The notes under the pieces are model-generated. The model was not told the DNA's origin. It was given only the letters and a program-made list of their open reading frames with translations, and made no database searches. Source: Candidatus Eiseniibacteriota bacterium (lineage in GTDB: Bacteria > Orphanbacterota > Orphanbacteria > Orphanbacterales > Orphanbacteraceae). Taken from it: a DNA stretch of 64,000 bases. The stretch covers positions 682,001 through 746,000 of the forward strand of contig JAJCZU010000004.1 of the NCBI GenBank assembly GCA_029262235.1, read 5' to 3'. A program made the translations under genes and the position numbers. This document shows, piece after piece, positions 1-64,000 of the stretch; position 1 is the stretch's first letter, and the number at the start of each line of letters is the position of its first letter.

Positions 1-744
1 GTTCGAACGGTATTCGCCGGAAGCACCCGCACCACCGGCCGCGCCGGATACGTTCCCGGAACCGCCGCCGGACGAACTCGATGACCCGCCCCCGAGCACA
101 TCACCGACCGATTCGATCGAAACCTGCGAACCGGCGAGCGCCGATGTCGTGCCCGCGAGGTCGACGCCTTCGGGACGACCGGCCGGCACGGCGCCGCTTT
201 CGTTTCCTGATCGGGCGCCGCGCACCTGGCGGCGGCGCGTGGCACGCTCCGGTATTTCGTTTCCGCCGGACTTCGACGCCTGCAGTGAGCTCGAGAGATC
301 CGCAAGCACGGCGTCGAGCGACCCCGTAACGTCCGCGAGCTTCCCGGCGACTTCTTCCTTCGCTTTCGCGCGCCCGAGCTGTCCTTTGGTCGGCGCCACC
401 TGGTTCTCGTCGCGCAGCTTGCGCGCGCCCGGCTCTTTCAGTGCGGGATCCGGCGTCTCCGGTTTCGTCTCCGGCACGATCGCCTCTTCCTGCGGCGTGA
501 TCGCCTGCGCCACAGGCACGGGCTTCGCGAGAACAACCGGCTTCGGCTTCTCGAGAATCAGCTTCGCGAAGCGCTCCGGAATGTTCTCGACGTCCGAAAC
601 CGCGGTTTCGCGCGCGGGCGTCACGAGCAGCGCGATCAGGAGCAGAAGCCCCGCGATCGTGGCGATCGTGAGCGTGCGTTTATAGAGCGGATCGACCCCC
701 GCCATGATGGGCTGACGATAAAGCTGTGGAATTGCGTGCGCCAT
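1..744 (-). CDS. TonB / GltJ (AgmX)-like envelope energy-transducer protein, partial (C-terminus off the left edge)
   Basis: This gene is missing from the ORF track because it runs off the window. Reading from ATG at 744 the frame stays open to base 1 (248 codons, no stop). The protein has a cytoplasmic N-terminus (MAHAIPQLYRQP), one membrane span at about residues 25-43 (TIATIAGLLLLIALLV), a Pro/Lys-rich stretch (EKPKPVVLAKPVPVAQ), a charged linker and a Gly/Ser-rich segment. This is the layout of TonB and of AgmX/GltJ-type proteins, whose C-terminal domain reaches the outer membrane. A GAGGA Shine-Dalgarno overlaps the stop of the upstream tolR-like gene. It is the last visible gene of a TolQ-TolR-TolR set, so a role in passing proton-motive force to outer-membrane partners is inferred. 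The family-defining C-terminal domain is not visible. Confidence 0.75.
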   Translation of the reverse strand, partial: MAHAIPQLYRQPIMAGVDPLYKRTLTIATIAGLLLLIALLVTPARETAVSDVENIPERFAKLILEKPKPVVLAKPVPVAQAITPQEEAIVPETKPETPDPALKEPGARKLRDENQVAPTKGQLGRAKAKEEVAGKLADVTGSLDAVLADLSSSLQASKSGGNEIPERATRRRQVRGARSGNESGAVPAGRPEGVDLAGTTSALAGSQVSIESVGDVLGGGSSSSSGGGSGNVSGAAGGAGASGEYRSN

Positions 745-754
745 GTCTGGTTCC

Positions 755-1243
755 TCAGGAGTTCTGAATGACAGCGAGCGAAATGTTGCCGTACCCGCTC
801 TGCTGACAGGTGAACATCACTTTCTGCAGGACTTCGAACGGGATCTCGCGATCCCCCTGAATCGTAACCTGCCCGAGTTCGTCGACCGTTTCGCCCTTCG
901 CCGCGGCGATATGCTCGCGCTTCTGCCAGGCGGCGTCGAGGCGCGCGGCGAGCGCCTCGATCAGCATACGGTCGCTCTGCATGAGCTGCGCGACCTGCGC
1001 GACCGGTTCGCCCCCGATCGTGAGATCGTTCTCGCTGATCGCCACGACGAGCGAAGACTCCGTGTTCTCCGTGCTTGTCGACTTCGGAAGCTCCACCCCG
1101 GGAGCCGGCGTCATGTTTTCGCCGTCCGCCACGAAGCTCTTCAGGAGAAACAGAAGGAGCACCGTGAGAATGTCCATCATCGATGTAATGCGGAGCTTCC
1201 CGGTCGGCTTCGCTCCGCGCTGCTTTCGTCTTCTTCTGCGCAT
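755..1243 (-). CDS. ExbD/TolR-family biopolymer transport protein
   Basis: A 162-aa protein with a short basic cytoplasmic N-terminus (MRRRRRKQRG), one membrane helix at about 20-38 containing ITSMMDILTVLLLFLL, and a periplasmic domain. The Asp in MMDIL sits where ExbD/TolR/AglS proteins carry the proton-conducting Asp. The periplasmic part includes VTIQGDREIPFEVLQKVM, the typical ExbD/TolR folding domain. It lies 14 bp after a second ExbD-like gene and directly before the TonB-like gene, so it is probably one of two stator-like partners of the TolQ homologue upstream. It could act in transport, envelope constriction or Agl-type motility; the sequence does not decide. Confidence 0.88.
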   Translation of the reverse strand: MRRRRRKQRGAKPTGKLRITSMMDILTVLLLFLLKSFVADGENMTPAPGVELPKSTSTENTESSLVVAISENDLTIGGEPVAQVAQLMQSDRMLIEALAARLDAAWQKREHIAAAKGETVDELGQVTIQGDREIPFEVLQKVMFTCQQSGYGNISLAVIQNS

Positions 1244-1257
1244 TCTCTTCTTCCGTT

Positions 1258-1770
1258 CTAGTTGCCCGCTCCGAGAAGCGAGATCTGGGGCATGCCGGCG
1301 TCGCGTACCGCGTCCATCACGCCCACGATGTCGTCGTAACGCGTCTGCTTGCGCGCGATGACCATGGCCTCTTCGTTTTCAGGATGCGCCGCCGCGATTC
1401 CCGCCAGCAGTTCCTGCAGCCTGGTCTCGGCGCTCGGCGCGCCGTCCTCCGCTGCCGGCACGACGCCACCCGCATCGGCCTTTGCCGTCTCGCGCGCGAT
1501 CACGGCCGTCTCGATCCCGCGCCCTTCGACAACGAACGCGTCGTCGCGAATCGTGACTGCGAGAAGAAGCGACTCCTTCGCGCCGGAGTTGTCCTGGGCA
1601 TCTTCCGCCGCCACTTCGGGGGGCAGGTTCATGCGTATGACGGAGATCTCCAGAAACACCGCCGACAGCAGCAGCATCGGGATCAGAACCACGAAGAGGT
1701 TCATGAGCGGCAGAATCTCGAGATCCGACTCGATCGCGTTTCCGAGGCCCATCCGTTTTTTGAACGCCAT
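1258..1770 (-). CDS. ExbD/TolR-family biopolymer transport protein (second copy)
   Basis: A 170-aa ExbD/TolR-type protein: cytoplasmic N-terminus MAFKKRMGLGN, a membrane helix at about 19-42 (LPLMNLFVVLIPMLLLSAVF) and a periplasmic domain ending IVGVMDAVRDAGMPQISLLG, a good match to the ExbD C-terminal pattern. The position usually held by Asp in the helix reads Asn here (PLMNLF). This suggests the two copies are not equivalent and that the downstream copy carries the proton-path Asp. A GGGAG ribosome site precedes the ATG. The gene starts 17 bp after the TolQ/ExbB homologue ends. Paired tolR genes behind one tolQ are the arrangement of aglR-aglQ-aglS in Myxococcus. Confidence 0.87.
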   Translation of the reverse strand: MAFKKRMGLGNAIESDLEILPLMNLFVVLIPMLLLSAVFLEISVIRMNLPPEVAAEDAQDNSGAKESLLLAVTIRDDAFVVEGRGIETAVIARETAKADAGGVVPAAEDGAPSAETRLQELLAGIAAAHPENEEAMVIARKQTRYDDIVGVMDAVRDAGMPQISLLGAGN

Positions 1771-1787
1771 CTGTTCGTCTCCCGCGC

Positions 1788-2528
1788 TTAGCGAAGCACG
1801 ACGCGGGAGTTTTCACTCTGCGCGCGCGCGGCCTGCGGTTCATGAGCAGGCGCCTGCGCCCGGCCGGACGTGTGGCTCGCAGCCTGGCCGGCGGACTCGC
1901 CGCCCGCAGTGTTCGCGAGAACCTGAATCAGGCGGTGGCTCATTTCATCGGCCTGTTCCACAATGCGCTCGACCTTGGCCACATAGAATGCATGCAGCAG
2001 CAGCGTCGGCACCGCGACGATGAGGCCGAATGCGGTCGTGTTGAGCGCCTGCGAGATCCCGGCCGCGAGAAACGCCGAACGCTGCGACGGATCGGCCGCG
2101 CCGACTGCCGCGAACGCGGTCGTGAGCCCGAAGATCGTCCCGAGCAGCCCGAGCAGCGTGGCCACGTTCGCGAGCATCGAAAGATGCGGCAGGCGTCGCG
2201 TGAGCGGAGGGAGCGCCACGGCGGCTTCCCCTTCGGCCGCGTCGAGCATCGCGTTCCGGTCGTTCGGCGCCGTCAGAATCGCGAGCGCGATCTGACTCAC
2301 GGGCGCGTTCACTTTCTCGCAGATGGCGGCCGCTGCCGGCGCGTTCCCCTGCTTCACATTGAAGATCACGTCTTCCCGCAGCTTCTTCGCGTTCAGAAGC
2401 GAAGCCCGCCCGATGACCCAGAGGCGCTCGAGCGCAATCGCCGTGATGACGACGCCGATACCGAGAATGACGAACATGAAGGGGCCGCCCCCTTGAAAGA
2501 ACGTCGCAAACATCGCAAAAACGTCCAT
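1788..2528 (-). CDS. MotA/TolQ/ExbB proton channel family protein
   Basis: A 246-aa inner-membrane protein with three hydrophobic segments: residues about 15-35 (GGPFMFVILGIGVVITAIAL), about 125-150 (LSMLANVATLLGLLGTIFGL) and about 165-195 (ISQALNTTAFGLIVAVPTLLLHAFY). The pattern NVATLLGLLGTIFGLTTAF followed by AL.TTAFGL.VAVP is the signature of TolQ/ExbB/AglR proton channels. It would form the pentameric channel around the ExbD/TolR dimer encoded just downstream. A strong AGGAGG lies inside the end of the previous gene, whose stop is 2 bp before this ATG, so translation is probably coupled. Confidence 0.92.
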   Translation of the reverse strand: MDVFAMFATFFQGGGPFMFVILGIGVVITAIALERLWVIGRASLLNAKKLREDVIFNVKQGNAPAAAAICEKVNAPVSQIALAILTAPNDRNAMLDAAEGEAAVALPPLTRRLPHLSMLANVATLLGLLGTIFGLTTAFAAVGAADPSQRSAFLAAGISQALNTTAFGLIVAVPTLLLHAFYVAKVERIVEQADEMSHRLIQVLANTAGGESAGQAASHTSGRAQAPAHEPQAARAQSENSRVVLR

Positions 2529-2530
2529 GA

Positions 2531-2845
2531 TCAGTATTCCTCCTGCTGATCCAGCCCCTTCGGGACGGTGATGATTCTCATCGGAAAGATCGGCCGCGCA
2601 AGCCAGAAGTCGAGGCCGGTCAAATATCTTTTGTGCACTTCATCGGGGTAGCGCGGCTGTACGCGCGACGAGATGAAAAGCACCTGCGGAAGGGGAATTT
2701 CCCCTTCGATGTTGATTTCGTCGAGCGTGCCGAGATCCTTGTCCGCTCCCGTGCCCGCCTGCGCCCCCGCCTCCGTGTTCGCGTCGGCGGTTGCGGCGAA
2801 AAGCAGGAAGAGGAACGCGGCGATTCCGGTCGTCAGGCGCTTCAT
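2531..2845 (-). CDS. Small secreted protein of unknown function, between TPR and TolQ genes
   Basis: The ORF-track version is too long. The ATG at 2845 overlaps the upstream stop (ATGA) and begins a clean signal peptide, MKRLTTGIAAFLFLLFAATADA, giving 104 aa. The mature part is acidic at first, then has LDEINIEGEIPLPQVLFISSRVQPRYPDEVHKRYL and ends KGLDQQEEY. The short 'INIEGEI..P.V.FI..R' motif looks like a strand exchanged with a partner protein, but I recognise no family. Conserved position between a TPR lipoprotein and tolQ suggests a periplasmic accessory of the motor complex. Function unknown. Confidence 0.75.
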   Translation of the reverse strand: MKRLTTGIAAFLFLLFAATADANTEAGAQAGTGADKDLGTLDEINIEGEIPLPQVLFISSRVQPRYPDEVHKRYLTGLDFWLARPIFPMRIITVPKGLDQQEEY

Positions 2846-3678
2846 CGTTCGTCTCCGTTCGTCATGAAGGACGCGATCCCGTCGGGGTCCTGTCCGTGTC
2901 CGCGTTCTTCGTACTTCTCGAACCACTCCGCGCCCGCCTCGTCGTCGAAGTAGTAGTACTTCGACACGATCGCGAGGTTGTAGTAGGGGGCGGGGAGCGA
3001 GGGGTCGAGCGCGATCGCCTGCGCGAACGACTCTTCCGCCGCTTTCGGGTCGCCCTGATAGAGAAGCGCGATTCCATAGTTGTTGTGATTCGCGGCGCTC
3101 TCCGCGTCGGCAATGAGCGCGTTCTCGGCCGTTCGTCGTGCGCCGCTCAGATCGTCGCTCCGCAGATGCAGATAGGCGAGCGAAGAGCCCTGGTCCACCC
3201 AGTGCGCGCCCGGCACCGCGAGACGTTCGCGGAGCGCGTCGGCTTCGTCATAGCGTGCGGCGGCATCGTAGTGAAGCGCGAGCGCGGTCAAGATCGCCGG
3301 GGACGCCGTGAAGTTTTCGGCGCACGGTGCGAGCACCGCGATCGCTTCGCCATGCTCCCCTCGATCGAAGGCGAGCTTTCCGAAGAGAGCCGCCGCCGGT
3401 TCGTAGACCGGATCGCGTTCGAGCGAGGCCCGGAGTGAAGCCTGCGCCGCTTCGACATCGCCCGCTTCTTGCTGAAGGGCCGCCGCCGCAAAGAACCAGT
3501 ACGGTTCGTTCGGATCGTGCGTCGCCTTCTCGAGCAGCGATTCGATCTGCACGCTCGCGCTGCCGGACGCGCCGGAGTCGAGCACGGGATCTTCGATCGC
3601 CGGACCGCTGCCGCCACAGCCCGAGAGCACGAGCGTCGCGATCGCGATCGGCAGAATGCCGTTGCGGTATCCGTTCAT
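2842..3678 (-). CDS. TPR-repeat lipoprotein
   Basis: A 278-aa lipoprotein. Signal peptide MNGYRNGILPIAIATLVLSGC with lipobox LSGC; the Gly after the Cys does not signal inner-membrane retention in the classic Lol rule. The rest is tetratricopeptide repeats, e.g. EPYWFFAAAALQQEAGDVEAAQASL, NHNNYGIALLYQGDPKAAEESFAQAIALDP and LPAPYYNLAIVSKYYY. The start overlaps the stop of the giant TPR gene (TAATG) and GGAG lies 8 bp upstream, so it is translationally coupled. Its stop overlaps the next start (ATGA). By position and domain content it resembles GltE/AglT of the Myxococcus gliding complex; that correspondence is inference. Confidence 0.88.
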   Translation of the reverse strand: MNGYRNGILPIAIATLVLSGCGGSGPAIEDPVLDSGASGSASVQIESLLEKATHDPNEPYWFFAAAALQQEAGDVEAAQASLRASLERDPVYEPAAALFGKLAFDRGEHGEAIAVLAPCAENFTASPAILTALALHYDAAARYDEADALRERLAVPGAHWVDQGSSLAYLHLRSDDLSGARRTAENALIADAESAANHNNYGIALLYQGDPKAAEESFAQAIALDPSLPAPYYNLAIVSKYYYFDDEAGAEWFEKYEERGHGQDPDGIASFMTNGDER

Positions 3679-6600
3679 TATTGATTCTCCATGAGAAGCT
3701 CTTCGTCAATCGGGGCACCGGTGTCGCTCTTTTCGTCCTCTGTGGCGACGATGACGGGTTCGGGGGGCGCTTCTGCCGCCACGACCGGGAACGAGAACGC
3801 CGGCATGTGCAGGAATCGTTTCGCGACGCGCGGCCAGAGAAGCTCCTGCGTCCTGGCGATCCAGTTCTCGTCGTCCTCGTCGACATTGCGCGACCGGCGG
3901 AGCAGTTCGCCCCACGCCTCTTCGCCGCGGTCGTAGAATTCCCACGCCTGTTCTTCGAGCACGTCCTGATACGCGAGCAGGTCGTCGCCCGTAATTCCCG
4001 ACGGCAGTTCGCTCGCCACGAGACTTTCGCCGAAGTGGACGAGCGCTTCGCCGATCCGATGCGCGGCCGCGCGGTTCCACGGCGTGGTTTCACCCGCGAC
4101 GCAGCGGCCATAGACCTGCAGCACTTCTTCGAGCGCTGCTTTCTTGCTTTCGATCGATGTCTGAATCGGCTGCGTCAGTCGCAGTGTGCGATAGCGCGCG
4201 TACGTCTCTTCGCCTGCGAGGAAATCACCGCGCGCCAGAATCGAGCGATCCGCGAGAGCCGGATGCTCGGCGGCGATGGCGCGATACAGCGCGAAGGCCG
4301 TGGACGGATCGCTCGCAAGATCGGAGTACGGCCGCCCCGCGGCCACGGTTTCGAGATCGCGGTTCGCGCGTTTGCCCAGAATCGTGAACGCGGCCAGCGT
4401 GTCTTCGGGGAAACGCTCGAGATACTGCGTGTAGATCGTTTCGGCCGTAAACGAGTCGCCCGACGCGAGCAGAAGGTCGGCCGCCTTCATGAGGGCCGGC
4501 CCGGCATCGCTGTCGTCCGGGAAGCGCGCGGAAAATCGTTCGAACGCCCGTGCGGCGGAGGCGCTGTTTCCGCTCTCCTCCCACGACTCGGCGATCTGCA
4601 GATGCGCGTCCTTCACCCATTCGCTCTCGGGGTCGCGTTCGATCAGCATGTTCCAGGAGCGGACGGCGTCGTCGACGCTTTTCCCCGCCCGATACGCGCT
4701 CCCCGCGCGGTAAAGGGCGGCGCCGGCATGTTCGTAATCGGGATAGCGAAGCGCCAGGTTTTCGTACTGGCGCGCGGCTTCGAGTGCGCGCGATGAGTCG
4801 GCCGCGGTCTGTTCGGCGTTCCGGTGAAGCGAAACGGGAACCGCGCTGCGAAGCGCCGTTGCCAGAGAATCGCGCCCGAGGCCGGTCGCCACGCGCGCCG
4901 CCTCTTCGTACGCAGTGGCCGCCCGCTCGAACTGTTCGTCGTCAAACAGGATCTGGGCCCGGAGCTGTGCCGCCGTGGCGGCTCGTTCGTCACGCGGGCA
5001 CCGGAACGCGAAGCGCGCGAGGCTCGTGTCGGCGAGATCGTTCCATCCGTGCAGGTAGGCGACGCTCGCCTTGCGCCACAGGAGATCCGCCAGCCGGCTC
5101 TCGTCCGTGACGGCGCTCTCGTGGCCGTCGATGGCGCCCATGAGCTTCTGCGCGAGCGAGTCGGGGCCGGTTTCGCCTTCGCCCTTCGCCGCTTCGTACC
5201 AGCGGTCGTGCGTCGCCACGATCTGGTACGCCGCGTCCTCCCGCACGTTCAACGAGTCGGACTCTGTCGCCATCCCGTAGTGCTCGATCGCGGCCGGATA
5301 CTGCGCGAGCTCCGCGGCCGCTTCCCCCGCGTAGTAGTGCACCGTGGCGATGCCATCACGCGACTTCGTGATTCCATCACGCGACTTCGTGATGCCATCA
5401 CGCGACTTCGTGATTCCATCACGCGACTTCGTGATTCCATCGCGATTCTCCCAGAGGCCGAGCAGTGTTTCGTAACGCGCGTACGCGGCTTCCCAGTCGC
5501 TCGCTTCGCCGGACTCGCGCGCTGTCAGATGTGCGGCGACCGCGAGCTTGCGATAGCTTTCGAACGCGAACGCATCGCCGATCGCGCGGAGCGAGTCAAC
5601 ATCGTTGGCTTCGTGCCATGCGGTGCCTGGCAGAAAGCGCGGCGCGAACTCTTCGCGCGCGGCAAGCGCCAGGTCATTCCGGTTCGCCTGTTCGTACGTG
5701 TCGATCAGGCGCTTCGCCGTCTGGATCGCTTCACCGTCCGTTTCGTAGCGCGTGAGCCAGAGCCGGTCCGCCTGCCCGGACTCGTCATACAGGCTGAAGC
5801 GGCGATAAAGGCGCGCGAGACCGCGCAGGATGCCGCGCTCGTATCCGCGTTCGTCGTTCAAGTCGAACAGCGCTTCGAATGTGGCCGCGCCGCCGCCGCG
5901 GGCGAGCGAATGAATCAGGTACTCTTCGGATTCCGTGCGAAGGTCGGCCGCCAGCGAATCGCCGAGCGACTGCGAATGGTCGAGCAGCCTGCGAAACGAG
6001 CGTGCCGCTTCGTCATACTCTTCAAAGCTGAAGTAAGACCATCCGATCTTGTAGAGCGCGATCGCCGCCAGCTCGGGATCCGGGCCGCCGGCCGCCTCTT
6101 CGAAGTGCGGAATGGCCTCGCGATGGTGCTTCGCGAGGAAGCGGTCGTCGCCGATGCGCAGATGCGATTCCTGATAGTACGGCGACTCGGGATACTCGCG
6201 CACGAGACGGGCGAGCGACTCGACGCCGCTCGCGTCGCTCTGCTCGAGGCGAATCATGCCGATATGAAACAGCACCGCGTCGAGGTGCGGGAAGTCGTGA
6301 TCTTCCGCCAGGATCGACTCATAGAGCGCAAGCGCCGGGGCGTAATCGATGAACGGCGTGGCGCCGCCGGTCCCTTCGAGAAAGGCCGCCATTGTTTTCT
6401 GGAACTGTTCCTTGTCGCGCGTCAGGTATTGATCGGCCAGACGAAACCGAGCGTTGGCGCGGGTCGCTTCGTTCGCGTAGACGTTCAGGAAACGCGTGAA
6501 GCGATCGATCGCTTCGTCGCGAAGCGGCGCCAGTTCCTGCGCGTGCGCCCACTCGTCCGTGGCGATCGCGAGCATGTACGCGATCCCTTCGCCGCTCGCG

Positions 6601-8471
6601 TGATGGTTCGTGGCGGCCGTTTCGAGCGCCGCGCTCACGATCGCGCGCCCGGCAGCACGCCTGGCAGCGGTCAGCTCTTCCTGCCGGCCGAGAAGGCGTT
6701 TCTGCTCGTCTTCCCAGGCGATGATGCGGCGCTCCGCCTCGTTCTCGGCAAGCGCGGAATCGATGATGGCCGCAATACGGTCCGCCCAGATCTCCTGACG
6801 ATCCGTTTCCTTCGCGAGCGCTTCGACGCCGTTCGTCAGATTGGGAATCCATCGTTCCCGAAGCGAGCGGTCGAGAACCGGAGGCATCTTTTCGCCGTGC
6901 CGCGCCGACCATGCGCCGAGTGCGGACGCGAGCGAATCCTCGTGCGCGAGAAGCTGTTCGGGCGTCGGGACGCCTTCGGGAAACTTTCGTTCCCTGCTGC
7001 GATTCGGTCCGTCGACGTAGAACGCATGAAGCGCGCCGCCGATGGTCGCGTTCCGCTCCGCGCGGGCGATGACAGACGCCGTTTTCCGCGCGATCCGGGC
7101 CTTCGTTCGTTCGGTCAGCGTTTCGAGTTCGATCACGGCGGCCGTCACGCTGGCGACGAGGCGATCGATCCAGGCGCCGTTTTCGATGACGCCGTTTCGT
7201 TCGTTCGCGATCGCGCGGCGGCCCTCTTCGAGGTAGGCGCGCAGCCGTGCGGCGTGCTCCCGTTCCATGCGAATCTTCGCGCTCAGCGCGATCCGCTCGC
7301 CCTCGTTTTCGAAACTCTCTTTGTCGATCGCGTCGATTTCGTTCCAGGCCGTGTGGTCCGGCAGCGCATGAAGCGAAGCGAGGTCGCGATCGATTCGAAT
7401 CGGGAAAGACAGAAGATCGTCGGCGTGCGGAACGAACACTTCGTTCTTCCGAAGGTCCGCACCGCGATCGGCACGTTCCGCGTGACGCGCGTCGAGGGCG
7501 TCGGCGTTCAGAGTCAGGGCGTTTCCGGAGCGGAGTCCCGTTTCCCATGAGGTCCAGAGAGAGTCGGCGCCCGCGGAGGGCAGCTTCGACAGGCGCTCCA
7601 GCTCGTACCCTTCGCGCTTCCATGCGTCTTCGGCGGGGGAGAGAACGCGGTAGGCGTCTTCCCACTTCTGTTCGCCGAGCAGGAGGGACGTGAGTTGCAG
7701 CGCCGCCGCCGGATTGCTTCCGATGAACGCGGACTTCGCGATTTCCTCGCGCGCCTCTTCGGACTTGCCGGCAGCGAGCAGGTGCAGCGCAAACACGTAG
7801 GCGGCGTCGGCCGCGACAGGAACATCGTAGGGAATGCGCGCCCGATACGGAGCCGGGTCCGCGCCGTCCCGCACGGCGAGCGTCATCAAATGAAAGTTGG
7901 CGCGCGCGATGAGATCGGCCTCGAACGGCGTCTCCGCTTTGCGCTTCGCGAGTTTCTCGAGCTGGCCGTGCACGTCCTCGCCTCGCTCCAAGCCGAGAAC
8001 GATGCGCGCATAGAGCGCAAAGGGCGTGTCGGTCCCGCCGATCGACTCGAGATCCGCGGCCCCGTAGGCCGGAAGCGGCATGCCCGTTCGATCGGCAAGG
8101 TCGAAGAGCCTGATCCAGAGCGCGGCTTCGTCGTTCTGATCGTGTGACGCCGCCCAGGCGACCATTTCACTCCACGCTTCCGTGCGATGAAGCCGGCGGG
8201 CGAGATGAGCGCGAAGAACCAGCGCGCGCGCGTCCCGTTCGCCGAGTTCCTTACCTGCGGCCGGCAGCGGTGTGTTGGTGAGTTCACGCCAGGCGCCGGC
8301 ATGGTCGCCGCGCGACCAGAGATCGATCGCGCGCCGCAGGTGGTGCTCGTTCCAGTCGTACTCGTGCGCCGCTCCCGCCACGCCCGCCGTTTCCGCCATC
8401 GCAGGCGGGAGGCCGGTCGTGCCGAGCAGCGCAAGCGCGAGAACGCATATAGGAAGAAGGCGAAAGTGCAT
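3678..8471 (-). CDS. Giant secreted TPR-repeat protein (1597 aa)
   Basis: Signal peptide at residues 1-26 (MHFRLLPICVLALALLG...AMA), then about 1570 residues of alpha-helical repeats. Clear TPR units include PHFEEAAGGPDPELAAIALYKIGWSYF, AARQYENLALRYPDYEHAGAALYRAGSAY and AARAFERFSARFPDDSDAGPALMKAADLL, the YbgF/BamD-like periplasmic TPR style. A middle section (about 400-640) is rich in Glu/Arg/Ala and probably coiled coil. Around residues 1014-1042 sits a perfect heptapeptide repeat (RDGITKS) from a 21-bp DNA repeat. A protein of this size in the periplasm would be a scaffold bridging inner-membrane motor and outer-membrane barrels, as GltD/GltI-type proteins do in Myxococcus. It starts 3 bp after the coiled-coil gene and ends overlapping the TPR lipoprotein. 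The long plus-strand ORFs inside it are shadows. Confidence 0.9.
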   Translation of the reverse strand: MHFRLLPICVLALALLGTTGLPPAMAETAGVAGAAHEYDWNEHHLRRAIDLWSRGDHAGAWRELTNTPLPAAGKELGERDARALVLRAHLARRLHRTEAWSEMVAWAASHDQNDEAALWIRLFDLADRTGMPLPAYGAADLESIGGTDTPFALYARIVLGLERGEDVHGQLEKLAKRKAETPFEADLIARANFHLMTLAVRDGADPAPYRARIPYDVPVAADAAYVFALHLLAAGKSEEAREEIAKSAFIGSNPAAALQLTSLLLGEQKWEDAYRVLSPAEDAWKREGYELERLSKLPSAGADSLWTSWETGLRSGNALTLNADALDARHAERADRGADLRKNEVFVPHADDLLSFPIRIDRDLASLHALPDHTAWNEIDAIDKESFENEGERIALSAKIRMEREHAARLRAYLEEGRRAIANERNGVIENGAWIDRLVASVTAAVIELETLTERTKARIARKTASVIARAERNATIGGALHAFYVDGPNRSRERKFPEGVPTPEQLLAHEDSLASALGAWSARHGEKMPPVLDRSLRERWIPNLTNGVEALAKETDRQEIWADRIAAIIDSALAENEAERRIIAWEDEQKRLLGRQEELTAARRAAGRAIVSAALETAATNHHASGEGIAYMLAIATDEWAHAQELAPLRDEAIDRFTRFLNVYANEATRANARFRLADQYLTRDKEQFQKTMAAFLEGTGGATPFIDYAPALALYESILAEDHDFPHLDAVLFHIGMIRLEQSDASGVESLARLVREYPESPYYQESHLRIGDDRFLAKHHREAIPHFEEAAGGPDPELAAIALYKIGWSYFSFEEYDEAARSFRRLLDHSQSLGDSLAADLRTESEEYLIHSLARGGGAATFEALFDLNDERGYERGILRGLARLYRRFSLYDESGQADRLWLTRYETDGEAIQTAKRLIDTYEQANRNDLALAAREEFAPRFLPGTAWHEANDVDSLRAIGDAFAFESYRKLAVAAHLTARESGEASDWEAAYARYETLLGLWENRDGITKSRDGITKSRDGITKSRDGITKSRDGIATVHYYAGEAAAELAQYPAAIEHYGMATESDSLNVREDAAYQIVATHDRWYEAAKGEGETGPDSLAQKLMGAIDGHESAVTDESRLADLLWRKASVAYLHGWNDLADTSLARFAFRCPRDERAATAAQLRAQILFDDEQFERAATAYEEAARVATGLGRDSLATALRSAVPVSLHRNAEQTAADSSRALEAARQYENLALRYPDYEHAGAALYRAGSAYRAGKSVDDAVRSWNMLIERDPESEWVKDAHLQIAESWEESGNSASAARAFERFSARFPDDSDAGPALMKAADLLLASGDSFTAETIYTQYLERFPEDTLAAFTILGKRANRDLETVAAGRPYSDLASDPSTAFALYRAIAAEHPALADRSILARGDFLAGEETYARYRTLRLTQPIQTSIESKKAALEEVLQVYGRCVAGETTPWNRAAAHRIGEALVHFGESLVASELPSGITGDDLLAYQDVLEEQAWEFYDRGEEAWGELLRRSRNVDEDDENWIARTQELLWPRVAKRFLHMPAFSFPVVAAEAPPEPVIVATEDEKSDTGAPIDEELLMENQ
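5349..5432. repeat. 21-bp tandem repeat (4 units, A-B-A-B) with internal hairpin, inside the TPR gene
   Basis: Four exact-length 21-bp units alternate between two variants that differ at one base (GATGCC... / GATTCC...), then a degenerate fifth begins. Each contains ATCACG-CGACTT-CGTGAT, a perfect 6-bp inverted repeat around a 6-nt loop. The array stays in frame and encodes RDGITKS repeated four times plus RDGI. The A-B-A-B order suggests duplication of a 42-bp block. Confidence 0.95.
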
Positions 8472-8474
8472 CGG

Positions 8475-9314
8475 CTATTTCACCCGGAGGTTCGCTGGGA
8501 TTTCGTTCGCGAGCTCGGGCGTCCAGGACGCCAGGTCGAGCTCGAGGAAGTTCAGCTTGTCCTTCGCCGGATCGATCGTGACGCGAACCGGTTCGACCGC
8601 GGTCCAGCGGTCGCCTTCGAGTCCGATCCGGATCTCCTGCGCGCGCGGTTCGATAAACTGATGAAACACTTTCACGAGTCCGCCACGATCGAGAGAACCG
8701 CGTGTCGCCGCGTCGATCGGAACGCGCGTGATTCGATCTTCGTCCAGCAGCACGATCGACTGCGGCGCGGGCGAACCGGGAAGCGAGCGGAGCAGCACGA
8801 CAAGCGCCGTGGTCTGGCGCGACGCGAAGTCCTCGTCGAGCCACTGCAGCCGTTCCGCCTGGCGCGCGAGCACCGAGTCCATGCGCGCGAGTTCGTCCTC
8901 GAGCGCCGCGATCTCCCGCGCGCTCTCGAGGATCGCGCGTTTCTCGAGATCGGCGTCGCCGGCTGCGACCAGTGCGCGATCGGCTTCGAGTTCCGCCAGC
9001 ATCTCCTGCAGTTTCAAGTAGCGCGGGTCGAGTTCCTTCGCGATCCCCGCGTCTTCCATGCGATAGATCTGGCGCAGAAGGTCGAGCTGCGCCCGCACGA
9101 AGTCCTTGTTCGCGCGCAGAAACGGCAGCGTCACTTTCTTTTCCTTCGGCGGTTTGACTTTCTCGATCTCGAGCGCGGTTGTTTGCGCGTCGTCATCACC
9201 GGCGAATGCCGAGGAGAACGTGGTCACGAGAATCCCGAGCAGGAACGCGATGAAGAGGAGGCCCGAAAGAATGTCCTGGCCCGTCAGGCGCTTTCCGTTG
9301 TGGGGGGATCGCAT
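8475..9314 (-). CDS. Membrane-anchored coiled-coil periplasmic protein
   Basis: The ATG at 9314 is preferred over the track start because GGGG lies just upstream and the longer frame overlaps the previous gene. The 279-aa protein has a basic N-terminus (MRSPHNGKRLTGQD), one hydrophobic segment (ILSGLLFIAFLLGILVTTF, possibly a signal anchor), then a long Glu/Ala/Leu-rich coiled coil at about 60-155 (YLKLQEMLAELEADRALV, IAALEDELARMDSVLARQ). The C-terminal third is a globular domain ending LDLASWTPELANEIPANLRVK, probably beta-rich. No known family recognised. Placed between a secreted protein and the giant TPR gene, it is likely a periplasmic spacer of the same complex. Confidence 0.8.
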   Translation of the reverse strand: MRSPHNGKRLTGQDILSGLLFIAFLLGILVTTFSSAFAGDDDAQTTALEIEKVKPPKEKKVTLPFLRANKDFVRAQLDLLRQIYRMEDAGIAKELDPRYLKLQEMLAELEADRALVAAGDADLEKRAILESAREIAALEDELARMDSVLARQAERLQWLDEDFASRQTTALVVLLRSLPGSPAPQSIVLLDEDRITRVPIDAATRGSLDRGGLVKVFHQFIEPRAQEIRIGLEGDRWTAVEPVRVTIDPAKDKLNFLELDLASWTPELANEIPANLRVK

Positions 9315-9316
9315 CG

Positions 9317-9925
9317 CTAGCCCCTCCATTTCTTGACGATGTTCCCCGAGGCCGCGTCGACGAGCACGAAGAGCGAAGGCGAGCTCTCCGACGAATAGAC
9401 AAGAGCCCATGTGGCCTTGTTCGGCTCGTCGTGATGCAGCACGCCGCGAACGAGCATCATCGACTCGAGCGCGCCGTCATGTTTTGCGCGGAAGTCGAGT
9501 CCTGCATCCTTCTCCGCTTTCAGGAACGCCTGCTCGCTGTCGATCCACGTTTCGGGAAGCGCCGGGGCGTCGAAGATGAAGCCGAGGTCGGTGGCCACTT
9601 CGATCTTGCCGTTCTCGATCGAGTACACGCGGTACTTGTCACGCGAAGGGGAGAGGTAGAGATACCCCCAGCGCGGTGCGTTGCCGCCCGCGTCGACCGG
9701 TTCGTCGTTCTCGACGTAAATGAGGCGCGCGTCCTCGGCCCACGCGAGCGCCGCGGCCTGCGCGAGTTCGATGCCGCCGCGCGCGCTGAACGGCGCGCCC
9801 CCCGCGTGCGCGCCTTCGGGCGTCTGCAGCACGAACATGCCGAGCCCCGCCATCGCCCAGAGGCCGTAGCGCGCACGGCGCCTGCCGCGCCGAAACCGTC
9901 TCATCGTCATTTGCATTCCCGTCAT
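9317..9925 (-). CDS. Secreted protein with a PepSY-like C-terminal stretch
   Basis: The track ORF is over-extended into the preceding gene. The ATG at 9925 follows TAGGAGCGGAC, a good ribosome site overlapping the upstream stop, giving 202 aa. Basic N-terminus and signal peptide (GLWAMAGLGMFVLQTPEGAHA), then a mature domain with LAQAAALAWAEDARLIYVENDEPVD. The end, TWALVYSSES..LFVLVDAASGNIVKKW, resembles the last strands of a PepSY domain (W.V.......VDA.TG.V). The PepSY similarity is by eye and weak. Probably a periplasmic partner in the train. Confidence 0.75.
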   Translation of the reverse strand: MTGMQMTMRRFRRGRRRARYGLWAMAGLGMFVLQTPEGAHAGGAPFSARGGIELAQAAALAWAEDARLIYVENDEPVDAGGNAPRWGYLYLSPSRDKYRVYSIENGKIEVATDLGFIFDAPALPETWIDSEQAFLKAEKDAGLDFRAKHDGALESMMLVRGVLHHDEPNKATWALVYSSESSPSLFVLVDAASGNIVKKWRG

Positions 9926-9933
9926 GTCCGCTC

Positions 9934-10755
9934 CTAGAAGATCAGGGCCGTGCCGACCGTGAATACGTAGTTGTTGTTCGTGCGCCGGGCCGTGTCGAAG
10001 CCCGAGTCGAATCGGTAGTTCCTGAGGTCCCATCGAAACGCCGTGTGCTTGCTCAGGAAAAACATCGTGCCCGCGCCGTAGTTCGTGCTCGGTTCGGTGC
10101 GTCCGCGGAAGATGCTCGAGCCGATCCCGGCGCTCACGAACGGAACGAGACGACGGCCCGGCAGCAGTTTCAGATTCAGATTCATTTCGTAGAAGAGCAT
10201 GTGGAACTCTTCCGCTTCGAGCGTCAGATCGAACAGGCTTTCCACGATTTCCGCGGGCCTGTTGATGTGCGTCCACGCGACCCCGCCTTCGACTTCGAGA
10301 AAGTCGAACAGGTAATAGCCGAGCCGGCCCCCGGCCATGACCGAGTTCGACTTGCGGTCGAACGAGTAGCCGCCGGCGTAACCTGTGAGAACGTAGGATC
10401 CGATGCGCGAGAAGAGGCGGGGGTTCGGTCGGAACTCGAGGTCGGAGAGATCGTCGAATTCGTAGCAGAGCGACGTGTGGATCCAGCCGGTCTCCGTGCC
10501 CGAGAGCCGGATGTTATTCCAGTCGCCCTTCTTCGCGATCACTTCGAACGTCGGCCCCTTCTTCAGGATCGCGACGATCGCGAACTGGTTGCCGGGACCG
10601 CTTCGTATGACGTTGTTGTCGTCGTACGCGAGCATGACTTTGCGGACCCCCACGGGCGCGTCGCCCTCGTCCGCGCCGAGGGCCAGCGCGGGCGTCAGAA
10701 GTCCGATCAGGACGAGTGCGAGCACAAGAACTCGTCCGGGAATCATTCGTTTCAT
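9934..10755 (-). CDS. SH3-like domain plus outer-membrane beta-barrel protein
   Basis: A 273-aa secreted protein. Signal peptide MKRMIPGRVLVLALVLIGLLTPALALG; a bacterial SH3 domain at about 35-100 (DDNNVIRSGPGNQFAIVAILKKG, GDWNNIRLSGTETGWIHTSLC); then an 8-strand barrel ending in an aromatic-terminated strand (NNYVFTVGTALIF). Barrel strands include GGRLGYYLFDFLEVEGGVAW and LVPFVSAGIGSSIF. This matches the outer-membrane barrels that accompany AgmX/TPR/TolQR loci in Myxococcota and others (GltA/B/H, NfsA/B/H type). The SH3 part may contact peptidoglycan or the TPR scaffold. Confidence 0.85.
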   Translation of the reverse strand: MKRMIPGRVLVLALVLIGLLTPALALGADEGDAPVGVRKVMLAYDDNNVIRSGPGNQFAIVAILKKGPTFEVIAKKGDWNNIRLSGTETGWIHTSLCYEFDDLSDLEFRPNPRLFSRIGSYVLTGYAGGYSFDRKSNSVMAGGRLGYYLFDFLEVEGGVAWTHINRPAEIVESLFDLTLEAEEFHMLFYEMNLNLKLLPGRRLVPFVSAGIGSSIFRGRTEPSTNYGAGTMFFLSKHTAFRWDLRNYRFDSGFDTARRTNNNYVFTVGTALIF

Positions 10756-10772
10756 CGGTACCGTCCCTGTCT

Positions 10773-11468
10773 TTAGAGCAGCCTGTATGACAGCGAAGCT
10801 CTGGCGATCCAGTTTTGAAAGCGGCTTCTCTCGCTCACGATTTCGTCACCATCACGGTGATCGGTATCGAGCGAGAAGAAGACCGACTCGACTTCTCCAC
10901 GAAATGAAAACCTGCCGCCGATCCCCTGGTTCAGCGAAAGGCCCGCGCCCCCGACCCATTCGTCGATGGGGGCGAAATCGACCCGCACGGTTTCGGCCGT
11001 TCCTTCGATCGCGTATTCCACGAACGATGGTTCGTAGCGCATGCCGAGATGGCCCGTGCTCGCGATGAGACCGAGCGACGTGCCCGCGCGGCGAAAGAGC
11101 GTCACGCCCGCGGTCATCTGCACCGACTGCAGCACGACGTCAGACGATTCGTTCGCGCCGAGAGCGCCGGCACCGGGAACGCCGGCGTCCTGCGTCGTGC
11201 CCGTTCGCCAGAAGCGCGTCCCGGCATGAAACCGTCCGAAGCGCGCGCTGGCTTCCGCCCCCCAGACCGGGTGCGGGCCGCGCGCCCAGGCGAAGTCGCC
11301 GAGCGCCTCGTCGAACAGAATCGCGCCCGCGAGGGGCGCTACCGTGAACCGCGCCTCTTCGGCCCGGGCATGCGTTGCCATGGCCGGCGCCCCGAAGGCG
11401 CAGAGCAGCGCGAATCCGTATCGCGCGGCGCGCAACACGGACGAATGCCTGAAGCAGGCACGTTGCAT
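10773..11468 (-). CDS. Outer-membrane beta-barrel protein
   Basis: ATG at 11468 is chosen over the GTG nine bases upstream because GGAG lies 8 bp before the ATG. 231 aa with signal peptide ending ATHARA. The mature chain alternates polar and hydrophobic residues through about eight strands, e.g. HPVWGAEASARFGRFHAGTRFW, TSLGLIASTGHLGMRYEPSF and GRFSFRGEVESVFFSLD, and ends SRFQNWIARASLSYRLL, with terminal aromatic/hydrophobic residues fit for BAM insertion. No specific family. Likely one of three or four barrels of this locus. Confidence 0.8.
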   Translation of the reverse strand: MQRACFRHSSVLRAARYGFALLCAFGAPAMATHARAEEARFTVAPLAGAILFDEALGDFAWARGPHPVWGAEASARFGRFHAGTRFWRTGTTQDAGVPGAGALGANESSDVVLQSVQMTAGVTLFRRAGTSLGLIASTGHLGMRYEPSFVEYAIEGTAETVRVDFAPIDEWVGGAGLSLNQGIGGRFSFRGEVESVFFSLDTDHRDGDEIVSERSRFQNWIARASLSYRLL

Positions 11469-11473
11469 GTCGT

Positions 11474-12067
11474 TCACTCCTGCAATGAAGCGGGTGTTCG
11501 GAGCTCGATGCCCGACGCCAATACCTTCTCATCGGTCGTGAGGATCGGGATGACGACGATGCTGTCCTGCCCCGATTCCAGTTCGATCTCTTCCACATCG
11601 GCAAAATAGACGAGCAGAAAAGTCGATCCCCCGAGCGAATCGCCCATGGCGGGGATCGAGGCGTCGAACTGGAAATCCATACCGCGAACCAAATGGTCGA
11701 AACCGGTGACGAGCACCGACGTAAATCCTGTCGAAGTCGAATTCTGGAGAATGAGATCGATCTGCTGGGCCGAGGAGAGGGAGGGGTTTTCGGCGTCGAT
11801 CTCGAGATCGCCCGGGGCGATCGAAGCGCTGTGGCGAATATCCGCAACCACGGACCCTGTCAGGATCTCGCGGAACGTAATGCGCCCCTTCATGGAAACG
11901 GAGACCGCCCCTTCATTCACCACGCCCGAACCGACGTTCGATTCGGCGATCTCCATCATCGTCCAGCTCTCCTCGATCGGAGGAGTGCCGAGACAGCCTG
12001 ACAGGGTAAAGAGGGAGGCGGCCAGGAGCGTCATGCCCCCGGCCGCCCGGTCTCGCGTGGTTCTCAT
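11474..12067 (-). CDS. Lipoprotein of unknown function
   Basis: 197 aa. The signal sequence contains MTLLAASLFTLSGC with lipobox LSGC at Cys25. The mature part has beta-strand character (GAVSVSMKGRITFREILTGSVVADI, TGFTSVLVTGFDHLVRGMDFQFD, STFLLVYFADVEEIELESG) and no Cys or metal motif. The start overlaps the stop of the NHL gene (ATGA). A beta-rich lipoprotein followed by a barrel suggests an outer-membrane pair. No family recognised. Confidence 0.8.
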   Translation of the reverse strand: MRTTRDRAAGGMTLLAASLFTLSGCLGTPPIEESWTMMEIAESNVGSGVVNEGAVSVSMKGRITFREILTGSVVADIRHSASIAPGDLEIDAENPSLSSAQQIDLILQNSTSTGFTSVLVTGFDHLVRGMDFQFDASIPAMGDSLGGSTFLLVYFADVEEIELESGQDSIVVIPILTTDEKVLASGIELRTPASLQE

Positions 12068-13698
12068 TTCACCAGCACCATTTTCGATGTCTGTTTGACG
12101 CCGTTCACGTCGAGTTCGCTGAGATAGATGCCGGACGCCACCGCGTGGCCGGTGCGATTCGTGCCGTCCCAGGTCACCGAGTGATAGCCCGGTTCGAAGT
12201 CGCCCGTGTGCAGCGTGCGAACGAGCCGCCCGCCGGCATCGTAGACACCCAGCGATCCCGCGTTGTGTCCTTCGGGGATCCGGAAGCGGATCGTGGTCAC
12301 GGGATTGAACGGGTTCGGCTCGTTGCCGAGCAGCCCGAACTGCGGGACGATGTCGGGCTCGTCGCCGGTCCCGAGCTTCATCTCCGCGTAGGCGTCGTTG
12401 CCGCCGTCATAGGTCGAACGCGCCGTAAGACGCAGCGTGAGTTCGCCGTCGGCCTTTCGCGAAAAGTCGTCGCGTACGAATGCGCCGGACTGATCGCCCG
12501 CGTCCACGCCTTCCCACGTTTCCGACGCGATCATCGCGCCGCGCCCGTCGACGAGCTCGGCCGTGACGTCCGCGCGGTCCGTCAGCGTGTAGCGGAACGA
12601 AACGTTTTCGCCGTTCGCCACGTCGAGGTTCTCGATATCGACACCGAAGTGGGCGAGACGAAGTCCGCTCTCAGACGTCCAGTCCTCAACCACCACACCG
12701 CTTCCCTGCCCGGAACGGACTTTCGCCCCACTTCGATGATCGATCACATTGATGAACGGAACGTGGAAGTCGCGCGGTCCCGCGATTCCGTCGCTCCAGG
12801 TCGCTACTTTGTTCATGCCCGGGCTGTACTTCTTGACGCTGCCCGCCTGCGGGTCGGCGGCGTAGATATTGCCGTGCTGATCCGCGTCGAGCGACGTGAT
12901 GATGCCGGATTCGCTTGCGGTCGAAGAGACCCAGCTGAGGTCGGCGCCGTTGTCGAAGAGTTCGACGATGCGGCGGTTGTGCGCGTCGGCCACAAAGATC
13001 TGCGGCGTGTTCGTGCCGCCGGATTTGCCGACCGTGACCGCCATCGGGCCCGCAAAGCGGCCCACGCCGTTCCCGAGCCCCCCGATCGCGGCCGTGCGCG
13101 TGGCGCCGGACGCGCCGAGCCCATAGCGCACGACTTCGTTCCGCCCGCTGTCGACGACATAAAGAACGTCATCGGTCGAGACTTCCGGCGTGCCGGCGTC
13201 CGACCAGGCGACGTCGTACGGTTTCGCGAGATCTTCGATTACGTAGGCCGGCGTCAGCATCAGCTTGTCGAACTCGTTCTTCGTTTCGAACACCACAACG
13301 CGCCGGTTGCCCGTATCGGCTACATAAAGATGCCCGTCCGCGTCGACCGCGAGGCCGTGCGGTTCGCTCAGCGCGCCGATGCCCGATGATTTGCCGTCCC
13401 ATGCCGCGAAGCTTTTTCCCAGTTCGCCGTAGAGCAGCCGGTTCCATTCCGGATCCGACACGACAACGAAGTAGCGCGACTCGACGTACGGAAACCGCTC
13501 GTAGATGTCGGTCTGGCCGAGCACGACGGTCGCGTACGGAGTCCCGAACAGCTCGCGATCGAGCAGGTCGCGCGTGACCGTTTCGTTGATGACGTCGATC
13601 CCGTGCTCTTCGAGCAGCGGCGACGGCACGAACGTGTCGGCCGCGGCGACCGCTGCCAGCAGCGGAATCACCATTCCCAGTTGGATTGCTTTTCTCAT
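12064..13698 (-). CDS. NHL-repeat secreted protein with FlgD-like C-terminal domain
   Basis: 544 aa from the ATG at 13698, which has GGGG 5 bp upstream; the track's first codon is a GTG just before it. Signal peptide IQLGMVIPLLAAVAAADT. NHL beta-propeller repeats include LSEPHGLAVDADGHLYVADTG (NRRVVVF), IFVADAHNRRIVELFDNG and LDADQHGNIYAADPQAG, so a six-bladed propeller is likely. The last ~80 residues are a FlgD/T9SS-like domain: NEPNPFNPVTTIRF, VYDAGGRLVRTLHTG, VTWDGTNRTGHAVASG and KMVLVK. Such tails direct or anchor proteins at the surface in FCB-group bacteria, which would place it outside the cell. Ligand unknown. Confidence 0.9.
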   Translation of the reverse strand: MRKAIQLGMVIPLLAAVAAADTFVPSPLLEEHGIDVINETVTRDLLDRELFGTPYATVVLGQTDIYERFPYVESRYFVVVSDPEWNRLLYGELGKSFAAWDGKSSGIGALSEPHGLAVDADGHLYVADTGNRRVVVFETKNEFDKLMLTPAYVIEDLAKPYDVAWSDAGTPEVSTDDVLYVVDSGRNEVVRYGLGASGATRTAAIGGLGNGVGRFAGPMAVTVGKSGGTNTPQIFVADAHNRRIVELFDNGADLSWVSSTASESGIITSLDADQHGNIYAADPQAGSVKKYSPGMNKVATWSDGIAGPRDFHVPFINVIDHRSGAKVRSGQGSGVVVEDWTSESGLRLAHFGVDIENLDVANGENVSFRYTLTDRADVTAELVDGRGAMIASETWEGVDAGDQSGAFVRDDFSRKADGELTLRLTARSTYDGGNDAYAEMKLGTGDEPDIVPQFGLLGNEPNPFNPVTTIRFRIPEGHNAGSLGVYDAGGRLVRTLHTGDFEPGYHSVTWDGTNRTGHAVASGIYLSELDVNGVKQTSKMVLVK

Positions 13699-13718
13699 CA
13701 CGTCCCCATCCCTTCCCG

Positions 13719-14906
13719 TTAGAAGTTCACCGCCACACCTGATTCGAAGATGTTGGCCGAGAAGTTATTGCTGTTGAAATATCGTTCGTATTTGAAAACG
13801 AGCTTCGGCCGGCGCACCCTTCCCCATTGGAAAAGCGCGTTGCCGAGACTCCAGTCGAGTGTCGTCCCGAAAAGATGGCTCGCAAATTCACCCATGCGAT
13901 AATCCCCCGTGCGATACCCGTCGATCCCTTCCTCCGTCGGATACTCGTCCAGGAAGAAGAACGCGGCGGTCTGATCGTAGAAACGGTAGCGATAGCGAAT
14001 GAGCACGTCGTCGGTCAGATATTGATTCAGGCGTCCGCCGAGCGTGTGCGAGTCGATACCCCAGTCGTCGGTGTAGTACTTGTAGCTGAGGTTCAGGCTC
14101 GAACGATTGCTGAAGTACTGGTTCAGTTTGAAAAACACGTCGCGCCGTTCGCGCCGGTCCGGATGGAGCTCGGCGGCGGGCCCGCCCCCCGCGTATACGT
14201 TGCGGTACGGGTTGTGCAGAATGCCGCGCGCGATGTTCATCTCGCCGCCGATGCGGAGCACCGTGGACCGCGTGAGCACCTGCGTCACGACCGCGTTCCA
14301 GTACGTGTTCGATTTCGAGTCGGCGAAGTTCTCGGTGTCCTGGTCGGCCAGCGGCTTGATATCGTCCCAGCCGTACGAAGAGCCGACGGCGAGGTTCGTG
14401 TTGTCGCCCCAGAGGCCGTAGTTCAGGCCGCCCGAAACCTGCTGCGCGAAGTAATCCGTTTCGTTCGAAACGTAGTAGCCCGCGCTCGCGAAGCGATAGT
14501 CGAGATCGGCCCGGATCTGGTCGCGAAGTTTCGTATAGTCTTCGAACGCGTCGTTCACGTCCGCGATCGGACGGCTCGCGCTCGTAATCGCGTCGGCCGC
14601 CTCGTCCGAACCCGGTACAGCCGCGACGCCCGGAACAATCACGATCTCGCGATTCCATTCCACCTGTACGTCCGCGCCGTTTTCGAGTTCGAGCAGATAG
14701 TCCGTATAGTGCGAATGCACGTGGATGTTGTCCGAGTCGGCGAAGTAGTGATACGTGTACGACGCGCTCTGGTCGAGCACCTGCGCCTCCGCGTTCACGG
14801 GGATGCCGCCTGCGCAGAGCGCGCTTCCCGTCGCCATGGCGACGATCGCAAGCGCTCGCGTGGCGCCCGGTGCATGCGTCGTTCGGTTGTGCGTCGCTAT
14901 TTGCAC
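13719..14906 (-). CDS. DUF3570 outer-membrane protein
   Basis: A 395-aa protein (GTG start). GGAGG lies 6 bp before the GTG at 14906 but only 0 bp before the ATG two codons upstream, so the GTG is favoured; either overlaps the DUF4266 gene by 10-16 bp. Signal peptide RALAIVAMATGSALCAGG. The rest is a large barrel with short tyrosine-rich strands (SYTYHYFADSDNIHVHSHYTDY, SLNLSYKYYTDDWGIDSHT, DDVLIRYRYRFYDQTAAFF) and an end FESGVAVNF. The DSH(T/Y)L..RL.QYL pattern and its DUF4266 and thioredoxin neighbours identify DUF3570. Function unknown; the family nearly always travels with DUF4266. Confidence 0.9.
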   Translation of the reverse strand: MQIATHNRTTHAPGATRALAIVAMATGSALCAGGIPVNAEAQVLDQSASYTYHYFADSDNIHVHSHYTDYLLELENGADVQVEWNREIVIVPGVAAVPGSDEAADAITSASRPIADVNDAFEDYTKLRDQIRADLDYRFASAGYYVSNETDYFAQQVSGGLNYGLWGDNTNLAVGSSYGWDDIKPLADQDTENFADSKSNTYWNAVVTQVLTRSTVLRIGGEMNIARGILHNPYRNVYAGGGPAAELHPDRRERRDVFFKLNQYFSNRSSLNLSYKYYTDDWGIDSHTLGGRLNQYLTDDVLIRYRYRFYDQTAAFFFLDEYPTEEGIDGYRTGDYRMGEFASHLFGTTLDWSLGNALFQWGRVRRPKLVFKYERYFNSNNFSANIFESGVAVNF

Positions 14907-15124
14907 GCGCATCCTCCGCCCGCTCCGCCGGTCCCTCCGGTGGAGCCCTCCCGCGCTTCGACCCAGCTCGTATTGCGCTTGGCCTCGCGCGAATCTTCGT
15001 CGAACGTCATGATCGGATCGGCAAGCCAGCCTCTTTCGTAAGGCTTCACCCGGGCGCAGCCCAGCGTTGTCGCGGCAAGGCATGCGACAACGAAGAACAG
15101 ACGTATCCGGGTGAAGCGATTCAT
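14897..15124 (-). CDS. DUF4266 small lipoprotein with Cys-rich C-terminal tail
   Basis: 75 aa: signal sequence with lipobox TLGC, the DUF4266 core ARVKPYERGWLADPIMTFD, a short Ser/Gly/Glu linker and the tail GGAGGGCACK. The fixed Pro-Tyr-Glu-Arg-Gly-x-Leu-Ala-Asp-Pro-Ile-Met core and the terminal Cys-Ala-Cys make the family assignment secure. The two tail cysteines and the co-encoded TlpA-like thioredoxin suggest redox or metal chemistry in the periplasm, but no activity is established that I know of. Its end overlaps the DUF3570 start, implying tight co-translation. Confidence 0.93.
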   Translation of the reverse strand: MNRFTRIRLFFVVACLAATTLGCARVKPYERGWLADPIMTFDEDSREAKRNTSWVEAREGSTGGTGGAGGGCACK

Positions 15125-15126
15125 GA

Positions 15127-15693
15127 CTATTCCGTTTCCTTCCGCGTTTCGTTCACGGCGCCGGCCGTAACCGGAATCGCGCTCCTGCGACTCGCTACCA
15201 GATCGTCAATCGTCGTGCGCAGCTTCGCGAGCTCCGCCGTGCTGCCGCTCCGCGCGATGTACGCGACTCTGCCGTTCGCGTCGAGCACGTACGTGCACGG
15301 AAGGGAAGGGAGGTCGAGCACGCCGGCGAGACCGTCCGGGCCGTCGAAGAACGCGGGCAGCGTGAGTTTGTTGTCGCTCAGGAAGCGCTCCGCGTGGCTC
15401 TTCTTCGAGTCGACGGAGACGGCCAGGATCTGCGCGCCCTTGCCCGCCAGGTTCCGCTGCCATTCGTCAAACTCGCTCAGCTCCTTGCGGCACGGCTTGC
15501 ACCAGCTCGCCCAGAAGTTCACCACGACGACATCGCCGCGCAGATCTCCGATCGTGAGCGTCTCGCCGTTCAGGCGTTCGAGTTCGTACTCCGCAAGCAG
15601 CGCGGCATGGTCCGACTGCGACGCGCTTCCGAGCGCGAGCGCCGGCATGACCGCCATCGCGAGCAGCACGATGATTTCGTTTTTCACTCGCAC
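15127..15693 (-). CDS. TlpA/ResA-like periplasmic thioredoxin-fold protein
   Basis: The track start is too far upstream. GTG at 15693 is preceded by GGGAGG at 6 bp and begins a signal peptide (RVKNEIIVLLAMAVMPALALG), giving 188 aa. The fold shows ERLNGETLTIGDLRGDVVVVNFWASWCKPCRKEL with active site WCKPC near residue 62, then AQILAVSVDSKKSHAERFL and LPCTYVLDANGRVAY (cis-Pro region, with an extra Cys before the Thr). TlpA/ResA proteins reduce periplasmic disulfides, for example on apocytochromes. The stop is 2 bp before the DUF4266 start, so its substrate may be the tail cysteines of that protein or the haem motifs of the cytochrome upstream. Confidence 0.9.
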   Translation of the reverse strand: MRVKNEIIVLLAMAVMPALALGSASQSDHAALLAEYELERLNGETLTIGDLRGDVVVVNFWASWCKPCRKELSEFDEWQRNLAGKGAQILAVSVDSKKSHAERFLSDNKLTLPAFFDGPDGLAGVLDLPSLPCTYVLDANGRVAYIARSGSTAELAKLRTTIDDLVASRRSAIPVTAGAVNETRKETE

Positions 15694-15704
15694 GGCCGGC
15701 CTCC

Positions 15705-17699
15705 CTATTTGTACTGGGCGCCGAGAAGCACCCACATTTTGAAGAGGTCCACTTCGTCCTGCGTCAACTCGCCGCCGACCGGATGCTGTCCCTGGTCCGC
15801 CGCCGCGCCGATCCCCATCACGTAGTCGATGAGTTTCGAGCGCCGGGGGAATGCCGGGGAGACGACGTTGCCGCCGCCCATTTCGTTCTCGCCCGAGAGG
15901 CTGATGTACGCCCGCGGAAACACGCGGTCCATCATCGTCGTGTCGATATCGGGCGAAAGATCGAGCGATCCGGGAGGCGCCGTCGTGTCCGGCACGAGTA
16001 CGAGCACGGAGTCGGGCAGCACGAGCGAGTCGCGGTACGTGATCGTCGGCAGATGACAGCCCTGGCATTTCGCCTGGACGATGGGGCCGATGTCGTTTTC
16101 ATAGTTGATGACGGTCGCGTCTTCGATCCGGATATTGAGATCGGTCGGTTCCATGTTCTTGGCGAGCGGATTCGGGTTCGAAATGAACTCACCGCTCGTG
16201 CCGCGGTCTTCGTGACACCCCGTGCACTTGTCGAACTCTTCGCCCGGCCGCGTGTAGATCCACGTGCGCTTGACGACGAAACCGCGCTCGAGATCGTCGA
16301 GCGTCGCGAACGAAACCGGCATGTCGGCCGGCACCTTGATGCGGAACGAGCCGTCTTCCTGGACCGGCGCGAAGCCGAGCAGCGCGCGCTTTTCGAATTC
16401 GTTCGCGCTGATGTTGTTCATCTCGCCGCGCATGGTCGGGCGCGCCGCGATGACCGCGATCTTGTCGATCACGTCGACACCCTTCTGCGGGCGTTCCTGG
16501 CCGTCGCTCGTGCCGCGATTGAAGATGTCCTGCGCCATGAAGATCCCGAAGTCGACGCTCTTGTCGACCGAGTACTCGATGACCGGCTCTTTGTCGCGCG
16601 GCGCGGCGATGCAGGCGTCGTATTCGTTCCATTCCGGGTCGTTGTAGAGGAACGTGAGATCGACGATCTCGATGCGCGCCGGATCTTCTTCCGTGCCCGC
16701 GCCCGTTTCTTTCAGCGTGAACGTGTACAGGCCGTAGTCGACTTCGTCTTCCGTCGCCGAAGGCAGCGTGTACGAAGCCACGTACTTGTTCCCTTCGAGC
16801 GGGAACGGGTATTTGAACGCGCCGTACGCCCACGGGGCGCCGTCGTTGTTCACCTGCGTCGTCAGCACGTCCCAGTGGTTGTCGCCGACAGCCGGATCGG
16901 CCGGCCCGCCTTCGAGCTTCAGCACCGCGATCGGACCCGCGTCCATGTTGATGCGCGTCGACTCGATCGCGATCAGGCGCCCGTCGGGCGTCGGCTGTGC
17001 GTGAAAGAAGTTGCGATTGTGCGGGCCGTACTTGTGAAACGTGCCCGTACCGTCCGGGTTCGTAACGAAGAGCGGGAAGCGGTTGAAGTTCCCGAAGTGC
17101 TCCCAGCGCGTATAGACGATCTGGCCGCTCGGCAGCACCGTCGGATCGAAATCGTCGCTCTGATTGAAGCTGACGCGCTCGATGTTCTCGCCGTCCATGT
17201 CGCATCGATAGAGATGCTCGGCAGGCGAGTGGTTGTACTCATCCATTTCACCGTCGCGGTTGCTCGTGAACATGACGCAGCCGTCCGGCAGGTAGAGCGG
17301 ATCGAAGTCGTCTCCGCCGCCCGACGTCACCTGACGCAGCTCGGTCCCGTCGACGTTGATCTCATAGATGTTGCGCGCGCTGCCGCCCGGCGGCCGCATC
17401 GAGAACAGGATCTTCGTCCCGTCGTACGAGACGGTCGGATCCGAAATCCGCGCGCCCGTATAGTTCGTGATCGCCGTGACTTTGCCGTCCGGCGAAATCG
17501 GCGAGAGCTTGTAGAGGTTTCCCTCGGCGTTGCTCCGGTTCAGCGTCTCTTCGCCCTTCGTCTTGACGAAAATCAGCACTTCCGTCGTCTCTTCTTCGAC
17601 GATCAGGTCGTCCGGCGCGCTCTCCTGACATCCCGGCGCGAGCGCCAGAATGAGGAGACCCGTCCAGACAAGATTCTTCCCACTGCTGTTGCGTGACAT
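15705..17699 (-). CDS. HzsA-like lipoprotein: beta-propeller with two CXXCH haem c motifs
   Basis: 664 aa starting at the ATG at 17699 (GGGGGG 8 bp upstream). Lipobox APGC near residue 23. PD40/WD40-like propeller repeats follow: YDGTKILFSMRPPGG, EINVDGTELRQVTSGG, DFDPLYLPDGCVMFTSNRDG and FDPTVLPSGQIVYTRW. Near residue 491 is CTGCH and near 544 is CQGCH, two covalent haem sites. This architecture matches the HzsA-related family named after the anammox hydrazine synthase alpha subunit; most members lie outside anammox bacteria and have no known substrate, so hydrazine synthesis should not be inferred. Immediately downstream is the TlpA-like thioredoxin, fitting haem attachment. Confidence 0.88.
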   Translation of the reverse strand: MSRNSSGKNLVWTGLLILALAPGCQESAPDDLIVEEETTEVLIFVKTKGEETLNRSNAEGNLYKLSPISPDGKVTAITNYTGARISDPTVSYDGTKILFSMRPPGGSARNIYEINVDGTELRQVTSGGGDDFDPLYLPDGCVMFTSNRDGEMDEYNHSPAEHLYRCDMDGENIERVSFNQSDDFDPTVLPSGQIVYTRWEHFGNFNRFPLFVTNPDGTGTFHKYGPHNRNFFHAQPTPDGRLIAIESTRINMDAGPIAVLKLEGGPADPAVGDNHWDVLTTQVNNDGAPWAYGAFKYPFPLEGNKYVASYTLPSATEDEVDYGLYTFTLKETGAGTEEDPARIEIVDLTFLYNDPEWNEYDACIAAPRDKEPVIEYSVDKSVDFGIFMAQDIFNRGTSDGQERPQKGVDVIDKIAVIAARPTMRGEMNNISANEFEKRALLGFAPVQEDGSFRIKVPADMPVSFATLDDLERGFVVKRTWIYTRPGEEFDKCTGCHEDRGTSGEFISNPNPLAKNMEPTDLNIRIEDATVINYENDIGPIVQAKCQGCHLPTITYRDSLVLPDSVLVLVPDTTAPPGSLDLSPDIDTTMMDRVFPRAYISLSGENEMGGGNVVSPAFPRRSKLIDYVMGIGAAADQGQHPVGGELTQDEVDLFKMWVLLGAQYK

Positions 17700-17719
17700 G
17701 TGTGTCGCCCCCCGCATCA

Positions 17720-18454
17720 CTACTTGAGCTCCCGATAAAACGCGAAGCCCAGCGTTGCTTCCCGGTATTGGTAAGCAACCGTCCCCTCTTCTTCCGTGTC
17801 ACCAATGACGGTCGCGCTCCGCAAATCGAAACGCAGCGCTACGTCATCGCGAATGTATGCTTCGAGTCCCCCGCCGAAGGCGAGGACGTTCTTTGTAACC
17901 GGGTCCGCGCGGAGCGCTTCGCCGGGAAATACCATGATCATTCCGTAGCCGCCGTTCACGAACGGCTGCAGGCGCCACGGAAGCGGATAGCGCACGACCG
18001 CGTTGATCGTGTTCAGCAGCGCGTGCACTGTTTCGCCCGGGCTGTGGCCTACGGTCCCTTCCCAGCCGAGCCACGAGTTCGGATTGAACGCGAGGCGGAA
18101 CTGATACAGACGGTCGTCGCCCAGTTTTCCGTAACCGGGGCTGAACGAAAGCCGCTTCAGGAACGGGCGCGGGCCCGACTGCAGGCTGTAGGGCTTGTCT
18201 TCGAGTTCCGGCACCATGTATTCGATGGAGCGCGCGGCCGGTGCGGCTGCGGGTGCGGCGGCCTGTGCGGCCTGATTGGAAAGAGCGGTCCCGGATGTCG
18301 CTGATTCATGCGAAGGTGGCGTCGCGGGCGCACTCTGCGCCGGCGCCGGTTCGGCGGCGTACGCGTGCTCGGACATCAGCCCGAGCGCGGCAACCGCCAG
18401 CAGCGCGAGCAGCGCCAGGCCGGTCATGCAGATCATGCGGCGATTTTCGATCAT
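17720..18454 (-). CDS. Outer-membrane beta-barrel protein
   Basis: ATG at 18454 overlaps the stop of the upstream gene (ATGA); GGGAG lies 10 bp upstream. 244 aa: signal peptide ICMTGLALLALLAVAALGLMSEHAYA, an Ala/Pro-rich linker (AAPAAAPAA), then an OmpA-like 8-strand barrel with SFSPGYGKLGDDRLYQFRLAFNP, LQPFVNGGYGMIMVFPG, LAFGGGLEAYIRDDVALRFDLR and final strand EATLGFAFYRELK. The 'GGGLEAYIRDDVALRFDLR' strand pair is typical of OmpW/OmpA-like barrels. It may serve as the outer-membrane partner of the flanking cytochromes. Confidence 0.85.
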   Translation of the reverse strand: MIENRRMICMTGLALLALLAVAALGLMSEHAYAAEPAPAQSAPATPPSHESATSGTALSNQAAQAAAPAAAPAARSIEYMVPELEDKPYSLQSGPRPFLKRLSFSPGYGKLGDDRLYQFRLAFNPNSWLGWEGTVGHSPGETVHALLNTINAVVRYPLPWRLQPFVNGGYGMIMVFPGEALRADPVTKNVLAFGGGLEAYIRDDVALRFDLRSATVIGDTEEEGTVAYQYREATLGFAFYRELK

Positions 18455-18894
18455 TCCTCGAATTCTCCCGATTGGATCCATGCAAGGATCGCCTGGTAGC
18501 CCGGATCACTCGTGTCCGCGAACGGCTCGTGATTGTGCGGCGAGCCGCCCCATTCACTTGCGAGCGGTTTCGTAAGCAACGGGCTCGCCTCCATGTCGTA
18601 AGGATCGACCTGCAGCACTGTCTGGTTGAAGTCGTACTCTGGGTTTTTATTGCTCACCGGCGACAGCGCGTACGAGCCGCGGATCCCGCCCCCGTGACAG
18701 TCGCCCGTCGCGCTGCAGCCGCGTTCGACGAGGACAGGTTCCACCTTCGTGACAAAATCGTCATAACTCAAAACGAAATCCCGGCCTCCTGACGGCGGCT
18801 CGGGATCGGCAGTCGGTCCCTTGCATGCAAGAGAGAACAGCAGAATGCCGGCCGTCACCGGTATGACGACCGCCACTCTCACTCGCGTTCGCAT
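18451..18894 (-). CDS. Lipoprotein with a degenerate cytochrome-like motif (CX5CH); first gene of the 18.9-kb train
   Basis: Starts are ambiguous: TTG 18933, GTG 18924, ATG 18918 or ATG 18894. The last gives a normal 24-residue lipoprotein signal (MRTRVRVAVVIPVTAGILLFSLAC) and is used here, giving 147 aa. The mature domain reads YDDFVTKVEPVLVERGC, then GCSATGDCHGGG, PLLTKPLAS and PGYQAILAWIQSGEFEE. This follows cytochrome-type domains (V.P.L...C..CHG ... SPLL.KP ... W...G) seen with planctomycete-type c cytochromes, but the two Cys are separated by five residues (C-SATGD-CH) rather than two. Haem binding therefore needs proof. The stop overlaps the barrel gene start. Confidence 0.8.
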   Translation of the reverse strand: MRTRVRVAVVIPVTAGILLFSLACKGPTADPEPPSGGRDFVLSYDDFVTKVEPVLVERGCSATGDCHGGGIRGSYALSPVSNKNPEYDFNQTVLQVDPYDMEASPLLTKPLASEWGGSPHNHEPFADTSDPGYQAILAWIQSGEFEE

Positions 18895-19219
18895 TGTCAG
18901 GCCGTTCCCTGCGCGCATGTTCACGTGTCTCAATCCTTTCGATCATTCTGTCGATCGGCGGCTTTCCGCCACGGCCTGGAATTGCAACCATCGGACCAGA
19001 ACGCGCGAATGGGAAATGCAGCGCAATGCGGTCGATTCCGCACGTTCTCTACACCCGGATGCGCCGTACCTGAACACGTACGTGTCCGGCCGGCCGGGGC
19101 GATGTTCACTCCCGGAACAGCGTGTTCACACTTTGCGCCATCGAGTACGTGTACGGATGAACGGGAGCGCACCCTACTGTTATCGGGTCGATCGGTGCGG
19201 AGCGTGATAAACTCGCGAC
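18895..19219. other. Divergent intergenic region between the minus-strand train and the DUF523 gene
   Basis: No convincing gene. It must hold the promoter of the 18.9-kb minus-strand train and that of the DUF523 gene. Visible elements are the 12-bp palindrome ACACGTACGTGT (19074-19085) followed directly by CCGGCCGGCCGG (19086-19097). I could not fix a -35/-10 pair for either gene. Small ORFs on both strands here show no family features. Confidence 0.6.
19074..19085. promoter_or_regulatory. 12-bp perfect palindrome, possible operator
   Basis: ACACGTACGTGT reads the same on both strands. It sits about 190 bp upstream of the first gene of the minus-strand train and about 135 bp upstream of the DUF523 start. 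Palindromic, intergenic and between divergent genes: a candidate regulator site, but it occurs once and the regulator is unknown. Confidence 0.35.
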
Positions 19220-19759
19220 ATGAAGAGAAGCGGAGAGCGCATTCCCGTGGCGATCAGTTCCTGTCTCGTGGGACAGCCTGTGCGTTATGACGGCAAAGAT
19301 AAGAAAGACAATGCGATTCTGAGTGAATTCGCGCCGTTCTTTCGCTGGATCAGCATCTGCCCCGAAGTCGAAATCGGCATGGGGATTCCGCGCGAGCCGA
19401 TTCAGCTCGTGCAGATCGAGGGGGAAGTGCGTCTGCGTGGAGTAGAGACCGAACACGACTGGACAGCGCGCATGCATTCGTATGCGGAGGCGCGCGCCGC
19501 CTGGCTCGCGAAAATCGGCGTGGCCGGGTACGTGCTGAAGAGCGGTTCGCCTTCGTGCGGACTGCAAACCGTTCCATTATATGAAGCGGAACATGAAGCG
19601 AACGATTCGGTGGCACTCGGCCGGCGTGACGGCCTTTTCGCGGAGGTCATGCGAAAGACGCTTCCGGATCTTCCATTGCGGGAAGAGACCGACCTTGCCT
19701 CGCATGCCGAGCGGCTCGCGTTTCTGGAAGCGGTCAGAGAGTACGGCGGCCGCTTCTGA
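19220..19759 (+). CDS. DUF523 (YbbK-like) family protein
   Basis: 179 aa, full length for the family. Motifs: AISSCLVGQPVRYDGKDKKDN, ISICPEVEIGMGIPREPIQLV and YVLKSGSPSCGL. The three Cys positions (SCL, CPE, PSCGL) are those conserved in DUF523 and suggest a metal or Fe-S site; biochemical role unestablished. No Shine-Dalgarno precedes the ATG at 19220. A GTG at 19247 would begin MAISSCLVGQ, close to the usual family start, with GGAG 11 bp upstream, so the true start may be 27 bp later. Single gene, convergent with the hydrolase. Confidence 0.88.
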   Translation: MKRSGERIPVAISSCLVGQPVRYDGKDKKDNAILSEFAPFFRWISICPEVEIGMGIPREPIQLVQIEGEVRLRGVETEHDWTARMHSYAEARAAWLAKIGVAGYVLKSGSPSCGLQTVPLYEAEHEANDSVALGRRDGLFAEVMRKTLPDLPLREETDLASHAERLAFLEAVREYGGRF

Positions 19760-19774
19760 GGGCATCTCGCATCG

Positions 19775-19819
19775 CGCCCTGCTTCCGGCGCCTGGCCATA
19801 ACGCCCTGCTTCCGGCGCC
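19775..19819. repeat. 18-bp direct repeat (2 copies, 27-bp period) between convergent genes
   Basis: CGCCCTGCTTCCGGCGCC occurs at 19775-19792 and exactly again at 19802-19819, between the DUF523 stop and the end of the convergent hydrolase gene. Each copy ends in the palindrome GGCGCC. Confidence 0.85.
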
Positions 19820-19822
19820 GGA

Positions 19823-20542
19823 TCATCCTGCCCACTCCTGCAGCCACTCTCCGATCGCGCGCACCTGATTCCGGCCGATGGAATGGCCTGACGCGAACGT
19901 CTTGAGTTCGGTCGCAACCCCCGCTTCGGACAATCCATGCGCGCTCTTCTCAGCGGCGCTCATAGGCACAGCCTCGTCCCGCTCCCCATGACAGAGAAGC
20001 ACGCGCATTTCCGACTGTGCCGCGGTGCGCATTTCGGCTTCGAGCGCCTCGGTCTTGACGCGCGCGCCCGACACGATGAGCCCGTGAAAACGATCGGGAT
20101 GGCGGAGCGCCAGAAACGAGCCGCAGTAGCCGCCCTGCGAGAATCCGAGCAGCGCGCGTTTCCGTGGCGCGAGGCCGCACGCGCGCTCGGCCGTTTCGAG
20201 CCCGCCGAGAATAAAGCCCTCCGTCAGCGAGAGCTCGTGCAGAAAGCGCTTCTGGTCGCCGTCGTACGGATACCAGCTCGCGCCGATCTTGTTCTCGTTC
20301 GGCACCTTGAGCGGATACGGGGCGCGGAGCGTCACGAAACGGAACGGCAGATCGTGCAGCTTCTGGAGCAGCAGCGCGAAGAAGTCCTCTTCCATCCATT
20401 GCCCGTGCAGGCAGAGCACAACGGGAGCGCCGGGGTCGCCGGCCGCCCCGTCCACGCGCCACGGAACATCGAGTGCAACGGCGTACGTTCCCCGCTTTGT
20501 CTTGTTCGGCCCGTCCCGTTCGGGATAATCTGAAGTCTCCAT
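19823..20542 (-). CDS. Alpha/beta hydrolase, phospholipase/carboxylesterase type
   Basis: 239 aa from the ATG at 20542 (GGAG 5 bp upstream; the track start lies in non-coding sequence). Alpha/beta-hydrolase fold: VVLCLHGQWMEEDFF supplies the oxyanion region, LLGFSQGGYCGSFLAL the nucleophile elbow GFSQG, LLCHGERDEAVPM the acid and SGHSIGRNQVR the His. GFSQGG with L..GERD.VVP is typical of the Abhydrolase_2 (YpfH/carboxylesterase) group acting on small or acyl esters. Divergent from the acyl-CoA ligase gene, about 300 bp apart. Cytoplasmic, no signal peptide. Substrate unknown. Confidence 0.85.
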   Translation of the reverse strand: METSDYPERDGPNKTKRGTYAVALDVPWRVDGAAGDPGAPVVLCLHGQWMEEDFFALLLQKLHDLPFRFVTLRAPYPLKVPNENKIGASWYPYDGDQKRFLHELSLTEGFILGGLETAERACGLAPRKRALLGFSQGGYCGSFLALRHPDRFHGLIVSGARVKTEALEAEMRTAAQSEMRVLLCHGERDEAVPMSAAEKSAHGLSEAGVATELKTFASGHSIGRNQVRAIGEWLQEWAG

Positions 20543-20785
20543 GCAGACTCCACTCCTTATCGCGTATCGCGTCTCTTCCTGCGTTTCGTACTGTCGTTGG
20601 CCCGCGGAACGCATGCTCCACCAGTCTCAAGGCGAAGCTAGTGATCGCGGCGACCGAAATCAAGAGGCGTTTCGCGAGTCGTTCACGGGGCTCGAAAAGC
20701 GCGGCCAGTTTCTGACCGCCGAAATGGCGGTCGAGATGTTACCACCCCGCGCGCAAGGCCGTGGGCCGTTTCCGCGGTCTGCGCT

Positions 20786-20813
20786 TTGTGACGGCGGCCC
20801 GTTGGAGTAGAAT
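20786..20813 (+). promoter_or_regulatory. Likely sigma-70 promoter of the acyl-CoA ligase gene
   Basis: TTGTGA (20786-20791), 16-bp spacer, TAGAAT (20808-20813). About 24 bp downstream lies the ATG at 20838, preceded by AAAGAGGAGG. No FadR-type palindrome is visible here. Confidence 0.5.
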
Positions 20814-20837
20814 CGCGGCGAAAGAGGAGGTGGCTTC

Positions 20838-22532
20838 ATGGACGCGAGAAAGTGGCATCAGGCGTACGACCCGCAGGTTTCCCCCGAGCTCACGTTCAAA
20901 CGATGGACCATCCCGGACATCTTCGAGCGCACGGTCCGCAACTTCCCGAACAATGACGCCGTAATCTTCATGAACTGCCGGCTCTCGTACGCGCAGCTCA
21001 AAGACTGCGTCGACCGGCTGGCGACGGCGCTGGCGAAGAAGGGCGTCGGGAAAGACTCGAAGGTCGCGATTCACCTGCCGAATCTGCCGCAGACCGTGAT
21101 CAGCACACACGCGGTTCTGAAGCTCGGCGCGCAGTGCGTCATGACGAACCCGCTCTACGTGCCACGCGAGATCGAACATCAGTGGAACGATTCCGGGGCC
21201 GAAGTCGTGATCACGGCCGACTTCCTCTACGAGCGCCATCTCCGCGGCATGCGGGGCCGTCTTCCGAGCGTGCGCGAATACATCATCGCGTCGATCCCCG
21301 AGTACCTGCGCTTCCCGCTGAACCTGCTCGCGCCGATCAAGCTGAAGAAGATGAACCCGCCGAGCTACGCGAAAGTGGCGCACGGCGAGGGGATTTCGTT
21401 CTTTAAGAAGCTCGTCGACGGGACGCCGCCCGACCCGCCCGCGGTCTCGATCGACTTCGACGACCTCGCGCTGCTCCAGTACACGGGCGGGACGACGGGT
21501 GTTTCGAAGGGCGCGATGATGACGCACGCGAACATATCGAGCAACGCGCAGCAGATGCGGGCGTGGTTCCCGACGGCGGTTGACGGGGAAGAGGTCGTGC
21601 TTGCCGCGCTCCCGTTCTTTCACATCTTCGGGCTTACGGTCGACATGATGTTCGCGACGATCGCGGCCGGTTCGCTCGTGCTGATGCCGAACCCGCGCGA
21701 CATCCCGACGATGATCAAGAACATCAATAAGCACAAGGTGACGCTCTTCCCCGCCGTGCCGGCCATGTTCAACGCGATCAACCAGTATCCCGGGATCGAG
21801 AGCGTCGATATTTCGTCGATCAAGAGCTGTTTCTCGGGGTCGGCCCCGCTGCCGCTCGACGTGCAGCAGCGCTTCGAAGAACTCACGAAATGTCGCATTG
21901 TGGAAGGGTTCGGGCTCACCGAAACCTCACCCCTTACGCATGCCAACCCGCTCAGCGGGATTCGCAAAATCGGCACGATCGGTGTCCCTGTCTCGAGCAC
22001 GGACGCGAAGATCGTTGATCCGTCCGACGGCATGAAAGAGATGCCGCCCGGTGAAGAGGGAGAGCTCGTCGTCAAAGGCCCGCAGGTCATGAAGGGGTAC
22101 TGGAATCGCCCGGAAGAGACGGCGAAGACCGTGATCGACGGCTGGCTCTACACCGGCGATCTCGCGGCGATGGACGAAGACGGCTACTTCGTGATCGTCG
22201 GCCGCAAGAAGGACATGATCCTGGCGAGCGGTTACAACATCTATCCGGACGAAATCGACAATATCCTCATGAGCTTTCCCGGCATGCTCGAAGCGTGTTC
22301 AATCGGGATTCCCGATCCGAAACGCGGCGAGTCGGTCAAGTCGTTCGTTGTGCTGAAGCCCGAAGCGACCGCGACCGAGCAGGACCTCATCGCCCATTGC
22401 CGCGAGAATCTGGCGCCGTACAAGGTGCCCCGCATGATCGAGTTTCGCGAAGAGCTCCCCAGGAGCGCCATGATGAAACTCCTCCGGCGCGAGCTGCGCG
22501 ACGAGGAGCTCAAGAAGCTCGGCGCGGAGTAG
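20838..22532 (+). CDS. fadD: Long-chain fatty-acid--CoA ligase
   Basis: 564 aa, normal length for FadD/LcfA. ANL-superfamily motifs: YTGGTTGVSKGAMMTH near residue 214 (ATP-binding P-loop), GFGLTETSP near 355 and YTGDLAAMDEDGYFVIVGRKKDM near 437, with hinge Asp and RKK. The C-terminal Lys of the family is expected in PRSAMMKLLRREL, where the usual G.K.L reads MMKLL. It forms acyl-CoA from fatty acid, ATP and CoA at the inner membrane, the entry step for the beta-oxidation genes downstream. Strong AGGAGG ribosome site. The fadR-like gene follows after about 160 bp, the same neighbour order as lcfA-fadR in Bacillus. Confidence 0.93.
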   Translation: MDARKWHQAYDPQVSPELTFKRWTIPDIFERTVRNFPNNDAVIFMNCRLSYAQLKDCVDRLATALAKKGVGKDSKVAIHLPNLPQTVISTHAVLKLGAQCVMTNPLYVPREIEHQWNDSGAEVVITADFLYERHLRGMRGRLPSVREYIIASIPEYLRFPLNLLAPIKLKKMNPPSYAKVAHGEGISFFKKLVDGTPPDPPAVSIDFDDLALLQYTGGTTGVSKGAMMTHANISSNAQQMRAWFPTAVDGEEVVLAALPFFHIFGLTVDMMFATIAAGSLVLMPNPRDIPTMIKNINKHKVTLFPAVPAMFNAINQYPGIESVDISSIKSCFSGSAPLPLDVQQRFEELTKCRIVEGFGLTETSPLTHANPLSGIRKIGTIGVPVSSTDAKIVDPSDGMKEMPPGEEGELVVKGPQVMKGYWNRPEETAKTVIDGWLYTGDLAAMDEDGYFVIVGRKKDMILASGYNIYPDEIDNILMSFPGMLEACSIGIPDPKRGESVKSFVVLKPEATATEQDLIAHCRENLAPYKVPRMIEFREELPRSAMMKLLRRELRDEELKKLGAE

Positions 22533-22600
22533 GGGAGAACCCGCACTTTCCCCACCCCGAACCGCAAACCCCGAGCCCGCCCCCTTCCCATCAAGCGCTC

Positions 22601-22629
22601 TTGCATCGTGGTCGATCCTTATATATAGT
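22601..22629 (+). promoter_or_regulatory. Sigma-70-type promoter of the fadR-fadNAE operon
   Basis: TTGCAT (22601-22606), 17-bp spacer, TATAGT (22624-22629). Four and five of six consensus bases at ideal spacing, in the most AT-rich stretch nearby. Transcription would start near 22636, just before the palindrome at 22640. Confidence 0.7.
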
Positions 22630-22639
22630 GAAGAAGATC

Positions 22640-22663
22640 AAATGAATGAACGTTCATTCATTT
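22640..22663. promoter_or_regulatory. FadR-type operator: 24-bp perfect palindrome
   Basis: AAATGAATGAAC followed directly by its exact reverse complement. The half-site TGAATGA is that of the TetR-family FadR operators of Bacillus (TGAATGA...TCATTCA). It lies at about +4 to +28 of the predicted transcript, where a bound repressor would block initiation or early elongation; long-chain acyl-CoA would be the expected inducer. Confidence 0.85.
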
Positions 22664-22693
22664 TTGAGCAACCCTCTAAAACGAGAATGGGCA

Positions 22694-23308
22694 GTGGCTT
22701 CCAAAGCTAGAGAAGAGAAAGAACGGCAGATTCTTGACGGGGCGATCACCGTGTTTGCCCGGTCGGGATACCACAAGAGTTCGATCGCGGCGATTGCCAG
22801 AGAGGCGGGCCTCGCTGCCGGGACGATCTATCTGTATTTTCGGCAGAAGGAAGACCTCATCATCGCCCTCTTTCAGCGGTATCTGGGCGATTATCTGGAT
22901 GAATACGAGCCGCGGATCCATGCCGAGGTCGACCCGGCCGTTCGCATTCGCAACCTGATCCGATACCATCTGGCGTTCTTCGAAACCGATCACGATCTCG
23001 CGAAGGTATTTCAAATTCACCTTCGCGAAGTGAGTCCCCTGATACGCGAGGGGATTACGCCGGTTCTCGTGCGCTATTTCGACGTGATCGACCACATCCT
23101 GCAGGACGCCCGCGCGCGGGGCGAACTCGACCCCGAACTCGACCTCAGGCTCGCGCGCAAGGTTCTGTTCGGCGCGCTGGACGAAATCGTCACGAGCTGG
23201 GCGCGCGCGGAGCACCGCTATTCGCTGCTCGCGCAGGTCGATCCGCTTTACCGAATACTGTCCAGGGCCCTCGGCCTGAAAGGAGAAGCCGAATGCGCGA
23301 CGGGTTAG
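22694..23308 (+). CDS. fadR: TetR-family transcriptional regulator of fatty-acid degradation
   Basis: The track ATG at 22646 lies inside the operator palindrome without a ribosome site. GTG at 22694 gives MASKAREEKERQIL, a normal TetR N-terminus, and 204 aa. The helix-turn-helix is ILDGAITVFARSGYHKSSIAAIAREAGLAAGTIYLYFRQKEDLI. The C-terminal domain (FFETDHDLAKVFQIHLREV, LARKVLFGALDEIVTSWARAE) matches Bacillus FadR/YsiA-type regulators that bind long-chain acyl-CoA. It probably represses its own operon through the palindrome 30 bp upstream. Its end overlaps the fadN start by 16 bp. Confidence 0.9.
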   Translation: MASKAREEKERQILDGAITVFARSGYHKSSIAAIAREAGLAAGTIYLYFRQKEDLIIALFQRYLGDYLDEYEPRIHAEVDPAVRIRNLIRYHLAFFETDHDLAKVFQIHLREVSPLIREGITPVLVRYFDVIDHILQDARARGELDPELDLRLARKVLFGALDEIVTSWARAEHRYSLLAQVDPLYRILSRALGLKGEAECATG

Positions 23309-25662
23309 AAGTGCGCAAAGCCGCTGTGATCGGCGCCGGCGTCATGGGCGCCGCGATCAGCGCGCACCTCGCGAACGCGGGGATTCCGAACGTACTCCTC
23401 GACATCAATTCCCTCGCGGCGGCTACCGGGCTCGCGCGCGCGAAGAAGAGCAGTCCCGCTTCGTTCTTCGCGCCGTCGGTCGCCTCGCTCGTCAGCGTCG
23501 GCAATCTCGAAGACGATCTCGAACAGCTGCGCGACTGCGACTGGGTGATCGAAGCGATCGTCGAAGACGTGGCGATCAAAGAGAAGCTCTACACGAGCAT
23601 CGTGCCGTACTTGCAAGAGGGCGCGATCCTGAGCACAAATACTTCGGGGCTATCGGTCAACACGCTCGCGGAAACGCTTCCCGAGGAGCTCCGTAAACGC
23701 TTTCTCGTGACGCACTTCTTCAATCCGCCGCGCTATCTCCAGCTGCTCGAGATCGTGCCGTCGCGGTACACGGACCCCGCGGTGCTCGCGGCCGTTTCAG
23801 AGTTCGGCGAGTTTCGTCTCGGCAAGGGTATCGTGTTCGGGAACGATCGCCCGAACTTTGTCGCGAACCGGATCGGGGCGTACGCCATGTTCCACGCGAT
23901 GCAGACGATGATCGACGACGGCTGCACGATCGGCGAAGTCGACAAGATGACGGGCAAAGCGATCGGCCGCCCGAAGAGCGCCACGTTCCGAACGGCGGAT
24001 CTCGTGGGCCTTGACACGCTGCTTCACGTCGCCCGCAACATGCATGACAACCTTCCCGAAGATCCCGAGCGCGGGCTTTTCGAGCCGCCGCCCTTCGTCA
24101 TGAAGATGATCGAGAACAAGTGGCTCGGCGCGAAGACGGGGCAGGGATTCTATAAGAAAGCGAAAATCGACGGCGAGAAAACGATTCTGATGCTCGACCC
24201 TGCCGCGATGGATTACGTCGCGCAGCCGAAGGTTTCGTTCCCGTCGATCGAGATGGCGAAGAACATCGAAGATCTCGCGTCACGGCTCCGGACTCTCGTG
24301 GTGGCGAAGGATCGCGCGGGCGAATTTCTCTGGAAGAACATCTCCGCGACGCTGCGTTACGCGGGAAATCGCGTTCCCGAAGTCGCCGACGATATCGTGG
24401 CCGTCGACAACGCGCTCAAGTGGGGCTTCGGCTGGGAGATGGGCCCGTTCGCGATGTGGGACGCCATCGGCGTGGCGAAGAGCTGCGAGCGCATGAAGGC
24501 CGAGGGCCACGAGATCCCGGCGATCGCGCAGAAGCTGCTCGACGGGGGCAGGACGCGCTTCTACGAAACGGCGGCGACCGGCGAAGCAGGCGGCCCGCTG
24601 CACAAGTACTTCGACCTCGCGTCCGGCGACTACAAAGCACGCGAAGAGAAGCCGCATCTCATCGTGCTGGCCGACCGCAAGGCGGCGGGCAAGGTGATTC
24701 ACGAATCGCCCGACGCCTCGCTGATCGATCTCGGCGACGAGGTCGCGTGCCTCGAGTTTCATACGAAGATGAACACGATCGGCCCCGGCGTCATCCAGAT
24801 GATGCACAAGGCGATGGACATCGTGGAGAAGGACTGGCGCGGGCTCGTGATCGGCAACCAGGCCGAGCACTTCAGCGTGGGCGCGAACCTGCTGCTCGTG
24901 CTGAACGAAATCGACGACGACAACTTCGACGACGTCGACTGGATGTGCTCGCAGTTCCAGAACACGAATCAGCGCATGCGCTATTCGAGCCGGCCTGTCG
25001 TGGCCGCGCCGCACGGCATGACGCTCGGCGGCGGGTGCGAAGTCGTGCTCGGCGCGAATCGGGTGGCGGCGGCTGCGGAAACGTACATCGGACTCGTCGA
25101 ACTCGGTGCGGGCGTCATTCCCGCCGGGGGCGGCTGCAAGGAATTCGTGCGCCGCATACATGAAACCGTGCCCGACAATCCGCATGTCGACCTCTTTCCC
25201 CTCGTGCGCCGCGTCTTCGAGATGGTCGGCATGGCGAAGGTCGCAACGAGCGCGCGCGAGGCGATCGAACTCGGGTTCATGGATCACGAAGACGAAGTCG
25301 TCATGAACCGCGATCACGTGATTCACGAAGCGAAGCAGAAAGTGCTTGCGATGGACATCGACGGGTATCGCCCCGGGCTGCCGCTCGAAAACATGCGCGT
25401 GGTCGGCGAAGCGGGGTATGCGGCGATTCAGGCGGGCCTCTACAACATGGCGGCCGGCGGCTACATCACCGAGTACGAGAAGTTCATCGGCGGCAAGCTC
25501 GCGTATGTGCTCTGCGGCGGCGCCGTGTCGTCCTCGGCACGGGTCAGCGAGCAGCACGTTCTCGATCTCGAGCGCGAGGCCTTCATGTCGCTCGTCGGCG
25601 AGCCGAAGACGCAGGAGCGCATGGAACACATTCTGAAGACCGGGCGCCCGCTTCGGAATTAG
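23293..25662 (+). CDS. fadN: 3-hydroxyacyl-CoA dehydrogenase / enoyl-CoA hydratase, FadN type
   Basis: 789 aa, the length of Bacillus FadN. NAD-binding motif VIGAGVMGAAISAHLANAG at residues 12-30; dehydrogenase features EAIVEDVAIKEKLY, LSTNTSGLSV and THFFNPPRYLQLLEIV (catalytic His in THFFNP); a second dehydrogenase C-domain at about 300-430. The crotonase domain follows at about 470-720, with NQAEHFSVGANLLLVL and GMTLGGGCEVVLGANRVAA ... GLVELGAGVIPAGGG. Dehydrogenase-first order separates it from proteobacterial FadB. It performs steps two and three of beta-oxidation. AAGGAG 7 bp before the ATG; start overlaps fadR. Confidence 0.95.
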   Translation: MRDGLEVRKAAVIGAGVMGAAISAHLANAGIPNVLLDINSLAAATGLARAKKSSPASFFAPSVASLVSVGNLEDDLEQLRDCDWVIEAIVEDVAIKEKLYTSIVPYLQEGAILSTNTSGLSVNTLAETLPEELRKRFLVTHFFNPPRYLQLLEIVPSRYTDPAVLAAVSEFGEFRLGKGIVFGNDRPNFVANRIGAYAMFHAMQTMIDDGCTIGEVDKMTGKAIGRPKSATFRTADLVGLDTLLHVARNMHDNLPEDPERGLFEPPPFVMKMIENKWLGAKTGQGFYKKAKIDGEKTILMLDPAAMDYVAQPKVSFPSIEMAKNIEDLASRLRTLVVAKDRAGEFLWKNISATLRYAGNRVPEVADDIVAVDNALKWGFGWEMGPFAMWDAIGVAKSCERMKAEGHEIPAIAQKLLDGGRTRFYETAATGEAGGPLHKYFDLASGDYKAREEKPHLIVLADRKAAGKVIHESPDASLIDLGDEVACLEFHTKMNTIGPGVIQMMHKAMDIVEKDWRGLVIGNQAEHFSVGANLLLVLNEIDDDNFDDVDWMCSQFQNTNQRMRYSSRPVVAAPHGMTLGGGCEVVLGANRVAAAAETYIGLVELGAGVIPAGGGCKEFVRRIHETVPDNPHVDLFPLVRRVFEMVGMAKVATSAREAIELGFMDHEDEVVMNRDHVIHEAKQKVLAMDIDGYRPGLPLENMRVVGEAGYAAIQAGLYNMAAGGYITEYEKFIGGKLAYVLCGGAVSSSARVSEQHVLDLEREAFMSLVGEPKTQERMEHILKTGRPLRN

Positions 25663-25705
25663 GCAGCGGGCATGAAACGAATCGACAGGGAGCAGAGGGA
25701 ACACG

Positions 25706-26899
25706 ATGGCACGTGAAAACGAACCGGTAATCGTAAGCGCCGTCCGCACGGCGGTCGGCAAGTCGCCGCGCGGCACACTGCGCGAAACGCGCGCGGACGA
25801 AATGGCCGCGGCCGCGATGAAAGAGGCGCTCGCGCGCATTCCCGACTTCGACCACGAAAAAATCGACGACGTCATTCTCGGCTGCGCGTTTCCCGAAGGA
25901 TCGCAGGGGATGAACATGGCGCGCATTGCGGCGCTCCGGGCGGGCATTCCGTATCAGGTGCCGGCGATGACGCTGAACCGTTTCTGTGCGAGCGGGCTCC
26001 AGTCGATCGCGCAGGCGGCCGACCGCATTCGCGGCGGTGCGGCGAGCGTGATTATCGCGGGCGGCGCCGAGTCGATGAGCCTGATTCCGATGGGGGGCGA
26101 CCGCTTCCTGCCGAATCCCGCGCTCCTGGCCGAGAGTCCCGAGGCGTATCTCAACATGGGGCTCACCGCCGAGAAGGTCGCGGACCAGTACGACGTGCTG
26201 CGCGAAGATCAGGACCGCTTCGCGCATCACTCGCATGAGAAGGCGATCGCGGCGATCCGCGAAGGGCGTTTCGAAGACGAGATCGTGCCGCTGACCGTGC
26301 AGCTTAAATCGCCGGGGAAGAACGGCAAGATCGACGTGCGCGAAGTCGAGTTCAAGACCGACGAGGGACCGCGCGGGGATTCGACGCTCGAAGCGCTCGG
26401 CAAACTGCGCCCCGTGTTTCGCGAGGGCGGATCGGTGACGGCGGGGAATTCATCGCAGACGAGCGACGGCGCCGGGGCGGCCGTGCTCATGAGCCGCGCG
26501 GAGGCCGAACGAATCGGCGCGGCACCGCTGGCGCACTTCGCCGGTTTCGCGGTGGCCGGCGTGCCGCCGGATCTCATGGGGATCGGGCCCGTGGCCGCCA
26601 TACCGAAGCTGATCGCGCAGGCGGGAATCTCGATCGACGACGTGGATCTCTTCGAAATCAACGAAGCGTTTGCGGCGCAGGCGCTCTACGTATTGCGGGA
26701 GCTCGGGATCCCGGGCGAGAAGGTAAACGTGAACGGCGGGGCGATCGCACTCGGTCATCCGCTCGGCGCGACAGGCGCAAAACTGACCGCGACACTGCTG
26801 CATGAAATGAAGCGGCGGGACGCGAAATACGGAATCGTAAGTATGTGCGTGGGGGGCGGCATGGGAGCAGCCGGCCTCTTCGAGCGGAACGGAGGATAA
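25706..26899 (+). CDS. fadA: Acetyl-CoA C-acyltransferase (3-ketoacyl-CoA thiolase)
   Basis: 397 aa. Thiolase motifs: NRFCASGLQSIAQAADRI with nucleophile Cys near residue 93, NVNGGAIALGHPLGATGAKL with catalytic His, and CVGGGMGAAGLFE with the second active-site Cys. N-terminal VSAVRTAVGKSPRGTLRE is typical of degradative thiolases. It cleaves 3-ketoacyl-CoA into acetyl-CoA and a shortened acyl-CoA. GAGGGAA ribosome site; 43 bp after fadN and 1 bp before fadE, so clearly co-transcribed. Confidence 0.95.
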   Translation: MARENEPVIVSAVRTAVGKSPRGTLRETRADEMAAAAMKEALARIPDFDHEKIDDVILGCAFPEGSQGMNMARIAALRAGIPYQVPAMTLNRFCASGLQSIAQAADRIRGGAASVIIAGGAESMSLIPMGGDRFLPNPALLAESPEAYLNMGLTAEKVADQYDVLREDQDRFAHHSHEKAIAAIREGRFEDEIVPLTVQLKSPGKNGKIDVREVEFKTDEGPRGDSTLEALGKLRPVFREGGSVTAGNSSQTSDGAGAAVLMSRAEAERIGAAPLAHFAGFAVAGVPPDLMGIGPVAAIPKLIAQAGISIDDVDLFEINEAFAAQALYVLRELGIPGEKVNVNGGAIALGHPLGATGAKLTATLLHEMKRRDAKYGIVSMCVGGGMGAAGLFERNGG

Positions 26900-26900
26900 C

Positions 26901-28694
26901 GTGAGCGACGCGACGACGAGAAATCTACGCAGCGGAGAGTTTCTGATCGAGCAGGCAACGCCCGACCAGGTGTTTGTGCCGGAGCACTTCGATCAGGAAG
27001 ACGCCATGATCGGGCAGACGGTCGAAAAGTTCATACGCGAACAGGTTCTTCCCGTCAAAGACCGGCTCGACGCGCAGGAAGTAGGCATTCACAAGAAGCT
27101 GCTCGCGGAACTCGGCGCGCTCGGTATCTTCATGGCGGACGTGCCCGAAGAGATGGACGGCCTCGGCGTCAGCAAGAAGGCAACGATGCGCGTGGCGGAG
27201 AAAATCGGCCTCGCGAGTTCGTTCACGCCCGCGTGCGTCGTGCAGGCGGGCATCGGCGGCCTCCCGATCATCTACTTCGGGAACGACGACCAGCGCGGCC
27301 GCTATCTCGAAGGCATCATGACCGGCACGATGGCCACGGCCTACGCGCTTACGGAACCCGGCAGCGGGTCGGACGCGCTTGCCGCGAAGTCGACCGCCGC
27401 CTGGGACGAGGCGAAGAACGCGTACTTGTTGAACGGCACGAAGCAGTTCATTACGAACGCGGCGTTCGCGGACATCTTCATCGTGTTCGCGAAAGTCGAC
27501 GGCGAACAGTTCACGTGCTTTATCTGCGAGAAAGACATGCCCGGGCTCAGCACGGGCCCCGAAGAGCACAAGATGGGGCTCAAGGGCTCGTCGACGCGCG
27601 CGCTGATCCTCGAGAACGTGGCCGTTCCGAAAGAAAACGTACTCGGCGAAATCGGCAAGGGGCATCGGATCGCGTTCAACGTGCTGAACATCGGACGCCT
27701 GAAACTCGCGCCGGCGCTTCTCGGCGGCATGAAGAATTCGCTCGAAGACGGGATCAAGTACGCGACTGAACGTCATCAGTTCAAGAAGCCGCTTTCTGAC
27801 TTCGGGCTGATCAAGCAGAAGATCGCGGGTGCCGCGATGCGCACGTATGCCACGGAGTCGATGCTCTATCGTACGGCGGATCTGATCGACGAGCATATTG
27901 CCGCTGCGAAATCCGCGGGCGAAACCGACACGCCGAAAGCGACGGTGGCGGCCCTCAAGGAGTTCGCGGTCGAATGCTCGATCAATAAAGTGTACTCGAG
28001 TGAAGCGCTCGACTGGATCGTCGACGAAATGGTGCAGCTGCACGGCGGCTACGGATTCATTGCCGAGTATCCGGCCGAAGGCGCGTACCGTGACGCGCGG
28101 ATCAACCGTCTCTGGGAGGGCACGAGCGAAGTCAACCGTATGATCATTACGGGCACGCTGCTTACGCGTTCGATGAAGGGCGAGTTGCCGCTGCTCGGGC
28201 ACATCAAGAAGATTTCCGAGTCGCTCATGATGCGCCGCGGCACTGAAGAGATTCCGGACGGGCTGCTCGGGGCGGAAAGCGTCGTGATCGAGAACGCGAA
28301 GAAGATTTCGCTGTTCGTGGCCGGCGCGGCGGCACAGAAGTTCATGATGACGATGCAGGATCAGCAGGAGATTCTGGGGTGGTGCGCCGACATGATCATC
28401 CAGACGTTCGTGATGCAATCGCTCTACCTGCGTACGAAGAAGCTCGAAGGCGAGCGGGACGCGGCCGAAGTGAAAGCGCGCGCGGCGGCCGTCACGATGG
28501 CGGTCGAAGAAGGCTTCCAGCTCATCGAAGGGCGTGCGCGAAGTGTGCTGGCGGCGACGGCATCGGGTGAAGAGCTTCGCAGCATGATGTCGATGTTCAA
28601 GAAACTGACGCGGCGCGAATCGCTGAACCAGGTCGAGGCCGGCCAGACGCTGTCCGACTTCGTGGTGGCGAAGGGAGTTTACCCATTCGTATAG
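26901..28694 (+). CDS. fadE: Acyl-CoA dehydrogenase, FadE (Bacillus) / VLCAD-like
   Basis: 597 aa, about 200 longer than short-chain acyl-CoA dehydrogenases, as in Bacillus FadE and mitochondrial VLCAD. GTG start with GGAGG 5 bp upstream. FAD/substrate motifs: ATAYALTEPGSGSDALAAKST, FITNAAFADIFIVFAKV and MGLKGSSTRALILENVAVP. The catalytic Glu is expected in RINRLWEGTSEVNRMII near residue 407; MVQLHGGYGFIAEYPAEGAYRDARI precedes it. The C-terminal ~150 residues form the extra helical domain, possibly membrane-associating. It catalyses the first oxidation of acyl-CoA; no etf genes are in the window. Confidence 0.94.
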   Translation: MSDATTRNLRSGEFLIEQATPDQVFVPEHFDQEDAMIGQTVEKFIREQVLPVKDRLDAQEVGIHKKLLAELGALGIFMADVPEEMDGLGVSKKATMRVAEKIGLASSFTPACVVQAGIGGLPIIYFGNDDQRGRYLEGIMTGTMATAYALTEPGSGSDALAAKSTAAWDEAKNAYLLNGTKQFITNAAFADIFIVFAKVDGEQFTCFICEKDMPGLSTGPEEHKMGLKGSSTRALILENVAVPKENVLGEIGKGHRIAFNVLNIGRLKLAPALLGGMKNSLEDGIKYATERHQFKKPLSDFGLIKQKIAGAAMRTYATESMLYRTADLIDEHIAAAKSAGETDTPKATVAALKEFAVECSINKVYSSEALDWIVDEMVQLHGGYGFIAEYPAEGAYRDARINRLWEGTSEVNRMIITGTLLTRSMKGELPLLGHIKKISESLMMRRGTEEIPDGLLGAESVVIENAKKISLFVAGAAAQKFMMTMQDQQEILGWCADMIIQTFVMQSLYLRTKKLEGERDAAEVKARAAAVTMAVEEGFQLIEGRARSVLAATASGEELRSMMSMFKKLTRRESLNQVEAGQTLSDFVVAKGVYPFV

Positions 28695-28732
28695 ACGACC
28701 TGACGAAGATCGAGGATCTCACGGGGCGCGTC

Positions 28733-29569
28733 GTGATCATTACGGGCGCGAGCCGCGGCATCGGGCGCGACATCGCGATCGAACTCGGCCGGCGCGGGTG
28801 CAAAGTCGCGTGCGCGGCGCGATCAACGGGGTCGACGGAAGCGCTTCCGGGCTCGGTGCACGAAACCGCCGCCGCGATCGAAGCTGCGGGCGGCGAGGCG
28901 CTCGCGATCCCCACAGATGTACGCAAAGAGCAGGAAATCGACGCCCTCGTCGCGGCCACGGTCGCGAAATGGGGCGGCCTCGACATCTACATTCACAATG
29001 CCGGCGCGCTCTTCTGGAAGAACGTCGAAGAGACGCCGCTCTCGCGCTTCGATCTTGTCATGGACGTAAACGCGCGCGCCGCATTCGCGGGCGCCCACGC
29101 GGCGCTCCCCCATATGAAGGCGCGCGGCGGCGGCCACATTCTCGTCTTCTCGCCTCCCATCGAACCCGCGCTTGCCGCCGGCAAGGTCGCGTACTTCATC
29201 TCGAAGTTCGGCATGACGCTGCTCGCACACGGCCTCGCAGAAGAGGTGCGCGCCGACAACATCGCCGTGAACGCGCTCTGGCCCGCCACGCTGATCGAAT
29301 CGCAGGCGACGATCAACCATCACCTCGGAACGCCCGCGCTCTGGCGAAAGCCCGCGATCCTGACGGACGCCGTGCTCGTGATCCTCTCCCGCACCGCGAA
29401 GGAACTGACGGGCCGCGCCCTGATCGACGAAGACCTGCTGCGCAAGAACGGCGTCACCGATTTCGCGGAGTACAGCTGCGTGGAAGGCGGAACGCCGCTT
29501 CGCATCGTCGGCGACGACGGCAGGAAGCTCTGGGACAGGATGCGAAGCCGCAAAGGCGGATCGTCGTGA
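28733..29569 (+). CDS. SDR-family oxidoreductase (AtuB/HSDL2-like)
   Basis: Rossmann motif TGASRGIGRDIAIELG at the extreme N-terminus, NAG motif in IYIHNAGALFWKNVEETPLSRFDLV, and catalytic region FSPPIEPALAAGKVAYFISKFGMT (YFISK is the YxxxK pair). The phrase NAGA...EETP..RFDL..DVNARA...SPPI resembles citronellol dehydrogenase AtuB and human HSDL2. GTG 28733 is the first standard start, but it cuts into the first beta strand. The frame continues upstream as RIDDLTKIEDLTGRV, with AAGGGAG placed 7 bp before an ATT at 28685 and no ATG, GTG or TTG, so the real start may be non-canonical. It likely handles hydroxy- or keto-acyl intermediates. Confidence 0.88.
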   Translation: MIITGASRGIGRDIAIELGRRGCKVACAARSTGSTEALPGSVHETAAAIEAAGGEALAIPTDVRKEQEIDALVAATVAKWGGLDIYIHNAGALFWKNVEETPLSRFDLVMDVNARAAFAGAHAALPHMKARGGGHILVFSPPIEPALAAGKVAYFISKFGMTLLAHGLAEEVRADNIAVNALWPATLIESQATINHHLGTPALWRKPAILTDAVLVILSRTAKELTGRALIDEDLLRKNGVTDFAEYSCVEGGTPLRIVGDDGRKLWDRMRSRKGGSS

Positions 29570-30048
29570 CGAAGCCTTCGGACGACGCCCCCGCGAGCAG
29601 CCTCTTTCCATTCACGGTGGAAGTCGCCGTGCGCGGCTACGAAATCGACGTGTACGGTCACACGAAGAACTCCGTCTACTTGAACTGGCTGGAGCACGCT
29701 CTCTGGGAGATGGGGCGCGAACCCGAGTTCGTGGCGCTTTTCGCCGGAATCCAGAGCGTGGCGCGCCGCGTGTCACTCGAATTCGTGACCGAAACGAAAC
29801 TCGGAGATCGCCTCGCGGTCACTCTCTGGCCGCGAGCTGCAGGGAATACGAGCTTTACAATGGGCGCCCGGATCAGCATCATCGAATCCGACGACCCGGC
29901 GCGACAAGGCGCCGTGGCGCTGAAAGCTTCGATCGTGCAGGTCTGTGTCCGGCCCGGTGTCGGTAAAGTGCCTCTCCCCGAAGCCGCCCGTCGTCATGTC
30001 CCGGCGAACGATCCCGGCGACGAACCGCCCCTGCGACAGTCTCGTTAA
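29566..30048 (+). CDS. Hotdog-fold acyl-CoA thioesterase (4HBT family)
   Basis: The track shows this only as the tail of a longer spurious ORF. GTG at 29566 overlaps the SDR stop (GTGA), with AAAGGCGG upstream, giving 160 aa. The 4HBT signature reads VRGYEIDVYGHTKNSVYLNWLEHALWEMG: a D.YGH..N..Y..W pattern in which the Asp and His are active-site positions in 4-hydroxybenzoyl-CoA thioesterase/YbgC. Later strands VARRVSLEFVTETKLGDRLAVTLW and FTMGARISIIE fit the fold. It would release CoA from blocked or excess acyl-CoA during degradation. Confidence 0.87.
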   Translation: MTKPSDDAPASSLFPFTVEVAVRGYEIDVYGHTKNSVYLNWLEHALWEMGREPEFVALFAGIQSVARRVSLEFVTETKLGDRLAVTLWPRAAGNTSFTMGARISIIESDDPARQGAVALKASIVQVCVRPGVGKVPLPEAARRHVPANDPGDEPPLRQSR

Positions 30049-30059
30049 CGGAGGTTTCG

Positions 30060-30728
30060 ATGTTTCCCACTCGTCCCGCGTGCGTGCCACGCGCGTTCGC
30101 CGTGCTTGCTCTTTCGCTTCTTCTGGCGGGCTTCGCCTCGGCGATTACGATCGAAAAGGGGACCGAAACCTTTACGGGCAAGATCGACGAACTCTCCTTT
30201 CCCCGCACGATTACGGTCAGTGACGGATCGTACGAACGGGAGCTTGCGGCAACCGGTTCCGGACTTCGCACGAAGTTTCGTTTCAAGGTGTACGAAGCCG
30301 TGCTGTACGTATCGCCGTCTTCGCTTCCTCCGGCCACCGCGGCTGAAATCGCACGCCCTGCCGTGGCAAAGAGAATCGAAATGCACTTTCGGCGTGGCGT
30401 CGACGCCGACAAGATGACGGGCGCGTTTCGTGACGGATTCAAAAAGGTGCTCGGGGAGAAGGGGATGGAGCCCTTCGAAACCGAGATCGAGCGTTTCCTT
30501 TCGTTCTTCGATGCGAAGATCGAGGAGGAAGAAACGATCGCCCTTACCTGGCTGCCCGGCGGAAAATTGATTACGGAAGTTCGCGGGGTGACGAAGCCGG
30601 TCATGACCGACGCGAAACTGAGTGAGGCGCTTTTTCTGATCTGGCTGGGGGATGATCCTGTCAGTAAGGACTTACGCCGGGATCTTCTCCGCCTCGTCTC
30701 GGCAGAGTCGTTCGAGTCTTCTCAGTAA
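30060..30728 (+). CDS. Secreted chalcone-isomerase-like domain protein
   Basis: 222 aa with signal peptide (AFAVLALSLLLAGFASA) and ACGGAGG ribosome site. The mature domain matches the chalcone-isomerase-like fold: ELAATGSGLRTKFRFKVYEAVLYV, KRIEMHFRRGVDADKMTGAFRDGFKKVL and ETIALTWLPGGKLI. Bacterial periplasmic members are uncharacterised; plant relatives (FAP) bind fatty acids. Position between thioesterase and FadL genes supports a periplasmic fatty-acid-binding role (inference). Last gene of the tight beta-oxidation run; a 142-bp gap precedes fadL. Confidence 0.85.
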   Translation: MFPTRPACVPRAFAVLALSLLLAGFASAITIEKGTETFTGKIDELSFPRTITVSDGSYERELAATGSGLRTKFRFKVYEAVLYVSPSSLPPATAAEIARPAVAKRIEMHFRRGVDADKMTGAFRDGFKKVLGEKGMEPFETEIERFLSFFDAKIEEEETIALTWLPGGKLITEVRGVTKPVMTDAKLSEALFLIWLGDDPVSKDLRRDLLRLVSAESFESSQ

Positions 30729-30870
30729 GCTCTTCAATCGTTACTACTTGTGCCTCTTTTTCCCTTCCCGGAATCTTCCGTTTTCGCTTTTTCCGAGCCT
30801 CCGAATGTGGTACCGATATTAATGCCCCGTACGAATAGCGCGGCTTCCCGGCATTGAGAAGGAGGTTCTA

Positions 30871-32190
30871 TTGAAACAGCTGTCGTGTATCGCGATCGCT
30901 TCGATTCTCGTGGTGTGCGCCGGAACGGCGGAAGCCGGCGGGTTCAACATCTACGAAATGAGCGCGCGCGCTACGGCACTCGGCGGCGCGTTCACGGCAA
31001 CGGCCGACGATCCGTCCGCGCTCTTCTACAATCCGGCCGGAACGGCGTGGCTTCCGGAAGGGTGGGCGGTCTCGGCGAACATGGCGGGCGCGATGCCGCA
31101 CACCGAGTTCGCGATCGCGAGCGGCATTACGGAGCTCGCCTTCCCCGGCGACCCGGTTTCGAAGACCAGAGACGCGGTCTTCACCCCATCCGGCCTCTAT
31201 ATCACCTATCGACATGACGACGAATGGTCGTACGGCTTTGCCGTTTCGACCCCGTTCGGGCTCGGCGTCGAGTGGGACGACCCGTTCGCGTTTCCCGGGC
31301 GCCCGCTCAGCGTGAACGCGCAGATTCAGGGCCTCTACTTCGGGCCCTCGGTGACGTTCATGCCCGATCCGCGGATCGCGTTCTCGTTCGGCGCGAACGG
31401 GGTCATTACGCACCTGCAGCTCGAGCGCCATCAGTTCCAGAATTTCGGCGGCGACAACATGCGTTACGACGTAGCCGAGATCGAGCTGCGCGGCACGAGC
31501 GAACTCTCCGCCGCGCCGCAGGCTTCGATCATGGTGAAGCCGAACGACAAACTTTCGATCGGCGTGAATTACCGTGGCGGCGTCACGAACACGTTCAAGG
31601 ACCAGGAAGTGAATTTCACCGTGTTCGACCAGCCCGCCGAGCGCCAGTCGCTCGAAGACGCGGTGCGCGCACAGATCAACGGTCTCGGTGAGCAGAAAGT
31701 GTCGGGCGATCTCGACTTCCCGGCCATTCTGATGACGGGCGTCCGGTATCAGTTCACGCCCGCGTTTTCGCTCGAAGGCGACTTCATCTGGTTCAACTGG
31801 GCCGCATTCGACGAAGTCATTCTGGAGTTCACGAACGCGGCGCTCACGACCGATCTTCGCGAAGATTACGCCGACGGCCAGCAGTATCGTTTCGGTGCTG
31901 AGTACGTGTTCAACGAGAACGTGCGCGGCATGGCCGGTTTCGTGTTCGACAACTCGCCGCAACCGGACGGCAGCGTGAGCCCGCTTCTGCCTGACGCGAA
32001 CCGTCTCGACTACAGCTTCGGCCTGTCGTACGGGGGGAGCAGCTGGGAAGTCACGGCCGCCTACATGTTCGTCGACTTCAAAGAACGCTCGACAGTCGAG
32101 GACGGCGTGGGGCTCAACTTCGAAGGCTTCGACGGCGCGTATGACACCGTCGTGCACATTCCCACCGTCGGCTTCACGAAGTACTTCTAG
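30871..32190 (+). CDS. fadL: FadL/OmpP1-family outer-membrane fatty-acid transporter
   Basis: 439 aa, TTG start backed by AAGGAGG 8 bp upstream. Signal peptide ending AGTAEAGG. The hallmark N-terminal hatch sequence is GGFNIYEMSARATALGGAFTATADDPSALFYNPAGTAW, followed by a 14-strand barrel (LYITYRHDDEWSYGFAVSTPFGLG, ALTTDLREDYADGQQYRFGAEYVF) and a C-terminal aromatic (VGFTKYF). It moves hydrophobic compounds, here probably long-chain fatty acids, across the outer membrane. The upstream gap has no FadR palindrome; an AT-rich TATTAAT at 30817 may be part of its own promoter. Confidence 0.93.
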   Translation: MKQLSCIAIASILVVCAGTAEAGGFNIYEMSARATALGGAFTATADDPSALFYNPAGTAWLPEGWAVSANMAGAMPHTEFAIASGITELAFPGDPVSKTRDAVFTPSGLYITYRHDDEWSYGFAVSTPFGLGVEWDDPFAFPGRPLSVNAQIQGLYFGPSVTFMPDPRIAFSFGANGVITHLQLERHQFQNFGGDNMRYDVAEIELRGTSELSAAPQASIMVKPNDKLSIGVNYRGGVTNTFKDQEVNFTVFDQPAERQSLEDAVRAQINGLGEQKVSGDLDFPAILMTGVRYQFTPAFSLEGDFIWFNWAAFDEVILEFTNAALTTDLREDYADGQQYRFGAEYVFNENVRGMAGFVFDNSPQPDGSVSPLLPDANRLDYSFGLSYGGSSWEVTAAYMFVDFKERSTVEDGVGLNFEGFDGAYDTVVHIPTVGFTKYF

Positions 32191-32204
32191 GAGGAGGGAC
32201 GAAC

Positions 32205-33623
32205 ATGAAACGGACCATTTTCTTCAGCATGCTCGCCGCCCTTCTTTTCGCCTCGGTCCTCGCGGGCTGTTCCGCGAACGCGCCGGACGCTCCGGTGATT
32301 TCCGAAACGCAGCTCGACATTCCCGTAACGCTCGGCGCGCTCGGGAATTCGCTGACGGCGGGCTTCATCAACGGGGGACTGGTCGAGAGCGGTCAGGTCG
32401 GGAGTTTTCCGAATCTCGTCGCGCAGAACATGGGACTGGGCGAACTGGAGCAGCCGATCGTCGGCGCGCCGGGGGTCGGGCCGCTCGGCACGCCGCTCTT
32501 CGTGAACGGCGACGGAGCGATCACGTCGAACCTCATTGATCCGACGACGATCCCCGGCCTCCTGCTCAATGCGTTTCATCCGGTTCCCTACGATAATCTC
32601 GGCGTGCCGGGAGCGACCACATCCAATATGGTGCGAGGTACGAGCAGCCAGAACACGAACGGCAACGTCTTTTTCGATCTGGTGCTTCGGAACAGCGCGC
32701 TGCCGCCCGGTGGGCTGTCGCAGCTCGATCAGATGCTTGCGCTACGCCCCACGTTCCTGCTGCTCTGGGTCGGCGCGAACGACATTCTCGGGGGGGCGAC
32801 CGGCGGCAATCCCGCAATCGGTGTGAATCTCACGCCGCTCGCGTCTTTCGAAACCGACTTCGTCGCGATATGCGATGCGATCACCGGCGCGGGGCTGAGC
32901 CGTGTGGTCGTCGCGAACATACCGAGTGTACTTTCGGCGCCGCGTTTCACGACGATTCCGCTCACGGCCGAAGTCGCGCCCGGAGTCCATGTGCGATGGG
33001 TGATGGACGAGGATACGGACGGCGACGGGGACGATGTCGTTGCCGTTCTGCTGACGGCGCCGGTCAGCGATCCGAGCGTGGCCCCGCAGTATCTGCCGGG
33101 CGGCGGCAGCTCGATCCCGAGCAACCAGACGATTACGGAGGCGGAGCTTGCGGTTCTCGAAGATCTGACCGAAGATTACAACGATGTCATTCTGCGCGAA
33201 GGGAACAGCCGCGGCTGGGGTTTCGTCGACGCGTTCACGGAACTGCTTGCATTGCCGGGAGATCCGACCGATCCGACCGCCTTCACGCAGCTGAACAGAA
33301 TCTTCCCGTGGGACGGTTCGCAGCAGAATCCGTACTCCGGGTTCAGTCTCGACGGCGTTCATCCGAGCGAGAAGGGGCAGGCAAGAACCGCGAACCTGTT
33401 CATAAGCGAGCTGAACGCGACGTTCGGCCTGGGCATTCCCGCAGTGGACGAGGACGGAATCTTCAACGTGACCGGGTTCGAACTGGCGCCGGGATTCGTT
33501 CCGCCTCGCGGCGGCAAGAACGCGATGCCGTTCCTCGACGATAACGCGAAGCGCAATCTCGAAGCGTTCACGCAGCTGTCGCAGCCGAAGCACGCGCTGC
33601 CGTTTCTGTCTTCGGGCAGGTAG
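32205..33623 (+). CDS. GDSL/SGNH-family lipase lipoprotein
   Basis: 472 aa with lipobox LAGC at Cys22. SGNH blocks: GALGNSLTAGFINGG (block I, GNSLTAG in place of GDSL), NLGVPGATTSNM (block II Gly), LLLWVGANDILGG (block III GxND) and GFSLDGVHPSEKG (block V DxxH). A secreted esterase/lipase anchored in the envelope, 14 bp after fadL, suggests that it releases fatty acids which FadL imports. GAGGAGGG ribosome site. Followed by a strong hairpin terminator. Confidence 0.9.
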   Translation: MKRTIFFSMLAALLFASVLAGCSANAPDAPVISETQLDIPVTLGALGNSLTAGFINGGLVESGQVGSFPNLVAQNMGLGELEQPIVGAPGVGPLGTPLFVNGDGAITSNLIDPTTIPGLLLNAFHPVPYDNLGVPGATTSNMVRGTSSQNTNGNVFFDLVLRNSALPPGGLSQLDQMLALRPTFLLLWVGANDILGGATGGNPAIGVNLTPLASFETDFVAICDAITGAGLSRVVVANIPSVLSAPRFTTIPLTAEVAPGVHVRWVMDEDTDGDGDDVVAVLLTAPVSDPSVAPQYLPGGGSSIPSNQTITEAELAVLEDLTEDYNDVILREGNSRGWGFVDAFTELLALPGDPTDPTAFTQLNRIFPWDGSQQNPYSGFSLDGVHPSEKGQARTANLFISELNATFGLGIPAVDEDGIFNVTGFELAPGFVPPRGGKNAMPFLDDNAKRNLEAFTQLSQPKHALPFLSSGR

Positions 33624-33654
33624 TCTGCCTACTTGAATCAATACTACGAACGAA

Positions 33655-33680
33655 AAGGGGAGCCGCCATCGGCTCCCCTT
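33655..33680. terminator. Bidirectional intrinsic terminator
   Basis: An 11-bp perfect stem (AAGGGGAGCCG / CGGCTCCCCTT) with 4-nt loop CCAT. Followed on the plus strand by CGCGTTTT and on the minus strand by TTTTCG, so it can end both the fadL-lipase transcript and the convergent TPR gene. Confidence 0.85.
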
Positions 33681-33728
33681 CGCGTTTTGAGACCCCTCTC
33701 GTTTTTGCTGACCCGATCCTTCTCCTTT

Positions 33729-34874
33729 CTATTCGGGAGACGACTGCGCGATCGCCTGATCCGGCGTTCCGGCCGTTTCCTGTTCGAGGCCGTAGGCCGC
33801 GGCGATCTCCGCGAGATCGATCTCCGTTTCGGGGTGGTTTTCGTCGAGCAGACGCTCGACACGCGACAGGCTGATGCCCGCCTTTTCGTGTGATTCATTC
33901 AGAAGCAGAACGCTTTCGAACTGCTCGGCCGCAAGCGTGAGCTGTCCGGTTCGCTCCAGGGCGACTCCCAGATTGTTACGAAAGGTGACGACATGGGGCG
34001 CGAGCCACGCGGCGCGCGCGAGCGGCGGCACGGCGGCCTCGAAGTCTTCGCGCTCGATGAAGAGCAGGCCGAGATTGTTGAGCGCCCAGGCGTCGTCGCG
34101 ATTGCGCCGGATCGCCAGGTCGTAGGCATCGGCAGCTTCGTCAGCGAGTCCCATCGAATGAGCCGCGCGCCCGAAGAGTCTGTAGCCGGTCGAGCTTTCC
34201 GGGAGCAGTTCGATCGCGCGCCGGGCCGGCACGAGCGCGTCTTTCGCACGCCCTTCGTCGAGCAGCACGCGCGCCAGATTCGTGTAGCTCTTGAAGTGGG
34301 TCGAGTCGAGCGCGATCGATTCGCCGAGCGCGCCGCGGGCTTCTTCGTACCGGCCGTTCTTCCAGAGCGAGAGACCGTGCATGTAGTGGCCCCAGGCATT
34401 TTCCGGATGTGCATCGACATAGCGGGCGAAGAGATTCTCGGCTTCCGTGAAGTCGCGTGCGAGAAACGCGGCTTCCGCCTGCGAGTACGTAACTGGTGCC
34501 GCCACCTGTGCAAGGGCCTGTGCCGGACCCTGTGCCGGACCCTGTGTCTCATGCGCGACCGCCGCTTTAGTAAACGGCGCGGTATTCGCATCCGCCTGTA
34601 CGGCATTGATCGGCCCGGTCGTGCCCGCGGTGACCTGGTTCACGCGCTTCGCAATCGGCTTTGTCGGAACCTGGGTACGCGTTTCGAATGACGTCTGTGC
34701 GATGGTCGGCGCCATGCGCGATGCCGCCCTGATTTCTTTCTCGCGAGCGTCGTTCGCCGAGACCCAGAGAACCCCGACGAGTACCAGTGCTCCTACCGCG
34801 CCGGCCGAGATCAGCCCCGCTCTCAAGAACCCGATTCCCCCGATTCGATCGTCCTGCCACGGTGTGCGTTCCAT
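33729..34874 (-). CDS. TPR-repeat protein with N-terminal membrane anchor
   Basis: 381 aa; AGGAGAG ribosome site. One membrane segment at about 18-37 (LISAGAVGALVLVGVLWV), a low-complexity linker with a degenerate QGPAQGPAQALAQ repeat, then TPRs: AEAAFLARDFTEAENLFARYVDAHPENAWGHYMHGLSLWKNG, SYTNLARVLLDEGRAKDALVPARRAIELLPES, WALNNLGLLFIERED and FRNNLGVALERTGQ. Probably periplasmic scaffold. It sits downstream of an NtrC-type regulator in the same direction, behind a candidate sigma-54 promoter and paired dyads, so it may be that regulator's target. Confidence 0.88.
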   Translation of the reverse strand: MERTPWQDDRIGGIGFLRAGLISAGAVGALVLVGVLWVSANDAREKEIRAASRMAPTIAQTSFETRTQVPTKPIAKRVNQVTAGTTGPINAVQADANTAPFTKAAVAHETQGPAQGPAQALAQVAAPVTYSQAEAAFLARDFTEAENLFARYVDAHPENAWGHYMHGLSLWKNGRYEEARGALGESIALDSTHFKSYTNLARVLLDEGRAKDALVPARRAIELLPESSTGYRLFGRAAHSMGLADEAADAYDLAIRRNRDDAWALNNLGLLFIEREDFEAAVPPLARAAWLAPHVVTFRNNLGVALERTGQLTLAAEQFESVLLLNESHEKAGISLSRVERLLDENHPETEIDLAEIAAAYGLEQETAGTPDQAIAQSSPE

Positions 34875-34934
34875 TTTTCTCTCCTTTTGCTGCCCCGGGA
34901 CATCCGGGAGTGACCGTGTGTGCAGAAAGGGAAG

Positions 34935-34950
34935 TGCAAGCGGGGGGCCG
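34935..34950 (-). promoter_or_regulatory. Candidate sigma-54 (-24/-12) promoter of the TPR gene
   Basis: On the minus strand: CGGCCCC-CCGC-TTGCA, against consensus TGGCACG-N4-TTGCA. The invariant GG and GC are 10 bp apart as required, and TTGCA is perfect. Predicted start near 34923, leaving a ~50-nt leader with AGGAGAG before the ATG. The preceding gene encodes a sigma-54 activator. Confidence 0.5.
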
Positions 34951-35046
34951 GACCGGAAGGCCGGGCGGGGCGGGATTCTAAGATATTGATTTGAAAATGG
35001 TTATGGGATGTTCAGGCTGTGAGCCAGAGAGGAGGAAGGGGAGATG

Positions 35047-35088
35047 TTGTGTCCGTCGAGACACAATGTGCGTGTCCCGATGGACACG
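35047..35088. promoter_or_regulatory. Two adjacent GTGTC/GACAC dyads, possible NtrC-type activator sites
   Basis: TTGTGTC-CGTCGA-GACACAA (35047-35066) and CGTGTCC-CGAT-GGACACG (35071-35088): two 7-bp inverted repeats with the same GTGTC core, side by side. They lie about 100-150 bp upstream of the candidate sigma-54 promoter, the usual distance for enhancer sites. They could alternatively be a weak terminator for the regulator gene. Confidence 0.5.
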
Positions 35089-35105
35089 GAACGGGTCTGT
35101 TCGTC

Positions 35106-36473
35106 TTAATCCGGCTTTTGAATCGAGAGGCGGCGCATGATCTTCAGAAGGCTCGCGTGATCGGCGAGGCCGAGATCCTCGGCCGTCTGTGTGATATGCC
35201 AGTCGTTTCTATCGAGCGCCCGTACCACGATCCGGCGTTCGGCTTCGCGCTTCTGATCCTGGAAGGACGTCGCCTGCGTTGCCTCGCCGGTCGCCGCGCC
35301 GCTCTCCGTGCCGCCGCCGACATGCGCGAGAAGGTCCGCGCCGAGCGTTTCGCCTTCGGCGAAGATGAGCATGCGTTCGATCGCGTTCCGAAGCTCGCGC
35401 ACGTTGTTGTTACGCCACTTCATTCCCGCCAGAGCCTCCGCGAGCGGCGCTTCGACCGGAACCGGCTTTCGCCCGAGTTTCGCAGAGAGCGTGCGCACGA
35501 AATGGTCGACGAGAAGGGGGACGTCGGACGGCCGGTCGCGCAGAGCCGGGACACGCACCTCGTGTACGTTGATTCTGTAATAGAGGTCGCGCCGAAAACG
35601 ACCGGCTTCCGCTTCGGCCGCCAGATCGCGGTTCGTGGCCGCGACGACCCGGGCGTCGACCGTGATCGACCGCGTCCCCCCGACGCGCATGAGCGTCTCT
35701 TCTTCGAGAACGCGCAGCAGTTTTGCCTGCATGGAGAGTGGAAGCTCGCCGATTTCGTCGAGGAACAGCGTGCCGCCGCCGGCGGCTTCGAACGCGCCGC
35801 GCCGCGCACGGTCGGCGCTCGTGAACGCGCCCTTCTCGTGTCCGAAGAGCTCACTTTCGACGAGCGTTTCGGGAAGCGCCGCGGCGTTGATCGCAAAGAA
35901 GGGGCCGCGGCTCCGGCCGCTCAGGCGATGCAGTTCGCGCGCCACGAGTTCCTTCCCGGTGCCCGACTCGCCCGTGATTAGAACGGGGCTCGGCACGGGG
36001 GCGAGTTTCGCGATCATCGCGCGCATCGATCGCACGGCGCCGCTTTCGCCCACGATCCCGGTCTCGTCGTCGATCGCGCGCTCGAGTCGCACGATGCGGT
36101 CCTGCATGGTGGCGCTCTCGAGCGCGTTTCGCAGTACCTGCACCACGCGTTCCATCGGTTCGCTCTTGTCGAGAAAGCTGAATGCGCCGAGTTTCACCGC
36201 GCGCACGCAGCGCGCGTAGTCGCCCGTTCCCGTGTAGACCACGACGGGCGTCGTGAGCCCCTGATCGCGAATCGTGTGCAGAAATTCAAAGCCGTCGACG
36301 CCCGGCATTTCGAGATCGAGCAGGATGCAGTCGAAGAGTTCGCTTTCCAGCACCCGGAGCGCGTCCCCGCCGCTTTTCGCGATCGCGGCATCGAACGGCC
36401 CCATGCGGCCGAGATCGTACGCATACTGTTCCGCGAGCGACGCGAGATCTTCGACGATCAATATCCGTTTCAT
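35106..36473 (-). CDS. Sigma-54-dependent response regulator (NtrC family)
   Basis: 455 aa with all three domains. Receiver with phospho-acceptor Asp53 (LLDLEMPG) and Lys near 102 (FLDKSEP); AAA+ domain with Walker A GESGTGKE, Walker B TLFLDEIGELP and the sigma-54 contact loop reading GAFTSA instead of GAFTGA; C-terminal Fis-type HTH (ITQTAEDLGLADHASLLKIMRRLSI). It should activate sigma-54 promoters after phosphorylation by the kinase encoded upstream, whose stop overlaps this start (ATGA). The candidate promoter and dyads just downstream suggest one target. The Ser in the GAFTGA loop is unusual and may lower sigma-54 coupling. Confidence 0.93.
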   Translation of the reverse strand: MKRILIVEDLASLAEQYAYDLGRMGPFDAAIAKSGGDALRVLESELFDCILLDLEMPGVDGFEFLHTIRDQGLTTPVVVYTGTGDYARCVRAVKLGAFSFLDKSEPMERVVQVLRNALESATMQDRIVRLERAIDDETGIVGESGAVRSMRAMIAKLAPVPSPVLITGESGTGKELVARELHRLSGRSRGPFFAINAAALPETLVESELFGHEKGAFTSADRARRGAFEAAGGGTLFLDEIGELPLSMQAKLLRVLEEETLMRVGGTRSITVDARVVAATNRDLAAEAEAGRFRRDLYYRINVHEVRVPALRDRPSDVPLLVDHFVRTLSAKLGRKPVPVEAPLAEALAGMKWRNNNVRELRNAIERMLIFAEGETLGADLLAHVGGGTESGAATGEATQATSFQDQKREAERRIVVRALDRNDWHITQTAEDLGLADHASLLKIMRRLSIQKPD

Positions 36474-38161
36474 CGCTGCTCCCCTTCGGTCTCGCTCACG
36501 GGAAAGAGCACGCGGAATTCCGTGCCGTGCCCTTCTTTCGAATCGAATTCGATCCTGCCGCCGTGATCCGTCACGAGCCGGCGCACGATCGTAAGCCCGA
36601 GGCCCGACCCGGTTTTTTTCGTCGTGAAGAAGTCTTCGAACACGCGCGCGGCCGTTTCGTCGCTCATGCCGGGGCCCTCGTCCCGCACGCGAAAGAGCAC
36701 CCCCGCATTGGTGCCCGCATCCGTACCCGCGGGCATACGTAATGTTTCAATCGTAAGCGTTCCGACCGTTTCCCGCATGCTCTCCCACGCGTTTCGAATC
36801 AGGTTCTCTACGATGCGACGCAGATCCGTCTCGTTCGCGCGAATGAGCGGGATCGTGTCGTCGAGCGCGGCCTGCACGGTAACCCCGCGCTCGGGAACGC
36901 CCGCGAGCGCTGCCCGGATCGTGTCGTTCAGCGAGCACAGGCGCCACTCGGTTTCCGGGCGAAGGCGCTCGTAGTTCGTCGCGAGTTCTTCAAGATAGGC
37001 AAGGCTCTGCTCCGCGCTCCCGCGTCTCTCCGTCCAGACCGTGCCGAGTTCGGCCGGGTTGCTCACCGGGATCCCGGCCATGTGACGAAAGATGTTCCGA
37101 AGGGGGGCGAGTCCGTTCTTGAGGTCATGATTTACCTGGCGCGCGAGGTCGCCGATGGCCGCCCGGCGTTCCGCGGATCGGATCGCGTCGGCGTTGCGCA
37201 CGATGCGAGTCTTCATTTCTTCGAGCAGTCCGGCCAGTTGCCCGACTTCGTCGCTTCGGTTCATGCGAAACGAAACGGCGGGGCGGTCGAGGTCGAACGA
37301 GGAAGCGCGCGTGGCGAGCGAGCGAAGCGGCGCGGAGATCCGCGAGGCGAACCAGAGCGAGAGAAGCAGAAGCCCCGCGCCCGTGGCGCCGAGCGTGAGG
37401 AGCAGATTGCGCCGGGCGGCCGCGCGCGCGGCTTCGAAATCACCACCGTTCCAGCTTACGAGAAACGCATGCTCCGTCCGCGCGCCGCGGTCATCAACGT
37501 ATGATATCGGAAACGCGCGCGTGAAAATGCGCTCGGTACTGTGCACGTCTTCGTTCGTTGCGGTGTGAAATGTCACACGTGTGTCGGGATCGGCACGAAG
37601 CCGGGTGAACAGCGGGTTTCCGATCGCGACTCCGCCGGCCAGTACCAGGTTCCTGCCCGACAGGGAGAACGAGTGCGTCGCGATCCATGCGCGCTCCCTG
37701 CGATCAGCGAAGCCGATTTCCGTTGCCGCGCCGTCTTCGAACATTGCCGCCGCCGCGCCCGTGAACAGCGCGCGTTTCGTTCCGAACTCGTTTCGAAAAT
37801 GTCCGGACGAGAGAACGATACCGGTTTCGTCCAGCAGGTAGAGCACGTCGAACCCCGTGAGGCGGGCATAGATTCCGGCCGCATCGAGGACGCGCGCGCT
37901 TTCGGTCTGTCCGGCGAGAATGGCCGCGCGCACTTCGCTGTCGCTTCGAAAGCTTTCTTCGATCGCGGCGAGTTTCTGTTCGACCGCGGTCTGCTCCCGC
38001 TTCCAGTTCACTCGGAACGCGTCGAACCGACGCTCCGCTCCTTCGCTTCGCTCCGCACGCGCGCGCGCGTCTTCGTTCCTGTCGAGAATCGTACCGACAA
38101 TAGCGAGCGGTACGAGCACGAGGAAGAACGACGCGAGAACGATATGGGAGCGAAGGTTCAA
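36470..38161 (-). CDS. Membrane sensor histidine kinase with HAMP domain
   Basis: The track ORF is over-extended. TTG at 38161 overlaps the previous stop (TTGA), GGGGA lies 6 bp upstream and it begins a proper signal anchor (NLRSHIVLASFFLVLVPLAIVG), giving 563 aa. Periplasmic sensor at about 30-235 with a double-Cache-like look (LTGFDVLYLLDETGIVLSSGHF, AGGVAIGNPLFTRLRADPD); second membrane span LLLTLGATGAGLLLLSLWF; HAMP RISAPLRSLATRASSFD; phospho-acceptor His in RQVNHDLKNGLAPL; ATPase N-box NLIRNAWESM, DEGPGM and KKTGSGLGLTIV. NHDLKN is the NtrY/AtoS-type H-box, fitting its NtrC-type partner. Confidence 0.92.
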   Translation of the reverse strand: MNLRSHIVLASFFLVLVPLAIVGTILDRNEDARARAERSEGAERRFDAFRVNWKREQTAVEQKLAAIEESFRSDSEVRAAILAGQTESARVLDAAGIYARLTGFDVLYLLDETGIVLSSGHFRNEFGTKRALFTGAAAAMFEDGAATEIGFADRRERAWIATHSFSLSGRNLVLAGGVAIGNPLFTRLRADPDTRVTFHTATNEDVHSTERIFTRAFPISYVDDRGARTEHAFLVSWNGGDFEAARAAARRNLLLTLGATGAGLLLLSLWFASRISAPLRSLATRASSFDLDRPAVSFRMNRSDEVGQLAGLLEEMKTRIVRNADAIRSAERRAAIGDLARQVNHDLKNGLAPLRNIFRHMAGIPVSNPAELGTVWTERRGSAEQSLAYLEELATNYERLRPETEWRLCSLNDTIRAALAGVPERGVTVQAALDDTIPLIRANETDLRRIVENLIRNAWESMRETVGTLTIETLRMPAGTDAGTNAGVLFRVRDEGPGMSDETAARVFEDFFTTKKTGSGLGLTIVRRLVTDHGGRIEFDSKEGHGTEFRVLFPVSETEGEQR

Positions 38162-39627
38162 CGCATGTCCCCGGTTCTCCCGACACGGTCGAAACGCGGA
38201 TAGCCGTTGGCGTCGAACGCGAGATTGCGGATCGAGGGGTGCACGACGACGGCCGAACGGACGCCGACGAGCGCCGCCCAGTGCCCGCCCCACGGAATCA
38301 CATGGTCGAGCGTTTTCGCGAGATCGCCCGTCTCGCTGTCCGGAATCCTGACAGCCACGACATACGCTGATGCCTCGCCGGCCTCGAGCGAGCCGTACCA
38401 GTCGTTCGCCCCGGGCAGCCCCGCCGCCTTCAGGTTCGCGAACCGTTCGTCCTCGCGGGCGCGTGCGACGAAGCGTTCCGCAAGGGCGCGGGCGTCGGGA
38501 CGCCAGGCAGGGTAGACCACGCGCTCGTCGATCCGCTTGGGGGAGGATCGCGCCGACTTCTGCCTCGTGGCTTTGCCCGACACGGTGCCGGACCATGCGC
38601 TCGTGCGTACGGGAAGAGCGGATGCGAGCGTGGCATCCTTTTCCGTAATCGACTGACCGAGCGTAAGTAGATCCGTGTTGCGGGTCACGATCATGAGGAC
38701 CTCTTCTCCCGCCGATTCGACGATTCCGTAGCCACCGCGTTCCCCCAGTTTCCAGGCGGCCGCGTCGCGTACGAATGCGATGTCGTGCTCGTCGCGAATG
38801 AGTTCGATCTCGCGCCTCTGCTTCTTGCCCCGGCCGGCGTGTTCGACGTTGCCGGTCTTGACCAGCACGGGAACCTTCATGAGCGGGGATTCAGCGGGAT
38901 GGGGCGCCCGGGTCGATTTGTTTCGTGTGAGAAGGAAGTCGCTCGGGTAGGTTGCGGGACCGGGGTCGAGCGCCCATGCTCCCGTGCCCATCGGCATTTC
39001 TGAACCCCCCCGCGCCTGTTTTCCCCTCTTCGTAAGGGACGCGCCCGGTTGTGCAAGTGCGCGGATCAGGTCGCGCGGCTCTCCCGGCCATTTGATCTGG
39101 AGCGAAGTCAGTCCCGCCTCGCTCGCGCTTTCCACAAGATCACGCATGGTCGCGGGCGCCCCTGGAATGCCGCGCGCGCGCTGCCACGCCTCGAGCCAGC
39201 TCCGCGCGGTGACGCCTCTTCCGTCAAGCCATCCCGCAGGGGCGAGAGTGAACAGCCACTCCGTGCTGTCCTTCGACACGGACCATTCGCTCGCGCCGCA
39301 CGCCCGCACGTTCCCTTCGCAGTCGAGACGAATCAGCGGCTCGTACAGCATGCCGAAAAGAATGCGCTCGGCGTCGTTCGAGGCCACGGGCGCGCGCCCG
39401 GGGTCGACATCACCCATGACCGCGATCACGATCGGATCGCCGTCGTCGATCGTGTCCCCCGGCTTCGCGAGGCACGGGTCCGTCTTCGGCGCCGGGCGCA
39501 CGATGTCCCCCTCGGGGACCGTCGCCGGCCCGCAACCGGTCACGCCCGCGAACAGGAACCCCCCGCACATTGTCAGCGCGGCCCAGAACAACACCGGCCC
39601 ATGCCTGCTGCTCTCTTTTTGTCTCAT
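38158..39627 (-). CDS. Divergent solute-binding-protein-family 5-like lipoprotein, probably an accessory sensor
   Basis: ATG at 39627 with AGGGAG 7 bp upstream; 489 aa. Lipobox VTGC (LFAGVTGC). The N-terminal part follows the SBP_bac_5 pattern: AERILFGMLYEPLIRLDCEG, CGASEWSVSKDSTEWLFTLA and WLDGRGVTARSWLEAWQRA. The rest is divergent and carries many Lys/Arg-rich insertions (AGRGKKQRREIEL). No ABC permease or ATPase is nearby; instead it is translationally coupled to the histidine kinase. It may present a ligand to the kinase rather than feed a transporter. That role is inference. Confidence 0.78.
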   Translation of the reverse strand: MRQKESSRHGPVLFWAALTMCGGFLFAGVTGCGPATVPEGDIVRPAPKTDPCLAKPGDTIDDGDPIVIAVMGDVDPGRAPVASNDAERILFGMLYEPLIRLDCEGNVRACGASEWSVSKDSTEWLFTLAPAGWLDGRGVTARSWLEAWQRARGIPGAPATMRDLVESASEAGLTSLQIKWPGEPRDLIRALAQPGASLTKRGKQARGGSEMPMGTGAWALDPGPATYPSDFLLTRNKSTRAPHPAESPLMKVPVLVKTGNVEHAGRGKKQRREIELIRDEHDIAFVRDAAAWKLGERGGYGIVESAGEEVLMIVTRNTDLLTLGQSITEKDATLASALPVRTSAWSGTVSGKATRQKSARSSPKRIDERVVYPAWRPDARALAERFVARAREDERFANLKAAGLPGANDWYGSLEAGEASAYVVAVRIPDSETGDLAKTLDHVIPWGGHWAALVGVRSAVVVHPSIRNLAFDANGYPRFDRVGRTGDMR

Positions 39628-39783
39628 TCGTCTACTCCCTGGTATTGATCGCTTCTGCCGTTTCCGGCAGCCAACACTCTCACTTTCACCAAGCATTACC
39701 CGCTCGGGGCTTCGGAATCAACGGCTGTGATGAGTACAGGCCCGGACTTGCGGAAGAGTTCCCGCCGTGCCATTCTCGCCACT

Positions 39784-40377
39784 ATGAAACGAGAACGAGC
39801 CGAACAGTACTTCGATGCCCAGGCCCCCGTGTACGATTTTACGCGCCGGCTCTTCCTGACCGGGCGTGCGCGGGCGGTTTCCGCGCTCGCCGTGCGTCCC
39901 GGAGACCGGGTGGCCGACTGGGGGTGCGGAACCGGCCTCAATTTCCCGCTGATCGAGAAGCAGGGACCGGCGGAGATTATCGGTATCGACGCGTCCGAGG
40001 GGATGCTTCGCTCGGCCCGGGCCCGCCTGCCCGGCGCCCGCATTATAAAAGCCGACATGACCACGTTTCTTCTCGAGCCGCCCGTCGATCGGGCGCTCTG
40101 CTCGTACGCGCTCTCGCTCGTCGACGACTGGGAGGAGACGATCCGCAACATGAAGCGCGGCCTCGCCCCCGGCGGCCGGCTCGTGCTGCACGATTTCCAT
40201 CCGCTCGCCGGCGGCATGAAAGTGTTCGACGGGCTCTTTCGCTGGTGGATCGGGATTCACGGCGCCGTGCCGACGCGCCCCCTGCATGCATTTCTCTCAG
40301 GCGAGTTTCAACATGTGGAGCAGATCGTGCCGAGAATGGGGTTTTATGCCGTGCATGTGGCCGAAGGGCCGAAGTGA
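39784..40377 (+). CDS. Class I SAM-dependent methyltransferase
   Basis: Core motifs: AEQYFDAQAPVYDFTRRLFL (typical UbiE/MenG-like opening), VADWGCGTGLNFPLIE (SAM motif I), IIGIDASEGMLRSARARL (acidic loop), ALCSYALSLVDDWEETIRNMKRGLAPGGRLVLHDF (motif post-II/III). ATG 39784 gives 197 aa beginning MKRERAEQYFD. Neither it nor ATG 39730 has a Shine-Dalgarno; TTGCGG-N17-CATTCT would start transcription almost at 39784, so a leaderless message is possible. Substrate not evident; perhaps a quinone or lipid. Stands alone between divergent and convergent neighbours. Confidence 0.85.
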   Translation: MKRERAEQYFDAQAPVYDFTRRLFLTGRARAVSALAVRPGDRVADWGCGTGLNFPLIEKQGPAEIIGIDASEGMLRSARARLPGARIIKADMTTFLLEPPVDRALCSYALSLVDDWEETIRNMKRGLAPGGRLVLHDFHPLAGGMKVFDGLFRWWIGIHGAVPTRPLHAFLSGEFQHVEQIVPRMGFYAVHVAEGPK

Positions 40378-40427
40378 GAAGAGAGAGCAGGAGTGAGAGT
40401 GAGAGAAGTTGCTCCGCCGAGCGCGGA

Positions 40428-41705
40428 TTACTCGTCGGGAGTCGACGAGGCGACTTCGCCTTCGAGTCCTTCCGGATCGACCGTGGCCGCCGCGGGCGCC
40501 ATCCCTTCGGGGAGCGGAATCTCCGTGTCGAAAATGTTCATGAAGCGTGTCTGAGCCGAAGCCTTCGCCGCTTTGTCGTGCGCGTCCAGAATGCTGGCAA
40601 GAAAATGGTCCGGCGAGAAGTTCGCCTCCACATACTGCAGCGCGTTCTCGGTCAGTTCGCTCCGCAGTTCCATATCGACAAGCAGCTGGAAGAGTGACTT
40701 GCTGAACGCCTCCGGATCGACCGGCGGAACATGAAGCCCCGTGCGCCCGTTCTCGATCAGATGCGGAATCCCGCCCGTCTCCGTCGCCACAATCGCCGTC
40801 CCGCCGAACATCGCCTCTGCCGTGTAACGGTTCATCGCGCCGAAGCGATGCGGCGCCGCGAGAATGTCGATTGCCGCATGAAACGCCGGCATGTCCGTGA
40901 ACTGCGTCCAGAACGTGATCTGATCGCGCACGCCCAGGTTCGCCGCGTGACGGTTCAGCTCGTCGAGATTCGCCGCCATCGGATCCGGGTCGCGCCCGAC
41001 GACCCACACCCGCGGGCGAAGCCCCCGTTTCGCGACCAGTTCGAGCGCGTCGATCATTAGATCGATCCCGTTCTTGGGTAACAGTTCGCCGATCACGCCG
41101 ATCACGAGTTCGTCCGGGCTGACGCCCAGCCGGTCGCGCAGCGATTCGCCACGCTCCGGCGCGTTTTCGTCGAGCGGATTGACGAGCGGCTGCAGCGAGT
41201 GCAAACGATACAGCGCCTTCTGATTCTTCGGCGGCAGTTCGCTCATGAGGATCTGCTCGACCGCCACCGTGTCCGGCACGATCAGGTCCGCGTACCGGAA
41301 CATCGGGCTGATCAGGTCCTCGGGGGTCAGGCCCGGCTGCACATGAGCGATCGTAGGAAGGCCGAGCATTTTCGCCGCTGGTAGAAACGATGCCAGAGAA
41401 GGAATGCTCATCGAGTGAACGAGTTCGATCTCGTTCGCCCGCAGCGCGCTGAACGTGCACGCCACATTCGCGATGAATTCCCAGGGTCGGTTCTTCCGTA
41501 TCGAAGCGCTCGGGAACGCGGTCGTCGCAAACCCTTCCGTCTGAAAGATGGCGAGGTCCGCATCGTCTTCCTGCCCGAATATCACGATCTCCCTGCCCGC
41601 CGCCCGCAGCGCCATCGCCACATCGAGCGCGAACGAAACCTGGGGGAGAACCTTCTCCCCCGGAGCCGCGATAATCGCAATCTTTTTAATGTCTTGTGTA
41701 GTCAT
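40428..41705 (-). CDS. Glycosyltransferase family 4 (GT-B) protein
   Basis: 425 aa from the ATG at 41705 (MTTQDIKKIAIIAAPGE). GT-B fold: N-terminal domain with VSFALDVAMALRAAGREIVIFG and LVHSMSIPSLASFLPAAKMLGLPTIAHVQPG; C-terminal nucleotide-sugar domain with LVIGVIGELLPKNGIDLMIDAL, DILAAPHRFGAMNRYTAEAMFGGTAIVATETGGIPHLIENGRTGLHVPPVDPEAF. The usual EPFG..(L/A)EA motif reads RFGAMNRYTAEA, so the first Glu of the EX7E pair seems replaced. Acidic C-terminal tail. Likely builds cell-surface glycans or glycolipids; acceptor unknown. Confidence 0.88.
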   Translation of the reverse strand: MTTQDIKKIAIIAAPGEKVLPQVSFALDVAMALRAAGREIVIFGQEDDADLAIFQTEGFATTAFPSASIRKNRPWEFIANVACTFSALRANEIELVHSMSIPSLASFLPAAKMLGLPTIAHVQPGLTPEDLISPMFRYADLIVPDTVAVEQILMSELPPKNQKALYRLHSLQPLVNPLDENAPERGESLRDRLGVSPDELVIGVIGELLPKNGIDLMIDALELVAKRGLRPRVWVVGRDPDPMAANLDELNRHAANLGVRDQITFWTQFTDMPAFHAAIDILAAPHRFGAMNRYTAEAMFGGTAIVATETGGIPHLIENGRTGLHVPPVDPEAFSKSLFQLLVDMELRSELTENALQYVEANFSPDHFLASILDAHDKAAKASAQTRFMNIFDTEIPLPEGMAPAAATVDPEGLEGEVASSTPDE

Positions 41706-41837
41706 AGCGCCCAGTCCAAGGATCGGAATCGCAGGGTGTTCCCTTGATAGCAAGTTGTCCTATTGGAAACCGGGGGGGACGAATGCGCGAAATGAGGCGA
41801 ATCGGAACGGAATCGTGAGAAGTTTGATCCGCGCGTC

Positions 41838-44183
41838 CTAAAAAGGAAAAAAGACGGGTACGAGCACTACGAGCATGGCCAGGAGCAGAATCGTGAGCGG
41901 CGTACCAATCTTGAGGAAGTCCGATACTTTATAGCCGCCGGCGCCCATGACCAGCAGCCCGGCCTTGGCGCTGAACGGCGTCATGAACGCGACGGAGGCC
42001 GCGAGTGCGATCCCCATCATGAGTGTGCGCGGATTGATCCCCATCTGCTGGGCGGCCTGGATCGAAACGGGGGTCAGAAGCACCACCGCCGGCGCGCCGT
42101 CCAGGCTCTGACTCAGGATGCTCGCAAGCACGACGAGACCGGCGAGCACGGCGTACGGCCCGTACGATCCCGTAAGGTCGATCACTGTTGTGGAGAGCAG
42201 CATGGCCGCGCCCGTGCGCTCCATCGCGATGCCGAGCGGCAGGATGGCCGCCACGAGAAACAGCGCTCTCCATTCCACCGCCCGATACGCCTCGGTCATC
42301 GTGATCGCTCCACTCGCCGCAACAAACACCGCACCGGCAAACGCCGCGATATGAACAGGCTGCCAGCCTGTAACGACCAGAAGAATCATCAGGAGCAGCC
42401 CGCCGATCGCGAACGGGGCCTTCGCTTGATTGGCCGGTTTCTGCGCGCGACGGGAGAGGGTGACGAAGTTCGGGTCGGAGCCGAAGATGTGAATCTTTCT
42501 CCACGGCCCCTGCACGAGAAGCGCGTCACCGAAACGGAGTGGAGTATTCGCGAGCCCTGTGTGAACAGGCTCACCCTCCCTCCAGATCGCCAGTACCTGG
42601 AGACCGTATTTCTCCGCGAAGCGAAGATCCGTCAGCGTGCGGCCGGCGACGTTCGAGCGCGGCGAGATCGCTGCTTCGACAAGCCCGATGTCATCGCTCA
42701 TGATGACCGAATCCGTCACGTTCTGCTCGATCTGCACGTTCCCGAGAAGGGCGACCCGCCTGATGCGGTCCGGATCACCGATGACCAGCAGACAGTCGGC
42801 GGGGCGAATTTCCTCCTTCGGGTCGAGCGCAGGCAGCATCTCTTCTCCCCGCATGATCGCGGCGATCGTAAGCCCCGTGAGCTCACCCAGCCTGCTCTCT
42901 TCGATCGTCGTCGACGAAAGGGCCGAAGTCGACGGCACGCGGAGCAGAAAGATGTGTCCTTCGAGATTGCGGAACGCCGAGGGCCCGCGCGAAGACACTT
43001 CGAGATCCCGTCTCTGGCTGAGAGATTCGATCTCGTCGGGCGCGCCGAGAACGAGAATTTCGTCGCCGACCCGCAGTCTCAGATCGGCCAGCTCCGTGTT
43101 CATCAGTTTTGCGCCGCGCCGAACCCCGGCGACCACGACATGAAACTTCCCGCGGAATCCGATCCCCCGCAATGTTTTGCCTACGAGCTGGGAATCGGGC
43201 CGAATCACGGCGGTCATCCCGGTCATGCGCCTCGCGGCTTTCGAAAAGCTGTCGTGAAGCCCCTGCTCTTCGATCTCGACATCGCGCACGCGGAGCAGCT
43301 CTTGGATGTCCGTCCGCGGGCCCTTTACGAGCAGCACATCCCCTTCACCGAGTACCGTTTCGCCGTCCGGCGCGAGATGCTTGCGTCCCTTGTGCAGGAC
43401 ACCGACCACCTGCAGTCCCAGGGCTTTGCCGAACTCCGTTTCGCCAAGCGTCATCCCGTCCAGCTTCGATCCGATCGGAATGCGGATGGAAAACATTTCT
43501 TCCGCAAGCCGGTACGTGCGGGCGAGCCTTTTCTGCGAGGTTGAGAGAGAGCTGATATTGCGATCGGGGAGCAGTCGCTTTCCGGCGAAGACCATATAGA
43601 GAATCCCCGTGGCGACGAAGATCAATCCGATCGGCGTGAAGTCGAAGAGGCCGAACGGTTCGAATCCGCGCTCGCGCAGCATTTCCGCCGCCAGAATATT
43701 GGGGGGAGTCCCGACGAGCGTCACCATGCCGCCGAGGATCGCGCCGAAAGCGAGGGGCAGGAACAGGCGTGACGGGGAGACATCGGACTTTCGGCAGATG
43801 CTCGCTACCGCGGGAAGCAGCATGGCGGTGGCCGCGATATTGTTCATGAAGGCCGAAAGCGTCGCGGAAACAAGCATCACGGTGATCAGGAGCAGGGTCT
43901 CGCGGTTGCCGATCAATCGGTGCACCCCGCTGCCGACCGCATCGGCCACTCCCGTGCGAAGCAGCGCCGTGGAAACGAAGAAGATGGAACCCATCGTGAT
44001 GACCGCGGGTGACGCGAATCCGCCGAATGCCTCGGCGGGAGTGATAAAGCGAGCGAGAATCAGGATCAGAAGCCCGATGCAGGCGGTGAGATCGATCGGG
44101 ATCTTCTCAGTGAAGAAAACGTACGCCATCGCCATGATCAGGGCGAAGAGGATGCCGATTTCAATTGTCATGTTCGAAAACAT
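41838..44183 (-). CDS. SLC13/DASS-family permease with four RCK_C (TrkA-C) domains
   Basis: The ORF is open 200 bp further upstream, but the membrane protein begins at MFSNMTIEIGILFALIMAM; ATG 44183 gives 781 aa. N-terminal membrane half (IPIDLTACIGLLILILARFITPAEAFGGFASPAVITMGSIFFV), then cytosolic RCK_C domains: IGSKLDGMTLGETEFGKALGLQVVGV, DSQLVGKTLRGIGFRGKFHVVVAGV, TTIEESRLGELTGLTIAAIMRG and RSNVAGRTLTDLRFAEKYGLQVLAI; then a second membrane half (AAILPLGIAMERTGAAMLLS, IALAASVAFMTPFSAKAGLLVMG). A sodium-coupled di- or oxyanion carrier is likely. Two RCK_C domains are common in this family; I count four. Confidence 0.87.
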   Translation of the reverse strand: MFSNMTIEIGILFALIMAMAYVFFTEKIPIDLTACIGLLILILARFITPAEAFGGFASPAVITMGSIFFVSTALLRTGVADAVGSGVHRLIGNRETLLLITVMLVSATLSAFMNNIAATAMLLPAVASICRKSDVSPSRLFLPLAFGAILGGMVTLVGTPPNILAAEMLRERGFEPFGLFDFTPIGLIFVATGILYMVFAGKRLLPDRNISSLSTSQKRLARTYRLAEEMFSIRIPIGSKLDGMTLGETEFGKALGLQVVGVLHKGRKHLAPDGETVLGEGDVLLVKGPRTDIQELLRVRDVEIEEQGLHDSFSKAARRMTGMTAVIRPDSQLVGKTLRGIGFRGKFHVVVAGVRRGAKLMNTELADLRLRVGDEILVLGAPDEIESLSQRRDLEVSSRGPSAFRNLEGHIFLLRVPSTSALSSTTIEESRLGELTGLTIAAIMRGEEMLPALDPKEEIRPADCLLVIGDPDRIRRVALLGNVQIEQNVTDSVIMSDDIGLVEAAISPRSNVAGRTLTDLRFAEKYGLQVLAIWREGEPVHTGLANTPLRFGDALLVQGPWRKIHIFGSDPNFVTLSRRAQKPANQAKAPFAIGGLLLMILLVVTGWQPVHIAAFAGAVFVAASGAITMTEAYRAVEWRALFLVAAILPLGIAMERTGAAMLLSTTVIDLTGSYGPYAVLAGLVVLASILSQSLDGAPAVVLLTPVSIQAAQQMGINPRTLMMGIALAASVAFMTPFSAKAGLLVMGAGGYKVSDFLKIGTPLTILLLAMLVVLVPVFFPF

Positions 44184-44553
44184 AACGACTGGCTGCGATT
44201 GAGTAAAGCATTCGGAAGCCGCAGGCAGGAAGACAGCGCGATTTTGTTCATCATCGCGACGCCGGATCGAGTTCAGGCTCGTCTCTTGCGGGGCCCCTTC
44301 CTCACTCCGCGCAGACCGGTTCGGGGAATCTCCGCCCGTCTGACGCATGAGCGGGTGGCGCGCCGCGCGGGGACACGAGGCCACGGGCTTCTCACATCTT
44401 CACTTCGCGAACAGGCCGGTCCCCGGAGCCCGTGAGGCCCATTGGCCGTCAGCCAGGACGAGCGGGCGGAGGGGATCCGGCGCTGGAGACCGCGTTTTAC
44501 GTATGATTGACACAGCCGGTGCGTTGGAGACCTGATAAAATAGGAAACGACTC
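44184..44553. other. Divergent intergenic region between the SLC13 permease and the OmpR-type regulator
   Basis: No convincing gene; small ORFs here lack family features. It contains an 8-bp inverted repeat, CACGGGCT (44382-44389) / AGCCCGTG (44427-44434), a perfect TTGACA at 44507-44512 and TAAAAT at 44536-44541. The 23-bp gap between these hexamers is too long for a normal sigma-70 promoter. AGGA lies 8 bp before the regulator ATG. Confidence 0.6.
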
Positions 44554-45255
44554 ATGAACAGCGAACCCACACGTAAAGTCCTGATCGTCGAAGACGAGGC
44601 CTCCATTCGGAAGGCCCTGATCGACCTCGTGGCGAATGCCGGTTATACGGTCGTGTCCGCCGAGGACGGCGACGCCGGGCTTGCTCTCGCCGAAGATCCC
44701 TCTGTCGATATCGTGCTCCTCGATCTCATGCTCCCGAAACGCGACGGCATCGAAGTGTGTCAGAAGATCCGCGAACGCCGGCCCGAGCTCTACGTCATCA
44801 TGCTGACGGCGAAGGGGGCGGAGGACGACAAGGTGGCCGGGCTGCAGTCGGGGGCCGACGACTACGTGACGAAACCGTTCGGCGCGAGTGAACTGCTGGC
44901 GCGGCTCGAAAGTGTCGGGCGCCGGCTCGCGGTGCGCGAGGAGACGGCCGGCCCGATCGAAGCGTGCGGCGTGCAGTTTCATCTCGCGCGCTGCATTGCG
45001 CTTCGCGGCGACGACGAGATCCATTTGACGGCGAAAGAGGCCGCGATCCTGAAGCTGCTTCATCAGCACAAGGATCGAGCCGTATCGCGCGCCGAGCTTC
45101 TCGAGAAAGTGTGGAGTGCGCCGGCCACTCTGGAAACGCGCACGGTCGATATGACGATCGCAAACTTACGACAGAAAATCGAAGAGAATCCGGCAGCGCC
45201 CCAGATCGTCGTGACCGTGAAGGGCGTCGGCTACGCGTGGACGGAGAGCTACTGA
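44554..45255 (+). CDS. OmpR/PhoB-family response regulator
   Basis: 233 aa. Receiver: LIVEDEASIRKAL (acidic pair), VDIVLLDLMLPKRDG with phospho-acceptor Asp near 56, MLTAKGAEDDKVAGLQSGADDYVTKPFGASELLARL with Thr/Lys switch residues. C-terminal winged helix: IHLTAKEAAILKLLHQHKDRAVSRAELLEKVW and TRTVDMTIANLRQKIEENPAAPQIVVTVKGVGYAW. DNA-binding activator or repressor, paired with the kinase that follows through a TGATG overlap. Confidence 0.95.
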   Translation: MNSEPTRKVLIVEDEASIRKALIDLVANAGYTVVSAEDGDAGLALAEDPSVDIVLLDLMLPKRDGIEVCQKIRERRPELYVIMLTAKGAEDDKVAGLQSGADDYVTKPFGASELLARLESVGRRLAVREETAGPIEACGVQFHLARCIALRGDDEIHLTAKEAAILKLLHQHKDRAVSRAELLEKVWSAPATLETRTVDMTIANLRQKIEENPAAPQIVVTVKGVGYAWTESY

Positions 45256-46865
45256 TGCGGCGGCATCGCACCACGCTTCTTTTCGCGCTCGTTTTTCTTG
45301 CGGTGATTCTGCCGTGCGCGGCCTGGTATGCGCTCGGGCATCGGTCGGCAACGCGGGAAGCGGCGCAGCATGTGGATCTCGTGAAGCTGCGCGTCGAGCA
45401 GACGGCCTCGCGCCTGGCGGAACGGGTGGCGACGCGTCTCGAGGCGCTCCGCTCGGCCGAAAGCCGCCGCCCCGCGCATCATTATCGAGCGGAGTACATC
45501 GACCCGGCGAGCCAGTGCGATTGCGCCGTGGCGCGCCCGGCGATGCTGGCGGGCGGTTCTGCCGACGATCTCATTCTGTCGTACTTCGAAATGGCCCCGG
45601 ACGGCCGCGTGGCGCTCCCGGGCGATCCCGGCCAGGCCGACGTGCCGAACAGCTGCTGGGAACTGCGCGATCATCTCGAATCGGATTACCGCGACTACTT
45701 CGAACTCGTTTCCGCGCGTCGCAGCGCCTTTCCCATGGCCGGCATCACGCAGGCCGCGGCGATATGGACCGACGGCAAGCGCGAAGAACGCACGATTCGC
45801 GTCGAGCCGCTTCGCTGGGTCGAGCTCGAATACGGCGGGAGCCCCGTTCTTACGGCGGTTCGCCATTGCGAAGAAGCGAGCGGTCAGTACCTGCAGGGAT
45901 TCTTCATCGATGGCGGGACCGTGCAGCGTCTGTTTCACGACAGCAGGTTCCCGGCGGAGCTGGTGCACGGCACGTGGGCAGAGCGCGCGGAGCAGGACTT
46001 CGGCAGCGCGCCCGTGCCGATCGAGGGGCTCAACTGGATCGTACGAGTGGACGCGTCAGAGGCCGTTCGTCTCGCGTCGCTCACGGGGAATCAATCGATC
46101 GCGCGCTTTCACCGCACGTTCGGGTTCGTCGGGGGCGCCACGCTTCTCGTCGCCTGCGCGATCGTGCTGCTGCTCTGGCACACGGATCGCGTTTCGCACG
46201 AACGCGCCCGCTTTGCCGCTTCGGCCGCGCACGAACTGAAGACGCCGCTCGCCGGACTCAGGCTCTACAGCGACATGCTCGCGAAGGGGCTCGGCGACGC
46301 GGGCAAGACCGCGGAGTACGCTTCCCATATTTCGTCCGAGGCCGACCGGCTCGGGCGCGTCGTTACGAACGTGTTGAACTACTCGCAGATCGAGCGCGAC
46401 GGCCTGCGGCTCAGCCCGCAGCGCGCGGATCTTGCGGGCGCCGTGCGCGAATGCGCCGCGAAAATCCAGCCTGCGCTTGAAGCCGCCGGCGCGAAGCTTC
46501 GCCTGCGTCTCGAAGGCGCCGCGCCCGCGCTGTTCGATCGTGACGCGCTCTTTCAGATTCTGCAGAACCTGATCGACAACGCCGAAAAATACTCGCGCGA
46601 AAGCGACGACCGCACGATCGACGTGCTCGTGGAGGATGCCGATCGAACCGTGGCGCTGTCTGTAATCGATCACGGCCCCGGAATCGACGCTTCGAAGCGT
46701 CGCAAAATGTTCGGCGCGTTTCAGCGCGGCGACCGCGAAGCGCCGGAGGGGCTCGGCCTCGGGCTCATGCTCGTCCGCAACCTCGTGCGCGCGCAGTCGG
46801 GCAAGATACGGTACGGCGACGCGCCAGGCGGCGGCGCCATGTTCACGGTGGAGTTTCCGAAGTAG
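45255..46865 (+). CDS. Membrane sensor histidine kinase
   Basis: The track ORF starts too early; ATG at 45255 overlaps the regulator stop, giving 536 aa. Membrane spans at about 8-27 (LLFALVFLAVILPCAAWYAL) and 288-312 (FVGGATLLVACAIVLLLW), with a 260-residue periplasmic sensor that includes a Cys-Asp-Cys (SQCDCAV) and further Cys (NSCWELR, RHCEEA). H-box RFAASAAHELKTPLAGLRLYSDML with His near 325; no clear HAMP. ATPase: NLIDNAEKYS, DHGPGID, APEGLGLGLMLVRNLV. Four cysteines in the sensor hint at redox or metal sensing, unproven. Confidence 0.94.
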   Translation: MRRHRTTLLFALVFLAVILPCAAWYALGHRSATREAAQHVDLVKLRVEQTASRLAERVATRLEALRSAESRRPAHHYRAEYIDPASQCDCAVARPAMLAGGSADDLILSYFEMAPDGRVALPGDPGQADVPNSCWELRDHLESDYRDYFELVSARRSAFPMAGITQAAAIWTDGKREERTIRVEPLRWVELEYGGSPVLTAVRHCEEASGQYLQGFFIDGGTVQRLFHDSRFPAELVHGTWAERAEQDFGSAPVPIEGLNWIVRVDASEAVRLASLTGNQSIARFHRTFGFVGGATLLVACAIVLLLWHTDRVSHERARFAASAAHELKTPLAGLRLYSDMLAKGLGDAGKTAEYASHISSEADRLGRVVTNVLNYSQIERDGLRLSPQRADLAGAVRECAAKIQPALEAAGAKLRLRLEGAAPALFDRDALFQILQNLIDNAEKYSRESDDRTIDVLVEDADRTVALSVIDHGPGIDASKRRKMFGAFQRGDREAPEGLGLGLMLVRNLVRAQSGKIRYGDAPGGGAMFTVEFPK

Positions 46866-46875
46866 TGGCGAGGGG

Positions 46876-47376
46876 CTAGTAGATCAGGATGTCGGCGTCG
46901 CCCGTTTCGGTGTCGTAGATGCAGGCGGAAACGACGCCTTTCACGAGTCCGTGCACTTCGCCCGGGTTGATCAGCACCGTGTCGCCGTCCATCGTGACTT
47001 CATGCTCGTGATTGTGCCCGAAGCAGACCACGTCGTATTGATCGGAACGCGCGAGTGCCCGCCCGATCGTGTCGTAGTGAATGAGCGCGAATCGCTTGCC
47101 TTCGAACGAAAGCTCCGCGAACTCCCCGTGAAAGATGACCTGGCGCTCTTCATTGCAGGCAGCGACCGCGTTCCGCTCGATGCGCATGAGGTCGCCGTCG
47201 TTGTTTCCGAACACGATGTGAATGTCGCGCGGGAATCCCTTCGCGAGATCGTTTACTATGAACGGCGCGCAAAGGTCGCCGAGGCAAACGAGCGCGTCGC
47301 ATTCCTCCAGCGTGAGAAGGACCGTGCGCAGGTTGTCCCGCCGGTCGTGAATGTCCGATATGATTCCGATCTGCAT
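46876..47376 (-). CDS. YfcE/MJ0936-family metallophosphoesterase
   Basis: The track ORF is over-extended. ATG at 47376 starts MQIGIISDIHDRRDNL, the family's usual N-terminus, giving 166 aa. Calcineurin-like metal motifs: ISDIHD, LVCLGDLCAP, HIVFGNNDGD, ALIHYDTIG and VVCFGHNHEHEV, then TVLINPGEV. A two-metal phosphodiesterase of small cytoplasmic type; physiological substrate unknown. It lies 66 bp from the divergent DinB-like gene and ends 10 bp from the convergent kinase gene. Confidence 0.92.
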   Translation of the reverse strand: MQIGIISDIHDRRDNLRTVLLTLEECDALVCLGDLCAPFIVNDLAKGFPRDIHIVFGNNDGDLMRIERNAVAACNEERQVIFHGEFAELSFEGKRFALIHYDTIGRALARSDQYDVVCFGHNHEHEVTMDGDTVLINPGEVHGLVKGVVSACIYDTETGDADILIY

Positions 47377-47442
47377 GCGTATACTTTGCCCGGAATGCGC
47401 ATGGTACGTCAACTGTTGCGAGAAGCGGGGAGGACGAGACGG

Positions 47443-48045
47443 ATGACATCGAAGAGCCCCATGCATTCCGGCGGCGCACTCCGCGAACCGGAACTCGTGC
47501 AGCGCCGCGAAGAGCTGCGTGCGAATCGCGCGCGTTTCGAGAAGCTCGTGGCGGGGCTCACGCCCGCCCAGCTCACGTGGCGGCCCGGAACCGGACGCTG
47601 GTCGATCATCGAATGTGTAGCCCACCTGAATCGCGCGAACCACGCGTATTCCGCCAACGCGGAGCGCGCGCTCCGAACGGCGAAGGAACGCGGCGTTACG
47701 GGAACCGGCCCGTTCAAGCACGGGCGCATGATCCAGTGGGCCATCGCGTATCTCGATCCTGACAGGAAAAAAATGCGGGCGAAGACTCCCGGCATGTTCG
47801 ATCCGCGCGAGGTGAAAGATCCGGCGGCCGAACTCGCGGCGTTCCGCAGGGAGCTCGACGTAACGGAAGGACGACTGCGTGAAGCGGACGGGCTGCATCT
47901 CGCGAAAGTGAAGCTCTCCTCGCCCGTATCGCGCCTGATTCGCCTGTCGCTCGGCCAGTTCTTCGAGATGCATACGGTTCACGACCGTCGCCACATCCAG
48001 CAGGCGGAGCGTGTCAGAAGCGCCGAGGGATTTCCCTCTGTCTGA
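47443..48045 (+). CDS. DinB-like (DinB_2) family protein
   Basis: ATG at 47443 has GGGGAGG 9 bp upstream, giving 200 aa; the longer track ORF is antisense to yfcE. The four-helix-bundle DinB_2 pattern is LVAGLTPAQLTWRPGTGRWSIIECVAHLNRAN, with metal-ligand His in AHLN, and GQFFEMHTVHDRRHIQQAERV with the HxxxH pair. Members are metal-binding and include bacillithiol transferases and many of unknown role. Its stop lies inside a short duplicated sequence. Confidence 0.87.
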   Translation: MTSKSPMHSGGALREPELVQRREELRANRARFEKLVAGLTPAQLTWRPGTGRWSIIECVAHLNRANHAYSANAERALRTAKERGVTGTGPFKHGRMIQWAIAYLDPDRKKMRAKTPGMFDPREVKDPAAELAAFRRELDVTEGRLREADGLHLAKVKLSSPVSRLIRLSLGQFFEMHTVHDRRHIQQAERVRSAEGFPSV

Positions 48046-48062
48046 CACCGCCCTCTGTCTGA
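48034..48062. repeat. 12-bp direct repeat duplicating the stop codon of the DinB-like gene
   Basis: CCCTCTGTCTGA at 48034-48045, where the TGA is the stop, and again at 48051-48062, with a partial third (CCTCTGTTTCGA) at 48068. Period 17 bp. Confidence 0.85.
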
Positions 48063-48137
48063 TTCATCCTCTGTTTCGACGCTGATATCGCGGGCGTCGA
48101 TCGTTCCGCCTCGTTTCTTCGATTTCACCATCCATGT

Positions 48138-48143
48138 TATAAT
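48138..48143 (+). promoter_or_regulatory. Consensus -10 box (TATAAT) before the BNR-repeat gene
   Basis: Perfect TATAAT 29 bp upstream of the ATG at 48173. At 17-bp spacing the -35 position is TTCTTC, which is poor, so the promoter may need an activator. Confidence 0.5.
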
Positions 48144-48172
48144 GAAGCATTCATACAACAAGGAGTAACACC

Positions 48173-50812
48173 ATGCGCCGCTCCACTTTGCGCTGGCTCC
48201 CTCTGGCCCTCTCCCCGGCCCTTCTATATTTCGCCTGGCTCGCTGCCACGCACGAGGATGACTTCGTGCCGCCGCGCGGGCCCGGCGTTCCGAACGACTG
48301 GTTTTTCCAGCAACGCGCCTGGCCGACGGGCACGATCGACTACGAAGTACGCCGCGAAGCGATCGAGCACACGCGGGCCATGCGCGCAGAAGCCGGGCGC
48401 GCGAGCGACATGCGTTTCGCGAAACGCGCCGTGGCGACGGACTGGGAGGGCGTGGGCCCCGAGAATGTCGGCGGCCGTATCACCGACGTGATCGGGAATC
48501 CTTCGAACGCGAACGAAATCTATCTGGCGGCGGCTTCGGGCGGCGTATGGAAATCGACGGACGCGGGCGCGAACTGGACCGCGATCTTCGACGGACAGGG
48601 ATCGCTCTCGATCGGCGCGCTCGCGGTCGACCCGAACGACTTCGACGTGCTCTACGTGGGCACGGGCGAGGCGAACCCGGGCGGCGGCAGCGTCGCGTAC
48701 GGGGGCGACGGCGTCTGGAAAACGACCGACGGCGGTGTGAACTGGACGCACCTCGGGCTCACGAATACGCGCTATATCGGGCGCATCGCGGTCGACCCCT
48801 CGGACGCGGACAACGTTTTCGTGGCCGCCATGGGAAATCTCTTTTCGAAGAACGTAGACCGCGGCGTGTATCGCTCGACCGACGCCGGACAGTCGTGGAC
48901 GAAAGTGCTCTACGTGTCCGACTCCACGGGATGCGTGGATATCGCGATCGATCCGGGCACACCGACGCGCGTGTTCGCTACGATGTGGGAGCGCATTCGC
49001 AAGCCCGAATCGCGTAACTACGGCGGCCCCTCGAGCGGCATCTGGCGCTCGGAAGACGGCGGCGCGAACTGGGGCGAACTGACGAGCGGGCTGCCCGCAT
49101 CCGCGGGCCGTATCGGGGTGGCCGTGGCGCCATCGGATCCAGCGCGCGTCTATGCCGTGTACGCGGACGAAACCGGGTTCTTCGACGGCTTCTATCGCTC
49201 GACCGACAACGGCGACACGTGGTCGCAGCGCGCGGCCACAGGGCTCGGCACGTTCTATTCGTCGTTCGGCTGGTGGTTCGGGCGACTCTGGGTCGATCCC
49301 GGCGCGGCGGGCACCGTGTGGGCCGACGGCGTGCTGCTTTACAAAACGACGAACGGCGGCGCCTCGTTCACCGACGTCACGAGCAGCATGCACGTGGATC
49401 ATCATGCGCAGTGGATCAATCCGAACGACACGCAGGTCATGCTGAAGGGGAACGACGGCGGGCTCTATCGCACGACGAACGGCGGGGCGAACTGGAGCTT
49501 CGTCTCGAACCTTCCGATCACGCAGCTCTATACGATTGAAGTCCCGCTCGCGGCGACGGGCACGGTGTATGCCGGGCTGCAGGATAACGGCACGGTGCGG
49601 ACGACGGGCGGCGCGGGATCGTACAGCACGCTCTTCGGGGGCGACGGGCACTACGTGATTCAGGATCCGAACGACCCGAACACGATTTATCTCGAATTTC
49701 AGTACGGGAACTTCTACCGCTCGACGAACGACGGCGGCTCGTTCAGCTCGGCCGTAAGCGGAATCGCGGGCGCCGACCGCAGGAACTGGTCGACGCCGGT
49801 CGTGGTCGACCCCGCCAGCATCGGGAATGCAGACACGCGCCTCTACTTCGGTGCGAACCGGCTCTATCGATCGAACAACAGCGCGAGCAGCTGGACTGTG
49901 GTCGGCGGCGGCCTGGACTTCTCCGACGGCTTCGGCGGAAGCGGCGGCGTGACGTTCGGCACGATCACGACCATCGCGGTCGCGCCGAGCGATTCCGGCA
50001 CTGTCTACGTCGGCACTGACGACGCGAACGTATGGGTTTCGACAGACTACTGCACGACCTTCACCAAGATCGACACCGGCCTCCCGAATCGCTGGGTTTC
50101 GCGCGTGGCCGTCGACCCGGACAATGACGCCATCGCCTACGTGACGTTTTCGGGACTGCGGGACGACGACCCGCTGCCGCACGTATTTCGCACGATCAAT
50201 CACGGGGCCGCATGGACCGACATCTCAGGCAACCTGCCCGATGCGCCCGTGAACGACATCATCGTGGACGAAGACGACGGAAGCATTTTGTATGTGGGGA
50301 CTGACGTCGGCGTGTTCGTCACGGGCGATCTCGGCGCGTCGTGGTCGCCGCTCGGAAACGCGATGCCCGAAGGCGCGATCGTTACGGATCTCGAGTACAT
50401 TCCCGGCGCACTCGGAACCCCGAACCTGACGCCGCTTCTCTTCGCCGCGACCTACGGCCGCTCTGCCTGGAAGCTCGACCTGGCGATCGCGACCGGGGTC
50501 GACGTAGCAGAAGAGGAGGCCGCGAGCAGACCGGCACTCGCGACGATTGATGCGGTGATCCCGAACCCGTTCCGTTCACGAGCGGAAGTCGCGTTCACGA
50601 TTCCGGCAGCGGGCCCGGTACGCGTGGCGTTCTACGATATCAGCGGACGTGAAGTGCGCGTTCTCACGAACGAAGCGCGCAGCGCGGGCGCCCATCGCGT
50701 GACGTGGGACGGTCGTGACGAAAGCGGACGCCCCGTTGCGAACGGGGTCTATTTCGCGCGCGTCGAAGCGGGTGGGCGTTCGGAGTCGAAGAAGGTGACA
50801 CTGGTTCGCTGA
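48173..50812 (+). CDS. Secreted BNR/sortilin-like beta-propeller protein with FlgD-like C-terminal domain
   Basis: 879 aa; AAGGAG 7 bp before the ATG. Signal peptide STLRWLPLALSPALLYFAWLAA. Many Asp-box/BNR repeats: GGVWKSTDAGANWTAIFDG, GDGVWKTTDGGVNWTHLGL, RGVYRSTDAGQSWTKVLYV, GIWRSEDGGANWGELTSGLP and GGLYRTTNGGANWSFVSNLP, with GTGEANPG...YGGDG between the first two. This is the large 'glycosyl hydrolase/VPS10-like' propeller group; Asp boxes are structural and do not prove sialidase activity. The last ~85 residues are the FlgD-like tail: IPNPFRSRAEVAFTIP, VAFYDISGREVRVL, VTWDGRDESGRPVANG and SKKVTLVR. Likely cell-surface. Confidence 0.9.
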   Translation: MRRSTLRWLPLALSPALLYFAWLAATHEDDFVPPRGPGVPNDWFFQQRAWPTGTIDYEVRREAIEHTRAMRAEAGRASDMRFAKRAVATDWEGVGPENVGGRITDVIGNPSNANEIYLAAASGGVWKSTDAGANWTAIFDGQGSLSIGALAVDPNDFDVLYVGTGEANPGGGSVAYGGDGVWKTTDGGVNWTHLGLTNTRYIGRIAVDPSDADNVFVAAMGNLFSKNVDRGVYRSTDAGQSWTKVLYVSDSTGCVDIAIDPGTPTRVFATMWERIRKPESRNYGGPSSGIWRSEDGGANWGELTSGLPASAGRIGVAVAPSDPARVYAVYADETGFFDGFYRSTDNGDTWSQRAATGLGTFYSSFGWWFGRLWVDPGAAGTVWADGVLLYKTTNGGASFTDVTSSMHVDHHAQWINPNDTQVMLKGNDGGLYRTTNGGANWSFVSNLPITQLYTIEVPLAATGTVYAGLQDNGTVRTTGGAGSYSTLFGGDGHYVIQDPNDPNTIYLEFQYGNFYRSTNDGGSFSSAVSGIAGADRRNWSTPVVVDPASIGNADTRLYFGANRLYRSNNSASSWTVVGGGLDFSDGFGGSGGVTFGTITTIAVAPSDSGTVYVGTDDANVWVSTDYCTTFTKIDTGLPNRWVSRVAVDPDNDAIAYVTFSGLRDDDPLPHVFRTINHGAAWTDISGNLPDAPVNDIIVDEDDGSILYVGTDVGVFVTGDLGASWSPLGNAMPEGAIVTDLEYIPGALGTPNLTPLLFAATYGRSAWKLDLAIATGVDVAEEEAASRPALATIDAVIPNPFRSRAEVAFTIPAAGPVRVAFYDISGREVRVLTNEARSAGAHRVTWDGRDESGRPVANGVYFARVEAGGRSESKKVTLVR

Positions 50813-50878
50813 TACTCGCGTCCGCGCTGAACCGAGCGTCAGCGCTGAAACCAGCGTCCCCGCTGATATTCGAGAATC
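50807..50878. repeat. 18-bp tandem repeat (4 units) spanning both stop codons of two convergent genes
   Basis: Units begin with CGCTGA at 50807, 50825, 50843 and 50861, exactly 18 bp apart; the first three continue to a GCGTC near position 12. The first unit contains the TGA of the BNR gene. The palindrome TCAGCGCTGA at 50839-50848 contains the stop of the convergent gene (50839). Confidence 0.85.
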
Positions 50879-52923
50879 GGCGCGAGATCGTAATCGTCCC
50901 AGCCGCGCACATGTTTCGCCACGAGACGGAAATAATGGTCGTCGCGCGGGGCCGCCCGCCAGAAGAGAAACAGATCACCCAGGTTCTTGAGCGCGGGCAG
51001 CGTGTAGTAGTTGATCCCCGGCGGCCCCGCCTGGAACCACGTTTCGTAGACGCCCCAGATCTTCGGGCGATCCCCGAGTGAGATCGTCGCGACGTAAAGC
51101 GGGTCATCGAGCGGAAGCAACACGAGCCGCAGCGGAATGTGAACCGCGCCGCCCCTCACCCCGTACACCACGTCGTACCCGCCCATGAGCGGCGCGCGCT
51201 TCGAGCGACCGAAAATCCATTCCATCTCCATCGGATTCCCCGCCGCCGGCTCTCGCCGCACAGTGTCTTCGGGCAGCAGCAGGTACGGCTCGTTCGAGAA
51301 CTGCGCGAAGCCGATCGGAACGCGATCGTTCGCGGGCCATGCAAAATCATCCCCGGCGAGAAAGACACGATGATGATTGTGCTGCGCGAGAAGCACGCCG
51401 ACGGGCTTCCGGTCATGGGCCGAGAGCACGACATGCACGGCGCCGTGAATGTCGAGTTCGTGCCACGCATTCGGATCGCCGATCATGGCCCCCACGAAAC
51501 GCTTCCAGCCCGCAATCTCACGCGGCAATCCGCTGTAGGGGAATACGAACGAATACTTTAAGAACAGCAGCGTCTGCGTCGATCCACCCGGCAGCGCGAT
51601 CGTGTCTTCATAGATGCGTCCGTAAACCGGGGAAGCCATGCCGCGTTTCGGTTCCGCGATCGCCTCGTACTGCGGAAGCGTGTAGTCGAGATAGTAGTGC
51701 GCCGTGTTCTGCACGCGCACGAGGTCGCCCCTTGTGACAGTGTCGGCAACGACGCGTCGCCCGGCGTCCGCATCGCGCAGTACGCAGCGGGGCAGATAGT
51801 CCTCGTAGAAGTCGATCGGACCGTAACTGCTCGGCGCGAGCCACCCCTCGGGCATGTATCGCTGCAGGAGTTCGATCGTGGCCTGCTCGTTCTGGTCCCA
51901 CGACTTCATGCGATCCGGCGCGCGCTGGAACGATGCGACGAACGAGTCCTCGTCCCGCTTCGTGACGCCCTCGTCCCGCTCTGCGGCGCTCACGATCCCG
52001 GGCGCGCCGGCGATCCCGATCGCGACAAGCACCATCGCCGCCGCACGCGCGCCTCTTCCGCCGAGTGCGCGCTGGATCGCGATCCCCGCTACGATCAGCG
52101 TGAGACCCCAGAACGACGAGGGCAGGATGTCTTCGCCTACGAAACGGTGTACGAAGAAGAGGGAGAGAAAGGGCGAAAGGAACACGAGGTTTCCGATGCG
52201 CGCAGTGTGTGAGGTCCAGGTCATGGCCATCATCCAGAGCAGGAAGGGGATTCCCATTTCGAAGAGCCCGATATAGACGCCGCCCGCGAATCCGCCCGCG
52301 GTGAGCACGCGGTCACCGGTCCAGAGCAGATACGCGCCTGTAAGAACAGCGCCCACCCAGAAGTTCGTCATGAGCTTGACCGCCGCCGGCCGCGCGTCGC
52401 TCACGTTCAGGATCCAGTACGATGCCCAGACCACGGAGCTTCCGACCGCGAGTCCCGCGCCGAGCGGATCGCTGACGTGAAAGCCGAGCAGGTCGCCGCG
52501 CGTCGAAATTGTAAGCACGCCGAGAAAACTGACGCCGAGACCGAGCATGTGAGCGCGCGTGAGCGATTCCCCGCGAAACACGGCCGCGAGCAGCACGATC
52601 ATGAGAGGCCACGTGTAGTTCAGGGGCTGCGCCTCCTGGGCCGGGAGCCGCTCGTAGGCATGAAAGAGAATGACGTAATATAGGAAAGGGTTCAGTAACC
52701 CACGCAGGAGGGAGGGGGCGAAAGACGAGGGATGAATCGCGCGGCGCAGGTCCGCGCGCGAAAAGACCACCCCCGTGAAGAAGAGGGCGGCCGTGAGCGC
52801 GGCGAGAAAGAGTGTCATCGCCACGCTCAGCTGTCGTAACGTAAGCGCAAATGCCGTGGCGGCCGTCGACCACGAAAGCACCGCCCCGAGCGCGAGCATG
52901 ATGGCGAGTGAGTTCCGTGACAT
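50839..52923 (-). CDS. DMT/EamA-type transporter fused to a large secreted domain of unknown function
   Basis: 694 aa in one frame. Residues 1-290 are a ten-helix drug/metabolite transporter: LAIMLALGAVLSWSTAATAFAL, LLNPFLYYVILFHAYERLPAQEAQPLNYTWPLMIVLLAAVF, GLGVSFLGVLTIST, FEMGIPFLLWMMAMTW and LTLIVAGIAIQRALGG. At residue 297 begins MVLVAIGIAGAPGIVSAAERDEG, which looks like a signal peptide with an AXA-like end. The remaining ~380 residues are soluble: PIDFYEDYLPRCVLRDADAG, HVVLSAHDRKPVGVLLAQHNHHRVFLAG and WGVYETWFQAGPPGINYYTLP. I recognise no family for that part. It could be a true fusion or two genes merged, with internal initiation at 52035. Confidence 0.82.
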   Translation of the reverse strand: MSRNSLAIMLALGAVLSWSTAATAFALTLRQLSVAMTLFLAALTAALFFTGVVFSRADLRRAIHPSSFAPSLLRGLLNPFLYYVILFHAYERLPAQEAQPLNYTWPLMIVLLAAVFRGESLTRAHMLGLGVSFLGVLTISTRGDLLGFHVSDPLGAGLAVGSSVVWASYWILNVSDARPAAVKLMTNFWVGAVLTGAYLLWTGDRVLTAGGFAGGVYIGLFEMGIPFLLWMMAMTWTSHTARIGNLVFLSPFLSLFFVHRFVGEDILPSSFWGLTLIVAGIAIQRALGGRGARAAAMVLVAIGIAGAPGIVSAAERDEGVTKRDEDSFVASFQRAPDRMKSWDQNEQATIELLQRYMPEGWLAPSSYGPIDFYEDYLPRCVLRDADAGRRVVADTVTRGDLVRVQNTAHYYLDYTLPQYEAIAEPKRGMASPVYGRIYEDTIALPGGSTQTLLFLKYSFVFPYSGLPREIAGWKRFVGAMIGDPNAWHELDIHGAVHVVLSAHDRKPVGVLLAQHNHHRVFLAGDDFAWPANDRVPIGFAQFSNEPYLLLPEDTVRREPAAGNPMEMEWIFGRSKRAPLMGGYDVVYGVRGGAVHIPLRLVLLPLDDPLYVATISLGDRPKIWGVYETWFQAGPPGINYYTLPALKNLGDLFLFWRAAPRDDHYFRLVAKHVRGWDDYDLAPILEYQRGRWFQR

Positions 52924-52973
52924 GGGGCCACGGTACAGCCGTTTCGAGCCGAGAGCAACGAGGAGATCCGAAC

Positions 52974-54209
52974 ATGGCAGGGATTGCGACCGAGCGATAC
53001 GAATTCACGAACCGGAGCGGCGTGAGCCTCTCGGGACGCCTGGAGCTGCCCGAAACGCCGCCGCGTTTCTTCGCGCTCTTCGCACACTGTTTCACGTGTT
53101 CGAAGGACATTGCCGCGGCTTCCCGCGTGAGCCGGGCGCTGGCGGCGCGCGGGATCGCGGTGCTTCGGTTCGACTTCACGGGAATCGGAAACAGCGACGG
53201 CGACTTCGAGAACACAAGCTTTCAGTCGAACGTCGAGGATCTCGTCGACGCGGCGGGCGCGCTGGCGGAATCGCATGAGGCTCCGCGTCTTCTGATCGGC
53301 CACAGTCTCGGCGGCGCGGCCGTGATCGTTGCGGCACGCGGGATCGATCAGGCGCGTGCCGTCGTTACCATCGGCGCGCCGAGCGATACGGAGCACCTGA
53401 AAGATCTGTTCGGCGATTCGCTCGCTTCGATCGAAAGCGAAGGGTGCGCGCACGTGGACCTCGCGGGACGCTCGTTTCCGATCAGCAAGTCTTTTGTGGA
53501 CGACCTTGCCAACCACGTCGTGACCGCGGAGGCGAAGAAGCTGAAGAAGGCGCTTCTCGTGCTGCACTCGCCCGTCGATAACATTGTCGGGATCGAGCAC
53601 GCGCGTCGTATCTTCGAGGCGGCGCGCCACCCGAAGAGCTTTCTGTCGCTCGACGGCGCCGATCATCTATTGAACGATCGCGCGGACTCCCGCTTCGTCG
53701 CGGATGTCGTGGCGTCGTGGGCGGAGCGCTACGCTTCGGAACCGGCCGCAACTTCGCAGGACGAGCAGCCCGCCCCCGCACTCGCGCAGGGCGAGGTGCG
53801 CGTCGACGAACTCGGGCCGCACTACACGCAGGCGATCACTGCGGGGCGTCACCGCATTCTCGCGGACGAACCGCTTCATGTAGGCGGCGGCGATCAGGGA
53901 ATGACGCCGTACGATCTGCTGCTTGCCGCGCTCGGCACATGCACTTCGATGACGCTTCGGCTCTATGCCGACCGCAAGCAGTGGCCCCTGACCGGTGTCT
54001 CCGTGTCGCTCCAGCACGGCCATGTGTATGCGAACGACTGCGCCGAATGCGCCTCCACCGAGGGAAAGGTGGACCGGATCGAGCGCGTGCTCTCGATCGA
54101 GGGCGATCTGACCGACGAACAGCGCGCGCGCCTGCTCGAGATCGCGAACAAGTGCCCCGTGCACCGGTCGCTGCTCTCCGAAACCGTGATCCCGACGCGC
54201 ATGGCGTGA
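52974..54209 (+). CDS. Bifunctional alpha/beta hydrolase / OsmC-family protein
   Basis: ATG at 52974 with GAGGAG 8 bp upstream; 411 aa. Residues 1-250 are an alpha/beta hydrolase: LFAHCFTCSKDIAAASRVSRALAARGIAVLRFDFTGIGNSDGDF, LLIGHSLGGAAVIVA (GHSLGG elbow), LHSPVDNIVGIEHA and SLDGADHLLND. Residues about 280-411 are OsmC: GMTPYDLLLAALGTCTSMTLRLYADRKQWPLTGVSVSLQHG and LLEIANKCPVHRSLLSE, with the two peroxidatic Cys. This fusion recurs in many bacteria. It probably reduces organic hydroperoxides, with the hydrolase half removing an ester-linked group; its substrate is unknown. Confidence 0.92.
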   Translation: MAGIATERYEFTNRSGVSLSGRLELPETPPRFFALFAHCFTCSKDIAAASRVSRALAARGIAVLRFDFTGIGNSDGDFENTSFQSNVEDLVDAAGALAESHEAPRLLIGHSLGGAAVIVAARGIDQARAVVTIGAPSDTEHLKDLFGDSLASIESEGCAHVDLAGRSFPISKSFVDDLANHVVTAEAKKLKKALLVLHSPVDNIVGIEHARRIFEAARHPKSFLSLDGADHLLNDRADSRFVADVVASWAERYASEPAATSQDEQPAPALAQGEVRVDELGPHYTQAITAGRHRILADEPLHVGGGDQGMTPYDLLLAALGTCTSMTLRLYADRKQWPLTGVSVSLQHGHVYANDCAECASTEGKVDRIERVLSIEGDLTDEQRARLLEIANKCPVHRSLLSETVIPTRMA

Positions 54210-54262
54210 GAGAGGGCCGCGTGTGTTAGAATGATGGTTGCCCCCACTGCATGGAGAACCCG

Positions 54263-55639
54263 TTGAACCGACCCAATCTCGCCCTGCGAACACGTTTCGC
54301 CCTTTCCCTGGTCACAGCCCTGCTGCTGACGACCCCCGCCTACTCCGCGAACTGGCAGGGCCACGCGCCGCTCCCCGAGCCGCTCGGGAACAACGCGGTT
54401 ACGGGGCACACGTTCGGCGACACGTGCTACATCTATTCGTTCATGGGAATCGACACGACGAAGATCTGGTCGGGGGTTTCGCAGTCCGCGTACCGTCTGA
54501 ACACAGTGACGAACCAGTGGCAGACGCTCCCGGACGTGCCCGGCCCGCTCGGCAGGATCGCGGCACTCGCGGTCGGATGCGGCGACAAAGTGTATCTCTT
54601 CGGCGGCTATACGGTGGCGATGTCGGGCACGGAAATCTCGCTCGACGCGGTCGACATCTTCGACCCGGCCACGCTGACGTGGAGTGCGGGCGCCCCGATT
54701 CCCGTGCCCGTCGACGACATGGTGGGCGGCGCATGGCGCGACACGCTCGTGTATCTCGTTTCCGGCTGGTCGCAGACCGGCAACATCACGAACACGCAGG
54801 TCTACTCGCCTTCGAACGACTCGTGGGATCAGGCGACTCCGTTTCCGACCGAAGGCACATTCGGCGGAGCGGGCGGCGTTGTCGGCGATTTTCTCGTATA
54901 CGCTGACGGCGTGAAGGGGAACTTCCTGATGCGAAACCGGGTTCATCGCGGCGCGATCGATCCGGGAAATCCGCTCGTCGTTACATGGAACGGCTCGGGC
55001 AAACACGCGGGCCCCGCTCTCTATCGCATGGCGTCGGGGACGACCGACAGCCTTCGCATGATCTTCTCCGGCGGCACCGACAATCCATACAACTTCGACG
55101 GCATCGGCTATAACAGCGTGCCCTCGGAACCGGTCGGCACCACGTGGTCATACTTCCCATCGACCGAAGTGGAAATCTTTCACGAAGACAAACTGACGTC
55201 CACGATGGACCATCGCGGTTTCGCGCGTTGCGGCAACAGACTCTACATAGCGGGAGGGATGGAAACGGGCCAGGCCGTTACGGATCTCGTGGAGAGCTAT
55301 CTGCCCGACATCGCGACGGGCGTTGCGTCGCCCGAAGCCGCGGGCGAAGGAGCGTCCGGTCCGCGATACGACGTCTCTGAAATCGCCAGTTTCCCGAACC
55401 CGGCCTCGCGAGTGGCGCATTTTTCGTCACCCGAGCGCGTCGTTCTGCGCGACGCGGCAGTTTACGATCTGCGCGGACGCCGTGTTCGCAGCTTCTCGAA
55501 CGAAACTCTCGCGGCGCAGTCCGGGTTCGAGTGGGATCTGCGCGATGACGCGGGCCGGCGTGTCCCGGCCGGCGCCTATTTTCTGCGCGGCCGCGTATTC
55601 GAACGCAACGTGCAGCGGAAAATCACGGTCGTCGACTAG
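54263..55639 (+). CDS. Secreted kelch-repeat protein with FlgD-like C-terminal domain
   Basis: The track ATG at 54251 has no ribosome site; TTG at 54263 has GGAG 6 bp upstream and a plausible TAGAAT -10 box at 54227, so TTG is preferred (458 aa). Signal peptide RFALSLVTALLLTTPAYSA. Kelch-propeller repeats: AYRLNTVTNQWQTLPDVPGPLGRIAALAVGCGDKVYLFGGY, VDIFDPATLTWSAGAPIPVPVDDMVGGAW and TQVYSPSNDSWDQATPFPTEG. C-terminal tail: SFPNPASRVAHFSS, AVYDLRGRRVRSFS and WDLRDDAGRRVPAGAYFL, a FlgD/T9SS-like sorting domain. Probably surface-exposed. Ends inside an inverted/direct repeat. Confidence 0.88.
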   Translation: MNRPNLALRTRFALSLVTALLLTTPAYSANWQGHAPLPEPLGNNAVTGHTFGDTCYIYSFMGIDTTKIWSGVSQSAYRLNTVTNQWQTLPDVPGPLGRIAALAVGCGDKVYLFGGYTVAMSGTEISLDAVDIFDPATLTWSAGAPIPVPVDDMVGGAWRDTLVYLVSGWSQTGNITNTQVYSPSNDSWDQATPFPTEGTFGGAGGVVGDFLVYADGVKGNFLMRNRVHRGAIDPGNPLVVTWNGSGKHAGPALYRMASGTTDSLRMIFSGGTDNPYNFDGIGYNSVPSEPVGTTWSYFPSTEVEIFHEDKLTSTMDHRGFARCGNRLYIAGGMETGQAVTDLVESYLPDIATGVASPEAAGEGASGPRYDVSEIASFPNPASRVAHFSSPERVVLRDAAVYDLRGRRVRSFSNETLAAQSGFEWDLRDDAGRRVPAGAYFLRGRVFERNVQRKITVVD

Positions 55640-55666
55640 GAGTCGACGACGGGAGTCGTCGACTAG
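55628..55666. repeat. Alternating inverted repeat overlapping the kelch gene stop
   Basis: GTCGTCGACTAG (55628-55639, ending in the stop TAG) recurs at 55655-55666. Between them is AGTCGACGAC (55641-55650), the reverse complement of both. Two mutually exclusive 10-bp hairpins are possible, with loops of 3 or 4 nt. It lies between convergent genes and may terminate transcription, though no T-run follows. Confidence 0.85.
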
Positions 55667-55688
55667 TCATTCGATTCTGTCGAGCTTC

Positions 55689-57857
55689 TCAGATTCCTTC
55701 GCCCGTCTCGCCCATCTCATACAATAGAAACGCCCACGCGTCGCCGATTTCGTCGATGATTTTCGATGTCGGCTTCCCGCGACCGTGCCCTGCGTCACGC
55801 TCGACACGGATCAGGATCGGATTGTCTCCACCCTGCGCCTTCTGCGCCGCGGCCGTGAACTTGAACGAATGCGAAGGAACCACGCGATCGTCGTGATCGC
55901 CCGTCGTGATGAAGAGGGAGGGGTAGTGCGTTCCCTCTTTCAGATTATGGAGCGGCGAGTACGCGTAGAGCGCCGGGAACTGTTCCGCATTCTCCGCGCT
56001 CCCGTAATCGGAAGTCCACGCCCAGCCGATCGTGAACTTCTGGAAGCGGAGCATGTCGAGTACCCCCACGGCGATCAGGCTCGCGCGGAACAGGTCCGGT
56101 CGCTGGATCGCGCAGACTGCCGCCAGCAGTCCGCCGTTACTCCCGCCGCCGATCGCGAGCCTGGGTGTCGATGTATATCCCTCGCGGATCAGATGTTCGC
56201 CGGCCGCGATGAAGTCGTCGAACGTATTCTGCTTCCTGTCGAGCATGCCCGCTTCATGCCAGGCCCGGCCGTATTCTCCGCCGCCACGCAGGCACGCGAG
56301 CGCGAATACGCCGCCCATTTCGACCCACTCGAGACGCGTCGTGCTGAACGACGGGGTCTGCTTCGTATTGAAACCGCCGTACCCGTGCAGATACGTGGGG
56401 TTCATGCCGTCCCGCACGAGGCCCTTCTTGTGCACGATGAATACAGGGACGCGCGTGCCGTCCTTGCTTTCGTAAAACTCCTGGGCGATCACGAAGGAAT
56501 CGGGGTCGATATCGACATCGGATTTCTTGAACACGCGGCTTTCGCCGGTCTCGAGGTCGCACGAGTAGAGCGTGAGCGGATACGTGAACGACATGAACGA
56601 GTAGACGAATCTCTTCGACTTCGCATCACCATAAATGCTGCGCACGGTACCGAGCGCGGGGAGTGCGACTTCGCGCACCGTATCTCCCGTTGCGCTGAAG
56701 AGCGTGAGCCTGCTTGTCGCATCCACGAGGCGCTCCACAAGAAACTGCCCGCCCGTGAAGTCGGCCTTGCTGATGACGTTCGCCGTTTCCGCGACGATCT
56801 CGCGCGTTTTCAGCGTTTCACTCCCGACGTTTGCTGCGATCAGCTTCCCGTTCGGCGCGTCCCGGTCTGTCAGGAAGTACAGTTCGTCCCCTTCGCCGCC
56901 CAGAAACTCGTAGCGCGCCTCGAAACCGCCGAACAGTATCCGCGGCGTCCAGTCTTCGCCCCGTAGATCCGCAATGGCGATTTCGAACTTGCGCGCGGAT
57001 CCCTTCCATACCCGCACGACGAGATAGCGGCCGTCATCGGAAACAAACGGCTCGAAGCCGAGTTCGACGTTTTCAGGGCGCTCATAGACGAGAACGTCCC
57101 TCGCCTGCGGCGTCCCCACTTCATGATAGAAGAGGCGCATGCCTCTCACCTGCTCTTCGAATTCGTCCCCTTCGGTCGGCGCGGCGTAGCGGCCGTAGAA
57201 GAAGCCGCGGCTGTCGCCTGTCCATGCCGGAACGATGAACTTCACCCATTCGAGCTTGTCTTCGAAGTCTTCTCCCGTTTCGACGTTTCGCACATAGAAT
57301 GTCTGCCAGTCCGATCCCGACTGCGTGAGCGAGTAGGCTACGAGTTTGCCGTTCGGGCTGTACTCGAGATAGCTGAGTGCGGTCGTGCCGTCTTCGGAGA
57401 GCGTGTTGGGGTCGATCAGGACCCGGGGGGCGCCTTGCAGGCCGTCCTGATACATCAGTACCGACTGATTCTGCAGGCCGGTCTTCTCATAGTAGAAACA
57501 GCGGTCGCCCCGCGTAACGGGCGTGTTGTAACGCGTGTAGTCGAGGCGAGCGCGCAGTCGTTCTTTGATGGCGTCGCGAAACGGGATCCGGCTCAGGTAT
57601 TCGTTTGTGACCGCGTTCTGCGCGTCGACCCAGTCGGACGTTTCCTTCGAATCGAGATCCTCGAGCCACCGGTACGGGTCGGCAACCGGCGTTCCGTGAT
57701 AGTCCTCGACGACGTCTCCCATGCGTGTTGCGGGATAGTGGAGCGTGGCCGTGGCGTGCGGAACGGCATCGGCCGTTGCCGGCTGCGCGCAGACGATCGT
57801 CGTCTGCAGAGCGGCGCCGGTCATAAGGGCGGCAGTGATAAATACAGAAAGCTTCAT
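55689..57857 (-). CDS. Prolyl oligopeptidase (S9A) family serine peptidase
   Basis: 722 aa, full length. Signal peptide SVFITAALMTGAALQTTIVCAQ, so the enzyme is exported. N-terminal propeller starts DVVEDYHGTPVADPYRWLEDLDSKET, the S9A signature. Catalytic triad: Ser in IGGGSNGGLLAAV near residue 572, Asp in ITTGDHDDRVVPSHSF near 655, His in VERDAGHGRGKPTSK near 690. YLHGYGGFN and PSFSTTRLEW are further family landmarks. It cleaves prolyl bonds of short peptides in the periplasm. GAGGA ribosome site; separate from the pyruvate kinase transcript by 85 bp. Confidence 0.95.
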   Translation of the reverse strand: MKLSVFITAALMTGAALQTTIVCAQPATADAVPHATATLHYPATRMGDVVEDYHGTPVADPYRWLEDLDSKETSDWVDAQNAVTNEYLSRIPFRDAIKERLRARLDYTRYNTPVTRGDRCFYYEKTGLQNQSVLMYQDGLQGAPRVLIDPNTLSEDGTTALSYLEYSPNGKLVAYSLTQSGSDWQTFYVRNVETGEDFEDKLEWVKFIVPAWTGDSRGFFYGRYAAPTEGDEFEEQVRGMRLFYHEVGTPQARDVLVYERPENVELGFEPFVSDDGRYLVVRVWKGSARKFEIAIADLRGEDWTPRILFGGFEARYEFLGGEGDELYFLTDRDAPNGKLIAANVGSETLKTREIVAETANVISKADFTGGQFLVERLVDATSRLTLFSATGDTVREVALPALGTVRSIYGDAKSKRFVYSFMSFTYPLTLYSCDLETGESRVFKKSDVDIDPDSFVIAQEFYESKDGTRVPVFIVHKKGLVRDGMNPTYLHGYGGFNTKQTPSFSTTRLEWVEMGGVFALACLRGGGEYGRAWHEAGMLDRKQNTFDDFIAAGEHLIREGYTSTPRLAIGGGSNGGLLAAVCAIQRPDLFRASLIAVGVLDMLRFQKFTIGWAWTSDYGSAENAEQFPALYAYSPLHNLKEGTHYPSLFITTGDHDDRVVPSHSFKFTAAAQKAQGGDNPILIRVERDAGHGRGKPTSKIIDEIGDAWAFLLYEMGETGEGI

Positions 57858-57942
57858 GTTTCATCCTCTCGACAGGATTGGAACGATTTTCGGCAGGCAG
57901 GTTCAGGTCCGAATGATAGCACGCACCCCGGAAACGGTCGAA

Positions 57943-59361
57943 TCAGGCAACGGATACCTTGATCAGATTGGTCGTGCCGGGCATATCCAGAGGAAGGCCG
58001 GCCGTGATGACGACGCGATCGCCCTTCCTCACCAGCTTGTGCTTGAGTGCGAGCGCAATCGACTCCGCTTCCACGTCGTCCACGTTGCGATTCTCAATGG
58101 CGAGGGGCACGCAGCCCCATACGAGCGCGAGGCGCCGGTACGTGTGCGGGTCGGGTGTGGCGGCGATGATCGGCTTGCGCGGACGGTACTTCGCGATCAG
58201 GTGCGTCGTGCTCCCGGAAAGCGTGCATGTAATGATCGCGCCCGCGTCGATCGCGGCCGCCATTTCGCACGATGCCTTCGCCACGGCTTCTTCCGGGCTC
58301 AGCCTTCCGCCCGACGTGTAGTGGTGCTTCCATGCGTCGAACGGGAAGATGGTTTCGATGTCGCGCGCGATCTTCGACATCATCTTGACGGTTTCTACGG
58401 GATAGCGGCCGGCGGCGGTCTCTTCGGAGAGCATGATGCCGTTGCTGCCGTCCAGAATCGCGTTCGCGACGTCGCTCACTTCCGCGCGCGTCGGGCGCGG
58501 CTGCTCGACCATCGACTTCAGCATCTGCGTAGCCGTGATTACGGGCTTCCCCGCCCAGTTCGTTTCCTCGATGATGCGCTTCTGCCGGCGCGGCACCTGT
58601 TCGACCGGAATCTCGACGCCGAGATCGCCGCGCGCCACCATGATTCCTTCGACGCTGTCGAGAATTTCGCTGAAACAGTCGAGCGCTTCAAACTTTTCGA
58701 TCTTCGCGATCAGAGGCACGGGCTTCGGGTTGCCGATCTCCCGTTTCAGGAACGAACGCACTTCGCGAATGTCATCGGGGTTGCGAACGAACGAAACGGC
58801 GACGTAGTCGACCCCCTGGCTCAGACCGAACAGAAGGTCGGCGCGATCCTTCCTGCTCAGGATCGGGGCTTTGATCGGCGTGTTGGGGAGATTGATGCCC
58901 TTGTGCGAAGTGAGCGGCCCGCCGACGAGAATGCGCGCCGTAATCGTTTCGGCGTCGACATGTTCGGCTTCGAGCTGGAGCGAACCGTCGCTGACGTAGA
59001 TGAGGTCGCCGACGGTGACTTCATTCGGCAGGGCCGGGTACGTGAGCGAGACTTCCGATTTGTCGCCGGGTACGTTGCGACTCGTGAAGCGGAACAGGTC
59101 CCCTTCATCGAGATGCACGACGCCTTCGGCGATCGGTCCGGTTCGAATTTTGGGGCCGGCCAGATCCTGCAGAATCGCGACCGCGACGTTTCGCTTTTTT
59201 GCGTGTTTCCGAATGAGCCGAATGACTTCGCCGTGCTCTTCGTGCGTCCCGTGCGAGAAGTTGAGTCGGGCGACGTTCATCCCTGCGTCGATCAGCTGCC
59301 CGAGCTTCTTGTCCGATGCCGACGAGGGCCCGATCGTGCAGACTATCTTCGTACGTCTCAA
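57943..59361 (-). CDS. pyk: Pyruvate kinase
   Basis: The track ORF starts too early. TTG at 59361 begins MRRTKIVCTIGPSSAS, the standard pyruvate-kinase N-terminus; AAGGG lies 6 bp upstream and the codon overlaps the preceding stop (TTGA), giving 472 aa. Motifs: NVARLNFSHGTHEEH, LQDLAGPKIRTG, PLIAKIEKFEALDCFSEILDSVEGIMVARGDLGVEIP (active-site Lys and metal Glu/Asp), GKPVITATQMLKSM, PTRAEVSDVANAILDG and a C-terminal allosteric domain ending GTTNLIKV. It converts phosphoenolpyruvate and ADP to pyruvate and ATP. Confidence 0.96.
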   Translation of the reverse strand: MRRTKIVCTIGPSSASDKKLGQLIDAGMNVARLNFSHGTHEEHGEVIRLIRKHAKKRNVAVAILQDLAGPKIRTGPIAEGVVHLDEGDLFRFTSRNVPGDKSEVSLTYPALPNEVTVGDLIYVSDGSLQLEAEHVDAETITARILVGGPLTSHKGINLPNTPIKAPILSRKDRADLLFGLSQGVDYVAVSFVRNPDDIREVRSFLKREIGNPKPVPLIAKIEKFEALDCFSEILDSVEGIMVARGDLGVEIPVEQVPRRQKRIIEETNWAGKPVITATQMLKSMVEQPRPTRAEVSDVANAILDGSNGIMLSEETAAGRYPVETVKMMSKIARDIETIFPFDAWKHHYTSGGRLSPEEAVAKASCEMAAAIDAGAIITCTLSGSTTHLIAKYRPRKPIIAATPDPHTYRRLALVWGCVPLAIENRNVDDVEAESIALALKHKLVRKGDRVVITAGLPLDMPGTTNLIKVSVA

Positions 59362-60371
59362 GCGGTTCCCTTCGTGCGTTTCCATTCGCCCAGGAGCTCC
59401 TGCTCCCGTTTGCGATCCAGGCCGGCCTTCCACGCATAGTCGTCAGGGCGGCTGCCGGCCCACGCGAGTGTATCACGCACGGTTTCCGAAAGCGGACGAA
59501 ACGCGAGGCCATGGGCGATTCCGCGCGAGCAGTCGATGTGGAAGAAGCCCGCGTTGTCGGGAGATTCGGGGAGCCAGAGCGGAAGGTGGCTCCACGGCTC
59601 CACTTTTCGTTCCGTCAGAAACGATTCGTCGACCCACTCGAAACGAGCGTCGCTTTTCGCGACTTCACGACACGTATTCACAATTGCGTCCATCGTGTGG
59701 GGGGCGGCGGGACCGGTCGCGTTGTAGACTCCGTCGCGGTTCGCTTCGATCGCGTCCAGCGTGAAGTTCGCGAGGTCGCGCGCGTCGATGAACTGGTTCG
59801 GACGTTCCCTGCGGCCCGGTACGAGTACTTCGCCCCCCTCGGCGATGCGCGAAACCCAGTACGTGAAGCGATCGGTCGGGTCGTGCGGTCCGACGACGAG
59901 CCCGGGACGCACGATCAGCGCGCGCTCGGCATACGCGTCCTGCACCACGTTCTCACACAGAACTTTGAGTGGCCCGTACGAGCCCCCCGTAATCTGTTCG
60001 GTCGCGGGATCCTCGAGGTCAGCCGCGCCGTAAAGCGTGCCGTTCTCGTTGATCCCCGGCGTGCTCGTGTCCTTGAAGACCGAGATCGTGGAGATGAACG
60101 CGTACCGTTTCACGCGGTCGCGCAGAAAGTCGACGCTGTAGCGCACGATCCGCGGCACGTACCCGCACGTGTCGATCACCGCGTCCCATTTCCCGTCGCC
60201 GAGGAGCCCGAGGTCCTTTTCGCGGTCTCCCTGCACGGTCGTCTGATCCGGGAACAGCCCCGGGTTCGATTCGCCCCGATGAAAAATCGTGAGTTCATGT
60301 CCGCGGCGCACGGCCTCGTCCACGATGGCGCGCCCTACGAAACGTGTTCCGCCCAGTACGAGTAGTTTCAT
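59358..60371 (-). CDS. NAD-dependent epimerase/dehydratase-family (extended SDR) protein
   Basis: The ATG at 60371 (MKLLVLGGTRFVGRAIV) has GGAGG 7 bp upstream, better than the track start two codons earlier; 337 aa. NAD-binding GGTRFVGR; DAVIDTCGYVPRIVRYSVDFL; RYAFISTISVF; then SYGPLKVLCE, where the usual YxxxK reads YGPLK. RALIVRPGLVVGPHDPTDRF follows. This sequence style is common among isoflavone-reductase-like/'NAD-dependent epimerase' proteins often next to sugar enzymes. Substrate unknown. In an operon with the unrecognised gene upstream and pyk downstream. Confidence 0.88.
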   Translation of the reverse strand: MKLLVLGGTRFVGRAIVDEAVRRGHELTIFHRGESNPGLFPDQTTVQGDREKDLGLLGDGKWDAVIDTCGYVPRIVRYSVDFLRDRVKRYAFISTISVFKDTSTPGINENGTLYGAADLEDPATEQITGGSYGPLKVLCENVVQDAYAERALIVRPGLVVGPHDPTDRFTYWVSRIAEGGEVLVPGRRERPNQFIDARDLANFTLDAIEANRDGVYNATGPAAPHTMDAIVNTCREVAKSDARFEWVDESFLTERKVEPWSHLPLWLPESPDNAGFFHIDCSRGIAHGLAFRPLSETVRDTLAWAGSRPDDYAWKAGLDRKREQELLGEWKRTKGTA

Positions 60372-60373
60372 TC

Positions 60374-61237
60374 TCATGCCTCCAGAAGAGAACGTGCGAT
60401 TGACACGGTCTGTTCGAGATGACGGCGCGCGGTCTGTTCCGGGACCCGTTCGCGAATGAGGTCGCCGGCACGCAGGATCATGCCGTGCCAGCCGTCCGTA
60501 TGCCAGAAACCGGGCGCGTCGAGTGCGGGAAGTGCGCCTTCCCCGTCGAACGGATAGGCGCGCGTATAAAAGTAAGGATCGGCGTACGTTTCGTCTCCCG
60601 GGGAGAGGCCGAGCCCGATCGAGCGCGCGCTTTCGGCGTCTTTGTCCTCGTCAGCGCCCGCGTCGAGCGAGATCAGCGTGCCGATGTCGAAGTGATGCGG
60701 CCACGTGCGGACGGCCGATGCCTCTTCGCCTTCTCGCGCGTTGCCGGCGATGGCGCGAAGCACGATGTCTGCATTCGCGAACCACTTGTCGAGTTCGACG
60801 AGCGATTCGTGATCCGCCGTGAACGGTGCGCCGTTTGCGAACGGATGATCGGGAAGCTCGTAGTCCGGTTTCGTGAGCGGGCCGGCGAGCGCGCCGCCGG
60901 ATACTGAACCGATGGCCTCGGCGAGTTGGTCGTACGCGCTCTGCTGCGTCCTGCCTGCCAGCGAAACGGATACGGCGTCGCCGCCGCCGCCACGCAGTTC
61001 GATCATTCCCTTCGCGATGCGGAGCCTGGCCGAAAGCGTATTGCCCGGCCCGAACGGTCGCGCCACGAGCGCGCCGTCTTCGTATCCCATGTTCGTGTGG
61101 CTGTCGTCCGGCTTTCGCGTGCCGTACGTGATCGCGGTCGAAGCGACGACCTGCGCCGCATGGTGCAGCTGAAGTCGCGCGTCGGCGAGTTCTGCAGGCG
61201 GCTTTCCGCCGAAGAGTTTCCAGTCGCGATTCGTCAT
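60374..61237 (-). CDS. Conserved-looking cytoplasmic protein of unknown function
   Basis: 287 aa; GGGAG 8 bp before the ATG, no signal peptide. Recognisable phrases are FGGKPPAELADARLQLHHAAQVVAS, MGYEDGALVARPFG, VRTWPHHFDIGTLISL, IGLGLSPGDETYADPYFYTRAYPFD and APGFWHTDGWHGMILRAGDLI. The clustered His/Asp/Trp (WPHHFD, GFWHTDGWHG) look like a metal or ligand pocket. I do not recognise the family with confidence. It ends 2 bp before the epimerase ATG, so the two are co-expressed and may act on the same substrate. Confidence 0.75.
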   Translation of the reverse strand: MTNRDWKLFGGKPPAELADARLQLHHAAQVVASTAITYGTRKPDDSHTNMGYEDGALVARPFGPGNTLSARLRIAKGMIELRGGGGDAVSVSLAGRTQQSAYDQLAEAIGSVSGGALAGPLTKPDYELPDHPFANGAPFTADHESLVELDKWFANADIVLRAIAGNAREGEEASAVRTWPHHFDIGTLISLDAGADEDKDAESARSIGLGLSPGDETYADPYFYTRAYPFDGEGALPALDAPGFWHTDGWHGMILRAGDLIRERVPEQTARRHLEQTVSIARSLLEA

Positions 61238-61261
61238 GAATGCTGCTCCCTGGTCGATGGT

Positions 61262-61930
61262 CTACTCGAGAAACGTGGCGATTTCACCCAGCGGTTTTTT
61301 CGTGATGCGCGGAACGCGCGCGTCATCGGCCGGATATCCGACGACCAGAAGCAGGAACGGGCGTTCGTGCGCGGGCCTGCCCAGGATCGAGTTCAGAAAC
61401 TTCATGGGGCTCGGCGTATGCGTCAAAGTTGCCAGCCCGGCGTCATGGAGCGCCGCGATCAGGAACCCGGTCGCGAGCCCCACCGATTCGTTCACATAGT
61501 AATTCTTGATGCGGCCGCCTTTGCCGTCCGGCTCGTAGCTTTCGCTGAACACGGCGATCAGGTACGGCGCCGTTTCGAGGAACGGCTTTCTGTCGTCCGT
61601 ACCGAACGGGGCGAGCGCATCGAGCCATTCTGCCGGGGCGCGCCCCCCGTAAAACGCGTGCTCCTCGTCCTCCGCCGCTTCGCGTATCCGCGCCTTGATC
61701 GCCGGATCCGAAACCACCGCGAAATGCCACGGCTGCCGATTGGCGCCGCTCGGAGCGGTGGCCGCCGCGCGCACGCACTGTTCGATGACGCCCCGCGGGA
61801 CTGCACGAGCAGAATAGTCGCGCACGGTGCGGCGCGTGCGAATGCGCTCGTAAAACGAGGTGGCGCGTTCCAGCATTTCTTCTTCGGTATAGCGGGGAAG
61901 GGGAGGCAGTGGTTGCGATTCGTAGGTCAC
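61262..61930 (-). CDS. Nitroreductase-family flavoprotein, iodotyrosine-deiodinase-like
   Basis: 222 aa; GTG start with GGAG 8 bp upstream. FMN-binding start [19 protein letters not shown], then [78 protein letters not shown] and [14 protein letters not shown]. The run from NESVGLATG through LGRPAHE..F.LL.VGYP follows mammalian iodotyrosine deiodinase and its bacterial homologues closely. Such enzymes reductively dehalogenate halotyrosines using FMN. Whether the lid residues that bind the amino-acid zwitterion (Glu-Tyr-Lys) are all present I cannot confirm. Confidence 0.9.
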
Positions 61931-61948
61931 GATGCGTTCTCCGTGTTC

Positions 61949-63775
61949 TCAGTCGATGTACCCGAGCGCGCGCAGGCGCTCTTTCATTTCGTCGTCGTGT
62001 TCCGTTGCGATGGCGTGCGACCCGCGCGGCGAGGCGCCTTCGTACGTACCGGCACGCAGGATCGGCTTCGCGCGCAGATACTCGGGCGTCATGGCTTCCT
62101 CGAGTACGCGACCGGCCATATCGTCGGGCACGGGGAGTCCGAGCAGCGCGAGAATCGTCGGTGCTATGTCGTACACGTCCGCGTTTTTCACTTCGCCGGG
62201 CGCAATGCCGGGCCCCTTCAGAATCAATATCCCCGGGTCCTTTTTCGAATGCTTCCCCGACACGAGTTCCGGATCGACCTCGGGTTTTTCTTCGAGCCCG
62301 GCCATGGCCGGAATATCACGGTCGAGCTTCCTGTTCGCCGTGATGCCGTGATCGGACACGATCAGATACGTCGTGTTCTCGGGGAACGAGCTCATCATTT
62401 CGCCGAGCAGACGGTCGTAGATCACGTAGTTCTGCTCGATCACGTTGCCGAACGTCTCGACGCCGTCCTCGGCGACGGCAAACGAGAACTGCTCCGGCGC
62501 GTGGTACTTCCAGTACCGGTGCTGCGACGAGTCGAGCGAGTGCGTATAGAAGATGTAGAGGTACGCGGGATTCTTCCCGAGCAGACGAAGCGACTCACGG
62601 AACAGATTCACTTCGGAGCGATAGACGCTGGCGAGCCACGGCGTCGGCGTGAGGCCGGGCGCGTCTTCGAGCGCCCAGTCGTTGTTCCGCAGCGCGCGGA
62701 GCGTCGCCTCCTGCTCATCCGGCGGGTGAACGAGCGCGTCGAGGTCGGGGTAGAACTTCATATGGCCGCTGATCTCGAAGCCGAGCACTTCTTCGACGGG
62801 CCAGGAAACGAGCAGGTTCGTGAGGCCGACCGGAATCCCGGTATCGTTCGCGATGTTCCAGACCGCCTTCACGCGCCGCATGTTCGTCGTGACGGGTACC
62901 GAGCGGCGTTCGAAGAAGAGGTCGGCCAGGCGCTGCACGGGGAAAGCCGCCGGGAGTTCGGCCGGCTGAAGAAAGCCGGGCACCACGTGCCCCTGATCTT
63001 CCAGAAACCAGTGAATTCCATGTTCTTTCGGTGACTTTCCGGTCCAGATCGTAGTCCAGATGACCGGCGACCAGTTGGGGGCCATCGAGCCGAGCTCCGA
63101 CCAGGCGGCACCCTCGAGAAGACGGGCGACATGGGGAAGAACGCCGCGCTCGAGAAGGGGCCGAAGTACCTTCCAGGCCGCGCCGTCCCATGCGATGACG
63201 ACAACCGCCGGGATCGGAGCCTCGTCGATGAGCTGTTCCGCCCGTCCGCTTTCGATCGCGGCAAGCGTGCCGGGCGGGAGTTCGTTCGCTGCGGCGTCGC
63301 CGAGCTCCGCCTGGCCGCCCGGCACATCGGGCCTGAGCAGGAAGAACGCGAAGAGCGCCGAGAGCAGGCCCGCGATGACGGTTCCGGGGAATCGCAGGCG
63401 GCCGGCCAGTTCCGCAAGCACGAACCCGGCCGCGAGCCCGATCGGAATCGAAACGACGGCGGCGGTGCGGGCCGAGAAGCCGGGCATCCATTTCTGGCCG
63501 AACAGGATAAGTATCACGAGGGCCGTTCCGGTCAGGCCGGCGGCCAGTCGATCGCGTACGGAAGTATCGGCGGTGAAGCGGCCGGCGGCGAAGCGCATGA
63601 CGAAGCCGGCTGCCACGGCGGTCAGAACCATCGCGGCCAGGCAGATCGCGAACAGCACCCACGTGGGACCGGCGTTATCAGTTTGATGGGCGTGCGCGGC
63701 GAGGCCTGCGCCGATCCCGGCGCCGATGCCGAGAACGAACGCGTAACGCCCGGTCGAGAGGGAAAGCGGTTTCAC
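61949..63775 (-). CDS. Membrane protein with alkaline-phosphatase/nucleotide-pyrophosphatase-fold domain
   Basis: GTG at 63775 has GGAGG 8 bp upstream, better than the TTG at 63793; 608 aa. The N-terminal ~165 residues hold about five membrane helices (YAFVLGIGAGIGAGLAA, TWVLFAICLAAMVLTAVAAGFVM, LTGTALVILILFG). The rest is a type I phosphodiesterase/AP-fold domain: VVIAWDGAAWKVLRPLLERGVLPHVARLLEGA (first metal Asp; Thr/Ser nucleophile likely in NWSPVIWTTIWTGKSP), YTHSLDSSQHRYWKY and TYLIVSDHGITANRKLDRD. Similar proteins cleave phosphodiesters or transfer phospho-groups at the outer face of the inner membrane. Substrate unknown. Confidence 0.88.
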   Translation of the reverse strand: MKPLSLSTGRYAFVLGIGAGIGAGLAAHAHQTDNAGPTWVLFAICLAAMVLTAVAAGFVMRFAAGRFTADTSVRDRLAAGLTGTALVILILFGQKWMPGFSARTAAVVSIPIGLAAGFVLAELAGRLRFPGTVIAGLLSALFAFFLLRPDVPGGQAELGDAAANELPPGTLAAIESGRAEQLIDEAPIPAVVVIAWDGAAWKVLRPLLERGVLPHVARLLEGAAWSELGSMAPNWSPVIWTTIWTGKSPKEHGIHWFLEDQGHVVPGFLQPAELPAAFPVQRLADLFFERRSVPVTTNMRRVKAVWNIANDTGIPVGLTNLLVSWPVEEVLGFEISGHMKFYPDLDALVHPPDEQEATLRALRNNDWALEDAPGLTPTPWLASVYRSEVNLFRESLRLLGKNPAYLYIFYTHSLDSSQHRYWKYHAPEQFSFAVAEDGVETFGNVIEQNYVIYDRLLGEMMSSFPENTTYLIVSDHGITANRKLDRDIPAMAGLEEKPEVDPELVSGKHSKKDPGILILKGPGIAPGEVKNADVYDIAPTILALLGLPVPDDMAGRVLEEAMTPEYLRAKPILRAGTYEGASPRGSHAIATEHDDEMKERLRALGYID

Positions 63776-63904
63776 GGTCAGTTCCTCCAGCAACCCGCAG
63801 TATGGCCTTCTGACGTAGAAATTACAAATCGCGGGAGAACCGGAACGTTCTATTCATTGTAGTATGGGAAGCCGCCGGTGGACGCCGGCAAAGGAGTACG
63901 CACA

Positions 63905-64000
63905 ATGCGCCGATTTCTGATCATTTTTCTGCTCGTTCCGCTGGCTGCCCTGATTGTTGCCTATGGGGGACTCAAGATCCTCGTGAAGCCCGAGGAGGTG
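63905..64000 (+). CDS. N-terminus of a membrane-anchored or secreted protein, partial (cut by right edge)
   Basis: ATG at 63905 preceded by AAAGGAG at 8 bp; 32 codons visible: a hydrophobic segment FLIIFLLVPLAALIVAYG after MRR, then LKILVKPEEV. A single N-terminal span followed by a ...(K/D)PEEV phrase is reminiscent of AsmA-like proteins, but 32 residues are too few to assign. Divergent from the phosphatase-fold gene, about 130 bp apart. Confidence 0.65.
   Translation, partial: MRRFLIIFLLVPLAALIVAYGGLKILVKPEEV

Follow-up and report, generated by a model that had tools for sequence, protein, structure and literature searches.

Fusions of a transporter with a secreted domain are, as a kind, already known. 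For the transporter YddG, a ten-helix EamA core whose C-terminal end lies in the cytoplasm is established. The same ten-transmembrane architecture characterizes the EamA/drug-metabolite transporter (DMT) superfamily (PMC6508934). Cleavage within a membrane protein has been described for LtaS of S. aureus, in which signal peptidase cuts between the membrane part and the outer domain (PMC11898559). With regard to secreted domains, NLPs are defined by the heptapeptide motif GHRHDWE (PMC6743777), and part of the Pfam annotation of Vps62, that of the beta-tripod repeats, has been called spurious (PMC7613979). The libraries that we searched contain no description of the exact architecture reported below or of the family to which its C-terminal domain belongs.

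Within the window, by which we mean the whole 64,000-nucleotide stretch of DNA that was analysed, a single open reading frame on the minus strand (50839..52923, read 52923→50839) encodes a protein of 694 amino acids with zero internal stops, consisting of an EamA exporter, an internal signal segment and a domain best regarded as Vps62-like. A preliminary description of this DNA had placed the frame correctly without giving its strand. Residues 1-288 (52060..52923, minus strand) constitute the transporter. Residues 6 to about 283 match two EamA repeats (Pfam PF00892, 104.4 bits against a curated cut-off of 28.2), and ten hydropathy peaks, the predicted ten helices, lie upstream of the signal segment, which bears out the earlier claim of a full ten-helix EamA pair. 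The nearest NCBIfam model is YddG (NF050091), with a score of 72.2 bits that is far under the 300-bit curated cut-off, so that the exported substrate cannot be specified further than as a small metabolite.

Residues 289-313 (51985..52059, minus strand) contain an Arg-rich linker, a hydrophobic core and an AxA-type end (PGIVSA). The Arg-rich sequence QRALGGRGAR precedes an eleventh hydropathy peak at residues 296-314 (mean KD 2.05 over 19 residues, and 1.51 in a sister species discussed below), acidic residues follow it, and the hydropathy profile of the 694-aa protein has no equally hydrophobic segment further downstream. The charge of +3 ahead of the segment and the acidic character behind it agree with the positive-inside rule. 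The signal-peptide-like segment previously proposed is thus present, with VSA|AERDE as an A/V-x-A type end at the eleventh peak, and residues 289-313 may represent a retained signal peptide or an eleventh membrane segment, with a predicted cut after Ala313. The part that would be exported begins with an acidic start and a lead that varies in the sister-species comparison (residues 314-341, 51901..51984, minus strand), and continues with the domain that is common to stand-alone secreted proteins (residues 342-694, 50842..51900, minus strand).

A second species of the genus (L003/G001; contig JABDJQ010000052.1 of a metagenome-assembled genome (MAG) labelled Gemmatimonadetes bacterium SS_bin_27) carries this frame at full length, encoding 699 amino acids with 86% identity. 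The fusion architecture was seen in these two species only. In a codon comparison between the two, dN/dS was 0.058 in the EamA part and 0.134 in the C-terminal part, and in both long parts the differences lie mostly at third codon positions. Both halves are therefore held in one frame, and both are under purifying selection. Although one might suppose that two genes were joined artificially by a missed stop codon or a chimeric contig, the same junction occurs in an independent MAG from another species with third-position divergence throughout, and the frame is the same there and free of stops. The fusion is thus not an assembly artefact, an explanation whose probability we regard as negligible, and the missed stop between the parts that the preliminary description had raised as a possible refutation is absent.

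The junction itself has drifted between the species, reading GRGAR / core / PGIVSA|AERDE in the window and GRGRR / core / PGIARA|DDDAG in the sister species, with a dN/dS of 0.80 over residues 289-326. Yet the layout of an Arg-rich stretch, a hydrophobic core and PGI-x-x-A was kept. In both species, positions -6, -5 and -4 are P, G and I, a permitted residue is at -3 and Ala is at -1, so both sequences have the positive n-region, hydrophobic core, helix breaker and small residues at -3 and -1 that signal peptidase I calls for. The genome of the window contains two signal peptidase I genes.

Several observations concern the surroundings of the gene. An 18-bp tandem repeat array of 3.3 copies (50807-50866), which has strong predicted RNA folding (z -4.9), runs across the stop codon of the fusion gene, and the sister species has the same array in 4.6 copies (L003 2150-2232). 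The array explains why the sister protein has the longer C-terminus (RWFQRDHGFQRER, compared with RWFQR here). A gene for a Sortilin/Vps10-type beta-propeller protein with a FlgD-Ig / secretion-sorting tail (48173-50812, plus strand) is convergent with the fusion gene, their stops being 26 bp apart. On the other side, a gene for an alpha/beta hydrolase fused to OsmC (52974-54209, plus strand) is divergent from it, with starts about 50 bp apart.

The relatives of each half indicate how the fusion arose. EamA orthologues occur in all five other genomes of the family that we examined, with about 50% identity, and they end right after helix ten. The C-terminal domain was not detected in any of these five genomes. 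As EamA is found there without the extension, the fusion is specific to the genus. In one of these genomes (G003), the counterpart of the sortilin-like neighbour of the fusion gene, 61% identical to it, is close to EamA, and a gene for a secreted metallophosphoesterase separates the two. In another (G004), a kelch-repeat gene adjoins EamA and a similar phosphoesterase gene is on the opposite side. These shared neighbours suggest that the EamA locus is common to the fusion and at least two relatives. In two related genera, the gene after EamA encodes a secreted, purple-acid-phosphatase-like metallophosphoesterase with a FlgD-Ig tail (L014 2665-4833 and L016 2607-5255, both on the minus strand), which is missing from the corresponding place in the window. 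Most simply, the extension was gained at a fixed locus within the genus; loss in all the other genomes is less likely.

To find relatives of the C-terminal domain, we compared a profile of the two fusion domains with a spread of 386 genomes, and obtained matches in G210 (E 1.3e-64), G249 (1.7e-50) and G155 (7.6e-27). Searches within the three phyla concerned added G401, G410, G412 and G408. The search proposed in the preliminary description thus yielded seven stand-alone homologues in three other phyla (four phyla with that of the window), so that the domain is not always found fused. The intact ones are separate genes with open frames of 424-512 codons, and one gene, that of G408, is partly masked in the data. 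Judged by eye, all seven start with an export signal: four have lipoboxes (G249, G410, G412 and G408), and three have signal-peptide or transmembrane starts (G210, G401 and G155). Since the stand-alone relatives all carry export signals, it is well supported that, in an ancestor of the genus, a secreted-protein gene was joined, signal included, to the transporter gene. The earlier suggestion of a fusion that kept its secretion signal therefore stands, given the signal-bearing homologues, the extension-free EamA orthologues and the conserved frame.

On a tree, a long branch of their own unites the two fusion domains, whose nearest relatives in terms of identity are the proteins of G401 and G210 (36-38%). 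An improved profile matched these lineages only among the 386 genomes, so the family is rare. A search of phages and viral contigs with the C-terminal domain found no match, and a match to a Streptomyces plasmid (E 0.3) was dropped, being weak and antisense to what appears to be another gene. The neighbourhoods of the stand-alone genes have nothing in common, and no adjacent EamA gene was seen. A phosphofructokinase-like gene, recognized by eye, is two genes from the stand-alone gene in the unrelated G210 (L029 8840-9919, LTGGGDCPGLNA) and G155 (L031 9292-10278, LTSGGDAPGMNA), which is possibly a coincidence.

The part of about 380 residues had been described as belonging to no recognized family. 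This statement remains true with respect to Pfam and NCBIfam, in which this part has no match, PADLOC and the PDB sequences, but not with respect to profile-profile comparison. The nine members of the family, compared with Pfam, have no match at E up to 5, and none in NCBIfam or among the PDB sequences. In PHROGs, one of the nine has a single weak match (E 0.028), and a link to defence systems was discarded, as PADLOC gave no match. However, the order of conserved blocks resembled that of Vps62-type proteins, and we therefore made a comparison with Vps62, for which bacterial members of PF06101 were collected. In hhalign, the profile of nine members aligned to a profile of ten Vps62-like sequences over 241 columns (probability 90%, E 1.4e-6), with a score of 52.5, whereas 100 column shuffles reached 22.4 at most and the reversed profile 18.0. 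Leaving out each Vps62-like sequence in turn gave E-values of 2.5e-7 to 3.6e-5. The relation depends on profiles of nine and ten sequences; with smaller Vps62 profiles, single sequences and a two-member profile were not significant, and a six-member profile was borderline (E 0.0013). A search of the window's genome with PF06101 found no match, nor did tblastn of Vps62-like proteins in plasmids or a scan of viral contigs. The aligned region corresponds to the DWE-bearing part of Vps62, rather than the disputed beta-tripod repeats.

Within the family, Trp487 is invariant, with H or R next to it, as are an acidic residue at W+4 (D491), H515 and E545. The GDWE-type motif of Vps62 is not kept, D-W surviving only in the lipoprotein subgroup, and the NLP heptapeptide is absent from all members. 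An AlphaFold2 model from nine sequences has a mean pLDDT of 66.5 and a pTM of 0.71, and is weak past model residue 277; a model from the two fusion sequences alone (pLDDT 33) was useless. With the medium-confidence model, Foldseek gave one significant PDB match, the NLP fold of 3st1 (E 8.1e-5, probability 1.00, TM 0.26/0.41). In BFVD, a viral protein of 328 amino acids, M1HG24, matches the model of residues 342-694 along its entire length (E 3.2e-10, TM about 0.5). We rejected the idea that the domain is an NLP or a toxin, as it has no Pfam NPP1 match, lacks the heptapeptide and gives no sign of toxin activity. We would classify the domain as a new and divergent family within the Vps62-like superfamily, to which its relation is distant. 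To judge from the fold of its relatives, its role would most plausibly be binding of a polar or charged ligand (a sugar, a phosphate or a lipid headgroup, perhaps with the help of a metal), rather than catalysis.

These results lead us to propose the following explanation. In the ancestor of the genus, a secreted Vps62-like gene, signal peptide included, would have been joined in frame to the end of a long-resident EamA gene. The one product would insert as a ten-helix exporter with its C-terminal end in the cytoplasm, from where the Arg-rich linker and the old signal peptide would act as an internal signal, an eleventh segment that passes the domain of about 380 residues to the outer face of the inner membrane. 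Most likely, signal peptidase I would then cut after Ala313 (PGIVSA|AERDE), so that the exporter would remain in the membrane with the stub of the signal, and the domain would be free on the outside. Taken as a whole, this account of a captured signal-bearing gene whose product is exported and clipped seems to us reasonably probable. The predicted topology and export of the domain are the firmest part and very likely, because the Arg-rich linker favours insertion of the next segment with its distal end outside, where the acidic residues that begin the domain would also fit. The cleavage itself is predicted with fair probability. In its favour are a c-region whose layout is conserved, a core that is short, the two signal peptidase I genes and the precedent of LtaS; against it, the core is hydrophobic and the majority of the stand-alone relatives resemble lipoproteins attached to the membrane. 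Whether the exporter doubles as a membrane carrier, or pre-protein, with a cleavable internal signal, such that exporter and released domain are made one-to-one, is in our estimate an even question.

The lipoprotein relatives raise the possibility that the segment is not cut at all, and instead, as an eleventh transmembrane helix, holds the domain in the periplasm beside the exporter, where it could bind or modify the substrate or scaffold the exporter in the envelope. In both species the hydrophobicity of the segment would suffice for a membrane helix, and both have retained the fusion itself. Since most relatives are lipoproteins attached to the membrane on the outside, such attachment may be the natural state, which the fusion would preserve by providing a replacement anchor. 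However, several features resemble a signal peptide more than an anchor: the core is short and broken by Gly-Pro, the AxA-type end persists in both species within a stretch that is otherwise under almost no constraint, and the sister species has Arg at -2. We therefore consider a permanent tether a tentative alternative that is rather improbable, though to be taken seriously. Far less probable is the preliminary description's suggestion of a start at ATG 52035 (codon M297, 52033..52035, minus strand). Most of the C-terminal protein would then be made from there, like any protein with a signal peptide, and the fusion would be incidental. In the window, this ATG does coincide with the beginning of the signal-like core. 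But the sister species has ATC in its place, and its segment contains no ATG, GTG or TTG; the purine-rich stretch GGAAGAGG is about 16 nt off, too far for a well-spaced Shine-Dalgarno sequence; a start at M297 would lose the Arg-rich n-region; and the long frame is conserved without a stop.

A further explanation is that two independent genes were fused by chance read-through and have no joint purpose beyond coupled expression. The stand-alone genes have no common neighbourhood and were not seen beside EamA genes. In G003, moreover, the corresponding position, flanked by the sortilin-like gene and EamA, is taken by an unrelated secreted phosphoesterase, so this is a spot where genes for secreted proteins come and go. 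On the other hand, both halves are under purifying selection in one frame across two species. This selection also allows two independent functions and is compatible with a chance fusion, which we judge plausible at slightly less than an even chance, and which agrees with a captured, exported and clipped domain in all but purpose. Either way, relatives of this fusion between a polytopic transporter and a secreted protein with an intact signal peptide still display the unfused state of both halves. The fusion thus offers a clean case in which to ask whether a signal peptide inherited within a membrane protein is cut or kept as an anchor, and it defines a rare, unnamed secreted family in four phyla, distantly related to Vps62-type proteins.

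In comparison with described systems, the C-terminal domain is most similar to Vps62-type proteins (PF06101), with which it is collinear, having the same order of conserved blocks including a GP-rich block near the end, and a bacterial protein matching PF06101 (L057) also begins with a signal peptide. In contrast to these proteins, the domain is missed by the Pfam model, lacks DWE, differs in its C-terminal part and has no visible beta-tripod repeats. The likeness to NLP/NPP1 proteins (PF05630) consists of the 3st1 fold match with its low TM-score, and the Vps62-type fold itself resembles NLPs; the domain is larger than these proteins, and their heptapeptide and the Pfam NPP1 match are missing from it. 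The N-terminal half has the two repeats and ten helices of EamA/drug-metabolite transporters; the orthologues of this half, unlike the fusion protein, have neither the signal segment nor the outer domain of about 380 residues. The fusion is unrelated in sequence to LtaS, and its candidate site, where cleavage is a prediction, is apparently a whole inherited signal peptide. Nonetheless, the fusion, like LtaS, would be a multi-spanning membrane protein with an outer C-terminal domain, which in LtaS is freed by signal peptidase at an internal site.
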